64,000 nt of DNA, taken from Magnetococcales bacterium. GTDB taxonomy: Bacteria; Pseudomonadota; Magnetococcia; Magnetococcales; JADGCH01. The stretch spans positions 1 to 64,000 of the forward strand of contig JADGCH010000001.1 in NCBI GenBank assembly GCA_015229115.1. The letters are read 5' to 3'. A program made the position numbers and the translations under genes. This document shows, one piece after another, positions 1-64,000 of this stretch. Every line of letters begins with the position of its first letter. The stretch's first letter is position 1. Below the pieces are notes generated by a model. That model saw only the letters and a program-made list of their open reading frames with translations. It was not told the origin of the DNA and made no database searches.

Positions 1-2776
1 TCTGGACGATGAAATCAGGCAAGTATTTACGGGGGGTGGAGCCCATCTGATAGGGCACTTCCAGACCGAGACTCTGGTTCTTGACGTAGCACAGTACCTG
101 AGGATGAGACTCGACGATGCGGCAGAACTCGGCCTCCCAGTCGCTATCACATACCACCCAGTTGACGGGACAGCGGCGCGGGTCGGTCTTCCAGCGCAGT
201 TCTTTGGAGGTGGTGAAGTTGACGAAGTGGGTCGAACCGGTCGGATTGTACGGATCGAGAATGGCCTTGACCGGTCGGTTGTCGGCAGCCATCGACGCCG
301 TAATGGCCGACTTGATGCGTTCGCAGGCCATATCGGCCAATTCGCGATACAGTAGTTGGGCCGGATAGGTGCCCCCCTGACATTGCAGATGACCTTCCTC
401 CAGCCATTGCCGTACGATTTGTTTCAGTTGACCAAACAGATGCAGCTTCGGTTGTTCGCCAGGGTCGCGATATTTGTGGTAGAGCAGATGTTTGGCCAGA
501 TGGAACAGCAGAGTGGTGGTGCGCACCTGTTGCAGGTGGTCCAGCGTCAGGATGATCTCTTCACCAATGATACCGCGGCTGTGGGTGATGGAAGGACCGA
601 CCAGATCGGGTGTCAGGGTCAGGGTTGAATCGGCCGAAAACTGCATCGATAACCGTTCGTCGGGCAGCTCAACCCGATAGCCTTCTACCCTCGGAAACAG
701 GATTTCCAGTGCATCACGCTCGGGCCGTACGGCATGGACGCGCACCGTCTCACGGGGTGGAACCGGCTTGACCACCACCGGCTGGGCGGTAAAATCGAAC
801 GGGATACCGAGCACGTCGGCATATTCGACATCGAACAGGCCATCGGCATTGAGGTCGTAACACTGCCGCCGCAGCGCACGTCCGACCACCTGCTCGCACA
901 ACAGCTGGGTACCAAAGGCACGCACCCCCAGCACATGGGTGACGCTGTTGGCGTCCCACCCTTCGGTCAGCATCGATACCGATACCACGCAGCGGATCGA
1001 CTCACCCAGCCGTCCGGTCTTGCCAACGGTATTCATCACCTCGCGCAACAGATCGGCATCGCTCAGCGATTCGCCCGCCTGGCGGTCACCGGTGCGGATC
1101 ACCATCTCGCGCCGGAAGCGCTCGATCTCGTCAGCAGCCATAAGGCGAAAGTCGGCATCGAGGGCCTCGCCCGATTCCAGTTGCGCGCTGTCGATCAGCA
1201 GCGTGCGTGGGCGCGGTAGGCGGTTGCCCCCCTCGTCATAATTGCGCAGCAGCGGCAGGCGGCCGGCTTGATAGTGCGGGCCATGGAAACCGGCGATGAA
1301 ATCGTGCACCAGCTTGGAGGTAGCGGTATTGTTGCAGACCACGATGAACACCGGTGGCCGGTTGATGCCTGCCTGCTGCCACAGGTTGAAGGTGTGCTGA
1401 TAATGACCGTAAAGCGCCTCCAGGGCCGTTTGTAGCTCGGTCGGCAGGCTGAGAGGATCGAGATTTTTGCCCGATGTGCCACGACCCTTTTTTGGCATTT
1501 TAGCGCTGATGTGTTGCCACAGGTTGCGAAATTTCGGCCCGTCATCGCCAGAGATGTTATCGGCCACCGGCACACGCGGCAGCTTGACGATGCCGCATTC
1601 AATGGCATCCATCAATGAGAAGTCGCTCACGGTCCAGGGAAACAGCGTGCCTTCGGCATAGCCGGAACCACGCAGGAAAAAGGGTGTCGCTGACAGATCG
1701 TAGACCACGGTGACACCCAGGGTGCGCTGGACGGCTTCAATGCCGCTGATCCAGAGTCGGGCCGCTTCGTTGTTCTGTTTGGCCTCATTGAGATCATCGC
1801 CTTTCAGTTCGCCTTCGGCGCTGCTGTCCGGTTTGGTGCGGTAGCAGTGGTGCGCTTCGTCGTTGAGAACGACGATCCTCTTCATTGCCATCAGTTCCGG
1901 CATCACCCGCTGGATCATCTGTCCTTCGCTTTCGAGGGTGTCCAGTTCGGCACCGCGTCCCTTGAGTAGGGCCCGTCCCACCGGTGTGATGGTCAGTCGT
2001 TCGCGCTGTTTGAAGGCATGGTAATTGGTGATGACGATCCTGGCCCGTTCCAGATCGGCCAGCATGTCGTTGGGCACCAATTCGCGACTGCGGTAGTAGC
2101 TGTCGGGATCGTTGGGTTGCAGCACCCGCAGCCGGTCACGGATGGTCAGCCCAGGGGTGATGATCAGAAAGCCGCGTGTGAACAGGGTGCTTCTGGGATG
2201 ACGCACGGCATTGACCGTCTGCCAGGCCATCAGCATGGCCATGACCGTGGTCTTGCCAGCACCGGTGGCCAGCTTTAGGGCAATGCGGAAAATGTCCGGA
2301 TTGGCCTGCTCGTTGGCGCGTTGCAGATGATCCTGGGCCCAGCGTTCCGTCTTCGGGGCCACCTCAGCCAGCCAGATGGCGGTTTCGACCGCTTCAAGCT
2401 GGCAGAAAAACGGGCGGATGCCCTGAAAGGGATGATGACGCCAGTGTTGCAGCAGACGGGCCGTCTCCGGGGTCACCTGCCATTGGCGCGGGTCGGGAAT
2501 CTGGCGCCAGAAGGCGACTCGATCCCGGATTTTGTTGATGATCGGCGTGGGATCGTATTCCTGGCTGCTGGTTGACACCTCCTCAAACTGTAACTCTTTG
2601 GGGGTGGTGCTGGCACGGCGACGAGAAGGCTTCGGTACCGGTGTCACGTAGGAGGAGATGCGGCGCATCTCAACCAGGCGTCCGGTCGGTTGTCCGTCGC
2701 TGTCCAGCTCCCAGTGACGGCTTGGGCAGCTGTAAGGTCCGTTCAGAATGGGTTGTTCAAAAAACGGCAGGGTCAT
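1..2776 (-). CDS. Type III-like restriction endonuclease (Res helicase-nuclease), 3' end outside window
   Basis: About 925 codons are visible, beginning at the ATG read from 2776 (protein begins MTLPFFEQPI) and running off the left edge without a stop. The helicase core is intact: Walker A ATGAGKTT, a DEAH box in NDEAHHCY, motif III SATPFF, and motif VI QVVGRALRR. Near the visible end, a segment reading YLPDFIV looks like the first half of a PD-(D/E)xK nuclease site; the catalytic E-x-K part would lie beyond position 1. The architecture matches ATP-dependent Res subunits of type III-like systems (BPTD_3080-type), which cleave DNA with a partner methyltransferase. No methyltransferase is in the window; it may be off the left edge. 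The start overlaps the upstream NYN gene by 20 nt, so the two are probably co-translated. Confidence 0.85.
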   Translation of the reverse strand, partial: MTLPFFEQPILNGPYSCPSRHWELDSDGQPTGRLVEMRRISSYVTPVPKPSRRRASTTPKELQFEEVSTSSQEYDPTPIINKIRDRVAFWRQIPDPRQWQVTPETARLLQHWRHHPFQGIRPFFCQLEAVETAIWLAEVAPKTERWAQDHLQRANEQANPDIFRIALKLATGAGKTTVMAMLMAWQTVNAVRHPRSTLFTRGFLIITPGLTIRDRLRVLQPNDPDSYYRSRELVPNDMLADLERARIVITNYHAFKQRERLTITPVGRALLKGRGAELDTLESEGQMIQRVMPELMAMKRIVVLNDEAHHCYRTKPDSSAEGELKGDDLNEAKQNNEAARLWISGIEAVQRTLGVTVVYDLSATPFFLRGSGYAEGTLFPWTVSDFSLMDAIECGIVKLPRVPVADNISGDDGPKFRNLWQHISAKMPKKGRGTSGKNLDPLSLPTELQTALEALYGHYQHTFNLWQQAGINRPPVFIVVCNNTATSKLVHDFIAGFHGPHYQAGRLPLLRNYDEGGNRLPRPRTLLIDSAQLESGEALDADFRLMAADEIERFRREMVIRTGDRQAGESLSDADLLREVMNTVGKTGRLGESIRCVVSVSMLTEGWDANSVTHVLGVRAFGTQLLCEQVVGRALRRQCYDLNADGLFDVEYADVLGIPFDFTAQPVVVKPVPPRETVRVHAVRPERDALEILFPRVEGYRVELPDERLSMQFSADSTLTLTPDLVGPSITHSRGIIGEEIILTLDHLQQVRTTTLLFHLAKHLLYHKYRDPGEQPKLHLFGQLKQIVRQWLEEGHLQCQGGTYPAQLLYRELADMACERIKSAITASMAADNRPVKAILDPYNPTGSTHFVNFTTSKELRWKTDPRRCPVNWVVCDSDWEAEFCRIVESHPQVLCYVKNQSLGLEVPYQMGSTPRKYLPDFIVQ

Positions 2777-3473
2777 TGCTGTCAGCCCCAGTTGTGTTTT
2801 TGGGTCTGGCAAAGCCGCTGCGCAGGCCATCAATATGCTCGAAAAGAGAAGCTTCCACAGATCGCCACATGGGGTCGAGAATAATTTTGACTCCCTCACG
2901 ACGCGCTAACTTGGCAGCCGGAACAAAATCACTGTCTCCTGTTACCAGGGTAACAGTGTCAGCCTGCTGTTTAAGGCTAATGGACGTGATATCCACACCG
3001 ATGCGCATATCCACCGCTTTTTGTCGAAAACCCGGTGTAAAATCGGCATCAACAAGGGATTCTACCGTTCTTTTTTTCTCCAATAAATCTTTCTGGGCTT
3101 GTTCAGACAGGATCCAGGCACGCTCGCGGCGCACTTCTCCAAGACGAACGACAAAACTGGCCCGTTTGCGCAGCAAATCAAACAGCCTCAGACGGAACAA
3201 CGCCTCGTCCGATTTGGCATAGTCAATGGCACGACGACTGACCGGTAGGTGTCCTTTTTTGGTATAAGGTGTGGCATCGTAGAAGAAGCAGCGATACAAC
3301 AAGGCAAGAGCATGACTGACGCCAGCGACTTTGTTGATTTGTGTCAAATGATTGTAAACAAACTGACCAATAGCTTTGTCGACCTGGGTGGCATCACGGA
3401 CACTGATGTCAGGACGCACGGTATAAATGCGCTTGAGAAAGTAGCCGCCATCGATCAGGATCGCAACCTTCAT
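2757..3473 (-). CDS. NYN (LabA/DUF88-like) domain nuclease
   Basis: The protein of about 238 residues begins MKVAILIDGGYFLKRI, the first strand and acidic residue of a PIN-like NYN fold. It later carries LVTGDSDFVPAAKLAR, the conserved acidic D-S-D block. NYN proteins are usually metal-dependent ribonucleases. The ATG at 3473 is preferred to the one at 3491 because it puts the NYN motif at the N-terminus, although the Shine-Dalgarno (GGGATGG) is weak. The gene overlaps the restriction endonuclease start by 20 nt, which suggests a role in the same defence locus, for example as an accessory nuclease. That role is inference; the fold assignment is secure. Confidence 0.8.
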   Translation of the reverse strand: MKVAILIDGGYFLKRIYTVRPDISVRDATQVDKAIGQFVYNHLTQINKVAGVSHALALLYRCFFYDATPYTKKGHLPVSRRAIDYAKSDEALFRLRLFDLLRKRASFVVRLGEVRRERAWILSEQAQKDLLEKKRTVESLVDADFTPGFRQKAVDMRIGVDITSISLKQQADTVTLVTGDSDFVPAAKLARREGVKIILDPMWRSVEASLFEHIDGLRSGFARPKNTTGADSNDPAVF

Positions 3474-3676
3474 GATGCACCATCCCAGCAAAACAACAGC
3501 CCCAGGGGGTCGGCCAGCCCAGGATTACGAGGGGCACGGCTTACTGCCAAGGGGCGAATGCCACGGCAGTATAACCCATGGCAACACCCAGGACAACAAT
3601 TTATAATGGATTGTTCAAAAAACATAACACCCTTTTCAAGGAACGGCAATGCAGCGCCACGGCGGCATGCTGACCA

Positions 3677-4882
3677 TCACACCGACACCCCAGCGGTGTA
3701 GCCCGATGCCCAGGCCCAATGGAGATTAAATCCCCCCAGTTGTCCGGTGATGTCGACCAGTTCGCCAATAAAATAGAGCCCGGGTACTTTCCGGCTGGCC
3801 ATGGTTGTGGGACATAGCTCGCGTGTGTCGACCCCTCCAGCGGTCACTTCAGCAGTACGGAAACCCTCGTTTCCGGCGGGATAGAGTGTCCATGCCTGCA
3901 CCCCACGTGCGACTTTCAACAAATCCTGTGTGCTGGTTTCGGCCAGCCGTTGCGAACCTGCTTCAGGGCAGCCGACCAGCTGGATCAGGGCCATGGCCAG
4001 CCGTTTGGGTAGCCAACCGGACAGCGCGGTCAACAACGATTGTTTCGGGTGATGATCCCGGGCCTGTTTGAGCTGTGTGATCAGGTCATGATCCGGTAGC
4101 AGATTGAGGAGGATCGCCTCTCCGGGGCGCCAGAACGATGAAATCTGCAAAATAGCCGGACCGCTCAGACCCTTGTGGGTCAACAGCAGACTGTCCTGGA
4201 AGACATGATCCCGACAGCGGACCTGTACCCGTGGCAGGCTGATACCAGCCAGATCGCGCAATCGTGCACCATCGGCCTGCTGGTACAGCAGCGGTACCAG
4301 TGCTGCGCGTGGAGGCACAACGTGCAAACCGAATTGCCGCGCTAGCCGGTAGCCCAAATCACTGGCACCAATTTTGGGCAGCGAAAGCCCGCCGGTGGCT
4401 ACCACCAGGGCAGCACAGCGCCAAGTGGCACGAGGAGTCTCGACGATGAAGGATCCCGCCTGTTGATAGACCCGCGTGACTGGATTGGGCAGCTGGTACT
4501 GCACCCCAGCCCGTTGCCCTTCGGCCAGCAGCATTTCCACCAGCTGCTGTGCCGATCCGGTACAAAACAGCTGGCCCGGCTGCTTTTCGTACCAGGCAAT
4601 GCCATGGCGACCCACCAGGGTCACGAAATCTTGTGGTGTGAATCGATTGAGCACCGACGCGCAAAAATGGCCGTCGGCGTCGGTTTCGGACAGGTAATGA
4701 TCAGGGGTAACAGCAAGGTGGGTGAAATTGCCCCGTCCGCCACCAGCGATGCGTACTTTTTGTCCGGGCTGGCGGGCATGATCGACGATCACCACCCGCC
4801 GACCACGCCGCCCGGCCGTCATGGCACACATCAGGCCGGAAGCTCCGGCCCCGATGATGAGGACGTCTGTATCGTAATACAG
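3677..4882 (-). CDS. HI0933/BaiN-type NAD(P)/FAD-dependent oxidoreductase
   Basis: About 401 residues. The N-terminus has the dinucleotide-binding motif DVLIIGAGASGLMCA, followed by GQKVRIAGGGRGNFTH, typical of the HI0933 (YhiN/BaiN) flavoprotein family. The end, GQLGGFNLHWAWASGYTAG, is the family's C-terminal FAD contact. Members are cytosolic flavoenzymes of poorly defined substrate. The start is a real problem: family alignment places it 5-10 residues before DVLIIG, but no ATG, GTG or TTG occurs in frame until the ATG at 5074, 64 codons upstream inside hdrB. I chose a CTG at 4882, giving a normal family length. The gene lies 14 nt after the hdrB stop, so coupled re-initiation is possible. 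Confidence 0.75.
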   Translation of the reverse strand: MYYDTDVLIIGAGASGLMCAMTAGRRGRRVVIVDHARQPGQKVRIAGGGRGNFTHLAVTPDHYLSETDADGHFCASVLNRFTPQDFVTLVGRHGIAWYEKQPGQLFCTGSAQQLVEMLLAEGQRAGVQYQLPNPVTRVYQQAGSFIVETPRATWRCAALVVATGGLSLPKIGASDLGYRLARQFGLHVVPPRAALVPLLYQQADGARLRDLAGISLPRVQVRCRDHVFQDSLLLTHKGLSGPAILQISSFWRPGEAILLNLLPDHDLITQLKQARDHHPKQSLLTALSGWLPKRLAMALIQLVGCPEAGSQRLAETSTQDLLKVARGVQAWTLYPAGNEGFRTAEVTAGGVDTRELCPTTMASRKVPGLYFIGELVDITGQLGGFNLHWAWASGYTAGVSV

Positions 4883-4896
4883 GGTAGGGTATGGAT

Positions 4897-5784
4897 TCAG
4901 GCAAACTTGCGCAGCGACTGCGCTGGGATCACCTGCTGGTGCAAGGCCGCTTCTTCCCAGCTGCCGCCCCAGGCCAATACAAACAGCTGTGAATAATAGA
5001 CCACCGGCAGATTGAACTGGGTACCGTACAGCTTGTTGATTTTCTCCTGATAGACCTCGACATTCAGCTGGCACACCGGGCAGGGTGTGACGATGGCGTC
5101 AGCCTGATTGTCGACCGCACACTGCAGGATATCCTTGATGAGCGCGCAGGATTTTTCATTCTCCGAGAAGGCCAGCGCACCGCCACAGCAGGCCACCTTC
5201 TTGGGAAACGGTACCGCCGTGGCTCCAACGGCTTCGATCATCTGGTCCAGATAACGCGGATTTTCGTAATTGTCACCCGCTACACCAAAGGGACGGTTGG
5301 TCTGACAACCGACATAACCGGCCACCCGCAACCCCTTAAGAGGCTTTTTGACCAGTGATTTCAATTTGTCAAAGCCGATGTCTTCAATCAGGACCTCGAC
5401 CAGATGGCGCACTTTCAGGTCGCCGTGATAGGAGAGGCCCGCCTCGCCCAGCGCGACATTGAGCTGCTGTTCGACTTTGTTATCGTGCTGCATGCGTTCG
5501 TTGGTCTCACGCAGCGCCAGCCAGCAGGCGGCACAGCTGGCGACTACATCCTTGCTGCCCTGCTGCTGTTTGGCCAAGGCGAAGTTGCGTGCTGACAGGG
5601 CCATGCGCGGCAACTGCCCACCACCAGCGTAGCCGATGGAGGCACTGCAGCAGTTCCAGTCTTCGATCTCGTTCAACTGGATATCGAGCATGCGGCACAT
5701 GTTCTGTACCGAATTCTCCATGTTGGCAGCCGAGGCCATTTTTTCCGAGCTGCATCCGGGATAAAAGGTGTATTCCTTTTTCAT
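4897..5784 (-). CDS. hdrB: HdrB-like heterodisulfide reductase subunit (two CCG domains)
   Basis: The 295-residue protein has two complete CCG cysteine signatures: C11, C45-C46, C84/C87 and C160, C199-C200, C235/C238. In methanogen HdrB these motifs bind noncubane iron-sulfur clusters that handle disulfide or thiol chemistry. Its ATG overlaps the hdrC stop by 4 nt, and it is the last subunit in the order qmoA-qmoB-hdrC-hdrB. In Gram-positive sulfate reducers HdrBC similarly replaces the membrane subunit QmoC beside QmoAB. By analogy the product would carry electrons between a quinone or thiol pool and the flavin subunits. The protein has no membrane segment. Confidence 0.9.
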   Translation of the reverse strand: MKKEYTFYPGCSSEKMASAANMENSVQNMCRMLDIQLNEIEDWNCCSASIGYAGGGQLPRMALSARNFALAKQQQGSKDVVASCAACWLALRETNERMQHDNKVEQQLNVALGEAGLSYHGDLKVRHLVEVLIEDIGFDKLKSLVKKPLKGLRVAGYVGCQTNRPFGVAGDNYENPRYLDQMIEAVGATAVPFPKKVACCGGALAFSENEKSCALIKDILQCAVDNQADAIVTPCPVCQLNVEVYQEKINKLYGTQFNLPVVYYSQLFVLAWGGSWEEAALHQQVIPAQSLRKFA

Positions 5785-6368
5785 AACTCAACCCCCTCCA
5801 TCTCCAGCTCTTCAGCCTTGTCCAACATCTTTTTGAAGCCTTCGTAGCCCTTGATCTTGCCACGGAAGGGTAGCGGTTTGAGGCGCTTGGTTTTCAACAT
5901 ACCGAGAGCGACGTTCTTCATCTCCAGCACGTTGTTGATGCCCTGGCCAAAGCCATCGGCAAAATAGAGCACCATCGACAGGGCGGCTTCGCCCACCCGA
6001 CCAGTGCTGATGACGTTGTTCCAGAAGATGCCACCGGCAAAACGCGCTGTAGTCTGCTGAGGGTCGACATAGCCCTTGACGATGGAATAGCGTGCCAAGC
6101 CATGGATGATGTGGGTAATGGGCAGATGGCGTGGGCAGCGCACAATGCAGTTGTAGCAGGAGGTGCACATCCATAGAGCACTGCTTCTCATGATCTGTTC
6201 ACCCTTGCCGGCGCGCACCATCTGGAAAATCTGCCGTGGACCAAACTCCCAGTGGGGTCCGAGCGGGCAGGAACCGGAGCAGACGCCGCACTGCATGCAC
6301 ATCTGAATCCAGTGCCCTTCCTCGACGTGTTGATAGACCTCCCTGGCAAAAGATAAATCGTAAGCCAT
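5781..6368 (-). CDS. hdrC: HdrC-like 4Fe-4S electron-transfer subunit
   Basis: The 195-residue protein carries two ferredoxin-type motifs, C24-x2-C27-x2-C30-x3-C34 and C68-x2-C71-x2-C74-x3-C78. Both end in Cys-Pro and are expected to bind two [4Fe-4S] clusters. Residues 80-195 are helical, as in HdrC, but contain no clear transmembrane span, unlike QmoC, which has a fused heme b membrane domain. A strong ribosome site (AGGAGA) lies 7 nt before the ATG, inside the 11-nt gap after qmoB. The product would wire the flavin subunits to HdrB. Confidence 0.9.
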   Translation of the reverse strand: MAYDLSFAREVYQHVEEGHWIQMCMQCGVCSGSCPLGPHWEFGPRQIFQMVRAGKGEQIMRSSALWMCTSCYNCIVRCPRHLPITHIIHGLARYSIVKGYVDPQQTTARFAGGIFWNNVISTGRVGEAALSMVLYFADGFGQGINNVLEMKNVALGMLKTKRLKPLPFRGKIKGYEGFKKMLDKAEELEMEGVEL

Positions 6369-6379
6369 GATTTGTTCTC

Positions 6380-8587
6380 CTAAAATCCCTTGTATGGGTT
6401 CGGTTCCATCTGCTGCAGGGTCGCAACAAAGGCGTTGATGGTATCGGGGAGCGTGTCGGCATCCATGATGTTGACCTCCACCATCTTGACCCGATCCGGC
6501 TCCAGCTGCATCCGGCTTAAGGTTTCCGAAATCTTGCTCAGACGTGTCTCGGCCAGTGCCGAACCACGTACGTTATGGCACTGGTAATCATCACCATGGC
6601 GACAACCCAGCAGCAGAATGCCATCGTAGCCACTGTTCATGGCATCGACAATCCACACCAGACTCATGGATCCCATACAGCGTAACGGCACGAAACGCAC
6701 GTAGGGACTGATCTGACGCCGGTTCTGACAGGCAGTATCCAGGGCCGGGTAGGCATCGTTCTCGCACAGCAGCACCAATACCCGCGGTTTTTCGGCATCC
6801 TGATCGGGAATGTCGACCTCCTTGATCATCGAACCAATCATGTCGACCGAGTAGTTGGCAAAGGAGATGATCTTCTGGGGACAGGCACCCATGCAGGTAC
6901 CGCAACGACGGCATCGGGTTGGATTGAAGAGCGGGTTGCCCTTTTCATCCTCGTTGATAGCGCCGTAAGGGCACTCCTCAGTACAACGCTTGCACTGGGT
7001 GCAGCCTTCACGCCGGAACGAGGGATAGGAAAGATCGCCCGAGCGGGGATGGACCGCAGCGCCACGGGCAACCGATTCAACGGCCTGAATCGCTTTGAGC
7101 GCTGCCCCGGTAGCATCGGTCGCGGCCGCTGCTACACCCATTGGACGCCGCACTGGGCCGGCAGCATAAATACCGGTACGCCGTGTTTCGTAGGGGAAGC
7201 AGATAAAATGGGAATCGGGGAAGCCCCACTTGAGACTGGGTAGACTCAGCCCCTGACGGTAGTTCAGATTGAGCACCGAGCGGGCCTGCAACTCGGTAGT
7301 ATCTTGCCCGACCGGCGAAGGATCGTTGGGGTTGTAGGTGTCAATGTTGGGCACCATACCGGTGGCCAGTACCAGCAGATCGACCTCCAGACTTTCGTCG
7401 CTACGCAGCAGCTTGTCCTTGATGTCAACCGTCAGACCATCCTGGCCAGCCCGTACCTGCTGGATGTCACCTTTGATGAAGATACCCCCTTCATTCTGTA
7501 CCTTGCGATAGAAATCCTCCATCTGACCAGGGGTGCGAATCTCCTGAAACAGGATATAGGTCGAGGCGTCGTCATAAGCCTCCTTGACGTAGAGCGCCTG
7601 TTTCAATGAATAGATGCAGCAGGCTCCGGAACAATATTCCAGATGATTGGCATCACGCTGACCAGCACAGAGCGAGAAGGCCACCCGTTTGGCTGGCTTG
7701 CCATCCGACTTGCGTACGATGTTACCGGCCTTGGCCATTTCTTCAAATTCGATGCTGGTGATGACATCGGGAGAGCTGCCATAGCCGAGATGACTTAGCT
7801 GGCCGGCGTCGTACAGATTATAACCGGTGGCCAGCACCACGCTACCCACCCGTTCCGTCACTTCTCCGGACGGGGAGGCAATGACCACATCAAACAGCCC
7901 AGGCTGTCCCGAGGTGCTGCGAATGGCAGCGCTGGTATAGACCTTGACGTTGGCATGGTTGGTCACGCTCTGCAGCAGGGCGGGCAGTGGATTGGCTTCC
8001 AGATCGCGATAGGGCGGTTGACTGGGAGAAACCTTGTGCATGCGACGCAGCATGCCGCCCAATTCGGCCGCTTTTTCGACGATGATGGCCTTGTAGCCTG
8101 CCTCGGCGATATTCTTGGCTGCCGTCAAGCCAGCCAGACCGCCACCGACCACCAGGATGTCTTTGGAAAATCCCGGATCGATAAACGGTTCCGGCACGTT
8201 CATCTTCTTGACCTTGACACAACCCATGCGCAGGTTGTCCTCAGCGATCATCTGACGATCTTCGACAGCGGTATCGTCCCCGTCACCTTCGGGCTGACTC
8301 CAGACCGCGTGTTCGCGCAGATTGACGCGGTCCAGCAGCGACGTGTCGAAACGGAAGGCCTCGCTTTGCGCCCGTGGCGAACAGGCACCGATGATCACCG
8401 CGTTGACGCCCTCGTTGGCCATATCCTGGCGGATCAGCTCTACGCCAGCTGTGCCACACAGAAACTCATGGTTGCGTACCACGGGGATTTTCTGCTCCTT
8501 GGTGGCAACTTTCTGCAGGGCATCGACGTCAAGCGTTGTGCCAATGCCACAACCGGTGCAGATATAACAGCCAATCTTCTTTTCCAT
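6380..8587 (-). CDS. qmoB: QmoB / HdrA-like flavoprotein with MvhD domain
   Basis: The 735-residue protein has an N-terminal HdrA-like region and an FAD-binding motif (VVGGGLAGLTAAK near residue 144). Two ferredoxin clusters follow at about 529-570 (CTQCKRCTEECP and CRRCGTCMGACP). A C-terminal MvhD/FlpD-type domain from about 600 contains RCMGS and GCRHGDDYQCH. This length and order match QmoB of the quinone-interacting membrane-bound oxidoreductase, which works with APS reductase. It starts 3 nt after the qmoA stop. An HdrA2-type electron-bifurcating subunit is the alternative, but the paired short and long HdrA proteins favour Qmo. Confidence 0.88.
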   Translation of the reverse strand: MEKKIGCYICTGCGIGTTLDVDALQKVATKEQKIPVVRNHEFLCGTAGVELIRQDMANEGVNAVIIGACSPRAQSEAFRFDTSLLDRVNLREHAVWSQPEGDGDDTAVEDRQMIAEDNLRMGCVKVKKMNVPEPFIDPGFSKDILVVGGGLAGLTAAKNIAEAGYKAIIVEKAAELGGMLRRMHKVSPSQPPYRDLEANPLPALLQSVTNHANVKVYTSAAIRSTSGQPGLFDVVIASPSGEVTERVGSVVLATGYNLYDAGQLSHLGYGSSPDVITSIEFEEMAKAGNIVRKSDGKPAKRVAFSLCAGQRDANHLEYCSGACCIYSLKQALYVKEAYDDASTYILFQEIRTPGQMEDFYRKVQNEGGIFIKGDIQQVRAGQDGLTVDIKDKLLRSDESLEVDLLVLATGMVPNIDTYNPNDPSPVGQDTTELQARSVLNLNYRQGLSLPSLKWGFPDSHFICFPYETRRTGIYAAGPVRRPMGVAAAATDATGAALKAIQAVESVARGAAVHPRSGDLSYPSFRREGCTQCKRCTEECPYGAINEDEKGNPLFNPTRCRRCGTCMGACPQKIISFANYSVDMIGSMIKEVDIPDQDAEKPRVLVLLCENDAYPALDTACQNRRQISPYVRFVPLRCMGSMSLVWIVDAMNSGYDGILLLGCRHGDDYQCHNVRGSALAETRLSKISETLSRMQLEPDRVKMVEVNIMDADTLPDTINAFVATLQQMEPNPYKGF

Positions 8588-8590
8588 GGT

Positions 8591-9862
8591 TTAGCCCCCT
8601 GCCTGCCGAATGGTCTGAATCGCCTTCAGTGCTGCGGCCGTACTGGCCTGGACGGCACTGGCTACATCCACCGGTGCGGCGGAACAACCCACCGCGTGAA
8701 TGCCGTTCTGTCCGTTGACCACAAAGCCATAGTCATCGTAACGCACATCAGCGGCCGGAATGGGTGAGGTAGCACTGTTGGGTTCCATGCCAGTGGCCAG
8801 CACCACCAGATCGTAACGCTCGGCATAGCGTTCACCCGTTAGCGTATTTTCACCCATCACAATCGGATCGTGTGTCTTGGGGTCCTCATCAATGCGGGCT
8901 GGTTTCGACTTGACCCAGTGAACCTGGGCATCGGCCTCGACCTTTTTCTGGAACGCTTCGTAGCGATCCATGGCGCGCAGGTCGATATAGTAGATCGTTA
9001 CCTTGGCATCGGGATATTGCTCACGAATGTAGGTGGCCTGTTTCATGGAGGCCAGGCAGCAAATCTGCGAGCAGAAGGGCAGGTAGTTATGATCCCGTGA
9101 CCCAGCGCACTGGATGAAAGCAATATTCTTGACCGCCTTGCCATCGGATGGACGGACGATCTGGCCGCGAGTTGGGCCCTGTCCGCTCGACAGGCGTTCA
9201 AAACGCATGTTGTTGATGACATTAGCATACAAACCGAAGCCATAGGGGCGGACACGTCCCGGATCATAGGGTTGCCAACCGGTAGCCCAGATGATGCTAC
9301 CGACCGTCAGGGTGACCGTTTTGGCCTCCATATCGGGCTCAATGGCACCGACCGGACACAGCTGCGCCAGCTTGCGCGCTTCGTCACTTTTAGCAAAGGT
9401 GGCATCCATGACGTAGCGGGCCGGAAAGGCCATGGCATGGGGGCGACCAATGGCCTTGGTTTGGCCCATCCCGAAATTGAACGGGTCGTCGATCTGGGTC
9501 GTGCACGCTTTGGAGCATTCATCACAAGCGGTGCATTTGTCGTTGACAAAACGCGGATTTTGCCGGACACGCACGCTAAAATGGCCGGCTGTTCCGGTAA
9601 TTTCTTCCACTTCAGCCAGTGTGTAGAAGGTAATACGCGCATTGTTGCGAATGCGCTGATAGTTGATTTCCAAACCACAAGTGGGCGTACACAGCTTGGG
9701 AAAATATTTGTTGTGTTGCGCCACACGTCCCCCAAGATAGGGATTCTTCTCGACTAAAATCACTGAATAGCCGACTTCAGCGGCCTCGACAGCGGCTGTA
9801 AGGCCACTGATTCCGCCGCCGACGACCAGAATGGTTTGGCTCCCGCCGTTGCCCGTCGTCAC
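8591..9862 (-). CDS. qmoA: QmoA / HdrA-like flavoprotein
   Basis: The 423-residue protein has the FAD motif VVGGGISGLTAA at 13-24, the HdrA block with CTPTCGLEIN, a ferredoxin-like cysteine set (CTACDECSKAC near 110) and CCLASMKQATY. Length and motifs match QmoA, the first subunit of the Qmo complex, which passes electrons between APS reductase and quinones in sulfate reducers and some sulfur oxidisers. It starts at a GTG with a good Shine-Dalgarno (GGAGGTG). The AT-rich 111 nt between fur and this start is the likely promoter region, but I could not place a confident promoter. No aprAB or sat gene lies in the window. Confidence 0.88.
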   Translation of the reverse strand: MTTGNGGSQTILVVGGGISGLTAAVEAAEVGYSVILVEKNPYLGGRVAQHNKYFPKLCTPTCGLEINYQRIRNNARITFYTLAEVEEITGTAGHFSVRVRQNPRFVNDKCTACDECSKACTTQIDDPFNFGMGQTKAIGRPHAMAFPARYVMDATFAKSDEARKLAQLCPVGAIEPDMEAKTVTLTVGSIIWATGWQPYDPGRVRPYGFGLYANVINNMRFERLSSGQGPTRGQIVRPSDGKAVKNIAFIQCAGSRDHNYLPFCSQICCLASMKQATYIREQYPDAKVTIYYIDLRAMDRYEAFQKKVEADAQVHWVKSKPARIDEDPKTHDPIVMGENTLTGERYAERYDLVVLATGMEPNSATSPIPAADVRYDDYGFVVNGQNGIHAVGCSAAPVDVASAVQASTAAALKAIQTIRQAGG

Positions 9863-9973
9863 GATACACCTCCAAGGTTGAGGGTCAGAGCACAGTCATG
9901 TGCTACCATTTGCTAAGCATTACACTCTATAATATTCTAAAATTCTGATAAACGCCACACCCTATTTTTCAAT

Positions 9974-10411
9974 TCAATTGCTTGGTAAGGATGTTTCCCT
10001 GTAAGGGCAATCTTTCTTCAAACAGTCGACGTAGAGGTAGAGGGCATGTTCCTGCACCAGAAAGCCCCTCTGCTCGGCAATTTCACATTGACGATGTTCA
10101 ATGGCCTCGTCGTAGAACTCCTCAACCTTACCGCATTGCAGGCAGACCAGATGGTCATGGTGACGGCCCTGATCCAGTTCAAAAACGGCTTTACCTTCCT
10201 CAAAGTGATGACGCACCAGCAGACCGGCGTGTTCAAACTGGGTCAACACCCGATAGATGGTCGCCAGTCCAACATCTTCCGATTCCGACAACAGCTTGCG
10301 GTAAATTTCCTCGGCGCTCAGGTGATCCTGGGGGGCAGACATGAACAACTGCAGGATTTTCATGCGCGGCATCGTTGCTTTCAAGCCGGCTTTTTTGAGG
10401 TCGTGGTCCAA
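9974..10411 (-). CDS. fur: Fur-family transcriptional regulator
   Basis: The 145-residue protein begins with the winged helix (LKATMPRMKILQLF, then VGLATIYRVLTQFEHAGL). It continues with the Fur metal sites: HHFEEGKAVFEL, the RHHDHLVCLQCGKVEEF block and the second cysteine pair CLKKDCP. Both CxxC-type pairs are present, as in zinc-structured Fur rather than PerR or Zur variants, though the subgroup cannot be fixed by eye. Fur represses iron-uptake genes when loaded with Fe2+. It is transcribed divergently from tsaD and upstream of qmoA in the same direction. I saw no convincing Fur box in the 10412-10558 gap. Confidence 0.92.
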   Translation of the reverse strand: MDHDLKKAGLKATMPRMKILQLFMSAPQDHLSAEEIYRKLLSESEDVGLATIYRVLTQFEHAGLLVRHHFEEGKAVFELDQGRHHDHLVCLQCGKVEEFYDEAIEHRQCEIAEQRGFLVQEHALYLYVDCLKKDCPYRETSLPSN

Positions 10412-10558
10412 AGACGGTGATCTCCTTTCCTGTTGAATGAACCGTTAGCGTATAAGTTAAACACAAAAAGTAATTGATTAAAAGCAAAAACAATGACAGA
10501 ATAGCAGCTATCATGTCACAATCGGTACCATGACTGTAACACTTCGATAGGCATGACG

Positions 10559-11626
10559 ATGGCATCTATCCAATCTCCGTTGACCATTCTTGGTATTGAA
10601 AGCAGTTGTGATGAAACGGCTGCCGCCGTGGTGCGGGCCACAGCCGACTACGACCGACCCAACGGCACCATCCTGGCCAACGTGGTGGTGTCCCAGCTGG
10701 AGCTGCATGCCAGCTATGGGGGAGTCGTGCCGGAGCTGGCCAGTCGTGCCCATATTCGCCATCTCTACCCCGTGATCCGGCAGGCCATGAGTCAGGCTGG
10801 TGTCCAGTTTCAGGAACTGGATGGCGTGGCTGTGACAGCCGGTCCCGGCTTGGCAGGAGCCCTGTTGGCCGGTATCGCCGTGGCCAAGGGAGTGGCCCTG
10901 GCAGTTGGCAAGCCCCTGATCGGGGTTCATCACATGGAAGGGCATCTGATGAGTCCATTTCTGGGGCAGCAGCCGCTCCATTTTCCCTTTATTGCCCTGC
11001 TGGTCTCCGGAGGGCACACGCTGTTGCTGCTGGTACGCCGCTTTGGTGACTATCAATTGCTGGGGCGCAGTCGGGACGATTCGGTCGGTGAGGCTTTCGA
11101 CAAGGGTGCGCGGTTGCTGGGACTGGGCTACCCAGGCGGGCCGGCCCTGTCGTTGGCGGCACAGGGTGGTGATCCCCAGGCCTTTCATTTGCCCCAGGTG
11201 TTGTTGCAGCGCGAACAATTCGATTTCTCTTTTTCCGGTCTCAAGACGGCACTGCGGCTGCTGATTGAGCGGCAGGCTAACTTGCTGGAGGATCCGCTGC
11301 AACGGCGCCATCTCGCCGCCTGTTATCAGCAGGCTCTGGTCACGCCGCTGGTAATCAAGTCGATAGCTGCCTGCCAACAGCTGGCCATTCCCCGTTTGGT
11401 GGTGGCCGGTGGGGTGGGAGCCAACCAGCAGTTGCGTCAGTTGCTGCAGCAGCAGGCGCAACAACGTCAGATTGAGCTGCTGTTTCCTGCCTTGTCGCTC
11501 TGTACCGATAATGCCGCCATGATTGCCCTGGCCGGACTGCTAAGATTGGCGGGTGGTCAATCAGCCACCATGGAGCTCAATGCCCGTGCCCGCTGGCCCA
11601 TTGAGACCTTTGTGCAGCATGGATGA
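10559..11626 (+). CDS. tsaD: tRNA threonylcarbamoyladenosine transferase TsaD
   Basis: About 355 residues. TsaD transfers the threonylcarbamoyl group from TC-AMP to A37 of ANN-decoding tRNAs, working with TsaB and TsaE. Hallmarks are ILGIESSCDETAAA at the N-terminus, the metal-binding HHMEGHL, VSGGHTLLL, and VVAGGVGANQQLR and CTDNAAMIA toward the end. Length is normal for the family. The ATG at 10559 is chosen because the GATAGG ribosome site is about 7 nt upstream of it; the ATG at 10553 is nearly adjacent to that site. gpsA follows after 15 nt. Confidence 0.95.
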   Translation: MASIQSPLTILGIESSCDETAAAVVRATADYDRPNGTILANVVVSQLELHASYGGVVPELASRAHIRHLYPVIRQAMSQAGVQFQELDGVAVTAGPGLAGALLAGIAVAKGVALAVGKPLIGVHHMEGHLMSPFLGQQPLHFPFIALLVSGGHTLLLLVRRFGDYQLLGRSRDDSVGEAFDKGARLLGLGYPGGPALSLAAQGGDPQAFHLPQVLLQREQFDFSFSGLKTALRLLIERQANLLEDPLQRRHLAACYQQALVTPLVIKSIAACQQLAIPRLVVAGGVGANQQLRQLLQQQAQQRQIELLFPALSLCTDNAAMIALAGLLRLAGGQSATMELNARARWPIETFVQHG

Positions 11627-11641
11627 GATGAAGGAGGGAGC

Positions 11642-12655
11642 ATGACCAGACAGGTGGCCGTCATCGGTGCCGGATCGTGGGGCACGGCACTGGCTGCGGC
11701 GTTATCGGTCCGCATGCCGCGGGTGACACTGTGGTGCCGTGAAGCGGAGATTGCTGCTGGCATCGGGCAGCAACGTCGCAATCCGCTCTATCTGTCCGAC
11801 CTGACGCTACCGGATGGGGTGGTGCCCAGCACCGACCTGATTGCCACCGCCTCCAGCCATGACGTGCTGGTGATGGCGATACCGGTGCAGTTTACTCGCC
11901 CCCTGATGCTACAGATTCAGCCCTATCTTCAGCCCGGTGTGGTCATCGTATCGGCCAGCAAGGGCATCGAAGTGGCTACCCTGACGCTGTTGTCCGACAT
12001 GTACCGGCAGACTCTGGGGCCCGAGCTGGCAAGGCGCTGCTGTTACCTGTCCGGTCCCTCCTTTGCGCGTGAGGTGGTGCAGCAGTTGCCCACCGCTGTC
12101 GTCATCGCCGGTGATGAGGCTAGCCTGGTTGAGGAGATGCAGCAACTCTGTTCCACGCCCTTCTTTCGCTGCTATCGTTGCAGCGATCCGGTCGGTGTCC
12201 AGTTGGGCGGAGCCCTGAAAAACATCATCGCCATTGCGGCTGGCATCAGTGATGGCCTGGGTCTGGGTCACAATGCCCGGGCGGCCCTGATCAGCCGTGG
12301 TCTGGTTGAAATGATCCGCTTTGGCAGCCATTTCGGCGGACAGCCAGCCACGTTTGCTGGCCTTTCCGGTCTGGGAGACCTATTGCTGACCGCCACTTCG
12401 GACCAGTCGCGCAACTACCGGGTCGGTTGGCGTATTGGTTGTGGTGACCAACCGGAAACGGTTTTTCAGGGTATGACCGAAGTGGCCGAAGGCGTCACCA
12501 CCACCCTGGGTGTCTACCGTCTGGCCCAGCAACACCACATCGACATGCCAATCACCGAGGCGGTGCAGGCTATTTTGCATCAGGGCGGCCAGCCGCAGGC
12601 GGTAGTAGCCGATTTGATGGCCCGCAGCCTCAAGGCCGAGCGGGAGTTTTTATGA
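11642..12655 (+). CDS. gpsA: Glycerol-3-phosphate dehydrogenase [NAD(P)+]
   Basis: The 337-residue cytosolic enzyme reduces dihydroxyacetone phosphate to sn-glycerol-3-phosphate for phospholipid synthesis. The Rossmann motif VAVIGAGSWGTALA is at the N-terminus. Family blocks KGIEVAT, LSGPSFAREV, GALKNIIAIAAGISDGLGLG (catalytic Lys) and LSGLGDLLLTATS are all present. A ribosome site (GGAGG) lies just before the ATG. The last 26 nt overlap the 3' end of the convergent antitoxin gene. Confidence 0.96.
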   Translation: MTRQVAVIGAGSWGTALAAALSVRMPRVTLWCREAEIAAGIGQQRRNPLYLSDLTLPDGVVPSTDLIATASSHDVLVMAIPVQFTRPLMLQIQPYLQPGVVIVSASKGIEVATLTLLSDMYRQTLGPELARRCCYLSGPSFAREVVQQLPTAVVIAGDEASLVEEMQQLCSTPFFRCYRCSDPVGVQLGGALKNIIAIAAGISDGLGLGHNARAALISRGLVEMIRFGSHFGGQPATFAGLSGLGDLLLTATSDQSRNYRVGWRIGCGDQPETVFQGMTEVAEGVTTTLGVYRLAQQHHIDMPITEAVQAILHQGGQPQAVVADLMARSLKAEREFL

Positions 12656-12890
12656 CCAGCTTAGCAGCTGCATGAGAGGTTTTCGTGCTGACGACCTTGT
12701 AGAGACTCTCCCGGCCAAGACCGGTATTTTCGGCAAGCCGGTTCATGCCACGCGTTTTGGCGACGTGGCCAAGCGCTGCAAGAAGCTCATCCGTGTTTCC
12801 GTCCTCCATGACCTGAGAGAGGTATTCGACGATTACTTCTTCGTTGTCCAGGTAGGCCGATGGATCAAAGTCGGTGACGATAGGTTTCAT
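12630..12890 (-). pseudogene. Orphan, C-terminally degraded addiction-module antidote protein
   Basis: The 86-residue product has a near-complete match in pattern to the HigA-like 'probable addiction module antidote' family: FDPSAYLDNEEVIVEYLSQVMEDG, then LLAALGHVAKTRGMN and the recognition helix GLGRESLYK. The family normally continues with a Gly-Asn-Pro turn and a final helix (about 95-100 residues). Here that part is replaced by an unrelated Lys/Ala-rich tail ending at a stop inside gpsA. No RelE/HigB-type toxin lies upstream (12891 onward) or downstream. I read it as a relict antitoxin whose 3' end was lost, although the HTH could still bind DNA. Confidence 0.6.
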
Positions 12891-12958
12891 GATTCAGCGT
12901 GAGCCAAAGCACAAAAGTGTCTGTTTGTCGAATTGTGTACATGGGGTTTAGTGTATCC

Positions 12959-13903
12959 ATGTGGATACAAAAAGGCAAGAGGCAGCTTCAGCTATGTCCC
13001 ATAAGGGCCTTTTCAGCTAGACATGCGCCTCGAATCTGTTTGACCGTCATAGCAGCCCTCACAGGCTGTTGTCTCACTGCCCAGGCAGCGGTCACGGTCG
13101 TCGATGATACCGGCCGGACGGTGGCGTTGTCCCAGCCGGCCCGGCGTATCGTCAGCCTGGCTCCCGACCTGACCGAATTGCTGTTTGCAGCCGGTGCCGG
13201 GTCGGCCCTGGTGGGTGTCAGCGATTTCAGCGATTATCCGGCCGAGGCGCAGCAGATTGTACGCATCGGCGGTTATGGCCGCATGGATATCGAGCGGGTG
13301 GTGGCGCTGCAACCGGATCTGGTGGTGGCTTGGCACAGTGGCAGCAGTCAGCGGCAACTGCGACTACTACAGCCGTTGGCCCTACCGGTCTATCAGGCTG
13401 AACCGCGACGGATGACCGATATCGCCGCAACGCTGCGGCGGCTGGGGCAGCTGGCTGGAACCGCAGCGGTGGCCGAACAGACGGCCAGTGACTTTGAGCA
13501 GCAACTGGCACAACTTCAGCCCGCCGTGACAGATACTGCGTCGCGTGTGCCGCTGGTCTATCAGGTCTGGCATCGGCCGGTCATGACCGTCAACGGTAAC
13601 CACCTGATCAGCGATGTGATTGAGCGCTGCGGGGGGCGTAATCTCTTCGCCCAGCTGTCGGTGATGACCCCTGCCATCAGTCGTGAAGCGGTGCTGGTAG
13701 CTCAACCGGCCCTGATCGTCGCCAGCGGCTATCAGGGCGAAGATCGGCCGCCATGGCTCGACGAGTGGCAACACTGGCCTTGGCCATCCGGTCCAGTCTC
13801 TTTGGTCACCATTCCACCGGAGTGGATTCAGCGGCACAACCCGCGCATTCTTCAGGGAGCAGCCCGTCTATGCCAAGCCATAGCGACCCGCACACCTCGA
13901 TAA
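12959..13903 (+). CDS. Periplasmic binding protein of cobalamin/metallophore type (BtuF-like)
   Basis: About 314 residues. A signal peptide (hydrophobic run ICLTVIAALTGCCLTAQA) precedes the helical-backbone binding-protein fold: RRIVSLAPDLTELLFAAGAG, VVALQPDLVVAWHSG, and a C-terminal part with IERCGGRNLFA. These are typical of BtuF and related vitamin B12 or iron-siderophore binding proteins. No permease or ATPase gene is adjacent, so the ligand is open. Of three ATGs (12899, 12941, 12959) the last places the signal peptide closest to the start. The Cys before the cleavage region could also mark a lipoprotein. The 3' end overlaps the next gene by 34 nt. Confidence 0.7.
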   Translation: MWIQKGKRQLQLCPIRAFSARHAPRICLTVIAALTGCCLTAQAAVTVVDDTGRTVALSQPARRIVSLAPDLTELLFAAGAGSALVGVSDFSDYPAEAQQIVRIGGYGRMDIERVVALQPDLVVAWHSGSSQRQLRLLQPLALPVYQAEPRRMTDIAATLRRLGQLAGTAAVAEQTASDFEQQLAQLQPAVTDTASRVPLVYQVWHRPVMTVNGNHLISDVIERCGGRNLFAQLSVMTPAISREAVLVAQPALIVASGYQGEDRPPWLDEWQHWPWPSGPVSLVTIPPEWIQRHNPRILQGAARLCQAIATRTPR

Positions 13904-14589
13904 AATCTGTCATGATTTGGGATGGACCGATTCGGCTGTTCCACTGGAGCCTGGTGATAGCTGTGCTGGCTTTGATCATCACCGGTAACCTTGGTGGACT
14001 GCTGCTCAAGGGTCATATTACCGCCGGTCTGCTGGTGCTGGGGTTATTGCTGTTTCGACTGTGCTGGGGCGTGGTGGGCTCGACCACAGCCCGGTTCAGC
14101 CAGTTTACACCCTCACCGGCGACACTCATGGCCTATGGGCGTGGTCAGTGGCAGGGAGTGGGCCATAATCCGTTGGGGGCCCTGTCGGTCTACGCCATGC
14201 TGGCACTGTTGTTGTGCCAGAGTGTCACCGGCCTGTTCAGCTACGATGATATCGCTTTTCAGGGACCACTGGCCCACCATGTCAGCCGGGGACTGGTCAA
14301 GTCATTGACCTCGTTGCATCAATGGGGGGCCAGAATACTGTATGGATTGCTCCTGATGCATCTGTGTGCTATTCTCTGGCATTTTTTAACAGGGCGTAAT
14401 CTGGTGACACCGATGATAACCGGCCGTAAGCAGTCGCATCCTGGTCCGCCGGTCGTCTTGCAGCAAGGCAGCTGGTGGGCACTGGTGATGTCTGTTGCCA
14501 TGGCGGTTAGCATCGTGTGCGGGATTTATCTGGCCTCGGTTGACCGACCGACAACGGCTATAACGCCCGTGGCAACGCCTGACTGGTAA
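13870..14589 (+). CDS. Cytochrome b561-family membrane protein
   Basis: About 239 residues with four main membrane spans and a fifth near the C-terminus. The first span has the heme-ligand context IRLFHWSLV. The fourth has MHLCAILWHFLTGRNLVTPMITG, the typical end of bacterial Ni/Fe-hydrogenase-type or b561 cytochromes. These di-heme b proteins pass electrons between quinols and soluble c cytochromes. I chose the ATG at 13870, inside the previous gene, because a GGAG lies 10 nt upstream; the ATG at 13912 has no ribosome site. The redox partner is unknown; cytochromes c are encoded at 29074 and 34541. Confidence 0.8.
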   Translation: MPSHSDPHTSIKSVMIWDGPIRLFHWSLVIAVLALIITGNLGGLLLKGHITAGLLVLGLLLFRLCWGVVGSTTARFSQFTPSPATLMAYGRGQWQGVGHNPLGALSVYAMLALLLCQSVTGLFSYDDIAFQGPLAHHVSRGLVKSLTSLHQWGARILYGLLLMHLCAILWHFLTGRNLVTPMITGRKQSHPGPPVVLQQGSWWALVMSVAMAVSIVCGIYLASVDRPTTAITPVATPDW

Positions 14590-14610
14590 TTCTATTCTGG
14601 AGTGTGACTG

Positions 14611-15915
14611 GTGTATAAAACAATACGATGGCTGTTAGCGCTCACCTCGGCTGTGGCAGCTGCTCCGGCTACTGCTGAAGACCTCATGCAGGTCTATGCC
14701 CTGGCGCTACAGCAGGATGCTGGTCTGGCGGTTGCCGGAGAAAAGAAGGCGATGGGCATGGAATCGGTGCCGCAGGGGCTGGCGGCGTTGCTGCCGAGCG
14801 CTGGACTGGTTGGGCAATACAGCCATGTCAGCCTACAGGAGCCGGTCAACGACCACTACCGCAGCCGTGGCTACTCACTCAATCTTCAGATGCCACTGTT
14901 TCGCTGGGACCTGATTAAAGGGTACGAAAAGGCGCAAAAAGAAGAGAAAAAGGCTCTGGTGGAATACATCGCAGCGGAGCAGGATCTGGTGATGCGGTCG
15001 GCCAGACTCTATTATGAAGCGCTGCTGGCCGTCGATACCCTACAGCTGGCTCTGGCGGAAAAGGAGGCTATGAGGCAGCGGCTGGAGACCACCAAGGCTA
15101 GCCTGGAAGTGGGTACGGCGGTCATGACAGACCTGCATGAGGCCCAGGCCGCCTTTGATGTGGCTGAAACAGGAGTCATCCAGGCCAACAATCAGCATCG
15201 CAGCCGTTTTGAGGCCTTGCAAGAGGTGACCGGTCAGAGGTTATCCTCATTGGCACCACTGAAGCAGGAAATTCCGTTGATCAAGCCGGATCCGGACAAC
15301 GTCGAGGAGTGGGTCAATAAGGCTCGGGCGGATAACATCAGCCTCAGGTTGGCAGGGTTGGATAAGGAGATTGCGGACGATATGGCCCAGGCCGCCTGGA
15401 CCGGTCACCTGCCTGCCGTCGATCTGATGGCAGCCCATGGTTACAGCAACAGTGGAGCACTGCCGCAATTCCAGGGTGGCATCATGCGCAGCGATAGCGT
15501 AACGGTGCAGCTGAGTGTGCCTTTGTTTGCCGGTGGTGGGGCTTCTTCCAAAGTGCGTCAGGCCAAGGCCGCCCATAGCATGAGCCAGCAGGCAGAGGAT
15601 GGGGTGCTACGCCAGGTGGTGCGACAGAGCCGCGACGCTTATTGGGGGCTGCAATCAGCGATTGCCCAGGTGCAGGCCATGCGTCAGATTCTGGTTTCAT
15701 CGCAAAGCAACCTGGAAACGACCGAGGCAGGTTATGCGGCCGGGATTCGTACCATGGTCGATGTGGTCGCCTCGCAACGCGAGCTGTTTCGTGCCAAACG
15801 CGACTATGCCCAGGCTCGTTATGGCTACATCTTCCAGTCACTGGGTCTTAAGCAGGTCGCCGGGCTGCTCTCCAGCCACGATCTGCAAGCCATTAACGAG
15901 TGGAATCAGCACTAG
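14611..15915 (+). CDS. TolC-family outer-membrane efflux channel
   Basis: The 434-residue protein has a signal peptide ending ...APATAEDL and the long alternating helical and beta segments of TolC proteins, with paired repeats (residues about 20-220 and 230-430). Conserved-type features include LFRWDL in the first half and LFAGGGASSKVRQAKA in the second. The start is GTG, 8 nt after a GGAG. The membrane-fusion gene follows 10 nt after its stop, so this is the outer-membrane part of a tripartite efflux pump. Confidence 0.88.
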   Translation: MYKTIRWLLALTSAVAAAPATAEDLMQVYALALQQDAGLAVAGEKKAMGMESVPQGLAALLPSAGLVGQYSHVSLQEPVNDHYRSRGYSLNLQMPLFRWDLIKGYEKAQKEEKKALVEYIAAEQDLVMRSARLYYEALLAVDTLQLALAEKEAMRQRLETTKASLEVGTAVMTDLHEAQAAFDVAETGVIQANNQHRSRFEALQEVTGQRLSSLAPLKQEIPLIKPDPDNVEEWVNKARADNISLRLAGLDKEIADDMAQAAWTGHLPAVDLMAAHGYSNSGALPQFQGGIMRSDSVTVQLSVPLFAGGGASSKVRQAKAAHSMSQQAEDGVLRQVVRQSRDAYWGLQSAIAQVQAMRQILVSSQSNLETTEAGYAAGIRTMVDVVASQRELFRAKRDYAQARYGYIFQSLGLKQVAGLLSSHDLQAINEWNQH

Positions 15916-15925
15916 GAGCGCAGCC

Positions 15926-16975
15926 ATGATGACCAGGATACTCGGTTTTGTTCTAATGGGATTACTCCCGTGGGTCGGTGCATCCGCGGCCAGCAACGAC
16001 GCTCCTCTGACCACGGCCGTGGTGGTCGAACGCTCGATGCCAAACGAGCTGATGCTGGAAGGGACGGTTGAAGCGGTCAATCTGGCCACGGTCACGGCCA
16101 AGACCAGCGGGACGGTGGTGGAAATCAACTTCGACGTCAACGACTACGTCAAGGAAGGGACCGTGCTGCTGCGCTTCCAGGGCAAAATCAACCAGGCTGG
16201 CCTGCTACGTGCCAAGGCTGGTCTGGCTGGTGCCACAGCCAATCTGGTGCGGGCCGAGCGGGAATATCAGCGCCTCAATACCCTGTTTGACAAAAAAATG
16301 GTGACCGCCTCACAGATCGATCAGGCCCGGGCCAGTCTGGATGCAGCCAGAGCTGGCGTGGAAGCCGATCATGCCCAGATCACCACGGCTACGGAAAGCG
16401 TTTCCGATACGGTGGTCAAGGCGCCCTATAGCGGTTTTGTCGTCAAACGGTTCATCCAGCTCGGCGAGACGGCCAATGTTGGACAACCGTTGTTTACCGG
16501 TATGTCACTTGACAAGCTGCGGGTTCAAACGGCTGTGCCCCAGTCGTGGATGTCGATGGTGCGCCAATACCGGCAGGCCGATGTGCTGTTGTCCGACTCT
16601 AAACGGATAGCAGCCCAATCCTTGGTGTTCTTTCCCTATGCTGACGACAAGAGCCACGACTTCAACATCCGGCTCAACCTGCCACCCGGTACCGAAGGGG
16701 TCTTTCCCGGTACGCTGGTCAAGACCGCCTTCAAAATCGGTGAAAGTAACCGGTTGCTGATGCCGGCGTCAGCCTTGGTACGGCGGGGTGAATTGACCGC
16801 TGTCTATGTCGTCGATGGTGACGCCATCCTGCTGCGACCGGTGCTGGTGGGGGCGTTACAGGGAGAAGGGCTGATTGAAATTCTCTCAGGGCTGCATGCG
16901 GCTGAAAAAGTGGCCACCGACCCGGTGCGTGCCGGACAGTATCTGCAGGCCAAACGCATAGGTGGCGCGTCATGA
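15926..16975 (+). CDS. RND efflux periplasmic adaptor (membrane fusion protein)
   Basis: About 349 residues with a signal peptide (GFVLMGLLPWVGASAA). It has the HlyD/AcrA layout: lipoyl half-motifs (AVNLATVTAKTSGTVVEI and VVKAPYSGFVVKRF) flanking a coiled-coil hairpin (about 90-160), then beta-barrel and membrane-proximal domains (NRLLMPASALVRRGE). The ATG at 15926 sits 7 nt after AGGAG. The stop overlaps the pump gene start by 4 nt. The adaptor links the inner-membrane RND protein to the TolC channel. Confidence 0.92.
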   Translation: MMTRILGFVLMGLLPWVGASAASNDAPLTTAVVVERSMPNELMLEGTVEAVNLATVTAKTSGTVVEINFDVNDYVKEGTVLLRFQGKINQAGLLRAKAGLAGATANLVRAEREYQRLNTLFDKKMVTASQIDQARASLDAARAGVEADHAQITTATESVSDTVVKAPYSGFVVKRFIQLGETANVGQPLFTGMSLDKLRVQTAVPQSWMSMVRQYRQADVLLSDSKRIAAQSLVFFPYADDKSHDFNIRLNLPPGTEGVFPGTLVKTAFKIGESNRLLMPASALVRRGELTAVYVVDGDAILLRPVLVGALQGEGLIEILSGLHAAEKVATDPVRAGQYLQAKRIGGAS

Positions 16976-19900
16976 GTCAGCAACCGTCACTGGGTTTTTC
17001 AGGTGGACTGGCGAAGAAGTTCCAGCATTCGGAAATCACGCCGCTGTTGGCCTTGGTGGGATTTCTGTTGGGTCTGTTTGCCGTACTGATTACGCCCAAG
17101 GAGGAAGAGCCTCAGATTTCGGTGACCTTCGCCAATGTTTTTATTCCATTTCCAGGTGCGTCCGCCAAGGAAGTCGAGCGGGTGGTCTCGGTTCCTGCCC
17201 AGCAGATTCTGGCCGAGATCGATGGGGTCAAGAACATCTACGCTGTCTCCCGACCGGGTCTGTCTGTTTTGACCGTCCGCTACGAGGTGGGCGAGGATCG
17301 TACCGCGGCGATCCTTCGTATCTATAACGCCATCTTTTCCAATCAGGATTTCCTGCCGCGCCACCTTGGTGTCGGTCAGCCGCTGGTCAAACCCAAAGGC
17401 ATTGATGACGTTCCCATTGTGACCTTGACGCTCTGGAGCGACAATCCTGACCGCACCGCCACCGATCTGACCCAGATTGCGCACAGTCTCGAATCGGAAC
17501 TGAAACGGGTACCGGGTACCCGCGATGTCTACACCATCGGCGGGCAGCAACGCATCGCGCATGTGTTGCTCGACCCACAGCGCCTGTCCGGCTACGGCAT
17601 GGCTCTGGCGGATCTGGAAAATGCTCTGGGCGCGGCCAATTTCTCTCGTGATGTCGGTCCTGTCGTGCGCGATAACCGTTCCATTCCAGTACAGGCGGGC
17701 GAATTTCTGGACAGCGCTGATCAGGTTGCCGATCTGGTGGTCGGGTTTCATGATGGGGCGCCCGTTTATCTGCGCGATGTGGCACAAATCCGGATGGAGA
17801 ACGATCAGCCGGAGCATTATCTCTGGTTTGGTACCGGTGTGGGGGCCAGCAAGAAGGGCATCCAGCAGCGGGGAGAATTCCCGGCTGTGACCTTGGCCGT
17901 GGCCAAGAAAACGGGTACCAACGCGGTGGCGATTGCCAAGAGTGTCATTGATCAGGTTGGACAGCTGCGGGCTCATCTGATTCCGGACGACGTCCAGGTG
18001 ACCATCACCCGCGACTATGGCATGACCGCTGACGCCAAGGCCAGCAAACTGATCGGCAAGCTGACGTTTGCCACCTTCTTTGTTGTGTTGCTGGTGCTGC
18101 TGGCCATGGGATGGCGTGAGGCGGCCATCGTCGGTACGGCTGTTGTCCTGACCCTGGCCCTGACCCTGTTTGCCAACTGGGCGGTCGGGTTCACCCTGAA
18201 CCGGGTCTCGCTGTTTGCCCTCATTTTTTCCATCGGTATCCTGGTCGATGATGCCATTGTCGTGGTGGAAAATATCCATCGTCATATGGGGCTGAGCAAG
18301 AAAACTCTGCTCGAGATCATTCCGGAAGCGGTAGGTGAGGTGGGAGGACCGACCATTCTGGCTACCTTTACCGTCATTGCGGCCCTGCTGCCCATGGCCT
18401 TTGTGACTGGTCTGATGGGCCCCTACATGAGCCCGATCCCCATCAATGCCAGCATCGGCATGCTGATCTCGCTGATGGTCGCTTTTGTCGTCACGCCTTG
18501 GCTGGCTCATACCGGATTGCGTCATGTGGCCGCTCACCACCAGCACCAGTCAGGGGGGGGTGAAGAGGTGTCAGCCGGTGTCATGCGTTTTTTCAGCGGC
18601 GTCTATCATCCCTTTATTACGAGCCAGCGTGCCCTTTTTAACCAGCTGGTGCTGGGAATCCTGGTGTTGGGACTGATTGCGGCTTCCATGCTGTTGGTGG
18701 TCAACCACAGCGTGGTCATGAAGATGCTGCCCTTCGACAACAAATCGGAGTTTCAGATTGTGGTCGACATGCCGGAGCAGAGTTCCCTGGAGGAAACGGC
18801 TGGCGTGGTACGGCGCCTGACGGCCTATCTGGCCACCGTGCCCGAGGTGACCGATTATCAGGCCTATGTCGGCAACTCCTCTCCGGTAGGGTTTAATGGT
18901 CTGGTGCGTCAATATTATCTGCGTTCCGGTAGCCATGTGGCCGATATTCAGGTCAATCTGACCGACAAGCACGATCGTAACCGTAAAAGCCATGAGATCG
19001 CCCGTGACATCCGTCAGCCGTTGCAGCAGATCGGACGGCGTCTGAATGCCAACGTCAAGGTGGTTGAGGTGCCTCCGGGACCACCGGTGCAATCGCCCCT
19101 GGTGGCTGAGGTCTATGGTCCTGATTATGACGGCCAGATTCGCGTCGCCAAGGCCGTACGTCAGGTGTTTGAGCAGACTGCCGATATTGTCGATGTCGAC
19201 GATAGTATCGAAACAGACGGCGAACGGCTGATCCTTCAGGTTGACCGGCAAAAGGCAGCACGACTGGGAATCTCGCAGAAGGCGGTGTCCGATCTGCTGA
19301 CCACCACCCTGCAAGGGACGGATGTCTCGTTTTTACATCGTGAAGATGTCAAGTTTGCCATTCCGGTGCGCATGGAACTGCCTCTTGCTGCCAAGGCCGA
19401 CCTGTCCGCCATTCTGTCTCTCAAGCTGAAAAGTGTTTCCGGTACCATGATTTCCTTGTCGGAAGTCGCCACCGTCAAGACGACTACCCTCGAACACGCC
19501 ATTTACCACAAGGATCTGGTGCCTGTGGTCTATGTCACCGGTGATATGGCGGGCCACCTCGATAGTCCGCTGTATGGCATGATGGAGATCATCAAGGCCG
19601 TTGCCGGACTGACCGTTGAAGGGGGACAGTCGATCCAGCAGAAGTTCATCGAACAACCGAAGACGCCCTACCACTATAGCATTAAATGGGACGGTGAGTG
19701 GCAGGTCACCTATGAAACCTTCCGTGACATGGGCATTGCCTATGCCGTTGGCCTGCTAATGATCTACCTGTTGGTGGTGGCCCAGTTCCAGTCCTATCTG
19801 GTCCCTCTGATCATCATGGCTCCCATTCCGCTAACCATCATCGGAGTCATGCCGGGCCATGCCCTGCTGGGAGCACAGTTTACCGCTACCTCCATGATCG

Positions 19901-20229
19901 GCATGATTGCCTTGGCCGGTATTATCGTCCGTAACTCCATTTTGCTGGTCGATTTTATCAACGAAGAGGTGGCCAGTGGCATGGCGTTCCAGCAGGCTGT
20001 GGTGCGGGCGGGGGCCATTCGTTCCAAGCCCATTGTCCTGACCGGACTGGCCGCCATGCTGGGGGCCTTCTTCATCCTGGATGATCCGATCTTTTCCGGT
20101 CTGGCTATCGCGCTCATTTTTGGCATCCTGATTTCGACTATCCTGACTTTACTGGTGATTCCGCTTATGTACTATACCCTGATGCGCCACCGTCTCGGGG
20201 GTATTGCCAAGGAGGGGCAGCACGGATGA
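16972..20229 (+). CDS. RND-family efflux transporter, inner-membrane subunit
   Basis: The 1085-residue protein has the standard RND plan: a first span near residues 25-43, a large periplasmic loop, and a first membrane bundle with GILVDDAIVVVENIHRH near 422-438, which supplies the Asp pair of the proton relay. A second loop and second bundle follow, with IALAGIIVRNSILLVDFINEEV. It is closer to HAE-1-like pumps than to heavy-metal CusA by eye, but substrate cannot be read from sequence. Both ends overlap neighbours by 4 nt (adaptor upstream, Met-rich protein downstream). Confidence 0.92.
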   Translation: MSQQPSLGFSGGLAKKFQHSEITPLLALVGFLLGLFAVLITPKEEEPQISVTFANVFIPFPGASAKEVERVVSVPAQQILAEIDGVKNIYAVSRPGLSVLTVRYEVGEDRTAAILRIYNAIFSNQDFLPRHLGVGQPLVKPKGIDDVPIVTLTLWSDNPDRTATDLTQIAHSLESELKRVPGTRDVYTIGGQQRIAHVLLDPQRLSGYGMALADLENALGAANFSRDVGPVVRDNRSIPVQAGEFLDSADQVADLVVGFHDGAPVYLRDVAQIRMENDQPEHYLWFGTGVGASKKGIQQRGEFPAVTLAVAKKTGTNAVAIAKSVIDQVGQLRAHLIPDDVQVTITRDYGMTADAKASKLIGKLTFATFFVVLLVLLAMGWREAAIVGTAVVLTLALTLFANWAVGFTLNRVSLFALIFSIGILVDDAIVVVENIHRHMGLSKKTLLEIIPEAVGEVGGPTILATFTVIAALLPMAFVTGLMGPYMSPIPINASIGMLISLMVAFVVTPWLAHTGLRHVAAHHQHQSGGGEEVSAGVMRFFSGVYHPFITSQRALFNQLVLGILVLGLIAASMLLVVNHSVVMKMLPFDNKSEFQIVVDMPEQSSLEETAGVVRRLTAYLATVPEVTDYQAYVGNSSPVGFNGLVRQYYLRSGSHVADIQVNLTDKHDRNRKSHEIARDIRQPLQQIGRRLNANVKVVEVPPGPPVQSPLVAEVYGPDYDGQIRVAKAVRQVFEQTADIVDVDDSIETDGERLILQVDRQKAARLGISQKAVSDLLTTTLQGTDVSFLHREDVKFAIPVRMELPLAAKADLSAILSLKLKSVSGTMISLSEVATVKTTTLEHAIYHKDLVPVVYVTGDMAGHLDSPLYGMMEIIKAVAGLTVEGGQSIQQKFIEQPKTPYHYSIKWDGEWQVTYETFRDMGIAYAVGLLMIYLLVVAQFQSYLVPLIIMAPIPLTIIGVMPGHALLGAQFTATSMIGMIALAGIIVRNSILLVDFINEEVASGMAFQQAVVRAGAIRSKPIVLTGLAAMLGAFFILDDPIFSGLAIALIFGILISTILTLLVIPLMYYTLMRHRLGGIAKEGQHG

Positions 20230-20780
20230 TGAATCTGACTCTGGAACAGCACCAGGCACTGCGTCAGGCTGCCGATGATTTCAAAAAAGCCATGGCAATA
20301 CGCAATAATTTCAACATACGTATCGCCCGACGAGTCACAGCCATCCTGCGGGTGGGTATGGTCAGTATGGGCGTTGTGGCCATTATCTTTCTGCTGCTGC
20401 TGTTGGTACTGACTTCAAAGATTACCTATATGATTGATGTCATCGATACCATGAACTATCAGTTTACCTCGATGGCCAAGGATATGGCGACCATGCGGAC
20501 GGTCATTGTCCAAATGGATCAACATGTGGCTACCTTGCCGGTCATCGTGCAGGAGATTGGTACCATGAAGGGGTCGGTCTCCTCATTGCATCATAACATC
20601 GACGATATAGCGGCCAGGATGAAGGGAATTGACGATAGTCTGACCACCATTACCTACAATGTCGGCAACATGACCAACACCTTCCGGGTCATGGATGGGC
20701 ATGTCAATGGCATTGGCCACGATGTGCAACGCATGTCCCGTCCCATGAAACTGTTCAACTCCATGACACCGATGCGTTAA
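20226..20780 (+). CDS. Unrecognised Met-rich single-span membrane protein, copy 1
   Basis: I do not recognise this family. The 184-residue protein has a short amphipathic cytosolic N-terminus (1-40), one strong membrane span (about 44-66, VSMGVVAIIFLLLLLVL), and a long extracytoplasmic helix-rich tail. The tail is coiled-coil-like with roughly every seventh to tenth residue a Met (TMNYQFTSMAKDMATM, later MKGIDDSL). It ends RMSRPMKLFNSMTPMR. The ATG overlaps the RND stop by 4 nt, so it is translationally coupled to the pump. The next gene is a diverged paralog of the same layout and ending. A role as pump accessory subunit is inference. Confidence 0.7.
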   Translation: MMNLTLEQHQALRQAADDFKKAMAIRNNFNIRIARRVTAILRVGMVSMGVVAIIFLLLLLVLTSKITYMIDVIDTMNYQFTSMAKDMATMRTVIVQMDQHVATLPVIVQEIGTMKGSVSSLHHNIDDIAARMKGIDDSLTTITYNVGNMTNTFRVMDGHVNGIGHDVQRMSRPMKLFNSMTPMR

Positions 20781-20781
20781 C

Positions 20782-21351
20782 GTGATGGATCATGATCAGG
20801 AGATGGCCACAACCATCAGGACTGTTACGGAAATCCTCAGCCTGTTTCGTACCGAGATGGAAGAGGTCGATGCGGTCGGCATCAGGATCCGCAATCGTAC
20901 CACGAGGCTGATTCGGGTGGTGCTGACCGTATTGGCCATCAGCAGCAGCGTGATCCTGTTTCTGGTGGCTGACCTGACCGGCAGCATGACCCAGATGATC
21001 GATAGCATGAACACCATGTACCACCACTTTGGTTACATGTCGAACGACATGAGCCTCATCACGGTGTCGGTCAAGAACATGGGCCAAAACATTGAAGGGA
21101 TTCCGGTCATTGCCGAATCGATGCAGCAGATGAGTCGCGATGTCGGTGGCATGGAGAGTTCGGTAGTGGGTATGAGTCAGCGTATGCAGTCGATGGAGCG
21201 CGGCATTGCGGCCATTGATCGCGGTGTATGGGAAATGAGTGGCCGGTTCAATTCGGTCACAAGGGCTGTTTCCCGCATGAATTATAATGTCAACCAGATG
21301 GCCAGGCCTACCGATATGATGAACCCGATGGGCTGGATGGTGCCGCCTTGA
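20782..21351 (+). CDS. Unrecognised Met-rich single-span membrane protein, copy 2
   Basis: The 189-residue paralog of the preceding gene starts one base after its stop at a GTG, with an ATG 3 nt later as an equally good choice. It has the same design: a charged cytosolic part, a span at about 43-66 (VVLTVLAISSSVILFLVADL), then MTQMIDSMNTMYHHFGYMSNDM, matching IDVIDTMNYQFTSMAKDM of copy 1. A Met-spaced helical tail ends in QMARPTDMMNPMGWM, which parallels RMSRPMKLFNSMTPM. Function is unknown. Met-rich periplasmic segments can bind soft metals, but the spacing could equally be a helix-packing feature. Confidence 0.7.
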   Translation: MMDHDQEMATTIRTVTEILSLFRTEMEEVDAVGIRIRNRTTRLIRVVLTVLAISSSVILFLVADLTGSMTQMIDSMNTMYHHFGYMSNDMSLITVSVKNMGQNIEGIPVIAESMQQMSRDVGGMESSVVGMSQRMQSMERGIAAIDRGVWEMSGRFNSVTRAVSRMNYNVNQMARPTDMMNPMGWMVPP

Positions 21352-23225
21352 CCGTTGCGTTGAGTGATCTTGCGGCCCTGTTGCGCAACGAACCGGTTTT
21401 TAGCGCTTGTCCCGTGGGAGACTTGGCGCGGTTGCTGGGAAAAGTGACGGTGCGCTCGTTGTTACCGGGTGAAGTGCTCCATGAGCAGGGTTCCCAAGCC
21501 CAGGAGAGTTATGTCGTCCTGTCTGGATGTTTCTGCCTCGATGGTCCCGACCATCAACCCATCGCTGTACGTTCGGGACTGTTGGGGCAGGAAGCTGTCT
21601 TGACGATGCAGGCCTATGCCACCACAGTGACGGCCACAGAGTCTGCCATGGTCGTCGTGATCCCCAAAGCGGCGTTACAGCATGCCGTTTGGAGCAATCA
21701 GGACCTGCGTGATTTGATCTTCGCGTCGTTTACCGATCGTTTCATGCACCCATCACGGACCAGCGAGACCGGTTCGCTGTTGCAGGCAGCCCTCACCAAG
21801 CTGCACACCAGTCTGCATAAGGAGATGCCCGTCAACAAACTGGTGGGCTGGTTTCTGACTCTGGCCGCCCCTGTCCTGACCGTCTACGGATTGGGACAGC
21901 TGGCCAATCCTCCCAACGAGCAGGCAGGCTACGTCATGGCGATCCTCTCGGCCGCGGTGATGATGTGGATCTTTCGCACCTTACCCGATTTTGTGCCGGC
22001 ACTCTTTGCCGTGATGACCCTGCTGCTGTTGGGTCTGGTGCCGCAGGGAATAGCCCTGAGCGGATTTTCTTCAGACTCGATCTTTTTGGCGCTGGGCATT
22101 TTTGCTCTCAGTATCGTGCTGACCAATTCCGGTTTTTCCTATCGGGTGTTGCTGTGGCTGCTGCGCATCGGTCCAGCCAACAAGGCGTGGTACAACCTGT
22201 GTCTGTTCCTGACCGGGACGATCCTGACGCCGCTGGTGCCCTCGTGCAATGGGCGCATCCTCATCATGACACCCTTTCTGAGTGATTTGTTAAACGGTTT
22301 TGCTACGGCGACAGCCAATACCGAAAAATCGCGCTTGGGGGCCAGCGTCTTGTACGGCATCAGCTTGATGAGTTCCATCTTTCTGAGCAGTAAATCCATT
22401 AACTTTGTTGTTTTCGGTTTTCTGCCACTTCAGGAACAGGCGTATTTTAACTGGTTTATCTGGTTGTATACCGCCTCGGTCTGTGGTGGTGTACTGGTCG
22501 TGCTCTATGGGTTGGGGGCGATGATCGTCTTTCGCAATCATGACCGACCGCGTATTTCACCCGAGACCGTGCGCACGCAACTGCACATGCTGGGGCCTAT
22601 GAAAAGTGCCGAGTGGGCCGGCCTGCTCGGATTGGGACTGTTGCTGCTGAGCTTTCTGTCAATCACCATCAATCGTATTGGTGTGCCATGGGTCGCGCTG
22701 TCCATTTTGTTCGCGTTGTTGACGCTCGATTTTCTGGGCAAAAAAGAGATTCAACACCAGGTTGACTGGAGCTTCATCCTGTTCCTGGCTGGGTTGATCG
22801 GCATGATCAACGCCATGCGTTATCTGCAAATCGATGTCTGGCTGACGCAACAGATGGGCTGGCTGGCCACCCTGATGCGCGATGATTTCTACAGTTTCAT
22901 TGCCGTACTGGCGACCAGCATCTTCGTGGTGCGCATTGCCATGCCCATCAATGCCACCGTGATTATTTTCAGCACACTGCTCATTCCTACCTCCATCAAT
23001 GTGGGTGTCAACCCGTGGTTGGTCGGTTTTCTGGTGTTGCTATTCAGTGAGAGTTTCATATGGCCCTACCAATCCTCCTATTATATGCAGTTTTCCAACC
23101 TGATGGCTAAAACGATTGCGGTGGATGATCGGCGCCTGCTGTTGTTCAATCTGTACGTCTCGCTGGCCAAATTGGCGGCCGTTTATGCGTCGATCCCTTT
23201 CTGGCAATATCTGGGAATCCTCTAG
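21348..23225 (+). CDS. SLC13-type anion carrier with N-terminal cNMP-binding-like domain
   Basis: The 625-residue protein begins with a CRP-like beta roll (about 8-130; LLPGEVLHEQGSQAQESYVVLSG) fused to a sodium:dicarboxylate/sulfate (SLC13/DASS) carrier with about a dozen spans (170-620). Signs are ILTPLVPSCNGRILIMTPF and a second half-repeat with MPINATVIIFSTLLIP. In canonical cNMP sites a GE...RSA cassette binds the phosphate; here the aligned segment LGQEAVLTMQAYATTV has Tyr in place of the Arg, so cyclic-nucleotide binding is doubtful or altered. Start is TTG, overlapping the previous stop by 4 nt. The domain fusion suggests ligand-gated anion transport; substrate is unknown. Confidence 0.8.
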   Translation: MTVALSDLAALLRNEPVFSACPVGDLARLLGKVTVRSLLPGEVLHEQGSQAQESYVVLSGCFCLDGPDHQPIAVRSGLLGQEAVLTMQAYATTVTATESAMVVVIPKAALQHAVWSNQDLRDLIFASFTDRFMHPSRTSETGSLLQAALTKLHTSLHKEMPVNKLVGWFLTLAAPVLTVYGLGQLANPPNEQAGYVMAILSAAVMMWIFRTLPDFVPALFAVMTLLLLGLVPQGIALSGFSSDSIFLALGIFALSIVLTNSGFSYRVLLWLLRIGPANKAWYNLCLFLTGTILTPLVPSCNGRILIMTPFLSDLLNGFATATANTEKSRLGASVLYGISLMSSIFLSSKSINFVVFGFLPLQEQAYFNWFIWLYTASVCGGVLVVLYGLGAMIVFRNHDRPRISPETVRTQLHMLGPMKSAEWAGLLGLGLLLLSFLSITINRIGVPWVALSILFALLTLDFLGKKEIQHQVDWSFILFLAGLIGMINAMRYLQIDVWLTQQMGWLATLMRDDFYSFIAVLATSIFVVRIAMPINATVIIFSTLLIPTSINVGVNPWLVGFLVLLFSESFIWPYQSSYYMQFSNLMAKTIAVDDRRLLLFNLYVSLAKLAAVYASIPFWQYLGIL

Positions 23226-24287
23226 ATGCAGGGCAGACTGGCTCGTCTCGTCATCCTGTCGTTTCTGGTTGGCCTGTGGGGGCTGGTGCTCTACGTTAAT
23301 GCCCATCGGCCACGCATACTGGTTGTGCATAGCTACAACACAGATTATATATGGACACAGCAGATCAATGTAGGACTGGACCGGGTCTTCAAGACTAGAA
23401 ACACAATTCATATTAATTATCATTATATGAATACTAAAAATTTTAAGGAACAAGCCAATCTGCGTCGTGCCGGCATGGCCGCCCGGCACGCGGTTGATTC
23501 CATCAACCCGGACGTGCTGATTGCCATCGATGATGACGCCCAGGAATGGGTGGCCAGACATTATGTCAATCATCCCAGCATGCAAATCGTTCATGCCGGC
23601 ATCAACAGCGATCCAGCCAGCTATGGTTACAAAAATGCCCGCAATGTCACCGGCATTCTGGAACGCAAACCCCTGAAGGCCATCCAGGAGATGATTCTTC
23701 TCATTGGTGCCAAGTCCACGGCACAATTGGGTATTGGGACGACGGGTATTGGGGCGACCGGTATTCGTGCGCTGTTTTTGAGTGACAGCAGCAAGTCGGT
23801 CGCCATGGACAGCCAGTTTTTGGCCTCCTACGACTGGGCCCCGGTGGATTATCGCGGCAACCGAGCGGTGCGCAGCTTCCAGGAGTGGCAGGAAGTGATT
23901 CGTCACGTCGATGAACTGGCCGATGTCGTTCTGGTAGGGGGCTATCGGGAGTTGACCCGCGCCAATGGCGTCGGGTTTGTCTCCCCACAGGAAGTCATGA
24001 GCTGGACCGAACAACACAGCAGCAAACCGGTTATTGGCATGAATGTCTTCAATGCCGCCGATGGAGCCATGCTCTCGTTGGGTGTTTCACCATTTGAACA
24101 GGGAGAGGTGGCTGCGCGCATGAGCTTACAGATTATGGATAACGACATGGATGCCTCCACTCTTGCCACGCAAAATTCGGAGCAGTACGCGCTTTCCATG
24201 CGACAATCCGCCCTCAGAAGGCGTGGCATTCAGTTGCCATCAATCTTTGAGGCCTTCTCCCGATCAACCAATAACTTTCTTGACTGA
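23226..24287 (+). CDS. Membrane-anchored ABC-type substrate-binding protein (PF04392-like), orphan
   Basis: The 353-residue protein has an uncleaved-looking N-terminal anchor (about 6-25, LVILSFLVGLWGLVLYVNA). The periplasmic-binding fold then begins RILVVHSYNTDYIWTQQINVG and later shows VDSINPDVLIAIDDDAQ and VLVGGYRELT, as in ABC_sub_bind (type I) proteins. No ABC permease or ATPase is nearby. Instead it abuts the SLC13 carrier (0 nt) and precedes by 1 nt a PP2C sensor protein, so it more likely feeds ligand information to that sensor. That role is inference. A small internal repeat (GTTGIGATGI) lies near residue 170. Confidence 0.75.
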   Translation: MQGRLARLVILSFLVGLWGLVLYVNAHRPRILVVHSYNTDYIWTQQINVGLDRVFKTRNTIHINYHYMNTKNFKEQANLRRAGMAARHAVDSINPDVLIAIDDDAQEWVARHYVNHPSMQIVHAGINSDPASYGYKNARNVTGILERKPLKAIQEMILLIGAKSTAQLGIGTTGIGATGIRALFLSDSSKSVAMDSQFLASYDWAPVDYRGNRAVRSFQEWQEVIRHVDELADVVLVGGYRELTRANGVGFVSPQEVMSWTEQHSSKPVIGMNVFNAADGAMLSLGVSPFEQGEVAARMSLQIMDNDMDASTLATQNSEQYALSMRQSALRRRGIQLPSIFEAFSRSTNNFLD

Positions 24288-24288
24288 C

Positions 24289-26796
24289 ATGGGTATGCGT
24301 TGGGCCACCGGCAACCTCGGTTTCTTGCGTGGCATCACGGCCAAGGTGATTTTGATTCTGCTCCTGTCGGCCCTGCTGCCCATGCTAAGCATTGCCTACT
24401 GGAACCTGCAGGGATCACTGGTGCGGGTCACCCGCCTGGAAGAGCAGAACCTGGAGCTGCTGGCCATCAGCGTGGCGCAGCGACTGGACCAATGGCTCAA
24501 GGATAGCCAGCTGTTGGTCGATTTCCTGGCTGGTGACCCGGAAATCATCCGTCTTCTTTCCAGATCCAGAGTGCAACAGGCCCATGAGGTGGAATCCGCC
24601 CAGCAAACCGTACTGAATATGGGGCGGGTTAACAGCGATGTCGCTGCTGCCTATATCATGGACCAGCAGGGACGCTTTCTGGTCTCCAGCAATCCAAAAG
24701 TCGTGGGCCAGCTCAGACCGGAGCTGGATTACTTCAGGGTCGCCATGACAGGCAGCCCTTTTATTTCCAACCTGCGCTTTGGATCGACCAGTGGTGATGC
24801 AGGGGCCTATTTTTCCAAACCGGTGCGGGATGAAGCAGGCCATGTGATGGGTGTGGCCGTCATCAAATTTCTGGGTCGGGTGGTACAGACCATCATGGAG
24901 GAAACCGGTAACGCCGATATCACGCCTCTGCTGGTGGATCGTGATGGGGTCATCATCTACCACCCTGATCCGTCAGTGCGCTTTCACAGTTTGCGTCCCT
25001 TGGCGCCGGAAAAAATCCGGTCGCTGCTGGATACGCACCGCTTCCCCGTCGCGACCATTGCCAGTCTGGATGACATTGAGCTGGCAGACCACATGATAAC
25101 CGCTCGGCAATCCGGTTTTGTGCGCCATTTTGCCCCCTTCTGGCAATCGCACCGCATTACCGGTATCGCTCCTGTGACCCGGCATAGCTGGGTCGTTGGC
25201 ATGAGCGAAGATGAAGTACGTTTTACCAGGCTGCTCAATGAATTGCTGGATGATACTGTCAACAGCCTGTTGCTGGTGGGCGGCATCATGTTGCCTTTAT
25301 CATGGCTGATGGGCCGGCGTCTCACCCATCCCCTGGCTATACTAACGCGGGCCAGTTACTGGCTGGAAAAAAAATTCAGTCATTCGGACGAGCAGGATGA
25401 TCAGGGGGATTCAGAGGCCGACCTTCAGCATCGGCTCAATCTGGAACAGATGGCCCATGAGCGCGATGAGTTTGGGCAGCTCTGTCAGGTGTTCCAGCAG
25501 ATGGCTCAGGAGGTGGTGCACCGCAAGGAGATGCTTGATCAACAGGTGCAGGAGAAAACCCGTCAGCTGCGACAGCAAAATGATCGTCTTGCCTTGGCCC
25601 AGCGTCGTATTGATAGTGAACTGAGTATTGCCAAAGCTATGCAACTGGCTATTTTGCCAACAGATTTTCCCCTGCATCCGCACTATAGACTCCACGCAAC
25701 CATGCGACCAGCGTTGGAGACAGGTGGCGACTTTTACGACTTCTTCCTGCTGGATGATGATCGTCTTGGGGTGCTGATTGCCGACGTATCGGGCAAAGGG
25801 GTACCGGCTGCCCTGTTCATGGCCATTTCACGTACCGTGTTGCAAGCCATTGCCCAGAAGGGGTTGACTGCTGCCCAGTGTCTCACGGAGGCCAATGCCG
25901 TGTTGTGCGCCCAAAATCCCATTGAGTTGTTTGTCACGCTATTTTACGGCATTTTGGACAGTCGCAACGGCGAGTTTCGTTATGCCAACGGTGGTCACAA
26001 TCCTCCTTATCATGTCACAACAGATGGCAGGGTAACGCCGTTAACATCGGATGGTGACATGGCCCTGGGTGTCATGGATGGGATCAGCTATCGGGAGTAT
26101 GGTTGCACTCTGATGCCTGGTGAACAGCTGTTTTTGTTCACGGATGGTGTCACGGAAGCTTTCGATCGTGACGGCCATCCTTTTGGTGAACAGCGGCTGA
26201 TGCTGGTCTTGCAGCCTACCCAGGCACGAACACCCCGGCAGGTGGTTGAACAGGTCGAGGCAGAATTGCATCGCTTTAGCGCTGGAGCGGAGCAATCGGA
26301 CGACATCACCTGCCTGTCCCTGGTCTGCAACAGCTGGGCGCAACCGGTCAGCCCGTGTGATGCAGCGACGGCCGGTGCGGAGATGATCCTGCAACAGCGC
26401 CTTGTCTCTCTGGCCGATATTCCATCTTTGGCCGATCAGTTGACGGCATTGGGCCAGGAGAGCGGCGTTCCCCAGGAGGCCCTATTTCCAATCAATCTTT
26501 CGCTGGATGAGTGGTTGACCAACGTTCTGTCCTACGGGTTCCAGGCAGGGGAAAGTCCCGCTGCCACAGTCCAGTTGTACCGGCATGCTGACCGTTGGAC
26601 GGCCATTGTGATCAGTGGGGGCATTCCTTACAATCCTCTGGAGCAGCAGTCTCCCGATCTGAACGCTTCCGTGGAACAACGTCCCATAGGCGGTTTGGGA
26701 ATTCATTTTATGCGCGAGATGATGGACAGCGTTGAGTATTTTTGGGACAAAGGTTATAATTATTTAATCCTGGTTAAAAAGTTATCTGGAGAATAA
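24289..26796 (+). CDS. Membrane sensor with SpoIIE-type PP2C phosphatase and anti-sigma-kinase domain
   Basis: About 835 residues. Order: a first span (17-37), a Cache-like periplasmic sensor (40-320), a second span (about 324-345), HAMP and coiled coil (345-450), and a SpoIIE/RsbU PP2C domain (450-680). The PP2C metal-site motifs are TGGDFYDFF, ADVSGKGVPAALFM and FTDGVTEA. A GHKL kinase of RsbW type (704-834) follows, with N-box LDEWLTNVL and G-box GGLGIHF. RsbU- and RsbW-type activities in one chain can phosphorylate and dephosphorylate a STAS partner, which is encoded 4 nt downstream. The ATG at 24289 is chosen because the longer reading overlaps the previous gene by 137 nt. Confidence 0.88.
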   Translation: MGMRWATGNLGFLRGITAKVILILLLSALLPMLSIAYWNLQGSLVRVTRLEEQNLELLAISVAQRLDQWLKDSQLLVDFLAGDPEIIRLLSRSRVQQAHEVESAQQTVLNMGRVNSDVAAAYIMDQQGRFLVSSNPKVVGQLRPELDYFRVAMTGSPFISNLRFGSTSGDAGAYFSKPVRDEAGHVMGVAVIKFLGRVVQTIMEETGNADITPLLVDRDGVIIYHPDPSVRFHSLRPLAPEKIRSLLDTHRFPVATIASLDDIELADHMITARQSGFVRHFAPFWQSHRITGIAPVTRHSWVVGMSEDEVRFTRLLNELLDDTVNSLLLVGGIMLPLSWLMGRRLTHPLAILTRASYWLEKKFSHSDEQDDQGDSEADLQHRLNLEQMAHERDEFGQLCQVFQQMAQEVVHRKEMLDQQVQEKTRQLRQQNDRLALAQRRIDSELSIAKAMQLAILPTDFPLHPHYRLHATMRPALETGGDFYDFFLLDDDRLGVLIADVSGKGVPAALFMAISRTVLQAIAQKGLTAAQCLTEANAVLCAQNPIELFVTLFYGILDSRNGEFRYANGGHNPPYHVTTDGRVTPLTSDGDMALGVMDGISYREYGCTLMPGEQLFLFTDGVTEAFDRDGHPFGEQRLMLVLQPTQARTPRQVVEQVEAELHRFSAGAEQSDDITCLSLVCNSWAQPVSPCDAATAGAEMILQQRLVSLADIPSLADQLTALGQESGVPQEALFPINLSLDEWLTNVLSYGFQAGESPAATVQLYRHADRWTAIVISGGIPYNPLEQQSPDLNASVEQRPIGGLGIHFMREMMDSVEYFWDKGYNYLILVKKLSGE

Positions 26797-26800
26797 TCCA

Positions 26801-27130
26801 ATGGAAATTGAACAGCAGCAACATGGCGAGATGTTGGTTCTGACCCCACATGGACGCATTGACAGCAACACCTCGCCGCATTTTGAGGAGCAGCTGCTGT
26901 CAGCCGTACAGGAGGGTCACGTCGATATGGTGCTGAATTTCTGTCATATCGACTACATCAGCAGTGCCGGGTTGCGTGTGTTGCTGATGGCAGCCAAGCG
27001 GGTCAAACCCAAAGGTGGGCGAGTGGCCTTGTGTGCGGTACAGGCCCACATTCAGGAGGTATTCCGGATCAGTGGCTTTATCAGCCTGTTCCAGTTTCAT
27101 GCCACGCTAGAGGATGCGATGGGTCGCTAG
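26801..27130 (+). CDS. STAS-domain anti-sigma-factor antagonist (RsbV/SpoIIAA-like)
   Basis: The 109-residue protein is a single STAS domain. The conserved phosphorylation site is in DYISSAGLRVLL (Ser54/55), preceded by HGRIDSNTSPHFEEQL. Unphosphorylated STAS proteins bind a switch kinase or effector; phosphorylation releases them. The gene has a GGAG 8 nt upstream and sits directly between the PP2C/kinase sensor and the cyclase, whose ATG begins at the next base after its stop. The output may therefore be the cyclase rather than a sigma factor; no sigma factor gene is nearby. Confidence 0.9.
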   Translation: MEIEQQQHGEMLVLTPHGRIDSNTSPHFEEQLLSAVQEGHVDMVLNFCHIDYISSAGLRVLLMAAKRVKPKGGRVALCAVQAHIQEVFRISGFISLFQFHATLEDAMGR

Positions 27131-29023
27131 ATGTTTACAGGTCACCAACTTCAGGAACAGGCCCTGGAAGGCGAGTGGATAGCGGCCATTCGCCAGAAAC
27201 TGGATGAGGGACAGGGATTCCTGGTCTACGACATGGTGCGTGCTGCCATCCAGCATTACCCCGATAGTCTGCGCATCCTGTTGATGGGTACCCTGGCGCT
27301 GTTTCGCAGCGGTGCTGAGGAAGAGGCGCGCAAGTTGTTGGCACCACGGACCTCTGCAACCCTTGGTGACGATGATCTGGAAACGCTGAAGTTGCTCGGT
27401 GAGATTCATTTCGAAGGGTGGTTGCGTGGCTTCCACAACGATGATTTACACCGCAGTCAGCAAGCCTTTCTGGAAAGCTTCCGTCGGGACAACGCGCTGG
27501 AGACAGGTATTGATGCTGTCTTCCTGACTTGGCTGATGGGGTTGCAACAGCAGGCTGACCCGATGGCCAGACAGGTGATCATCCTGTGTCAGCAAGAGTG
27601 GCAGTCACCCGTTGCCCATCGACGTTTCCTGGCCAGAGTGACCGCTGCAGAGGCCCATCTGTTGCTGGGCCATCAGGATACGGCCCTGGCTATGTACCAG
27701 GAGGCCATCACCCTGCCAGCCATTCATTATACCTGGGTTGCCAAGAGTCGTGCACGACTGGCTTTGATGACCGAGCGGGGGGTTCCGGTGGTGCCTGAGG
27801 TAGCAGCTATTCTGCCTCCCCCTGTGGTGGTGGTTTTTGCTGGGCAGGAGCTGGATCGGCCAGGGCAGGTCGATCCGTTTTTTCCTCCCCATCTGGAGCA
27901 GGTGGTCAAAGATGCAATCCATCTGCGGCTGGAACAGCTCAAGGCCGATATTGGCTATTGTTCTGCCGCCTGTGGAGCCGATCTGCTGTTTATTGAAGCC
28001 ATGATCGAACGCCATGCCGAGGTCAATATTTTTCTTCCCTGTGCTGTGGAGGATTTTATGGCGGCCTGTGTGCAGTATGCTGGTCCGCATTGGGAACAGC
28101 GCTTTCACAGGCTCCTCCAACTGGCTACCACAATCCATTTTGCCACTGAGGAACGACTGCTGGGTCATCAGCTCCTGTTTCGGTTCAACAATCAAATTAT
28201 CAACGGCATGGCGCGGTTGCGTGCACAACAGCTGGATACTGAGCCCCATCTGTTGCTGGTGTGGGATTATGCGGCACAGAATCTGGCCGGCACAGCGGCC
28301 GATTTCATGGATCAGTGGCCGGATATCGGTCGGCTGCGTCTCATTGATCTGGACGAGCTACGCGAGCTTCATCCGCTACCAGAGTCTGACACGGCTACGT
28401 TGTCATCGGACGGACAACAAGCGTTGTTAGGCTCCGTGCAGCAACCTGAGAGGGTGATTAAAACCATGCTGTTTGCCGATATTGTCGGTTTCAGCAAGCT
28501 GAAGGAAGAGGATCTGCCTGGCCTGTGGAGATTTTTGGCCACGATTCATGAGCAGCTGCTACAACAATGCGCCATCCCCGATCTGGTCGAAAGCTGGGGC
28601 GATGCCCTCTATGTGGTGCAGTCGAGCGCAAGCGACATGTTGCGCTACGCTTTTGCCTTACAACAGGGGTTTTCGGCTTGCCATCCGGCCGATTTTGGGC
28701 TGCCCTATCCGCTACAGCTGCGTATCGGACTGCATGCCGGACCGGTTTATACCGGTGTCCATCCGCTCACTGGACGAGAGATGATTTACGGTAGCCATGT
28801 CTCTCGCACAGCGCGCATTGAACCGGTTACCGTACCAGGTCAGATCTACGCTTCCCAGCAATTTGTCGCCCTGTTGACCATGGAAGAAAGCGCGCCGCAA
28901 CACCGGCAACTGTCATTGGGGCAAAGCTACCCACCCTGGTATTTCTGTACCTATTTGGGGGTACAGAATCTGGCTAAAAATTATGGTTCCCAGCCTGTCT
29001 ATCACTTGCGTGCTGTGGCGTAG
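27131..29023 (+). CDS. TPR - SLOG-like - class III nucleotide cyclase protein
   Basis: The 630-residue cytosolic protein has a helical TPR-like region (1-220) and a Rossmann-like domain (about 225-400; VVVVFAGQELDRPG, then CSAACGADLLFIEAMIE) resembling SLOG or TRAFs-binding domains. A class III cyclase domain follows (about 440-620). Metal-binding Asp residues are present (FADIVGFS, D450; SWGDALY, D491). The usual adenine-specifying Lys four residues before D491 is Glu, as in guanylate cyclases. The second specificity Asp is not conserved (Met). The transition-state Asn is Ser (GSHVSRTARIE), with the Arg kept. Activity and nucleotide are therefore uncertain. It ends the tightly packed run. 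Confidence 0.82.
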   Translation: MFTGHQLQEQALEGEWIAAIRQKLDEGQGFLVYDMVRAAIQHYPDSLRILLMGTLALFRSGAEEEARKLLAPRTSATLGDDDLETLKLLGEIHFEGWLRGFHNDDLHRSQQAFLESFRRDNALETGIDAVFLTWLMGLQQQADPMARQVIILCQQEWQSPVAHRRFLARVTAAEAHLLLGHQDTALAMYQEAITLPAIHYTWVAKSRARLALMTERGVPVVPEVAAILPPPVVVVFAGQELDRPGQVDPFFPPHLEQVVKDAIHLRLEQLKADIGYCSAACGADLLFIEAMIERHAEVNIFLPCAVEDFMAACVQYAGPHWEQRFHRLLQLATTIHFATEERLLGHQLLFRFNNQIINGMARLRAQQLDTEPHLLLVWDYAAQNLAGTAADFMDQWPDIGRLRLIDLDELRELHPLPESDTATLSSDGQQALLGSVQQPERVIKTMLFADIVGFSKLKEEDLPGLWRFLATIHEQLLQQCAIPDLVESWGDALYVVQSSASDMLRYAFALQQGFSACHPADFGLPYPLQLRIGLHAGPVYTGVHPLTGREMIYGSHVSRTARIEPVTVPGQIYASQQFVALLTMEESAPQHRQLSLGQSYPPWYFCTYLGVQNLAKNYGSQPVYHLRAVA

Positions 29024-29073
29024 TCTGTAAACTACTGTCCATTATTACTTCGATCCTTCAGGAGTTGTCGATC

Positions 29074-29559
29074 ATGATGAAAAAATATCCGTTGATGGGT
29101 GCGTTGTTGCTGGGTAGCGCATGGGTTGCTGTGACTCATGCCGGGGCTCATAGCACGGGTGGTCCTGAAGACCTGATCAAGTTCCGTCAGTCCGGTTATA
29201 CCTTTATGGCCTGGAACATGGGCAAGATCAAGACTCAGGTGGTTGACCAGCCAGCCCAGTTCAACAAGGATCAGGTCAAGGCCGCCGCTGATGTCATTGC
29301 CGCCATTGCCAACTCCGGTATGGGTGCGCTCTATGCTCCTGGTACCGAAACAGGCAAAGGTTGGGAAAAGACGCGCGTCAAGCCGGAATTGTTCCAGCAG
29401 CCCGATGAGGTCAAAAAGGTGGCCATGGCCTTTGTCAAAGAGGCCAACGAGCTGGCTCGGGTGGCCGCAACCGGAGAACTGGAAGCCATCCGGGGCCAGT
29501 TTGGCAAAGTCGGTGCAACCTGCAAAGGGTGCCACGATAAATTTCGCACAGAAGAGTGA
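29074..29559 (+). CDS. Cytochrome c' family monoheme protein
   Basis: About 161 residues with a signal peptide (KYPLMGALLLGSAWVAVTHA). The heme site CKGCH lies at the C-terminus after a four-helix-bundle sequence (GGPEDLIKFRQSGYTFMAWNMGKI), the layout of class II cytochrome c'. Such periplasmic proteins bind NO or CO or carry electrons. The ATG at 29074 is chosen because AGGAG lies 9 nt upstream; a TTG at 29065 is less likely. A 50-nt gap separates it from the cyclase gene, so it may have its own promoter. Confidence 0.9.
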   Translation: MMKKYPLMGALLLGSAWVAVTHAGAHSTGGPEDLIKFRQSGYTFMAWNMGKIKTQVVDQPAQFNKDQVKAAADVIAAIANSGMGALYAPGTETGKGWEKTRVKPELFQQPDEVKKVAMAFVKEANELARVAATGELEAIRGQFGKVGATCKGCHDKFRTEE

Positions 29560-29569
29560 TTGATTTTCC

Positions 29570-32410
29570 ATGGAATATAAGACGACCATCCAGCTGCCTC
29601 AAACCGATTTCCCCATGCGGGCCAACCTGCCACAGCGGGAGCCGGCTATTTTGCAACGCTGGATGGATGATGACCTATTTGGTCAATTGCGGCAGGTCTC
29701 CAGTGGACGGCCCAAGTTCATCCTGCACGATGGCCCCCCCTACGCCAACGGTCATATCCACATCGGACACGCCATCAACAAGGTGCTCAAGGATGTCATT
29801 GTCAAGACCCAGCAGATGCGCGGTTTTGATGCCCATTATGTACCGGGCTGGGACTGCCATGGTCTACCGATTGAAACACGGGTGGAACAGGAGCTGAAAC
29901 AGGCCGGTGCTGACAAACAGGCGGTTTCGACGGTCGAATTCCGGCAGCGCTGCCGCCGTTTTGCCCACCAGTGGGTCGATATTCAGCGCAGCGAATTTCA
30001 GCGCTTGGGGATCATGGGTGACTGGAATAACCCCTACCTGACCATGGATTACCGCTTTGAGGCCGATACCGTGCGCGAGCTGGGTAAGTTCCTGCTCAAC
30101 GGTGCACTCTACAAGGGATTCAAGCCGGTTTACTGGTGCATCCATGACGTCACCGCCCTAGCCGAGGCCGAAGTGGAATATCAGGACCACACCTCAACGG
30201 CGGTCTACGTCAAGTTTCCGCTGGCCGCCGATGAAACGCTGCAGGACGTTGCGCCGGAGTTGGCCAACAAGCCGGTTGCCGTGGTCATCTGGACCACCAC
30301 GCCCTGGACGTTGCCGGCCAATCTGGGTGTCTGCCTCAACCCCCATTTCGATTATGTTGCCCTGCGTCTGGTCAACGGTGCCCACCACGTCTGCTGGCAG
30401 CCTGACGAGATTCTCCTGATGGCAGAAGGGTTGATGAATACGGCGCTGTCAGCGTTGCAGCTAACGCCGGACCAGGTCGAAGTGGTGGCCCATATGGCTG
30501 GTGCGGCACTGGATCGCAAGCGATTTCGTCATCCCTGGCTGGATCAGGATGCACCGATCTTGCTGGGGGAGCATGTTACGCTTGAGGCTGGAACCGGTTG
30601 TGTGCACACTGCTCCCGGGCATGGTCAGGATGACTACGTGGTCGGCAGCCGCTATGGTTTGGCCGTATTCAATCCGGTGGATGACCAGGGTCGTTTTCGT
30701 CCCGAGACGCCCTTGTTCGGTGGGCTCACCGTGCACGAAGCCAATCCGCAGGTGGTCGAACTGCTGCAGCAGCGGGGAGCACTGTTGGCACGTCACGCGC
30801 TGCGTCATAGCTATCCGCATTGCTGGCGCTGTCACCAGCCGGTCATCACCAGGGCGACACCACAGTGGTTTATTGCCATGGATGCGACCGGTCTGCGTCA
30901 GAAGGCTTTGACGGCCATTCAAGCCACCCAGTGGATTCCTTCCTGGGGTATGGATCGTATTTATAACATGGTGGCCAACCGGCCGGACTGGTGTGTCTCG
31001 CGCCAGCGCAGCTGGGGCGTTCCTATCGCGGTATTGGTTTGCCAGCAGTGCCAGAGTCACGTTGCCGATGACACCGTCACGGAGGCCATTGCGCAGCAGG
31101 TGGAGCAGCATGGGGCCGATGTCTGGTTTCAGCGCCAGGCGGCTGATTTTCTGCCTCCGGACTACCGCTGCTGTCAGTGTGGTGGCCAGCAGTTCCGCCA
31201 GGAACAGGACATCCTTGATGTCTGGTTTGATTCGGGCGTCACCCATGCGGCGGTATTGGAACGACGCCAGGAGCTTGCCTGGCCGGCGGATCTGTACCTG
31301 GAGGGATCGGACCAGCACCGCGGCTGGTTCCATTCCAGTCTGCTGACATCGGTCGGTACACGCGGCACCGCCCCCTATCGCAGCGTGCTGACCCATGGCT
31401 TTGTTGTCGATGGTAAGGGTCGCAAAATGTCGAAATCGCTCGGCAATGTGGTGGCCCCCGACAAGATCATTCAGCAGTATGGCGCCGATATTCTACGCAT
31501 GTGGGTTACCGCCGAGGATTATGCTGGCGATATCCGCATTTCAACAGAGATTCTGGATGGCTTGGCCGATGCCTACCGGCGCATTCGCAACACATTGCGT
31601 TTTCTGCTTGGCAATCTGGCCGGATTCGATGCGGATCGTCAGCAGCTGCCCTACTCGCAACTGTTGTCACTCGATCGCTGGGCGTTGCACCGATTGCATC
31701 AGCTCATCACCCGGGTGCAGCAGGCCTACAGTGATTACGCCTTTCATCGCGTTTATCAGGAATTACACTATTTCTGTTCCATGGACATGGGGGCTTTCTA
31801 CCTCGATATCCTCAAGGACCGGCTGTATTGCGATGGCAAGGAATCGCTGCCGCGCCGCTCGGCCCAGACGGTGCTGCACCATACGTTGGAAAGTCTGGTG
31901 CGGCTGATGGCACCGATCCTGTCGTTTACGGCTGAGGAGGTGTGGTCCTATATGAGCGGCAGCCGTTGCTCGTCGGTTCACTTGGCCAACATGCCTCATG
32001 CACCAGATGAGTGGCACGACACCGTGCTGGAGCAGGATTGGGAGCAACTGCGTCGTATTCGCAGTGAGGTGTATCGCTGGCTGGAACAGGATCGTCAGGA
32101 GAAACGCATCGGCTCGTTCATGGAAGCGTCGGTCACCCTGTACGTGGCGGAGCCGCTGCAACAGCTGTTGGCCGGTTTTGACGATCTGGCCCGCCTGTTT
32201 ATTGTTGCAACGGTGACGGTGCTGCCGCTGGAACAGGCACCGCCCCAGGCGCTGGTTGCCCAGGAGATGGCGGCTGATCTCAAGCTGGTGACAGCCGTAG
32301 CGGGTGGGTACAAATGCCTGCGCTGCTGGAATTGGAGTGAACAGACTGGATCAGGGGATGACGTCCACCTTTGTCCCCGCTGTGCGGCCGTTATTGCTGC
32401 CTTGTCATGA
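29570..32410 (+). CDS. ileS: Isoleucyl-tRNA synthetase
   Basis: The 946-residue class I synthetase attaches Ile to tRNA-Ile. HIGH-type motif HIHIGH (about 62-67) in PPYANGHIHIGHA, editing-domain block TTTPWTLPANLGV, KMSKS near 619, and a C-terminal zinc site (CLRCWNWSE...CPRC) are all present. Length is typical of the bacterial form. Its stop overlaps the lspA start (ATGA), a common ileS-lspA arrangement. Confidence 0.98.
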   Translation: MEYKTTIQLPQTDFPMRANLPQREPAILQRWMDDDLFGQLRQVSSGRPKFILHDGPPYANGHIHIGHAINKVLKDVIVKTQQMRGFDAHYVPGWDCHGLPIETRVEQELKQAGADKQAVSTVEFRQRCRRFAHQWVDIQRSEFQRLGIMGDWNNPYLTMDYRFEADTVRELGKFLLNGALYKGFKPVYWCIHDVTALAEAEVEYQDHTSTAVYVKFPLAADETLQDVAPELANKPVAVVIWTTTPWTLPANLGVCLNPHFDYVALRLVNGAHHVCWQPDEILLMAEGLMNTALSALQLTPDQVEVVAHMAGAALDRKRFRHPWLDQDAPILLGEHVTLEAGTGCVHTAPGHGQDDYVVGSRYGLAVFNPVDDQGRFRPETPLFGGLTVHEANPQVVELLQQRGALLARHALRHSYPHCWRCHQPVITRATPQWFIAMDATGLRQKALTAIQATQWIPSWGMDRIYNMVANRPDWCVSRQRSWGVPIAVLVCQQCQSHVADDTVTEAIAQQVEQHGADVWFQRQAADFLPPDYRCCQCGGQQFRQEQDILDVWFDSGVTHAAVLERRQELAWPADLYLEGSDQHRGWFHSSLLTSVGTRGTAPYRSVLTHGFVVDGKGRKMSKSLGNVVAPDKIIQQYGADILRMWVTAEDYAGDIRISTEILDGLADAYRRIRNTLRFLLGNLAGFDADRQQLPYSQLLSLDRWALHRLHQLITRVQQAYSDYAFHRVYQELHYFCSMDMGAFYLDILKDRLYCDGKESLPRRSAQTVLHHTLESLVRLMAPILSFTAEEVWSYMSGSRCSSVHLANMPHAPDEWHDTVLEQDWEQLRRIRSEVYRWLEQDRQEKRIGSFMEASVTLYVAEPLQQLLAGFDDLARLFIVATVTVLPLEQAPPQALVAQEMAADLKLVTAVAGGYKCLRCWNWSEQTGSGDDVHLCPRCAAVIAALS

Positions 32411-32883
32411 AGGGGCAGCTGCTGTACGGTGGGCTGCTGGCTGCCGGGGTGGCACTGGTCGACCAGTTGACCAAGCTGTGGGCTGTCGAGGCCTTGGCAC
32501 ACCGGACTGTCACCATCGTGACCGGTTTTTTTGACCTGGAGCTGGTGCACAATCTTGGTGCTGCGTTTGGTCTGTTCAGCAGCTGGCCAGAATTATGGCG
32601 CCATGCCTTGCTGATCGGTGTGGCCGTAGTAGCCACGGCCGTTATCACCCGATTGCTGTGGCAAAGCAGCAGTCGTCTGGAAGCCACAACATTGGCTTTG
32701 GTATTGGGTGGTGCCATTGGCAATCTGATCGACCGGCTGCGGCTCGGCTGGGTGATCGATTTCATCCACTGGCACTGGTACCAGTGGTCTTGGCCAGTCT
32801 TCAACATCGCTGACAGTGCTATCACGGTGGGGATCGCTCTGCTGCTGTGGCAGCAGTTCAGACGGCCGCCTTCAACCTCGTGA
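32407..32883 (+). CDS. lspA: Lipoprotein signal peptidase
   Basis: The 158-residue inner-membrane aspartic protease cleaves prolipoprotein signal peptides. Four spans are visible, and the two catalytic Asp lie in GAIGNLIDRL and FNIADSAITVG. DFIHWHW between them is typical. The start at 32407 gives the ATGA overlap with ileS and removes an unlikely N-terminal extension. The diguanylate cyclase gene follows 8 nt later. Confidence 0.96.
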   Translation: MKGQLLYGGLLAAGVALVDQLTKLWAVEALAHRTVTIVTGFFDLELVHNLGAAFGLFSSWPELWRHALLIGVAVVATAVITRLLWQSSSRLEATTLALVLGGAIGNLIDRLRLGWVIDFIHWHWYQWSWPVFNIADSAITVGIALLLWQQFRRPPSTS

Positions 32884-32891
32884 GGATCGCC

Positions 32892-34445
32892 ATGTGGCGT
32901 CTAGGCTCCAACGTCTTCAAAGAACCTGTTCTGCGGCGTATTTTCTTGTTGGCGGCAGGGATCGCCATTTTTTTGCCCATTTATGAATTTGTGGTGGTTT
33001 ATCCAAAATTCACCCAGTCATTGTTGGACACCACCGAGCTGGATGCTCTGCGTGTCGGTCGACACCTTGCCGGCAGTGTGATCAAGGAGAAGCACGGACA
33101 GATCGATCGCAGCGTGATCACTCCTGAACTAATCGAAGACATCGGCCAGATCATTACCGATTTTCATCTGATCAAGATCAAGATCTTTACGTCATCGGGT
33201 GAGGTGGTCTATTCAACGGATGCCAATGAGATCGGCCAGGTCAATCGCAACGACTATTTTGTCGATGTGGTAGCCAAGGGGCGTCCTTTCAAGAAAATGG
33301 TCCAGAAACAGGGTCAGACGCTCGAAGGCAAGCACACCATGAACGATGTCGTTGAGGTCTATACCCCTGTTTTGGATCGGGGAAATGTGATCGGTGCCTT
33401 TGAAATTTATTACGATATCACCGACCATAAAATGGTATTGGATCGGTTGCTTTCTCAGTCGGGCGCTAATCTTGTGCTCATGGCTGTTTTACTGCTCGGA
33501 TTCATTTTTATGGTGTTGCGTGAGGCGGTGCGGTACATTTCAGCCAAGGAGTCTGCCGAAGAGCGGCTATTGCTGAGTTCCAAGGTGATGGAGCACGCCC
33601 TGGATGGTGTCATGATTACCGACCAGCGGGCCCATATCGAAATGGTCAATCCTTCCTTTGTCCAGTTGACCGGTTATACCCAGGAAGAGGTGATGGGTAA
33701 AAACCCGAGATTTCTCAGCTCTGGCAGGCAGACGCGATCCTTCTACGCCGAATTGTGGCACGACTTGCTCGGTAAGGGCAGTTGGCAGGGAGAAATCTGG
33801 AATCGCCGTAAGGATGGAGCCGTCTATCCGGAGTGGCTGAGGATCAGTGCTCTTCATGGTCGCGATCATCAGATCAGCCATTTTATCGCCATTTTCTCGG
33901 ATATTTCCCGTGTCAAACAGAGAGAGGAAAATCTGCAAAATTTGGCCTATTATGACGCACTGACCAAGTTGCCCAATCGGCTATTGTTCCGTGACCGGCT
34001 TAAAAAGGCTATGTCGGATGCGCGGCGCACCCAAAGCGAGTTGGCCGTCATGTTCCTGGATCTGGATGGCTTCAAGAAAGTGAACGATGTGCACGGACAC
34101 CATATCGGTGACCTGTTGTTACAGGAGGTGGCACAGAGGATCAAAAGTCTGCTGCGGGATGTCGATACGGTGTCACGCCTTGGTGGCGATGAGTTCACGG
34201 TGATCCTGTCACCCAGTTTGCCCATCCAGAAGGAGGAGCACATCATCCCGGTTGCTACAAAAATCATCGAGGAGTTGCAGAAGCCGTTCTATTTGGACTC
34301 TTGCTGCTGTCTGATCGGCACCAGCATCGGTATTGGCATCTTTCCAAGAGATGCGGACGATCTTGAGTCGCTGATCAAAAAAGCCGATGAAGCCATGTAC
34401 CGGGCCAAGGAGAATGGCAAAGGGCAATATCAGTTCGCATATTGA
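32892..34445 (+). CDS. Membrane-bound PAS-GGDEF diguanylate cyclase
   Basis: About 517 residues. Spans near 15-35 and 190-212 frame a periplasmic sensor; a PAS domain (about 222-345; DGVMITDQRAHIEMVNPSF) and a GGDEF domain (350-517) follow. The active site is intact (RLGGDEFTVIL) and an RxxD inhibitory site (RDVD) sits five residues before it. It should make c-di-GMP with product inhibition. The ATG at 32892 has an AGGA 6 nt upstream. Confidence 0.92.
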   Translation: MWRLGSNVFKEPVLRRIFLLAAGIAIFLPIYEFVVVYPKFTQSLLDTTELDALRVGRHLAGSVIKEKHGQIDRSVITPELIEDIGQIITDFHLIKIKIFTSSGEVVYSTDANEIGQVNRNDYFVDVVAKGRPFKKMVQKQGQTLEGKHTMNDVVEVYTPVLDRGNVIGAFEIYYDITDHKMVLDRLLSQSGANLVLMAVLLLGFIFMVLREAVRYISAKESAEERLLLSSKVMEHALDGVMITDQRAHIEMVNPSFVQLTGYTQEEVMGKNPRFLSSGRQTRSFYAELWHDLLGKGSWQGEIWNRRKDGAVYPEWLRISALHGRDHQISHFIAIFSDISRVKQREENLQNLAYYDALTKLPNRLLFRDRLKKAMSDARRTQSELAVMFLDLDGFKKVNDVHGHHIGDLLLQEVAQRIKSLLRDVDTVSRLGGDEFTVILSPSLPIQKEEHIIPVATKIIEELQKPFYLDSCCCLIGTSIGIGIFPRDADDLESLIKKADEAMYRAKENGKGQYQFAY

Positions 34446-34471
34446 ATCAGGGCAATCATCCATGCTAGAAT
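34442..34471 (+). promoter_or_regulatory. Putative sigma-70 promoter of the cytochrome c gene
   Basis: TTGAAT at 34442-34447 and TAGAAT at 34466-34471 are 18 nt apart, and a TG one base before the -10 makes it an extended -10. Transcription would begin near 34478, leaving a leader of about 63 nt before the cytochrome ATG. The -35 overlaps the end of the preceding gene. Confidence 0.45.
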
Positions 34472-34540
34472 GAAAAAATGCTTTGCTGCGAAACAGAGCT
34501 GGAGAAATCGTCAACATGTGTTGGTTTAGGAGGAATGGTC

Positions 34541-34924
34541 ATGGTGAATCGTTACTGGATGGCCCTGGTGGCCAGTGTTGTCATGGCTGGTGCCAGCGTG
34601 GCGGCACAGGCTGAAGGGGACGCTCAGGCCGGTGAAGCGGTCTTCAAGAAGTGCGCGGCCTGCCATGGTGTTGAGGCGGGCAAGGACAAGGTTGGCCCCA
34701 GCCTGCACGGCGTTGTGGGTCGTAAGGCGGGTGGAGCCGAAAGTTTCAAGGCCAGATACTCCGCAGCGATGACTGGTTCGGGCATGACCTGGGATGATGC
34801 GACCCTCGATAAATATCTGGCCGATCCCAAGGCGGCGATTCCAGGCAACAAGATGTCTTTTGTCGGTCTGAAAGACGAAAAAGAGCGTCAGGATGTGATT
34901 GCCTACCTCAAGAAGCAGAAGTAG
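34541..34924 (+). CDS. Class I cytochrome c (monoheme, c2/c550-like)
   Basis: The 127-residue protein has a signal peptide (MALVASVVMAGASVAAQA), the heme motif CAACH near residue 36, and a distal Met in PGNKMSFVGLKDEKERQDVIAYLKK. This is the pattern of soluble class I cytochromes that shuttle electrons in the periplasm. A perfect AGGAGG at 34528-34533 lies 7 nt before the chosen ATG; other ATGs upstream are badly spaced. Confidence 0.95.
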   Translation: MVNRYWMALVASVVMAGASVAAQAEGDAQAGEAVFKKCAACHGVEAGKDKVGPSLHGVVGRKAGGAESFKARYSAAMTGSGMTWDDATLDKYLADPKAAIPGNKMSFVGLKDEKERQDVIAYLKKQK

Positions 34925-34947
34925 GTTTCTTAAGGATCGATCTCAAT

Positions 34948-34989
34948 GGCATTGATCATTGACATCCTGCGACCACAATGATCAATGCC
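34948..34989. repeat. Perfect 14-bp inverted repeat between cytochrome c and hybrid kinase genes
   Basis: Arms at 34948-34961 (GGCATTGATCATTG) and 34976-34989 (its exact reverse complement) enclose a 14-nt loop. Each arm carries the palindrome TGATCA. No T-run follows on either strand, so it could be an operator or an mRNA stem-loop rather than a classic terminator. It lies 23 nt after the cytochrome stop and 11 nt before the kinase start. Confidence 0.7.
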
Positions 34990-35000
34990 GATACTGCGTT

Positions 35001-36740
35001 ATGACTGGGCACGAATACAGGCAAGCCGATATTCTCCTCATTGATGATCAGCAAATCACCGCCTCTTTGCTGGGGCGTATGTTGCGCGATATCAAGCCGT
35101 GGACGCTGCATGTCTGCATCAACCCCCTGCAGGCCGAGGAGATGGTGGCGCAGGTCCAGCCGCACGTGATTCTGTTGGATCTTTTCATGCCGGCCATTGA
35201 TGGTATGACGTTGCTCAGCCGTTTTCGCGCTGGCGAGAAAACCCGTTCCATCCCGGTTCTGGTCCTGTCCGTGGCGGACAACCCGGAAACCAAGGCCATG
35301 GCCTTTGATCAGGGTGCCAACGACTACCTGATCAAGCTGCCTGATCGGGTCGAAATGATTGCCCGGCTGCACTACCATATCAGTGCCTACCAGAATCTGT
35401 TGCGCACCGTTGAACTGGAGGTTGAACGGCAGCAGATTTTTCACAGCATGAAGGATTCTCTGGCCTTCGCCGAACTGGCCAACCAGGCCAAGACCTCCTT
35501 TTTGGCGGCCATGAGCCACGATATTCGCACCCCCCTGAATACCATTCTCGGCGTCGGTGAACTGCTGAAAGAGACATCGTTGAGTGTCGAACAGCGCCAT
35601 TACGTCGATCTGGCCAGCCATGCCGGTGAAATTCTGCTGACATTGATCAGCGACATTCTCGACTTGTCGCGGCTGGAAGCCAATCAGTTTGAGCTGGAGC
35701 AGGTTGTCTTCAATCTGCATGAACTGTTGCGCGGTACTACCGGGATTCTGACCGTCCACGCCCGTAAAAAACAGATCCAGCTGCAGCTGGAGATCCAGCC
35801 CCAGGTGCCACTGTGGGTTAGGGGTGACGCAGCCCGTCTACGCCAGATTCTGATCAACCTGCTCAGCAATGCTCTTAAATTTACCGATCAGGGTGGGGTA
35901 CTGTTGCGGGCTGGTAGCGCAGAGAACGGCCACGTCCTATTTGCCGTGATCGACAGCGGTCCGGGCATTGCTGAGGAGCGCCACGAAGCTATTTTCCATC
36001 CTTTCGTGCAGGAGTCCTTCCAGATTCAGAACCGTCATGGTGGTAGTGGTCTTGGACTGGCGATTTGCCAGCAATTGACCCTGCGCATGGGGGGTACCAT
36101 CTGGCTGCAAAGCGCACCGGGACAGGGGAGTACATTTTTTGTTGCTCTGCCGCTGCCGGAGAATGAGAAACCGCTAGGCGATCCGATGCTGGAATCCTTC
36201 CGCCAGCAGGGATCTGACGCGACCGCCAACGCAGATTCCCCGTCTCCTTCGGTTGATCATCGGCGTCAGGATCGCGATCGACGTGCGTTGGACCGGCGCC
36301 AGGATGATCGTCGTATCGACGAGAGGCGCTATACCGCTGACCGTCGTTTGGTGCGTTACACCCTTCTGCTGGTCGATGATTCAGAAGATAATCTCATGCT
36401 GGTCAAGGCCTTTCTGAAAAACATGCCTTTTCGCATCGATACGGCGGTCAATGGTCTGGAGGCTGTGGAGCAGTTCAGACATCGCCATTACGACCTGATC
36501 TTGATGGATGTGCAGATGCCGGAGATGGATGGCTATACCGCCACCCAGAAAATTCGTGCTCTGGAAGAGGGGCGCGGCCTCAGTCGTCCCATTCCGATCA
36601 TTGCCCTGACGGCCAACGCTCTGCAGCGTGATATTGAACGCAGCCTGGATGCTGGCTGCTCCTTTCATCTGACCAAACCGATCCGCAAGACCCGGCTGCT
36701 CGAAACCATCAATCACGCCTTACAACGCAATCGGGTGTGA
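35001..36740 (+). CDS. Hybrid histidine kinase with receiver domains at both ends
   Basis: About 579 residues and no membrane span. An N-terminal receiver (ILLIDDQ, phospho-Asp in VILLDLFMP) is followed by a HisKA domain (SHDIRTPLN), a HATPase domain ([25 protein letters not shown]), an Arg/Asp-rich linker (about 430-455) and a C-terminal receiver ([19 protein letters not shown]). It is a cytosolic kinase presumably driven by another sensor through its first receiver. The ATG at 35001 is chosen so that the receiver begins within about 10 residues; a TTG at 34959 would run through the inverted repeat. Confidence 0.9.
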
Positions 36741-36818
36741 GGATTTTTCATGGTCATAGCCCTCTCTTTTCGATTATCATGGACGAAGGGTGCAAAGGTT
36801 TATCGTGTAGAAGGCTAA

Positions 36819-39028
<2,210 letters not shown>

Positions 39029-39031
39029 ATC

Positions 39032-40930
39032 ATGGCCGGATTGCTCGAACAGATCACTACCCCGGTCCAGTTACGCCAACTGGCAGAGAGTGATCTGTCG
39101 GGTTTAGCCGATGAACTGCGTGCCTTTACCATCGATACCGTTGCCAAAACCGGTGGTCATCTCGGTGCCAGTCTCGGTGTCGTCGAGCTGACCATTGCCC
39201 TGCACTATATTTTTGATACCCCGGATGATCGGCTGATCTGGGATGTCGGACACCAGTCCTATCCGCATAAAATCCTGACTGGCAGACGGCAACAGATGCA
39301 CACGCTGCGACAGAGGCATGGTTTGTCGGGATTTACCAAACGCGACGAGAGTCCCTACGACCCGTTTGGCGCCGGGCACTCTTCCACGTCCATCTCGGCA
39401 GCGTTGGGCATGGCCATGGCCATGCGCCATCGTCAACAACGGCGCAAGGTCATTGCCGTCATCGGCGATGGTGCCCTGACGGCGGGGATGAGCTTTGAAG
39501 CCCTCAACAACGCCGGCCAGCATGAAGACATCGATCTTGTGGTGGTCCTCAACGATAATGAAATGTCGATCTCCCGCAATGTCGGTGCTATTGCAGCCTA
39601 TCTGAGCCGTATTCTCAGTGGTCGTTTCTATACCCGTCTCAAGGATGGTACCGGCAGGGTGCTCGACAGGATTTCTCCCCCCCTGCGGCAGGCGGCACGA
39701 CGTGCTGAGGGGCATGTCAAGGGCATGCTCACGCCAGGTACACTGTTTGAGGAGCTTGGCTTCAACTATCTGGGCCCGATCGATGGTCACGATTTTCACC
39801 AGTTGCTGCCTACCTTGCGCAACATCAAACGGTTGACCGGTCCAGTGCTGTTGCACGTCGTAACCCGGAAAGGCAAGGGCTTTGCCCCGGCCGAAACCAA
39901 CCCCTGCACCTACCATGGCGTGCAACCCTTTGATCGTCAGACCGGTTTGATCACGACCCAACACGATAAACTTTCATTCACCCGCGTTTTTGCCGATGCG
40001 ATGGTCGATCTGGCCCTGGACAACCCCCGTCTGGTAGCTATTACGGCGGCCATGCCTGAAGGTACCGGACTGCACCTGTTCCAGGAGCGGTTTCCGCAGC
40101 GTTTTTTTGACGTTGGTATTGCCGAACAGCATGCCGTCACCTTTGCCGCTGGACTGGCCTGTGAGGGATTGATTCCTGTTGTGGCCATCTATTCCACCTT
40201 TTTGCAGCGCGCCTACGATCAGATCATCCACGATGTGGCCTTGCAGCGCCTGCCGGTCATTTTTGCCATCGATCGCGCCGGTCTGGTGGGAGCCGATGGG
40301 GCGACCCATGCGGGTGCTTTCGATCTCACCTTCCTGCGGGCTATTCCTGACTTGGTGATCATGGCCCCAGCTGACGAAAACGAGCTGCGCAGTATGCTGG
40401 CAACAGCTGTGACGCTTAATCGCCCAGTCGCGTTACGCTATCCGCGGGGTGATGTGGTCGGACTTCCTGCCGAAAAGCCCCAGTTGCTGCCCATTGGTTG
40501 TGGTCGTTGCCTGCGACGGGGCGATGACAACGATCCGGTGCTGTTGATGGCTGTCGGTTTCATGGTTCATCGAGCCGTGGCGGCGGCGCAGGTGCTGCAG
40601 CAGCAGGATGGATTGTCCCTGACGGTCTACGACGCCCGTTTTGTCAAGCCGCTCGATCGTCAGATGGTGCGTGAGGCGGCCCGTAAGCGGCACATCATCA
40701 CACTGGAAGAAAATTCCGTAGTTGGTGGCTTCGGTGCTGCGGTGCTGGAGTGTCTTGGTTCCGAGCAGCTTGGTGGCCATGTACCCAACCAGACCCTTTC
40801 AGTGTGGGGGCTTCCTGACCAGTTTGTTCCTCACGGCACGCAGCAACAGCTGTGGCAGGAACTGCAACTCGATGTCGCAGGGATTGTCGCCCGTATCCGT
40901 CAATTAATAGCCAGCGGTCGAACGCCATGA
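39032..40930 (+). CDS. dxs: 1-deoxy-D-xylulose-5-phosphate synthase
   Basis: The 632-residue thiamine diphosphate enzyme makes DXP from pyruvate and glyceraldehyde-3-phosphate, the first step of the MEP pathway. GHLGASLGVVELTIALHY, the thiamine-binding GDGALTAGMSFEALNNAG, and DVGIAEQHAVTFAAGLA are all conserved. Full length. It precedes a GGDEF gene that overlaps its stop. Confidence 0.97.
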   Translation: MAGLLEQITTPVQLRQLAESDLSGLADELRAFTIDTVAKTGGHLGASLGVVELTIALHYIFDTPDDRLIWDVGHQSYPHKILTGRRQQMHTLRQRHGLSGFTKRDESPYDPFGAGHSSTSISAALGMAMAMRHRQQRRKVIAVIGDGALTAGMSFEALNNAGQHEDIDLVVVLNDNEMSISRNVGAIAAYLSRILSGRFYTRLKDGTGRVLDRISPPLRQAARRAEGHVKGMLTPGTLFEELGFNYLGPIDGHDFHQLLPTLRNIKRLTGPVLLHVVTRKGKGFAPAETNPCTYHGVQPFDRQTGLITTQHDKLSFTRVFADAMVDLALDNPRLVAITAAMPEGTGLHLFQERFPQRFFDVGIAEQHAVTFAAGLACEGLIPVVAIYSTFLQRAYDQIIHDVALQRLPVIFAIDRAGLVGADGATHAGAFDLTFLRAIPDLVIMAPADENELRSMLATAVTLNRPVALRYPRGDVVGLPAEKPQLLPIGCGRCLRRGDDNDPVLLMAVGFMVHRAVAAAQVLQQQDGLSLTVYDARFVKPLDRQMVREAARKRHIITLEENSVVGGFGAAVLECLGSEQLGGHVPNQTLSVWGLPDQFVPHGTQQQLWQELQLDVAGIVARIRQLIASGRTP

Positions 40931-41976
40931 CGGATCGGGCACTGATCGATCCCCGTCTGGCCCAGGCCATTCTCGATATGACACGGGAAGAAGACGACGT
41001 CTCGCTGGTGCACACCATGATCCGTGAACTGAATGTGTTGTTGATCAGCCGTACGTACGCTCCTGGCGTCGATAGCATTGTCTTCCTGGAGGCAAGACAG
41101 GATAAAATGCCGCTGATGGATGGCGATAGCAGTGCCGCTCCCTGGCTGGTGATGAATGTACTTGATCCCAATAAGGCCCAGACTCCCATCGAACAGTACT
41201 CAGGGCTGTACGAGTCACTGCATCAGGGCACAGCGATGCACCAATTGTCTGAAGTTGATGGGCGTGAATGCTCGGTCTATCCGGTGATCGTCATGGGAAT
41301 GCAGGGGTTTCTGGTCATCGGCGGTACAACAGTACCTTTGTCGATCGCACCACTGGTGGAATTTTTCCTTGAGCTCTATCGCAATCAGGCCTCGCTGATT
41401 CATTCCAAGGAACGCGATCCGCTGACAGGGCTTTATAACCGTCGCGCCTTTAACGAGCGCATCGGCAAGATCATAGCCGTCTATCAGGGTTGCTGCCAGC
41501 GACGTCACGACCAGGAACAGAAGGGAGTCTGTCTGGCGGTACTCGATATTGACCACTTCAAGCGTGTCAACGACCGTTTTGGCCACCTGATGGGTGATGA
41601 GGTGTTGTTGCTGGTATCGCGGCTGATGGATCAGTGTTTGCGCCATACCGATCTGCTGTTCCGTTTTGGTGGTGAGGAGTTTGTGGCAATCCTGATCGAT
41701 CTTACCCTCAATCAGGCCCACTTGGCGTTGGAGCGCCTGCGAACCTGTGTCGCTTCTTACCCGTTTCCCCAGGTGGGACAGGTAACGGTCAGTATCGGTT
41801 TTGTGCCACTAGCAGCTGACGATATGCCCACTACCCTGATTGAAAAGGCGGATCAGGCGCTCTATTACGCCAAGGAACATGGTCGCAACCAGGTGCGTTG
41901 TTATGACACGCTGTTGACCGATGGCAAGATTGCAGCACCAGAGCAGACGTCAGACGATAACATTGAGGTATGGTAG
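40927..41976 (+). CDS. Soluble diguanylate cyclase (GGDEF domain)
   Basis: The 349-residue protein has an uncharacterised N-terminal region (1-160) with a GAF-like feel (VDSIVFLEARQD, SVYPVIVMGMQGFLVIGG). A GGDEF domain (about 165-330) follows, with the active loop FGGEEFVAIL and an RxxD site (RHTD) five residues before it. Both say active c-di-GMP synthesis with product control. Its ATG overlaps the dxs stop by 4 nt, so it is embedded in an isoprenoid and nucleotide operon, an unusual context. Confidence 0.9.
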   Translation: MTDRALIDPRLAQAILDMTREEDDVSLVHTMIRELNVLLISRTYAPGVDSIVFLEARQDKMPLMDGDSSAAPWLVMNVLDPNKAQTPIEQYSGLYESLHQGTAMHQLSEVDGRECSVYPVIVMGMQGFLVIGGTTVPLSIAPLVEFFLELYRNQASLIHSKERDPLTGLYNRRAFNERIGKIIAVYQGCCQRRHDQEQKGVCLAVLDIDHFKRVNDRFGHLMGDEVLLLVSRLMDQCLRHTDLLFRFGGEEFVAILIDLTLNQAHLALERLRTCVASYPFPQVGQVTVSIGFVPLAADDMPTTLIEKADQALYYAKEHGRNQVRCYDTLLTDGKIAAPEQTSDDNIEVW

Positions 41977-41978
41977 CC

Positions 41979-42809
41979 ATGAACATGGAATCATTGACCA
42001 CCACGGCAGCAACGCAGGAACTGCAGGATGAGATCGCATTGCGGTGTCAGTTGTCACCCCAGACCACGGCTCAGATTGGTCCGTTCGGTTTTGTTGAACT
42101 GGAAGAAAGCTGGGGCGATGAGACAACCATTCTCAACACCGCCCGCATCTCAACCAGCAATCGCCGTATCCAGCGTGTTGCCGACATGACACAGCGCGAC
42201 CACGATCTGCTCTATCACCTGCTCAAGCACAACCATGGCACGCCATTCGAGACGGTCTACTGCCGCTGGCGCGTCATCGCGCCCATTTTCGTGTTGCGGC
42301 AATGGATGCGCCACCGCATGGGTACCTTCAATGAATTTTCCCAACGTTACCGTATGCCGATCACGGCCTGTTATCAACCCGATCTGGCGGCGCGTAGTGT
42401 CGATGGTTGGCCAGTACTGACCGATGACCAGATCCGTCGTCAGGATGCCCTGCTGGAACAGTTGCACCGTTTTTATCAGGAGGAATATGCCGTTGCCTGT
42501 CAGCGCATGGAGGAGGCCGAACAGCAGGGTCTGATTCAAACCAGCGACGGTGAGGGGGGGCGTAATCGCTACCGTGGCCGGGCCCGTGAACTGCTGCGTA
42601 ACATCATGCCGGTGGCAACCTATTCCGATATCTACTGGACTGTCAATTTCCGCTCTCTGATGAATTTTCTGATGCTGCGGCGCAAACCAGACGCCCAGTA
42701 TGAAATTCGCCTGTATGCCGATGCGGTGTGGCAACTGTTCCAGCAACGATTGCCGCTGCTGAGCCAGGTCATGGAGCGGGTGCTGCGTGAAGGTGCCCAG
42801 CCCTCATGA
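41979..42809 (+). CDS. thyX: Flavin-dependent thymidylate synthase
   Basis: About 276 residues. ThyX methylates dUMP using methylene-THF and FAD. The signature RHR-x7-S is present (R111, H112, R113, then MGTFNEFS). SRNRRIQRV-like N-terminal and RGRARELLRNIMP C-terminal blocks match the family. The ATG at 41979 has GAGG 10 nt upstream; the ATG at 41970 is too close to it. It overlaps trmB by 4 nt. Confidence 0.95.
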   Translation: MNMESLTTTAATQELQDEIALRCQLSPQTTAQIGPFGFVELEESWGDETTILNTARISTSNRRIQRVADMTQRDHDLLYHLLKHNHGTPFETVYCRWRVIAPIFVLRQWMRHRMGTFNEFSQRYRMPITACYQPDLAARSVDGWPVLTDDQIRRQDALLEQLHRFYQEEYAVACQRMEEAEQQGLIQTSDGEGGRNRYRGRARELLRNIMPVATYSDIYWTVNFRSLMNFLMLRRKPDAQYEIRLYADAVWQLFQQRLPLLSQVMERVLREGAQPS

Positions 42810-43549
42810 GCGGCGAGGAGGATCTCCATGCCACCCGGACCGTGCTATTTGATGGGCGCTACCTGACCTATGGCCGCAAACAGGGCAAGATCACGTCACT
42901 GCAGCTGCAACAGTTACAGCAGCGTCTGCCGCAGCTGGCGCCACCGGCCCATTGGTGGGCGGGTCGCCGCGAGGGGCAGGGGCGTCTGATCCTGGAAATC
43001 GGTTTTGGTAATGGCGAATTCGTCGCCATGCTGGCGCAACGCTATCCCCAGGACCGGTTTATCGCGGTCGAGGTTTTCTTTGAGGGTATTCAGGCTCTGG
43101 TACGGCGTATCGATCATCACAATCTGCACAACGTCGCTATTTTGTCGGGTCATGTCTACCCCTTGTTGGCCGAGCAGTTCCCGGATCATTGCATTGACTG
43201 GACCCTTATCAACTTTCCCGATCCATGGCCGAGAAAGCGCAACCACAAGCGCCGGTTGATCCAGATGGATTTTCTGGATTTATTGGCCCACAAAAGCCAT
43301 AGTGGTGCCCGTCTGACACTGGCAACCGATTGGGAGGAATATGCCGAGTGGATGATGCAGCGTCTGGAGGCACATCCGTTGTGGCACAACGCGGTCGGCA
43401 GCGGCCAGTGGGCCTGCCAGCCGGAACAGTGGCTCACCACCCGTTTTCAGGGTAAGGGTGAAGCCGCCGGCCGATCGATCCACCATCTCGATTTCAGGCG
43501 CACCGACAACAGTGACATTGATGTAGTGGAAACATTGCATAAAGAATAG
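42806..43549 (+). CDS. trmB: tRNA (guanine-N7-)-methyltransferase
   Basis: The 247-residue SAM-dependent enzyme methylates G46 of tRNA. The SAM site is LILEIGFGNGEFVAMLA and the family signature is INFPDPWPRKRNHKRRL. TLATDWEEYAEWMM follows as usual. ATG overlaps the thyX stop. It is the last gene of this plus-strand run. Confidence 0.95.
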   Translation: MSGEEDLHATRTVLFDGRYLTYGRKQGKITSLQLQQLQQRLPQLAPPAHWWAGRREGQGRLILEIGFGNGEFVAMLAQRYPQDRFIAVEVFFEGIQALVRRIDHHNLHNVAILSGHVYPLLAEQFPDHCIDWTLINFPDPWPRKRNHKRRLIQMDFLDLLAHKSHSGARLTLATDWEEYAEWMMQRLEAHPLWHNAVGSGQWACQPEQWLTTRFQGKGEAAGRSIHHLDFRRTDNSDIDVVETLHKE

Positions 43550-43582
43550 ATCTCTAGCTATAACTGATTGGATTGACTGGTA

Positions 43583-43611
43583 TTGACAGCACTTGTTGCT
43601 ATTGATAGCAT
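43583..43611 (+). promoter_or_regulatory. Putative sigma-70 promoter of a candidate small RNA
   Basis: A perfect TTGACA at 43583-43588 is followed after 17 nt by TAGCAT at 43606-43611 (4 of 6 to TATAAT). Predicted start is near 43619. No open reading frame of note follows on this strand before 44194. Confidence 0.5.
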
Positions 43612-43618
43612 ACAGTCG

Positions 43619-43740
43619 CATTGCAGCCTGTTACTGTCAGGTGGCGTCGAGCATGGCCCCCTTGCAGGGCACCTCGACGAGACAGTCGATTTCACCACAG
43701 TTCATTGACCGATAGCCCCCGTCTCTTGTCGGGGGCTACT
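43619..43740 (+). ncRNA. Candidate structured small RNA (unrecognised)
   Basis: Between trmB and the convergent small secreted gene, the strand after the promoter above can fold into a long hairpin at 43634-43685. Outer arms are CTGTC (43634) and GACAG (43681); inner arms are CGTCGAG (43645) and CTCGACG (43673), with a further GCCC/GGGC pair inside. A GC-rich hairpin at 43713-43738 then ends the unit. Total length would be about 120 nt. It does not match 6S, SRP, RNase P or tmRNA by eye. The element could instead be part of the trmB 3' UTR. Confidence 0.35.
43713..43738. terminator. GC-rich stem-loop, probable bidirectional terminator
   Basis: Arms TAGCCCCCG (43713-43721) and CGGGGGCTA (43730-43738) form a perfect 9-bp stem with an 8-nt loop. 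It lies 21 nt beyond the stop of the minus-strand gene at 43760 and at the end of the plus-strand small RNA candidate. No long T-run follows on either side, which lowers confidence in intrinsic termination. Confidence 0.55.
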
Positions 43741-43759
43741 GGCCAAACTGGCTTACTAG

Positions 43760-44026
43760 CTACTTCCAGCCAGCCTCTCTCTCGCAAGCGGCCATCTCAG
43801 CCGGATGGCTCTTTTCCCAAGCGGTAATGGACTGTGTCTCATTGTCCGACATCTTATTGTTCATACAGGTGCAGTAAATAGCCACGGTCCCTGCTGACTG
43901 TCCTTCACGGGCGTTGTCACGAACACACTTCTGAACCCAGGCCGCATCGGTAGCATCGGCTTGAGCAACGCTGCTCGCCACGACGGAACCAACCAAAAGC
44001 AACAAGACTGCCATTAACTTCATCAT
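43760..44026 (-). CDS. Small secreted protein with four cysteines, function unknown
   Basis: The 88-residue product has a signal peptide (MKLMAVLLLLVGSVVASSVAQA), leaving about 65 mature residues with four Cys (KCVRDN, YCTCMNN, ACERE) and conserved-looking Trp at both ends. The C-x-C-M pattern is seen in small periplasmic proteins of unknown role. Two adjacent ATGs (44026, 44023) follow a GGGAG; either may be used. It has its own promoter and a terminator, so it is a single-gene unit. Confidence 0.75.
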   Translation of the reverse strand: MMKLMAVLLLLVGSVVASSVAQADATDAAWVQKCVRDNAREGQSAGTVAIYCTCMNNKMSDNETQSITAWEKSHPAEMAACEREAGWK

Positions 44027-44070
44027 GATTCTCCCGTTGAAAAAAAATTTTGAATATCAAACCGGTGACA

Positions 44071-44098
44071 AGTATACAGTAACCATCCAACGAATCAA
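44071..44098 (-). promoter_or_regulatory. Putative sigma-70 promoter of the small secreted protein
   Basis: On the minus strand TTGATT (44098-44093) and TATACT (44076-44071) are 16 nt apart, giving a start near 44064 and a leader of about 38 nt before the ATG at 44026. The -10 matches 5 of 6. Confidence 0.5.
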
Positions 44099-44193
44099 CC
44101 GGTAAAGAGAGTTCAGAACTGGACAGGGATGAGTGCTCTGTGTGACAATCACCCAGTTGTTCTAGCAATCCGAAGGTAAAGGTCCGTTGTGAT

Positions 44194-45486
44194 ATGGAGT
44201 CCATGGCGCCACCGTCCGATAACCGTCATCAGTCGATCCACAATGCCCATTTGATGTGGCATGGCCGGGAGTTTTTTGGTAGTTACCAGGAGCTGGTGCT
44301 GAACAGCGCCTTTCAACCTATCTTCAGTCTGGCCCATAAGCGTATGGTCGGTGTGGAGGCCTTGGTGCGTGGCCGAAATGCCGATGGGAAGGCGGTGATG
44401 CCCGACCAGCTGTTTCAGTTGCCTGGGACCCTCGACGATCAATTGCATCTGGATCGCATCATCCGGTCGATGCACGTAGGCAATTTTTCTGTCATGCAGC
44501 GTCATCCTGCCTGGCTGTTTCTGAATCTCAATCCCAACCTGATTATTCATGGGGCCAGGAATGGGGTGCTGTTTACCGAGGAGCTGCTGCAGAATTTTGG
44601 CGTGTCATCCCACCAGATTGTCGTTGAGCTGCTGGAGAAACGCATTGCGGATGAACAGGCACTGGAAGAAGTCATCGCCCATTATCGTGCCATGAACTGT
44701 CTCATTGCCATTGACGACTTTGGTGCCGGTCGTTCCAATTTCGACCGTATCTGGCGTTTCAGACCGGATATCATCAAGTTCGACCGTTCCCTGATTGTCC
44801 ATGCCGCCTGCAATCCCCTGGCACGCCGTATTCTGCCGAGTCTGGTCAAGCTGGCCCACGAGGTCGGCTGTCTGGCGCTGATCGAAGGCATCGAGACCGA
44901 GGAAGAAGCACTGATTGCCATGGACTGTGATGCCGATTTTGTCCAGGGTTACCTGTTTGCCCGTCCCGTTGCCTGGGTGGCGTTACCGCAGCACGCTGCC
45001 GCACCACTGGTTAGCCAGCTGTCCAGTCAGTGGCGCAGCGTCATGGAGCAGGATCAGCAGGCGTGGCAGCACACGGTTGAACCCTACAAGGCGGCCTTTG
45101 CCGTGGCACTGCAGGCCATTCGCCAGGATACCACCATCGAAATTGCCAGTCGCTCGCTGTTGGCGGCTCACCCGCAGATTCGGCGCTGTTTTTTGCTCAA
45201 CAACGATGGTGTGCAAATCAGTCACAATATTGGGCGTCATCGATCGCTTGCCAGCAGTCAGCACGACATGGACCAGGACCGCTTTTCTCCTCTGAACGAC
45301 GCTGAGCAGGCCGATTGGTCACGACGGCCCTATTTTCGTCAGGCGATGCAACATCCAGAACAGATCCAGGTGGTGGGTCCCTATCTCTCCATTCCCGATC
45401 TAAGCCTCTGTCTGACCTTGTCGGCAAGTATCCTGCATCATGGTGAGAGGATGGTCTATTGCTGTGATCTCGATTTTAGCGGCTGA
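44194..45486 (+). CDS. EAL-domain c-di-GMP phosphodiesterase with C-terminal sensor-like domain
   Basis: The 430-residue protein has an EAL domain (about 25-265) with all catalytic elements: VGVEALVRG, NLNPNL, ELLEKRI, AIDDFGAGRSNFD, KFDRSLI, EGIETEEE and VQGYLFARP. It should hydrolyse c-di-GMP. The C-terminal 150 residues (IEIASRSLLAAHPQIRRCFLLNNDGVQIS, VVGPYLSIPD) resemble a Cache/PDC sensor, but with no membrane span, so it would be cytosolic. ATG at 44194 is used; an ATG at 44203 is an alternative with a closer GGAG. Confidence 0.92.
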   Translation: MESMAPPSDNRHQSIHNAHLMWHGREFFGSYQELVLNSAFQPIFSLAHKRMVGVEALVRGRNADGKAVMPDQLFQLPGTLDDQLHLDRIIRSMHVGNFSVMQRHPAWLFLNLNPNLIIHGARNGVLFTEELLQNFGVSSHQIVVELLEKRIADEQALEEVIAHYRAMNCLIAIDDFGAGRSNFDRIWRFRPDIIKFDRSLIVHAACNPLARRILPSLVKLAHEVGCLALIEGIETEEEALIAMDCDADFVQGYLFARPVAWVALPQHAAAPLVSQLSSQWRSVMEQDQQAWQHTVEPYKAAFAVALQAIRQDTTIEIASRSLLAAHPQIRRCFLLNNDGVQISHNIGRHRSLASSQHDMDQDRFSPLNDAEQADWSRRPYFRQAMQHPEQIQVVGPYLSIPDLSLCLTLSASILHHGERMVYCCDLDFSG

Positions 45487-45500
45487 GAAAGGTACCTCCA

Positions 45501-47804
45501 TTGGCTCGTTCACCCCGTTCTGCGACCGATTTGCGTCAGGCAGCGCTCTATTACCACCGCCAGCCCAGGGCCGGCAAGATTGCCATACAGCCCACCAAGC
45601 AGCTGACCAACCAGTATGATCTGTCCATGGCCTATTCACCCGGGGTAGCGGCTGCCTGCGAAGCCATCGTTGCCGATCCGGTCGAGGTCAACACCCTGAC
45701 GGCACGGGCCAATCTGGTTGGCGTGGTGACCAATGGCACCGCTGTGCTGGGATTGGGAGCCATTGGCCCCCTGGCCGCCAAACCGGTTATGGAAGGCAAG
45801 GCGGTATTGTTTAAGCGCTTTGCCGGTATTGATGTGTTTGATATCGAGATTGCCGAGTCAGACCCGGACCGGCTGGTGGAGATCATCGCCGCTTTGGAGC
45901 CAACCTTTGGCGGTATCAACCTGGAGGATATCAAGGCGCCGGAATGCTTCTACATCGAACGCAAACTGCGTGAGCGCATGAAGATCCCGGTATTCCATGA
46001 TGACCAGCATGGTACCGCCATTGTTGTGGCAGCAGCGATTCTAAATGGATTGAAACTGGTCAACAAGCCATTACACCAGATCAAGCTGGTCACGTCAGGT
46101 GCTGGGGCAGCGGCTTTGGCCTGTCTTGATTTGCTGGTCAAGATGGGTCTGACGGCTGAGCAGATCTGGGTAACCGATATCGATGGTCTGGTCCATGTCG
46201 GTCGTGAAACCGGCATGGATGAGATCAAGAGCCGCTATGCCAAGTCAACCACGGCGCGTACCTTGGCCGATGTCATGGAGGGTGCCGATGTCTTTCTCGG
46301 CCTTTCCGCAGGAGGTGTGGTCTCAACGGCTATGGTGGCCAGCATGGCCGAGCAGCCCATCATTCTGGCCCTGGCCAATCCGGTGCCGGAGATCATGCCG
46401 GAGCTGGTACGTTCGGTACGCAGCGATGCCCTGATCGCTACCGGACGCTCGGACTATCCCAACCAGGTCAACAACGTGCTCTGTTTCCCCTTCATTTTTC
46501 GTGGTGCTCTGGATGTTGGGGCGACCACCATTACCGATGCCATGAATCTGGCCGCCGTTCAGGCCCTGGTTGAGCTGGCCCAGGCCGAGATGTCTGATGT
46601 GGTTCAGGAGGTCTATGGTGAACCCCTGACAGGCTTTGGGCCAGACTACCTCATTCCACGACCGTTCGATCCGCGTCTGATCGTCCGGATTGCGCCGGCA
46701 GTGGCCCGTGCCGCTATCGACTCAGGGGTAGCGACCCGGCCGTTGGCCAATTTTGACCGTTACGTTGAGCATCTAAACGAGTTTGTTTATCACTCCGGCA
46801 TGATCATGAAGCCCATCTTTACCCATGCCAAACGGGCACCCAAGCGCATTGTCATGGCTGAGGGGGAAGATGAACGGGTGTTGCGGGCGGTGCAGGTCAT
46901 TGTCGATGAGGGCATGGCACAACCGATCCTGATTGGCCATGCCGCGCTGATTGCCGAGCGCATTGAGCAGGCCGGCCTGCGGTTGGAACCGGGTGTTGAT
47001 TTTGACGTCATTGAGCCAGACCATCACGCTCATTTTGAACGGTACTGGCGCGAATACTACCGTTTGATGGTACGCAGGGGCGTATCCGCCGACGATGCCA
47101 TGCGGCAGATGCGGCGCCATAACAGCCTGATCGGAGCTATGGCGGTGCATCTAGGGGATGCCGATGGACTGGTGTGCGGCACATTTGGTCATTATGCACT
47201 GCATAGCCGCCTTGTCGGTCATGTCATCGGTTATGCAGCCAACATGAACCACTATGCCGCCATGAACCTGCTGATGCTGCCCGGTCGCACCCTGTTTCTC
47301 ACCGACACTTACGTCAACTATGATCCGACGGCAGAACAGCTGGCCGAGATCACCATGTCGGCGTGCAGCACCATCCGCCGTTTTGGCATCATCCCTCGCG
47401 TGGCCCTGCTATCGCACGCATCGTTCGGGACCGATGAAACGCCTTCCGCAGTCAAGATGCGTACCGTGTTGCGATTGATCAACGAACGGGCGCCCTATCT
47501 TGAGGTCGATGGCGAGATGCACGGCGACGCAGCCTTGGACGAGCAGATCCGCCAGCGCGTCATGCCTTCCTGCCATTTGGCCAATAACGCCAATCTGCTG
47601 GTGATGCCCAACCTCGATGCTGCCAACATCTCCTTTAACCTGCTCAAGGTGGCTGCCGGGGACAATCTCACCGTTGGACCGATCCTGCTCGGGGCCGCCA
47701 AGCCGGTTCACATCCTGACGCCTACGGCTACCGTGCGCCGTATTGTCAATATGATCGCCCTGACTGTTGTCGAGGCAGACCGGAAAAATATGACACCGTT
47801 GTAG
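45501..47804 (+). CDS. maeB: NADP-dependent malic enzyme with phosphotransacetylase-like domain
   Basis: The 767-residue protein joins a malic enzyme (1-about 400; [44 protein letters not shown]) to a C-terminal phosphate acetyltransferase-like domain (about 430-760), as in MaeB. It oxidatively decarboxylates malate to pyruvate with NADPH production; the second domain is regulatory and binds acetyl-CoA. Start is TTG, 8 nt after AAAGG. It converges with waaA, 12 nt apart. Confidence 0.95.
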
Positions 47805-47816
47805 GGGGTGCAGCAG

Positions 47817-49112
47817 TCATGGACGGGCTAATTCCGGCAAAACCTGCTCCATCGCGGCCAGGGTGCGTGCCAGCGCACCGAGGTTTTGTTCGACCAGCTG
47901 ACGAGCGCGCAGTCCTGTCGTGCGGCGCTGTTCCGGATCGCTCAGCAATTGGTGCAGTTGGTGGTAGAGTGCGCTGGCGTCTTGGACCTGAAAGGCAGCC
48001 TGGGCTTCCAGCAGTTGCTGGGTAATCTCCTCAAAGTTGAAGGTGTGGGGACCAAACAGGGGCACCAGTCCCCAGGCCGCGGGTTCCAGTGGATTCTGTC
48101 CGCCATGGGGAATCAGGCTGCCACCGACAAAGGCCACATCAGCAATACCATACAGGCGTTGCAGCCAGCCAATCTCATCAACCAGAACGATCGGCTCCTG
48201 CCAATGACCATTGGTCAGGGAGAACAGCTGGCAGCGCAGACCCTGCTGGGCTATCAGCTGTTGCAGCTGGTGACTCCGTTCCGGATGGCGTGGTACCAGA
48301 ATAAGCCGTAACGTCGGAAAATCCCGTTGTAGTTGCTGGTAACAGGCCAGCAGGCTGGTTTCTTCGCCCGGATGGGTGCTGGCGGCAATCCAGACCAGAT
48401 GACCGGCAGGTTTAGGCAGACGTTGTTGCAGCGTCTGCATCGCTGACGCATCGGGTAAACAGAGCGCCTGTTCAAATTTGAGATTGCCAGTCACCACAAT
48501 GGGCGACTGGGGTGGAACCAGTGGACGCAGCCGCTCGGCATTAGCGCTCGATTGCATGGCAAATAACGCCACGGGAGCCAACAGGGCGCGCATGGCTAGG
48601 CGCACCCTGTGATAACCACGCCACGAACGTGGTGAGATGCGGCCGTTGACCATGATGACCGGTGCCCCTTGCTGGGCAATGGCCCAGATGAGGTTAGGCC
48701 ATAACTCGGTTTCCAGCAGGATCAGACAGCGGGGATGGATCTGCTCGACCACACGCTGGACCGTCCAGGGCAGATCGAGCGGCAGGAAGATATGACAGGC
48801 ATAATCGAGCCGATCCTGTACCACCTGCTGACCGGTGCGGGTTACGGTCGAGATGATAATGGGCCACTGCGGCACGCTTTGGTGCAGGGATTCGATCAGC
48901 GGTAAGGCCGCCATCACTTCCCCAACCGATACGGCATGAATCCAGCAGCAGGGTTTTCCACCGAGCTGTTGCAGCACGGCAGGGGGTAGGTAACCCAGCC
49001 GCTGCCGTAACGTACCACGGTATTTGCCGCCGCTGTAATAGCGATAAATCCACAACGGCAGGGTCGCAACGATCACCAGCAACAGCAGCAGCGTATAAAA
49101 CAGACGAATCAC
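47817..49112 (-). CDS. waaA: 3-deoxy-D-manno-octulosonic acid (Kdo) transferase
   Basis: The 431-residue enzyme adds Kdo to lipid IVA in lipopolysaccharide synthesis. An N-terminal membrane anchor (FYTLLLLLVIVATLPLWIY) is followed by the GT30 site WIHAVSVGEVMAALPL, and later by a CMP-Kdo-binding half with VGGSLIPHGGQNPLEPAAWG. Start is GTG, overlapping the rfbB stop by 4 nt. Its presence shows a Gram-negative outer membrane. Confidence 0.96.
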   Translation of the reverse strand: MIRLFYTLLLLLVIVATLPLWIYRYYSGGKYRGTLRQRLGYLPPAVLQQLGGKPCCWIHAVSVGEVMAALPLIESLHQSVPQWPIIISTVTRTGQQVVQDRLDYACHIFLPLDLPWTVQRVVEQIHPRCLILLETELWPNLIWAIAQQGAPVIMVNGRISPRSWRGYHRVRLAMRALLAPVALFAMQSSANAERLRPLVPPQSPIVVTGNLKFEQALCLPDASAMQTLQQRLPKPAGHLVWIAASTHPGEETSLLACYQQLQRDFPTLRLILVPRHPERSHQLQQLIAQQGLRCQLFSLTNGHWQEPIVLVDEIGWLQRLYGIADVAFVGGSLIPHGGQNPLEPAAWGLVPLFGPHTFNFEEITQQLLEAQAAFQVQDASALYHQLHQLLSDPEQRRTTGLRARQLVEQNLGALARTLAAMEQVLPELARP

Positions 49113-50122
49113 AAGCCCATATACCAGCGGATGGTTTGTTCCAGACCGTCGTCAAACGATACCTGCGGCCGCCAGCCGAGCTGTTGTTCGAGCTTGTTGC
49201 TGTCAAGGGAGTAACGCCAGTCGTGTCCTGGTCGGTCCGGCACGAAACGGATCAACTGGTCGTGGGGCGCACCAGAGGGGTGGAGGCGGTCAATCAGGGC
49301 ACAAATACGATGGATCAAATCGAGGTTGGCCCATTCATTGCTCGCGCCAATGTTGTACTGTTCACCGACCGGAGCGGTGCGAACCACGGTGTCGATACCG
49401 CTGCAATGGTCGCTGACATAGAGCCAGTCGCGCACGTTGCGGCCGTTGCCGTAAACCGGAATGGGATCACCGGCTAGGCAGGTGCGGATGACGGTGGGAA
49501 TCAGTTTCTCGCCATGCTGCCGTGGTCCGTAGTTGTTGGAACAGTTGGTCTGGGTCACCGGCAGGCCGTAAGTGTGGTGGTAGGCGCGTACCAGATGATC
49601 CGATCCAGCTTTGGCTGCCGAATAGGGCGAGTTGGGACGGTAAAGCGTCTCCTCATGGCAGGGCGGGTCGTCCGCCGTCAGAGAGCCGTAGACCTCGTCG
49701 GTTGATACATGATGGAACCGGCATTGATCGGGTTGGTAGTGGCGTTCCTGCAGCCAGAACAGGCGGCAACACTCCAGCAGGTTCCAGGTACCGACCAGAT
49801 TGGTCTGGATAAAGGCCGCCGATCCGGTGATGGAGCGGTCGACGTGGGTCTCGGCAGCAAAATGGACCACGGTGTCGATGTCGTGTTCACTCAGCAACTG
49901 GGACACCAGTGCCCGATCGCCAATATCTCCCTGGACGAAATGGTGGCGTTCCGGATCGGCCAGACCATCAAGATGGCTGAGTGAGCCGGCATAGGTGAGC
50001 AGATCGAGATTGACAATGCGTACGTGGGGATCGGAGCGCAGCAGGTAGTGAATAAAGTTGGCTCCGATGAAACCAGCTCCGCCGGTTACCAGCACCTTTC
50101 TGGGGGAGTAAGACGCTTTCAT
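49109..50122 (-). CDS. rfbB: dTDP-glucose 4,6-dehydratase
   Basis: About 337 residues of the extended SDR family. The enzyme makes dTDP-4-keto-6-deoxyglucose for O-antigen or glycan sugars. VLVTGGAGFIGANF, HFAAETHVDRSI, STDEVYGSL and the catalytic YSAAK are all present. The ATG at 50122 is preferred to a TTG at 50128. No rfbA, rfbC or rfbD is adjacent. It is divergent from mshL across 154 nt. Confidence 0.94.
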   Translation of the reverse strand: MKASYSPRKVLVTGGAGFIGANFIHYLLRSDPHVRIVNLDLLTYAGSLSHLDGLADPERHHFVQGDIGDRALVSQLLSEHDIDTVVHFAAETHVDRSITGSAAFIQTNLVGTWNLLECCRLFWLQERHYQPDQCRFHHVSTDEVYGSLTADDPPCHEETLYRPNSPYSAAKAGSDHLVRAYHHTYGLPVTQTNCSNNYGPRQHGEKLIPTVIRTCLAGDPIPVYGNGRNVRDWLYVSDHCSGIDTVVRTAPVGEQYNIGASNEWANLDLIHRICALIDRLHPSGAPHDQLIRFVPDRPGHDWRYSLDSNKLEQQLGWRPQVSFDDGLEQTIRWYMGL

Positions 50123-50167
50123 AGTCAAGACAGGGTCCTTTTTTCTGTGGCGGTGTGTGAATAAAAA

Positions 50168-50176
50168 TGCTACAAT
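50168..50176 (+). promoter_or_regulatory. Putative extended -10 promoter of the msh operon
   Basis: TGCTACAAT contains an extended TG and a TACAAT hexamer (5 of 6). No good -35 lies 17 nt upstream. The leader to the chosen mshL start would be about 94 nt. Confidence 0.35.
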
Positions 50177-50276
50177 AGGCTATTTAAGCATATTTTTAGT
50201 GGTTGTGGCAATCGGTGATGGTAGAGATGACGGCTTAATTTTGGATGGCGTTGTACCACATGGCGAGGTTTATTCC

Positions 50277-51884
50277 GTGAAAAATCATTTTGTTCAATAT
50301 GGTGTAGGGGCAGCATTGGTCTTGATGGCGGGATGCCAGAGTGCTCCGGTACCCCCGGTCTACCAGGGTGAGCAGGAGACCGAGGTTGAGCGGGATGTCA
50401 AACATCTCACGGCAGAAGCGCCGTCGCGACGGGTCAGCAGCACGATGGCCGAAATGAACCGCGATATTGAGGTTTATCGCGATACCGTCATCCCTGATAT
50501 GGAAGCACGTCGTGCCGCGCGCCCGGAGGCCGTGCCGGTGATACCGGAATACAATCCGCTCGACGATATTATGGTCTCGCTGGAGATGGACCGTGAGGAT
50601 GTGCGCCAGATTCTCCAGGCACTGGCGAAGATGACCAACATGAATCTGATGATTCACCCTAAAGTGGTTGAAAAACCACCGCTCATCAGTGTTAGTTTCC
50701 GCAACATGTCGGCCTCGACCGTGTTTCGTTCCATCCTGCAACTAGCCGATCTGCACGGCCAGATCGAAGAGAACATGCTCAAGGTCGATCCCTACGACGA
50801 AGCAACCATTCCTCTTGATTTCCTTGAGGTGGAGCGCAGCAGTGATTTTGCCATGGGCGGTGATGTGCTGGGCAAGGCCATGGAGGGCGGCGCCAGTGGT
50901 GGTGGCGGCGGTTCGAGTGGCGGGAGTGGCGACCTGAAAGGGAGCGTTTCCCTTCAGGGCAAGAGCAGCGCGGGCAACAACCCCTATGCCCAGATAGAAA
51001 AAGTCATTGAGGGTGTGCTGCCTAAGGGTGCGGCGGCGGAAGGTGGCGATGGTCCGCAATTCAGCGTCAACCGCATGGCAGGGACGCTCTATATCAAGGC
51101 TAAGCCATCGGTGATCAAGACGGTGCGTAAGCTGGTACAACAGCAGAAAGAGGCTCTGAGTCGCCAGGTGCTGATTGAGGCACGCATCATTGAGGTGAAA
51201 CTGAACGATAATTATCAGACCGGTATCGACTGGAATGTGCTGCGGCGGGGAAGCACCCTGGTGGGTATGGCATCGGCGCTGCGATCGGTCAACAAGGCAC
51301 TGGTGATGAGTGTCAAGGATGGTATCAACGGTAGCAATCTGACCCTTGACCTGTTCAAACAGTTTGGGGCCATATCGGTGCTGTCCAATCCGTCCATTCG
51401 CACCCGTAATGGCCAGCCGGCCATCGTTAGCGTGGGCACGTCAAGGCGTTATGTCAGTGGCAGTACCTCCACGCCGACGGGTCGTACGATCAACGGCGTT
51501 GCCGAGACCACCAGCACCTATCAGACTTCGCAGGCTTTTGACGGCTTGGTCATAGGCGTTGTGCCCTTTGTCGATTCCAAGGGTGATATTACCTTGTCGG
51601 TGCAACCGGTCAAGAGCAAGATTCAGCCAGGCAGTACCGAGCTTGATGCCAGGGTGAATCTGGCCTTTCCGGTCATTGAACTGGAGGAGATGAGTACCGT
51701 ACTCCATGTGCGTGATAACGATGTCATTTTCATGGGCGGGTTGATCAACCGTGACAAGAGCAACGATCGCACCGGTATTCCATTGCTATCGGAAATTCCA
51801 CTGCTGGGGCGACTGTTTACCAATAATGTCGATACCGGTGAGACACGCGAGCTGGTGCTGATGCTGCGGGTGAACGTGCTATGA
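50277..51884 (+). CDS. mshL: MSHA-type secretin lipoprotein MshL
   Basis: About 535 residues. The chosen GTG start gives a lipoprotein signal with lipobox LMAGC. Next come an N-domain (DREDVRQILQALAKMTNMNLMIHPKV), a Gly/Ser-rich loop (about 215-240) and a secretin core (QVLIEARIIEVKLND, SVGTSRRYVSG, VMFMGGLI-like IFMGGLINRDKS, IPLLGRLFTN). It forms the outer-membrane pore for a type IV pilus or type II secretion-like machine. GAGGT sits 8 nt before the GTG; an upstream ATG at 50157 overlaps the promoter region and lacks a signal peptide. Confidence 0.9.
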   Translation: MKNHFVQYGVGAALVLMAGCQSAPVPPVYQGEQETEVERDVKHLTAEAPSRRVSSTMAEMNRDIEVYRDTVIPDMEARRAARPEAVPVIPEYNPLDDIMVSLEMDREDVRQILQALAKMTNMNLMIHPKVVEKPPLISVSFRNMSASTVFRSILQLADLHGQIEENMLKVDPYDEATIPLDFLEVERSSDFAMGGDVLGKAMEGGASGGGGGSSGGSGDLKGSVSLQGKSSAGNNPYAQIEKVIEGVLPKGAAAEGGDGPQFSVNRMAGTLYIKAKPSVIKTVRKLVQQQKEALSRQVLIEARIIEVKLNDNYQTGIDWNVLRRGSTLVGMASALRSVNKALVMSVKDGINGSNLTLDLFKQFGAISVLSNPSIRTRNGQPAIVSVGTSRRYVSGSTSTPTGRTINGVAETTSTYQTSQAFDGLVIGVVPFVDSKGDITLSVQPVKSKIQPGSTELDARVNLAFPVIELEEMSTVLHVRDNDVIFMGGLINRDKSNDRTGIPLLSEIPLLGRLFTNNVDTGETRELVLMLRVNVL

Positions 51885-53107
51885 GCGTTGTCAACCGGGC
51901 GCTGCAGAAAATCCGGCACGACAAGCAAGGCGCCGCTGGTGCGGCTGTAAGACGATCTGGCGGTCCCGGGCGGGGCGGAGCGGCCAACGGCGGCGCAATC
52001 GGACAGCCGCTTGAACAGTCGCGTTGGCGTGACTACATGGTCAAGGCTGGAACGGTGCTGCTGGTTGTGGCAACGGCTGGTGTGGGCTGGTGGTTCTGGC
52101 GTGATGACAAGGATCGTGTGGCCCTAGTGGCCAACCGTGACAGCAAACCGGCTGGGGCCGCCGGTGAGGCTGCCGTGGTGGTGCCCGCGCAACCTGCCGC
52201 TGCCCAGCCCGTGCCTGTTGCCGAGGGGACTGCGATATCCGCACCAGAAGCTGCGGCTGTCGCTGTGGCTCCGGCGCAGCAGGATCCTCAACAGCCGGCA
52301 GCGGGCCCGTTACCGGCGCGCAAGAAGGCCGTCAGGCTGACTGCGGATGAGCTGTTTGCCCAGTACGAACAGAAGTTTGGCAAGCCGGCTACACCAGCAG
52401 CAGCTACGGCACCTGCCATTCCGGTAGCGGCCAAGCCGACTGCACCGGCGGCTGCCCCAGCGGCTTCGATACCTGTTGCCGCCGCCGCTGTCATTCCAGT
52501 GGTGGCCTCGGCGTCACTGGCACAGGCTGCCGTACCAGCGTCAGTGGCACCAGCAGCAACGGCAACGATGTCCCCGGCCTCCATGGCGGCTATGACCACC
52601 CAGATGGCGAAAATGGTGCCTGACCAGGAAGCTGCTCGTCCTGCGCCGGCTCAGGGCCTGCGTATGACTGTACAGGCGGCAGGCTCCCAGCCGAAAAAGG
52701 CTGATGCTGTAGCCTTACCGGATGAATTCCAGCAGGCTCGCAGTTCGATACGGGTGGTGCAGGTATCCAAGCTGGTGCGTGATATTCAGCAGGCCATCAC
52801 GCTCAAACACAAGGAAGTGGTGGAAAAGAACCTGCGTGAACTGGAAACCGTTCGTGGCGACCAGGATCCTTTTGTGCTGAATCTTTGGGCCTATTGGTGG
52901 CTGGTGCAGGAAGATTACGGTCGTGCCGAGCCTGTTTTGCAGCGCATCCTGCGTAAAAAGGCGCACGATCTGGAAGCATCGATCAACATGGTGGTCCTGG
53001 AAGTTAAGACCAGGCAGTTTGAGGCGGCGCGGAGCCGTCTGTCTGCCTTGCTGGAACTCTATCCGGCCGATGAGCGGCTGCGTCAGCTGCAACAGTCGCT
53101 GCCATGA
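51881..53107 (+). CDS. MshN-like membrane protein with TPR end
   Basis: The 408-residue protein starts MSVVNRALQKI, as MshN-type proteins do. It has one span (about 53-70, VLLVVATAGVGWWFW), a long Ala/Pro-rich low-complexity linker (80-260), and a TPR-like C-terminus (about 290-405; DPFVLNLWAYWWLVQEDYGRAEPVLQRIL). Position between mshL and mshM, with 4-nt overlaps on both sides, supports MshN. The linker probably spans the periplasm. Sequence similarity is limited to the ends, so the name is tentative. Confidence 0.75.
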   Translation: MSVVNRALQKIRHDKQGAAGAAVRRSGGPGRGGAANGGAIGQPLEQSRWRDYMVKAGTVLLVVATAGVGWWFWRDDKDRVALVANRDSKPAGAAGEAAVVVPAQPAAAQPVPVAEGTAISAPEAAAVAVAPAQQDPQQPAAGPLPARKKAVRLTADELFAQYEQKFGKPATPAAATAPAIPVAAKPTAPAAAPAASIPVAAAAVIPVVASASLAQAAVPASVAPAATATMSPASMAAMTTQMAKMVPDQEAARPAPAQGLRMTVQAAGSQPKKADAVALPDEFQQARSSIRVVQVSKLVRDIQQAITLKHKEVVEKNLRELETVRGDQDPFVLNLWAYWWLVQEDYGRAEPVLQRILRKKAHDLEASINMVVLEVKTRQFEAARSRLSALLELYPADERLRQLQQSLP

Positions 53108-55035
53108 CCGCCTCCCTGCATCGGGAAGCCTATCTTGATTTTGTCGGTCTGGAGCGCAACCCGTTTCCGGTAGCGCCGGATAGCGAGAATCTGTTCATGC
53201 CAGCGCGGCTGGACGATCTGATCAACGAAGTTCTGCATAGCATTCTGACCCGGCGCGGCTTTCTGGTATTGACCGGGGAAGTGGGGCTCGGCAAGACCAC
53301 TATTAGCAAACGTCTGATGAACATGCTTGACCAGCAACAGGTGGAAACGGCGCTGGTCTTCAATACCTTTTTTCAGGGTACCGAGTTGCTGGATGAAATC
53401 ATCCGCGATTTCGGCGCTGACCGCGGCAGTCGCGATGGCTTATCCGGGCGCATGGAGGCTCTGAACCAGTTTTTGCTGGCCCAGTATGCTCTGGGACACA
53501 ACTGCGCACTGATCATTGACGATGCCCAGAACCTGTCGATTGAAAGTTTGGAATTGGTGCGCATGATCTCCAATCTGGAGGCCAATGCCGAAAAACTGGT
53601 CCAGATTCTCCTGATCGGTCAGACCGAACTGGCCGACAAGCTGGCAACCCATGAAATGCGCCAGCTTAAAAGCCGCGTTGTGATGCACGCCAAAGTGCAT
53701 CCTTTCGATGCCGAGGAAGTGAAGCAATACATCTTTTTTCGTCTCGGCAGTGCCGGTCATCGTGGTAATCTGCATATTTCCGACCGCACCTTTCAGTGGA
53801 TCTATCGTTTTACCCATGGCACGCCGCGCGAGATCAATAAATTGATGGATCGCTGTCTGTATGGCTTGTTTGCGGAAGGAACGACTCGTCTGTCACCGAA
53901 GCTGGTACGGGAAGTGGCCGGCGAGCTGGGCATGGTATCCGAGCATAACCCTTGGCAGCGCTGGCCGCTGCTGTGGCAGATGGCCTTGTCGGCCTCTGTC
54001 GCTCTGTCGGTAGGGGCCGGGGCTATGTGGTGGTTGATGCGTCCTGCCGCAGCTCCGTCCGTTCATTGGGATGCTGCTCCCTCTGTACCGGCGGTGCAGC
54101 AACAGCAGACCTCCACATTCTCATCACAGCCGGCCGTGCAGCTAGCTTCACAACCGGTCAGTGCTGCTCCAGAAACGACAGTAGCCGTAGCCCAACAGCA
54201 GCAGCAGCCACCGCCGCCACCGCAGCTTTCTGTTGAGGTGTCCAAGCCTGACGGCCTTGATGAGGCTGTCCAGCGCCGTTTTCTCGGTCACTATGGATTG
54301 ATGGCACTGGAGGCCGATCTGGCTGCGGCTTGGCGCGAACAACGTTTTGATGGACTGGCGGAAAAAGTGGCTAAGCAGGTGGGAGGCTATCGTCTGATCC
54401 GGATGAGCTACCTGCCTGAGTCGGTGGCCGTACCCCCAGAGCGGTGGTTGCGCCATGTGGGTCGCGATGGCCAAGAGCAGTTTCTCTTTTTCTGGAAACC
54501 GGATTTATGGGTCGGTCCTTTCAATTACAACGGCAGAAGCGATGTCATCAAAAAGTTGCAGGAAAAACTGCAGCGAGCCGGTTTCGATACCAGGGGAGTC
54601 GATGGTATTGTTGGCCCGGCGACCATCATGGCGCTGGTGCAGTTCCAGAAGAGACATCATCTGCCCGTTACCGGTCACCCCGATGGGGAAACGATGTTCA
54701 TGTTGTCGACCGTTCGGGAGGAAGGTAACAGCAGTGCCGCGGTAACGCCTGCCGATGTGGTGGCGTGGGTGGTGCAGGTGGCCAGTGTCAAGGATCAGGC
54801 TGTTGCCAGTTTGCTGGCGGAAAGTTTGCGTGCCCGTGGTTTCTCCTGTGCGGTGGAACTCTCTGCCGATGGGCGTGGTGATAGCTGGTACACGGTGCGG
54901 GTTGGGCCATGGCGCTCACGTCAGGAGGCCGATGCCCAGCGACCGGTGCTGATTGAACTGACCAAACAGGGCGATCTGGTGACCATGGAGTACCGCGGCG
55001 GTAAGAAGGGTGTTGTGCCCGGGAATAGTCAGTAA
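53104..55035 (+). CDS. mshM: MshM/ExeA-like AAA ATPase with peptidoglycan-binding and SPOR domains
   Basis: The 643-residue protein has an ExeA/MshM-type AAA domain (1-265; Walker A GEVGLGKTT at 58-66, Walker B LIIDDAQN near 137) and a membrane span (about 290-311). A Pro/Gln-rich linker, a peptidoglycan-binding domain (about 476-535; GVDGIVGPATIMALVQFQ) and a terminal SPOR domain (about 553-632) follow. Known MshM proteins are shorter; this one resembles ExeA/GspA plus SPOR. It probably couples ATP use to cell-wall remodelling at the secretin. Confidence 0.85.
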   Translation: MTASLHREAYLDFVGLERNPFPVAPDSENLFMPARLDDLINEVLHSILTRRGFLVLTGEVGLGKTTISKRLMNMLDQQQVETALVFNTFFQGTELLDEIIRDFGADRGSRDGLSGRMEALNQFLLAQYALGHNCALIIDDAQNLSIESLELVRMISNLEANAEKLVQILLIGQTELADKLATHEMRQLKSRVVMHAKVHPFDAEEVKQYIFFRLGSAGHRGNLHISDRTFQWIYRFTHGTPREINKLMDRCLYGLFAEGTTRLSPKLVREVAGELGMVSEHNPWQRWPLLWQMALSASVALSVGAGAMWWLMRPAAAPSVHWDAAPSVPAVQQQQTSTFSSQPAVQLASQPVSAAPETTVAVAQQQQQPPPPPQLSVEVSKPDGLDEAVQRRFLGHYGLMALEADLAAAWREQRFDGLAEKVAKQVGGYRLIRMSYLPESVAVPPERWLRHVGRDGQEQFLFFWKPDLWVGPFNYNGRSDVIKKLQEKLQRAGFDTRGVDGIVGPATIMALVQFQKRHHLPVTGHPDGETMFMLSTVREEGNSSAAVTPADVVAWVVQVASVKDQAVASLLAESLRARGFSCAVELSADGRGDSWYTVRVGPWRSRQEADAQRPVLIELTKQGDLVTMEYRGGKKGVVPGNSQ

Positions 55036-55065
55036 CAAGCATATTGTCATTGTTGAGAGGAAGCT

Positions 55066-56715
55066 ATGGCCGACAAAAGCAACCGTAAACCGCTGGGTGT
55101 ACTGCTTCAGGAAAAGAAGCTGATCAGCAAGAACCATATCGATCTGGCCTTGCAGGATCAAAAGGTGACGCGGGACCGGGTGGGTGAGATTCTGGAGCGG
55201 CTCGGCTTTATCTCGCAGTACGATGTCGCGACCACCATCGCTGAGCAGGAGCAGCGCGAGTATGTCAACGTCGATGACGTGGTGCCGGAAGAGGCAACGC
55301 TGCGTCTGTTCAACCTGAATCTGTGCCAGACGCACCAGTTTCTGCCTGTCAGTCACAAGGGTGGTGTCATCCAGGTCATTACCGCTACCGACGATGTCGA
55401 AAATCTGGAACGGCTGATTTCGCGTCATACTGGCTTGCGCGCCCAGTTCAAGCAGGGCGAGCGTGGCAAGATCCAGAACATGGCCCAGTATTATTACTAT
55501 TTTCTAGAAAATCCGGTTGAGAAGCTGATTGAACGCGAATTGCAGTTGCTGGCAGCTGATACCGATGGTGTGCGTTCTCTCGATCCATTCATCAACAACA
55601 TGATGCAGCTGGCCGTCAAGACAAGGGCCTCCGATATCCATATCCGCCCTATGGACCGTTCCATCAATCTGGCCTGTCGTGTCGATGGCGTGATGCGGTC
55701 GCTCTTTTCGATGCCTCTCACCATGAAACGACTGGTGACTACCCTCAAGATGCGCGCTGATATGGACATTGCCGAGCAGCGCCTGCCGCAGGATGGCAGC
55801 TTTTCCGGCGATATTCTCAACAACCGCTACGACTTCCGTGTCTCGACCACCGTTTGTCCGTTTGGCGAAAATATGGTGATCCGGTTGTTGCCGATGCGCA
55901 GCGATTTTATGGGGTTGGCACAGCTTGGATTCGATCCGGAAGATATCGAAACCCTGAAACAGATTTTTAACCATCCCTACGGTATCGTGCTGCTGACCGG
56001 ACCAACCGGATCGGGTAAGACTACCACGTTGTATGCGGCTGTGCGGGCACTCAATCTGACCGAGAAGAACATTCTGACGGTGGAAAACCCCATCGAGTAC
56101 CGTATCCCGTTGGTACGCCAGACTCAGATCAACATCAAGGCCGGTTATACCTTTGCCAGTGCCATTCGTCACTTCCTGCGTCATGACCCGGATGTTATTC
56201 TGGTGGGAGAAATTCGCGACAAAGAGACGGCTGAAACGGCCCTGTCAGCCTCTGAAACTGGCCACTTGGTGTTATCGACACTGCATACCAACACGGCGTT
56301 CGGCGCCATTCCCCGGTTGCGTTCCCTCAATATTCCGCCTTTCATGCTGGCCGATTCTCTGGTGGGAGTGGTCAGTCAGCGACTGGTGCGGCGCGTCTGC
56401 AGCAACTGCAAGGAGGAGTATGCGCCAACCGAGGAGGAACTGGCCTATCTGGGCGATAGCACCATTCGCAAGCTTTACCGTGGTCGTGGTTGTAGTGCCT
56501 GCCTTGAGACCGGTTATCATGGCCGTACCATGATCTATGAAATCATGCGGACGTCGCCCAGTCTGGCCATGCAGATCAACCGTGATGAGTCCTTCGATGT
56601 TTTGTTGGCGACGGCGCGTGACCAGGGATTTCGGGACATTATGGCTTCGGCGGTTACCAAGGTGCGACGGGGTGATATCTCAGTCAACGAAGTAATGCGG
56701 GTGCTTGGTAGCTAG
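55066..56715 (+). CDS. mshE: Type II/IV secretion ATPase MshE
   Basis: The 549-residue GspE/PilB-family hexameric ATPase powers pilus assembly. It has an N-terminal MshEN-type domain (1-150; LGVLLQEKKLISKNHID), Walker A GPTGSGKTTTLYA near 311, Walker B ILVGEIRDKETAE near 377, and a zinc site CSNC (about 444) with CSAC (about 475). MshEN domains can bind c-di-GMP, and two cyclases and a phosphodiesterase are encoded nearby. Confidence 0.94.
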   Translation: MADKSNRKPLGVLLQEKKLISKNHIDLALQDQKVTRDRVGEILERLGFISQYDVATTIAEQEQREYVNVDDVVPEEATLRLFNLNLCQTHQFLPVSHKGGVIQVITATDDVENLERLISRHTGLRAQFKQGERGKIQNMAQYYYYFLENPVEKLIERELQLLAADTDGVRSLDPFINNMMQLAVKTRASDIHIRPMDRSINLACRVDGVMRSLFSMPLTMKRLVTTLKMRADMDIAEQRLPQDGSFSGDILNNRYDFRVSTTVCPFGENMVIRLLPMRSDFMGLAQLGFDPEDIETLKQIFNHPYGIVLLTGPTGSGKTTTLYAAVRALNLTEKNILTVENPIEYRIPLVRQTQINIKAGYTFASAIRHFLRHDPDVILVGEIRDKETAETALSASETGHLVLSTLHTNTAFGAIPRLRSLNIPPFMLADSLVGVVSQRLVRRVCSNCKEEYAPTEEELAYLGDSTIRKLYRGRGCSACLETGYHGRTMIYEIMRTSPSLAMQINRDESFDVLLATARDQGFRDIMASAVTKVRRGDISVNEVMRVLGS

Positions 56716-56732
56716 CAGGGGAGACCATTGTC

Positions 56733-57965
56733 ATGGCCTATTTCCGTTATAACATGCTCAGCAAGGAGGGGCGTCAGAAGGTCGGCCTGATCAGTCTGCC
56801 GTTTGACAATCCGATTTCCGCCATGGCCTATCTGGAACGGCAGGGCAATATCGTTTTTGAAGCCACGCCGATGCCTCCTCTGGTAGGCCGTGCCATCGGG
56901 CTGCTGGACCAGTTGTTTGGTCAGAATATCTCCAAGGAAGAGTTGGCCGAAGCGCTCAATAACGTCGCTGTCATGCTCAAGGCCGGTCTACCGCTGATGT
57001 CAGCGCTGCAGGATGCCCTAGCCGAGCACAACAACAACACCTTGTCACGCATTGGCAAGGAGATCGTCATGCGCGTTGAGGCGGGTGCCAGCCTGACGGA
57101 TGCGCTAAAAGGCTATCGCAACATTTTTTCCGGCAACGTGCTGTTTCTGATCAGTCTCGGTGAAGAGACCGGTAGTCTGGATCGTACCATCCATGATGCC
57201 GCTGAACATATGAAAAAAATGGACAAAATCCAGAAGGATGTCAAATCGGCGCTGCGTTATCCCATGATCGTTTTTGGCATGATCGTGATTGCCATGATGT
57301 TCTGGCTCTATTCGGTGGTGCCCGCTGTTGCTGGTGTTTTCAAATCGATGGGGGCCAAGTTGCCAGCCATGACCATCATGGTGATCGAGGCTTCCGATGT
57401 GGTCATCAATAGTGCCCCAATCTTTTTTGGTACCATCATCGCCATCGTCATGCTACTCAGGCTGGCAACCCGACTGCATCAGCCGACGCGCAGAGTCATG
57501 CATATAATCATGCTGAAGCTCCCCGTGGTCAAATCACTGATGCACTACTACAATCAGGCTTTCATCACCGAGTACCTGGCCCTCATGATCACGGCGGGTC
57601 TTGACATTCTGCGCAGCATCGACATTCTGGGCACAACGCTGCCCAATGAGGTTTATAAGGAGAAAATGCAGATGGTGCGTGGTGCGCTGTTACAGGGCAT
57701 CGGCGTGCGGGCCGCGTTCCAGAGCGCCAAGATCTTTCCGCCTTTCGTCATCCGCATGGTCGGCGTGGGCGAGCAGAGCGGCACCCTGAGCGATCAGCTG
57801 ACCTATATCTCGGAAGATTATCGCGTCAAGCTGGAGTTCATGGTGGCCAACATCGGCAAGATGATCGAACCACTCGCCCTCGGCATCGGAGGCGGACTGT
57901 TCGTGTTGCTGACCGTAGCGCTGTTCACACCTATTTACGATCTGATCCAGAACATGAGCAAGTAG
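56733..57965 (+). CDS. mshG: Type II/IV secretion inner-membrane protein MshG
   Basis: The 410-residue GspF/PilC-family protein has two T2SSF domains (about 70-190 and 270-395; LNNVAVMLKAGLPLMSALQDA and LALMITAGLDILRSIDIL), each followed by membrane segments. It is the platform subunit that transmits MshE movement to the pseudopilus. It is the last gene of the msh run; no pilin gene follows. Confidence 0.94.
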   Translation: MAYFRYNMLSKEGRQKVGLISLPFDNPISAMAYLERQGNIVFEATPMPPLVGRAIGLLDQLFGQNISKEELAEALNNVAVMLKAGLPLMSALQDALAEHNNNTLSRIGKEIVMRVEAGASLTDALKGYRNIFSGNVLFLISLGEETGSLDRTIHDAAEHMKKMDKIQKDVKSALRYPMIVFGMIVIAMMFWLYSVVPAVAGVFKSMGAKLPAMTIMVIEASDVVINSAPIFFGTIIAIVMLLRLATRLHQPTRRVMHIIMLKLPVVKSLMHYYNQAFITEYLALMITAGLDILRSIDILGTTLPNEVYKEKMQMVRGALLQGIGVRAAFQSAKIFPPFVIRMVGVGEQSGTLSDQLTYISEDYRVKLEFMVANIGKMIEPLALGIGGGLFVLLTVALFTPIYDLIQNMSK

Positions 57966-57982
57966 GGCTGGACCACACCAAG

Positions 57983-58399
57983 TCAGGCAAATAGATCGAC
58001 GCGGGCGTACTGCCTTGAGCCACCCGCAACGGCGGACCGATTGTCCGGATTGCTGGTGGTCTCTTCTTTAGGCAGGGAAGCATTGGCAGCAGCTGTTAAC
58101 AGGAAACGAGTCACGGCACGCTGGGCCTTGACCGGACGGGACATCAGCTCAGCACGCAACGCCTCCAACTGCGGTAAAGACTGCTCCTTACGCACGGGCT
58201 GCTTCGACTGGGTTTCGTCTTTCTCCTTGCTATCCCGCGCACCCATACCTATAACAGGCTGGGGTGGGGCAGGATGCTGGGCCTGAACCTGCTCAGCATT
58301 GTTGGTGCGCATCTCGACGTTAGCCCGGTCCTGTTGGGTCACCTCGTAGGTGGGAACCCGGATTCCATAGGGAATAGAAGAAGACAACGCGTTGATCAT
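57983..58399 (-). CDS. Small, mostly disordered protein of unknown function
   Basis: About 138 residues, no signal peptide or span. It begins MINALSSSIPYGIRVPTYEV, continues through a Gln/Pro/Lys-rich disordered part (TNNAEQVQAQHPAPPQP), has a helix near the centre (LEALRAELMSRPVKAQRAVTR) and ends YARVDLFA. I do not recognise a family. The ATG at 58399 follows GAGG by 8 nt. A sigma-28-like promoter upstream suggests a flagellum-linked role, by inference only. Confidence 0.6.
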   Translation of the reverse strand: MINALSSSIPYGIRVPTYEVTQQDRANVEMRTNNAEQVQAQHPAPPQPVIGMGARDSKEKDETQSKQPVRKEQSLPQLEALRAELMSRPVKAQRAVTRFLLTAAANASLPKEETTSNPDNRSAVAGGSRQYARVDLFA

Positions 58400-58435
58400 G
58401 GCCGAACCCTCCACAAAAAAACCTATTCAACTGTT

Positions 58436-58463
58436 TTATCGGACAAAACGAGCACAGTCTTGA
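58436..58463 (-). promoter_or_regulatory. Sigma-28-like promoter before the small disordered protein
   Basis: Read on the minus strand, TCAAGACT, 12 nt, then TCCGATAA. This resembles the FliA consensus (TCAAGTTT or TAAAGTTT, 11-12 nt, GCCGATAA). It ends 36 nt before the ATG. A sigma-70 reading also exists upstream (TTGCAA, 17 nt, TAAAAA), so this is a candidate only. Confidence 0.4.
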
Positions 58464-58517
58464 GCAGATTTTTAACTGAAATTCCATTTTATTGCAATGG
58501 TAAAAGAGGCTTACCCC

Positions 58518-59174
58518 ATGCCCTTAGCACTGTTTGATCTGGACAATACGTTGCTGCGTGGTGACAGTGACTATCTGTGGGGACGGTTTCTGGTTGAGCA
58601 ATGTATCGTCGATGATAACTGGTACGAGCAGCAAAATCGACGCTTTTTCGATGATTATCGTCAGGGAACGTTGGATATCCAGGCTTATTTACGCTTTCAG
58701 GGTGCCATTCTCGCTCGCCACGACACAGCGACTTTGCAAACCTGGCACGACCAGTTCATGCGCAGCCATATCGAGCCGATTGTATTGGAGCAGGGCAGGG
58801 CCTGTCTTGAAGAGCACCGCCGTCGTGGCAATGTATTGGTGATGATCACAGCGACCAACCGGTTTGTGACAGCACCGATCGCCCGGTTGCTACAGATGGA
58901 TCATCTTTTGGCTACTGATCTGGAGATGGTGGAGGGTCGTTTCAGTGGCCAACCAGAGGGTGTGCCCTGTTTTCAATCAGGCAAGGTGACCCGCTTGCAG
59001 CAATGGATAGAGCAGACAGGCCATTCGTTGCAGGGCAGCTGGTTCTACAGCGATTCCCATAACGACCTACCTCTGTTGCAGCAAGTCGATCATCCGGTTG
59101 CCGTTGATCCGGATGATCGATTGCGTCACTACGCCATCGACCATGGCTGGCCGATTGTCACCTTTCGTGACTGA
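58518..59174 (+). CDS. HAD-IB family hydrolase (SerB-like)
   Basis: About 218 residues. The nucleophile motif FDLDNTLLRGDSDYLW, motif II (VLVMITATNRF) and motif IV (YSDSHNDLPLL) identify a HAD phosphatase of subfamily IB. Members include phosphoserine phosphatase, histidinol phosphatase and phosphatases of unknown substrate. The cap region is alpha-helical. The ATG at 58518 is 8 nt after AGAGG. It converges with the TolC-family gene (2 nt apart). Confidence 0.9.
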   Translation: MPLALFDLDNTLLRGDSDYLWGRFLVEQCIVDDNWYEQQNRRFFDDYRQGTLDIQAYLRFQGAILARHDTATLQTWHDQFMRSHIEPIVLEQGRACLEEHRRRGNVLVMITATNRFVTAPIARLLQMDHLLATDLEMVEGRFSGQPEGVPCFQSGKVTRLQQWIEQTGHSLQGSWFYSDSHNDLPLLQQVDHPVAVDPDDRLRHYAIDHGWPIVTFRD

Positions 59175-59176
59175 GT

Positions 59177-60484
59177 TTATTTGTTGAAGGCTTGGGTAAT
59201 CTGTCCCATGCTGCCGAGCAGACGATAGAAACCCATCAGGTAGTTCAGATCTTCCGTAATCAGGGACGAACGGGCCGTAAATAGCTCGGTCTCGGTGTTG
59301 AGCACGTCAAGCAGCGTGCGCTTGCCCATCTTGAACTGCTGGTGGTAGGCATCGGCTACCTTGCGGCTGATCTCGGCATGCTGTTTCAGATAGGTGATGC
59401 GGTTGCGCGACATCTCCATCAGCTCCCAGGCCGTTCTGACCCCTTCGATAACCTCACGTTGCCGCTGGTCCAGCGTCTCCTGGGCCTGATTGACTTTATG
59501 GTGATTTTCCTGATTCTTGGCCAGATCGCCGCCACCGCGCAGCAGGTTATAGTTCATGCGTAGCATGGCCGCCATGCCGGTCCCGTCACCTATCGAACCC
59601 CCGACATCAGCATTCTTTAGGGCCGACAGTTCCAGATCGAAACGGGGAATAAAACTGGAGGCTTGTGTTGCAGCCAGATCGGCCTTAGCAGCAACTAAAT
59701 CAGCCTGGGCCGCCAAAACGGCCGGATGCTGTTTCAAGGCCACTTCCACGGCAGCTTCGGAACTTTTCGGCAACAAGGCGGTATTGATCGACGGCTTGGT
59801 CAGATCTTTGGGTGCCTCACCAATGGTACGGATGAAACGGATACGGGCATTTTTATAGGCCGTATCGGTAGCGACTTGCAACGCCGACGTCAAGGCCCAG
59901 CGGGTCTCGGTCTGTTGCACATCCGCTTCGGTACCCGCACCACTTTCAAACTTTTGCTTGATCTTCTCTAAAATACGCTGGTGCAGCACCACATTGTCTT
60001 TGACCAGTTCCAGCAACTGTTCCTGCTTATAAGCCTCCAGATAGTAATCACTGGTTGACTGTATCACGGTATCCAGCACCTTCTGCTGGTTGTGGCGTGC
60101 TGACGCAGCGGTAGACTCAGCTTTATCGACCGCATGACTGGTAGCGAATCCATCAAACAACATCTGCTTGGCTGTGACCGTTGCTTCGCGCCGGTTGAGC
60201 GTCAGAGTGCCATTCGGTGGCTTGGCGGCGCGCGTCGTGGTATTGTCGCTATATTCACGGCCATAGCCGGCATTGATATCGACAGACGGCAAATAGCCAG
60301 CGCGAGCCTGACCGATCTGCTGTTCAACAGCGGCCTGTTTCTGCCGTTCTGCCAGCAATTCAGGGTTGGTTTGAACAGCCTTGCTGACCGCTTCCGACAG
60401 GGTTTGTGCCTTGAGCGGTGTTGCTAACGTCAGTAACGTTAACAGCAGGAGAGACGATAAAGTCGATAAATGGCGTTTCATCAT
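59177..60484 (-). CDS. TolC-family outer-membrane protein (type I secretion type)
   Basis: About 435 residues with a signal peptide (STLSSLLLLTLLTLATPLKAQ). It has the TolC/AggA form: LSEAVSKAVQTNPELLAERQKQAA, KQMLFDGFATSHAV, and NLLRGGGDLAKNQ in the second half with AEISRKVADAYHQQFKMGKRTLLDVLNTETELF. This subtype usually serves adhesin export. The large FecR/cadherin gene is 39 nt upstream on the same strand and is a likely substrate. No ABC exporter or HlyD gene is in the window. The ATG at 60484 has AGGA 7 nt upstream. Confidence 0.9.
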   Translation of the reverse strand: MMKRHLSTLSSLLLLTLLTLATPLKAQTLSEAVSKAVQTNPELLAERQKQAAVEQQIGQARAGYLPSVDINAGYGREYSDNTTTRAAKPPNGTLTLNRREATVTAKQMLFDGFATSHAVDKAESTAASARHNQQKVLDTVIQSTSDYYLEAYKQEQLLELVKDNVVLHQRILEKIKQKFESGAGTEADVQQTETRWALTSALQVATDTAYKNARIRFIRTIGEAPKDLTKPSINTALLPKSSEAAVEVALKQHPAVLAAQADLVAAKADLAATQASSFIPRFDLELSALKNADVGGSIGDGTGMAAMLRMNYNLLRGGGDLAKNQENHHKVNQAQETLDQRQREVIEGVRTAWELMEMSRNRITYLKQHAEISRKVADAYHQQFKMGKRTLLDVLNTETELFTARSSLITEDLNYLMGFYRLLGSMGQITQAFNK

Positions 60485-60523
60485 GTACAATTCCTGTCGC
60501 AATCCATTAAAATTCAGGTACCT

Positions 60524-63500
60524 TTACACCATCATGGCATGCTGCTGCTCATCAGGCAACAGGTGACTGAGCGGTAAGAGCGGTGGCGCGCTGGTCGCCG
60601 TGGTCGTATCGTCCACATAGGGGCTTATGGTTGAAGCACTGCTACTACTGCTACTACTGGGAATCTTGATCTCCTCATGAGTACTGGAAAACACTTCCTG
60701 AAAGGTCGGTATGGCGGCACTCGGGGTGGAATCACTACTGGCAACACTGGCTGTTGCGGTGGTGTTGCTGAAGGCATTGCCGCTACCAGTCGTGGTGTTG
60801 ATGCCGGTATCGCCATGTTCTCCCGTGGTGTGGTCCCAAGCCACAAAATCGATGCTGGCACGGCCACTGGCACCCGTACGAGGTTCAAATCGAATCCAGT
60901 CGGAATCATCCAGCAGGGTCGCCGCACTGGAAGAAGGTGTGCCAAAAGCCTGCCAGTTTTCACCATCAAGCGAGAATTGCCAGTTACCCTGACTGTTATC
61001 AAGACGGGTGACTGCGACACCAATGGCGTCGCCCTCCGAGTCAGTCACCGATCCGAGCAGATCACTCACCTCGAAGGTGCGGCTGCTCAGGGCAACAGTG
61101 GCAGCAGTCATCTGCGGCGCATCGTTGACGGGAGTGACCGTAATGGCAAAGTCGGTTACATCGGTGGCGGTCGTAGAGCCGTGCTCATCCATCACCGTAA
61201 AGCTGAAGCTGTCCTGATAATCCTCACTACCACCATGGCGGTAGCTCACACGGCCATTTTTGACATCATCCAGGGTGAACGTACTGGCTTCGGTCAGTTG
61301 GGTGTTGTTTAACAGTAAATCGCCGTACCCCGGCAAGGATGCCAGTGTGTAGATCACTTGGCTGGCGGGTGTATCCGGGTCCATTTTCTCGTCGGCAGTT
61401 GCATTGGGCTGGTTGGCCAGCATGGCTTCGGTCAGGGTAATGGTGCCATTTTCCCGACCTCCAACAGTTTCCAGCAGGGCATAGTCCAGGGAAGGAGAAG
61501 TACGGTCAATGGCCAGGACCATAGTTGCCTCATTGGAATAAACCGTACCGTCGGACCCCTGCCAAGTCAAATCGGTCGAGCCGCTCCAGTATTCACCCTC
61601 ATTGGGTACGAATTGAAGATTGCCCAATTCACTGGCGGCGATTTCCTGGTCAAGGGTAACCGGTTGTCCGTTCAGATTCAGGACGCCATGGTCTGGTAGG
61701 CCAGTAATCCGCACGGTTGCCAAGGCATCACCATCGACATCCTTAAACCGGGAAGTAAACATTGCTGCCGTCAAAGCCAAGGACTGGTTTTCTGTCCCTG
61801 AAATGGTTCCTGTAATCAGCGTTGGTGCGTCGTTGGTTGCGGCTATGGTGACTGTAATAGCAGCGGCATCGGAATAGTGATCGCCATCTGGTGAGGAGGC
61901 CTGCCACTGGATGGTGGTTGAACCATTCCAGTCCTGCACTGGTTTGAAGACCAGTTGATCCAGCTTATCAACCGGAACCGATTGCCCAGCTGTAACAGCT
62001 GTACCAGACAGAGACAAAACGCCCTCTTTGGTGGCATCCGGCAAGGCTGAGATACGAACCGTTCCCGTACTTAGAGGGGCTGATGTAGCATCCTTGAAAT
62101 CGTCTTTAGAGAAAGTTACGGTAACAGGAGGAGAGGCCGGATCACCACTTTCAGATACTTCTACACCCTGTTTGGCAAAACCAACCACAACCGGTGGTGT
62201 CGCTGCCTTGACCCGAGCCGCTTCCAGCGCTGCCAAGGCGGCTACGGCCGGATCAATCTCTACTGTTTCCTCCTGTGCTTCTTCCTCTTGAGTTTTTTCC
62301 TCTTCTAGTGCCTTTCCCTGTTCTTCAGACTGTGCTGACATCTCCTCCTTCTGCTGCTCTACCTTAACCTCTATCTTTTCTAGTTCTTCCTCCACTTTAT
62401 CAACGACTGCATCAACTACTTCAGAACCACTGGCATCCTGTACCTTTTCTGGTTCTATACTTGGCTTGTCTTTTTCAGCATCCTTGGTTGTGTCGTCACC
62501 CTCTTTAATCAGCTTTTCTACGATCTTCTGGTTTCCTGTATCGCCAGACGCCTGAGCTGCAGGTTGTTTATCCCCTTTCTGCTCATCAGCCGCTTTGGTC
62601 ACTCCTTCCAGGGATTCGCTGCGAGACTCGGTACCACGACTTTCCTGTTCTTTATGCTGTTGCTGCTGCTGTTCGTGCTTTTCTTTTTGTTCAAAACTTT
62701 GTGGAGACAGCTGCGATTGCAGGCGGTTGGTGAATGAGGGTGGGGGTACAAACGGTTTTGGGGGGCCACCCGAAGCAGGAATACTGGCGCCGACACCGGG
62801 AGCCAGCGTGATGGAGCCCTGACCCATGGGGTCGCTCACTGTGACGTTACCGTGATCCAGTACCACCTTGGTCTCACCGCTGCTGGTGACTTCACCGTCG
62901 ACGGCGCTGCCACGAATGCCGACCACGGCTACCGGGGTCTTGATGGTAGAGTGCTGGGCATTCTTGTTGAGGGTGGCAATTTGGCCGCTGGTATAGCGGA
63001 AGATACCAGTCATGACCGTAACGCCGAACTGTCCCTGTGCTGCTGACGGATTGAACAGGTATTCGTCGAGGATGCCGCGGGCGTTTTCACCGATCTGGAA
63101 GGTGGTGCCATCGCTAAAGACAAATTTGACCTGGGCACCGGCCGACGACTTGATGACATCACCCTGATAGATGGCATCGCCCTTGGCCAGAATGCGCACC
63201 TGGCCATCCTGACCACGGGCCAGCACCTTGCCGACGATACGATCAACCGTACCGATGGTGGGACCAACTGGTGGAATGGGCCAGTTATCGGGGCCGGCTA
63301 CCATGACGACCGGTGCCTCGGCCACAAGGAGATGTTGTACCATAGCCGGAGTGACCACGGCACCATTGCTGGCTACCAGATAGGGCGACGTGCCACCATT
63401 GAAGTAGTCGGTTACGACGATACGATCCCCCTGGGGGTTCTCGACGATCAGATCGGCTCCGGAACGGTGATATTCTCCTTCCAGCAGGAAGTGGACATCG

Positions 63501-63601
63501 GGAAGATTGACGATATTGCCTGAAAAGGTCACCGTCTGTTCAGACGGAGCCCCGTCCTGGAACAGCAGCGAGCGGGTGATTTCGTGGTTGACGATGGCCA
63601 T
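60524..63601 (-). CDS. Large FecR/cadherin-repeat surface protein
   Basis: About 1025 residues with no signal peptide at the start. Order: a unique N-terminus (1-120), a FecR-like domain (about 125-245; SGAQVKFVFSDGTTFQIGE, TPVAVVGIRGSAVDGEV), a charged Glu/Lys/Gln-rich stretch (about 300-457), and three to four cadherin-like repeats (470-930; TNDAP and VNDAP linkers). A Ser/Thr-rich tail has a run of seven Ser. Many such proteins are secreted by type I systems; the downstream TolC gene fits this. No RTX nonapeptides are seen. Start ATG at 63601 is used; a TTG at 63619 is less likely. Confidence 0.8.
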   Translation of the reverse strand: MAIVNHEITRSLLFQDGAPSEQTVTFSGNIVNLPDVHFLLEGEYHRSGADLIVENPQGDRIVVTDYFNGGTSPYLVASNGAVVTPAMVQHLLVAEAPVVMVAGPDNWPIPPVGPTIGTVDRIVGKVLARGQDGQVRILAKGDAIYQGDVIKSSAGAQVKFVFSDGTTFQIGENARGILDEYLFNPSAAQGQFGVTVMTGIFRYTSGQIATLNKNAQHSTIKTPVAVVGIRGSAVDGEVTSSGETKVVLDHGNVTVSDPMGQGSITLAPGVGASIPASGGPPKPFVPPPSFTNRLQSQLSPQSFEQKEKHEQQQQQHKEQESRGTESRSESLEGVTKAADEQKGDKQPAAQASGDTGNQKIVEKLIKEGDDTTKDAEKDKPSIEPEKVQDASGSEVVDAVVDKVEEELEKIEVKVEQQKEEMSAQSEEQGKALEEEKTQEEEAQEETVEIDPAVAALAALEAARVKAATPPVVVGFAKQGVEVSESGDPASPPVTVTFSKDDFKDATSAPLSTGTVRISALPDATKEGVLSLSGTAVTAGQSVPVDKLDQLVFKPVQDWNGSTTIQWQASSPDGDHYSDAAAITVTIAATNDAPTLITGTISGTENQSLALTAAMFTSRFKDVDGDALATVRITGLPDHGVLNLNGQPVTLDQEIAASELGNLQFVPNEGEYWSGSTDLTWQGSDGTVYSNEATMVLAIDRTSPSLDYALLETVGGRENGTITLTEAMLANQPNATADEKMDPDTPASQVIYTLASLPGYGDLLLNNTQLTEASTFTLDDVKNGRVSYRHGGSEDYQDSFSFTVMDEHGSTTATDVTDFAITVTPVNDAPQMTAATVALSSRTFEVSDLLGSVTDSEGDAIGVAVTRLDNSQGNWQFSLDGENWQAFGTPSSSAATLLDDSDWIRFEPRTGASGRASIDFVAWDHTTGEHGDTGINTTTGSGNAFSNTTATASVASSDSTPSAAIPTFQEVFSSTHEEIKIPSSSSSSSASTISPYVDDTTTATSAPPLLPLSHLLPDEQQHAMMV

Positions 63602-63642
63602 ATCGGTAACATCCTTCAAAGAGATAAAAATGGCAATAATAC

Positions 63643-63669
63643 TTATCGGCTACGATACAGCATAAATGA
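63643..63669 (-). promoter_or_regulatory. Sigma-28-like promoter before the FecR/cadherin gene
   Basis: On the minus strand TCATTTAT, 11 nt, then an exact GCCGATAA. This is the FliA-type -10 with a partial -35 at the right spacing. It lies about 40 nt upstream of the ATG at 63601. The exact -10 makes it the stronger of the two sigma-28 candidates in this window. Confidence 0.5.
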
Positions 63670-63812
63670 TACCATAGGAAGAGATATTGTCGCATGGTGA
63701 CTATGTGGTAGGGACCGCATCTGGCATTGCCATTGCTTGGGAGACCTACCTACCCATCTTCCGAAGATAACACATTCAATCACCGTTCAGAATCTCAAGG
63801 GAAACAGGGCCG

Positions 63813-64000
63813 ATGCGGGGGCTATTGTTGCTGGCCATGGAAGATTTCTGCGACAGCCACATCGGGGCTGGCAGCTGGACACAAGTTGTCGAGCTAAGCG
63901 GCCTGCCGATGGTTGACGAGCTGGTTCCGGAGCAGGATTACCCCGATAGCCATTGGCAGGCGCTGTTTGATGCCGCCAGCCAACTGGCCCAGCAGCCAGT
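63813..64000 (+). CDS. H-NOX (heme NO-binding) domain protein, 5' end only
   Basis: Sixty-two residues are visible before the right edge. The start MRGLLLLAMEDFCDSHIGAGSW, then ELSGLPMVDELVPEQDYPDSHW, follows the HNOB pattern (MKGI...L.E.......G.W......AGL....Y....YPD). H-NOX proteins bind NO or O2 through a heme; the axial His would lie further right. The product could be a stand-alone sensor or the front of a larger signalling protein. A start at 63837 is possible but would remove the conserved first helix. Confidence 0.75.
   Translation, partial: MRGLLLLAMEDFCDSHIGAGSWTQVVELSGLPMVDELVPEQDYPDSHWQALFDAASQLAQQP

Follow-up and report, generated by a model that had tools for sequence, protein, structure and literature searches.

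Two signaling systems of Pseudomonas aeruginosa place a cyclase under the control of a PP2C phosphatase and a small switch protein. In the HsbR-HsbA-HsbD system, PP2C phosphatase and GHKL kinase are combined in one protein, HsbR, and the STAS-type switch protein HsbA binds and activates the diguanylate cyclase HsbD (PMC5085249, PMC6482189). In the SiaABCD system, the phosphatase SiaA is accompanied by a separate kinase, SiaB, and the switch protein SiaC binds and activates the diguanylate cyclase SiaD (PMC8457831). Both outputs are of the GGDEF type, and in the open-licence literature we found no class III cyclase under a phosphatase/kinase/STAS switch.

Class III cyclases with altered active sites have also been characterized. 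Wild-type Ma1120 carries Ala at the transition-state position, and its activity is lost on introduction of an Asn; its K101E exchange combined with a replaced D157 leads to a gain of guanylate cyclase activity, and in mutants of Ma1120, CyaG, and Rv1625c with a Glu in place of the Lys, adenylate cyclase activity was reduced or lost (PMC4215837). XC_0250 of Xanthomonas campestris is a guanylate cyclase without the transition-state Asn and without the catalytic Arg (PMC3770947). Pyrimidine cyclases, in turn, set their specificity at positions −4 and −2 from the second metal-binding Asp, as counted from residue numbers (PMC11224242).

Here, we analyzed a 64,000-nucleotide stretch of Magnetococcales DNA (the window), in which a class III cyclase gene directly follows the genes of a putative partner switch. 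The locus shares with HsbR-HsbA-HsbD the PP2C phosphatase and GHKL kinase in one protein, the STAS-type switch, and the cyclase target, and with SiaABCD the phosphatase and the small switch protein; however, its output gene encodes a class III enzyme (PF00211), and its sensor carries a dCache domain where HsbR has a receiver domain. The cyclase resembles XC_0250 in its class, its TPR region, and its noncanonical purine and transition-state residues, but it retains the Arg and contains a SLOG-fold domain, which has not been reported for XC_0250. The analysis points to a clade of class III cyclases with a Trp in the pocket, situated here beside a putative STAS switch, and the link to that switch, if true, would bring class III cyclases under a type of control already described for diguanylate cyclases.

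A class III cyclase gene beside the genes of a putative partner switch

The cyclase gene (27131-29023; all features of the window given here lie on the plus strand) has an ATG start and encodes a TPR/SLOG-fold/class III cyclase protein of 630 amino acids, as judged by Pfam, AlphaFold, and Foldseek. The upstream genes on the same strand are spaced by a few bases or overlap, and they encode two small membrane proteins (at 20226 and 20782), an SLC13-type transporter with an N-terminal cNMP-binding-like domain (21348-23225; PF00939, PF00027), an ABC-type substrate-binding-like protein (SBP) that is a possible sensor partner and is conserved in the related genome G007 (23226-24287; PF04392, 2.8e-6), a dCache/PP2C (SpoIIE)/GHKL kinase (HATPase_c_2) sensor protein (24151-26796; PF02743; PF07228, 4.7e-49; PF13581, 6.7e-15), and a STAS-only protein of the anti-anti-sigma type with a likely phosphorylation site, Ser55, in YISSAGLR (26801-27130; PF01740, 5.4e-21; TIGR00377 over cut-off). 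The parts of a STAS partner switch, namely, a PP2C phosphatase, a GHKL kinase, and a STAS protein with a predicted phospho-Ser, are thus all present. The SpoIIE protein also matched the SiaA profile at 5.9e-36, a score below the cut-off of that profile.

The SLC13-SBP-SpoIIE-STAS-cyclase genes follow one another without interruption both in the window and in G007, in an unchanged order and with 58-73% identity (73% for the STAS protein). Among 48 genomes of the order, orthologues of the SpoIIE protein (E≤1e-60) and close orthologues of the STAS protein (E<1e-20) occurred exactly in G000, G007, and G014, the three genomes with a Glu-type cyclase; the sole further match was a STAS protein of 28% identity in G016. 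Such co-occurrence would arise by chance at about 6e-5 if the genomes were independent, but it comes from three genomes that are in fact related, and the assemblies are fragmented. In G014, the parts are distributed among different contigs, the cyclase gene is apart from the STAS gene, and a stand-alone kinase gene directly precedes the latter. Collectively, gene order and co-occurrence support a functional link of the switch genes with the cyclase, although binding is not implied.

The STAS ORF ends at 27130, so the cyclase start at 27131 is the very next base, and the original prediction was right in this and in tying the cyclase to the STAS gene. The two ORFs share one frame and are split by a single TAG (junction at 27128-27133), a layout that recurs in a second genome (L050, 8612-8657). 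Read-through of the TAG would yield a STAS-cyclase fusion, yet an in-frame layout has a one-in-three chance anyway.

Two further features of the upstream genes deserve mention. In the G1 box of the kinase domain (26602-26640), the Asp is replaced by Ser in the window (AIVISGGIPYNP; VISGG), while G007 and G014 keep it, and the GHKL kinase in this genome may therefore be weak or impaired. In the cNMP-like domain of the SLC13 protein (21348-21752), the Glu and Arg of the phosphate cassette are replaced by Gln and Tyr, as they are in G007. The ligand of this domain may be neither cAMP nor cGMP, and since the exchange is found in both orthologues, we regarded the domain as a weak candidate for the receptor of the cyclase product and set it aside. 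The genome holds 16 cNMP-binding matches, so that other receptors exist.

Domains and active site of the cyclase

The assignment to the class III cyclases was borne out by the Pfam profile PF00211 (Guanylate_cyc), which matched residues 445-591 at 1.2e-13, over its cut-off, by alignments, and by Foldseek, which ranked class III cyclases first (CyaC, Rv1900c, CyaB, CYG12, Cya2) for the AlphaFold model of the whole protein. This model (pLDDT of 80) consists of TPR helices (residues 13-215), a Rossmann-like middle domain (residues 226-415), and a C-terminal cyclase domain (residues 441-628; 28451-29014). The TPR region, taken as residues 13-227 (27167-27811) from AlphaFold secondary structure, is TPR-S-like (4.1e-5); the TPR-S profile (PF20308) reached a subthreshold 24.6 bits against a cut-off of 27.6 bits in this protein and matched 16 of 17 aligned family members, with 1.2e-17 as the best value.

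The middle domain (residues 228-415; 27812-28375) contains the motifs GQELD, CSAACGADLLFIE, and FLPCAVEDF. When residues 226-416 were modelled alone (pLDDT of 86), DprA structures made up the first 11 PDB matches, with E values from 4e-5, and ShosA, Moco-carrier, and LOG proteins ranked lower. The domain has the Rossmann-like fold of SLOG proteins, a likeness that is remote, given a TM score of about 0.4 to DprA. As no Pfam SLOG family matched any of the 17 aligned family members by sequence at E≤1, the assignment rests on the fold and the SAACGAD motif. By its model, the domain between TPR and cyclase is therefore a DprA-like SLOG fold, in agreement with the original prediction, and it may bind a nucleotide-type ligand.

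Active-site residues were assigned by alignment to solved guanylate cyclases (3et6 and human sGC) as well as to 34 ordinary cyclases drawn from this genome and its phylum. The two metal-binding Asps, D450 (28478-28480) and D491 (28601-28603), and the VSRTAR motif had been read exactly, and together with the catalytic Arg, R562 (28814-28816), the fold, and the profile they mark the protein as a class III cyclase. The transition-state Asn is replaced by S558 (28802-28804). The Lys position is taken by E487, which lies in the segment E487-S488-W489 (28589-28597) and aligns with the Glu of CYG12 and sGC, while the Asp/Cys purine position is taken by M551 (28781-28783). Hence, the Lys plus Asp/Thr pair of canonical adenylate cyclases is absent, and of the canonical guanylate cyclase residues the first-position Glu is present but the second-position Cys, Ser, Thr, or Gly is not (M551; Ile in G014). 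All three substitutions proposed earlier, Lys to Glu, Asp to Met, and Asn to Ser, withstood this comparison, in which neither the solved nor the ordinary cyclases placed the Asn or the Lys elsewhere.

A family with a rebuilt substrate pocket

We drew relatives of the cyclase from genome contigs of Magnetococcales, other Proteobacteria, and Opitutia/Verrucomicrobia, and further relatives from 399 genomes of the phylum, 23 of which yielded a match at 1e-30. In total, 34 family members, the window cyclase included, were set against 34 ordinary cyclases of the phylum, five of which this genome encodes. All 34 family members share D450, D491, R562, E564, F448, and W489 without exception. Position 487 is Asn in 28 members, Glu in 5, and Asp in 1, and never Lys; position 551 is Asp in none of the 34; and position 558 varies widely (Asn in 14, Thr in 8, Ser in 5, Val in 3, Ala in 2, and Ile and His in 1 each). 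The ordinary cyclases, in contrast, carry Lys in 33 and Asn in 32 of 34 cases at the respective positions, and they have Ile, Glu, Met, Val, or Leu where the family has the invariant Trp489 within its [NED][TS]WGD motif. The non-canonical residues of the original prediction were correctly assigned, but the trait extends throughout the clade, so that we rejected substitutions unique to one protein, and the invariant Trp489 had been missed.

In a tree built without the pocket columns, the family formed one branch apart from the 34 ordinary cyclases with a support of 100, and within it position 558 changed at least 10 times and position 487 at least 3 times. The tree is a quick build from relatives sampled by similarity, and intermediates between the family and ordinary cyclases may thus have been missed. 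On the sequence level, a rebuilt substrate pocket is common to an overlooked, widespread cyclase family. A literature text search for NTWGD found no characterized member of the clade, and a plasmid search returned partial or weak relatives only. Among cyclases of the same fold, Ma1120 also has a replaced transition-state Asn, and Rv1900c has noncanonical pocket residues, but none of Rv1900c, Ma1120, and Cya2 is known to have a Trp at position −2 from the second metal Asp.

Activity, substrate, and proposed mechanism

Since none of the Lys, Asp, and Asn positions keeps its usual residue, the cyclase-like domain could be dead or nearly so and serve as a nucleotide-binding or dimerizing regulator, all the more as inactive cyclase domains occur in conflict systems (Kaur et al., PMC7159879). 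We consider this unlikely. Class III enzymes that lack the Asn can be active, as exemplified by Ma1120 (PMC4215837) and XC_0250 (PMC3770947), so its replacement does not imply inactivity, and metal Asps and an Arg that stay invariant in 34 members across a deep tree are not expected of a dead domain. Their retention over such divergence suggests an active enzyme, and as the purine positions change at the same time, it points to an enzyme that was maintained while its pocket changed.

Because the K-to-E exchange together with a changed second residue raises the guanylate cyclase activity of Ma1120 (PMC4215837), Glu487 points to GTP, and the reading of this Glu as a guanylate cyclase trait stood to that extent. 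The second residue and the relatives did not follow it. In the Magnetococcales sister proteins the second purine position is Met or Ile, neither a known guanylate cyclase residue nor part of a known guanylate cyclase pattern, and Glu at 487 is a minority state in a family in which most members carry Asn. A GTP preference of the window cyclase is thus plausible, though not certain. The nearest structures found by Foldseek include Rv1900c, a noncanonical mycobacterial enzyme, and among NCBIfam models the bifunctional lipase/adenylate cyclase LipJ comes closest (0.013), which would fit a plain adenylate cyclase with irrelevant pocket residues, as described for Rv1900c. However, the similarity is weak and Glu at the Lys position cut or abolished adenylate cyclase activity in the Ma1120, CyaG, and Rv1625c mutants (PMC4215837), and we hold a plain adenylate cyclase to be quite unlikely.

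We propose that the protein is an active class III cyclase that is switched by the STAS protein and forms the output of a phosphorylation-based partner switch, a proposal whose chances we judge to be about even. The dCache/PP2C/GHKL membrane sensor would set the phosphorylation state of Ser55 in the STAS protein, and one form of the latter would bind the cyclase at its TPR/SLOG part and promote the active dimer. The cyclase would then convert a nucleoside triphosphate to a 3′,5′-cyclic nucleotide using two metals bound to D450 and D491, supported by Arg562, with a base pocket presumably shaped by E487 and W489. In this lineage, GTP would rank first among the possible substrates, without being assured, and the SLOG domain may provide a second, ligand-responsive control.

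Neighborhoods of the relatives

Outside the lineage of the window cyclase, no STAS or SpoIIE gene was found near the relatives, and the switch is therefore not a family trait. A TIR-FGE protein adjoins five relatives from Opitutia (L011, L013, L018, L023, and L024; the Pfam run covered L018). An nSTAND1 protein lies beside the relative at L026, and both a SIR2-TIR and an nSTAND1-WD40 protein lie beside the one at L016. At L053, the neighbor carries WD40 repeats and is TIR-like, its TIR judged by the SYSHQD start only, and the relative at L054 is fused to a vWA domain. By analogy, these surroundings resemble the conflict systems described as NTP-dependent by Kaur et al. 2020 (PMC7159879), whose cNMP cyclase components likewise combine cyclase and SLOG domains and share the TIR, SIR2, nSTAND, and vWA neighbors or fusions. 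Unlike those systems, the window cyclase has no adjoining effector gene and lies next to SpoIIE and STAS genes, and it appears that the cyclase was rewired to a partner switch in this lineage.

The TIR neighbors, the family-wide absence of the Lys, and the match of E487 and W489, computed from residue numbers, to the −4/−2 positions that set the pyrimidine choice in EaPycC and AnPycC (R142/Q144 and K104; PMC11224242) raise the question of a pyrimidine or another noncanonical substrate, as in Pycsar. The positional match is a lead and no evidence of pyrimidine use. The PADLOC PycC profile gave just 0.057 and 10.5 bits, so that we rejected membership in Pycsar PycC; Foldseek placed adenylate and guanylate cyclase structures first and a uridylate cyclase 41st; and the one TIR protein checked, the neighbor at L018, has no cNMP-binding domain. 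A Pycsar-like substrate thus seems decidedly improbable. We would likewise call it a long shot that the WGD clade forms a distinct functional class of class III cyclases whose Trp-lined pocket yields a cyclic nucleotide different from cAMP and cGMP, that it serves TIR/STAND-type systems, and that a STAS partner switch has captured it here. Nevertheless, a clade that never has the Lys and always has the pocket Trp offers a ready test of cyclase substrate choice and could hide an as yet unassigned product.

Variant architectures were also observed. Five Magnetococcales proteins of about 500 amino acids (L072, L074, L075, L076, and L077) have an N-terminal WGD-type cyclase and C-terminal TPR. Four others (L068, L069, L070, and L073) match the TPR-S/SLOG part of the family and have other or decayed C termini, that of L069 looking like a decayed cyclase domain. 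Finally, L007 (G000:C108:10537-10977) is a 651-amino-acid receiver-domain protein with a degenerate C-terminal cyclase domain in which neither the first metal Asp nor the Arg is retained.
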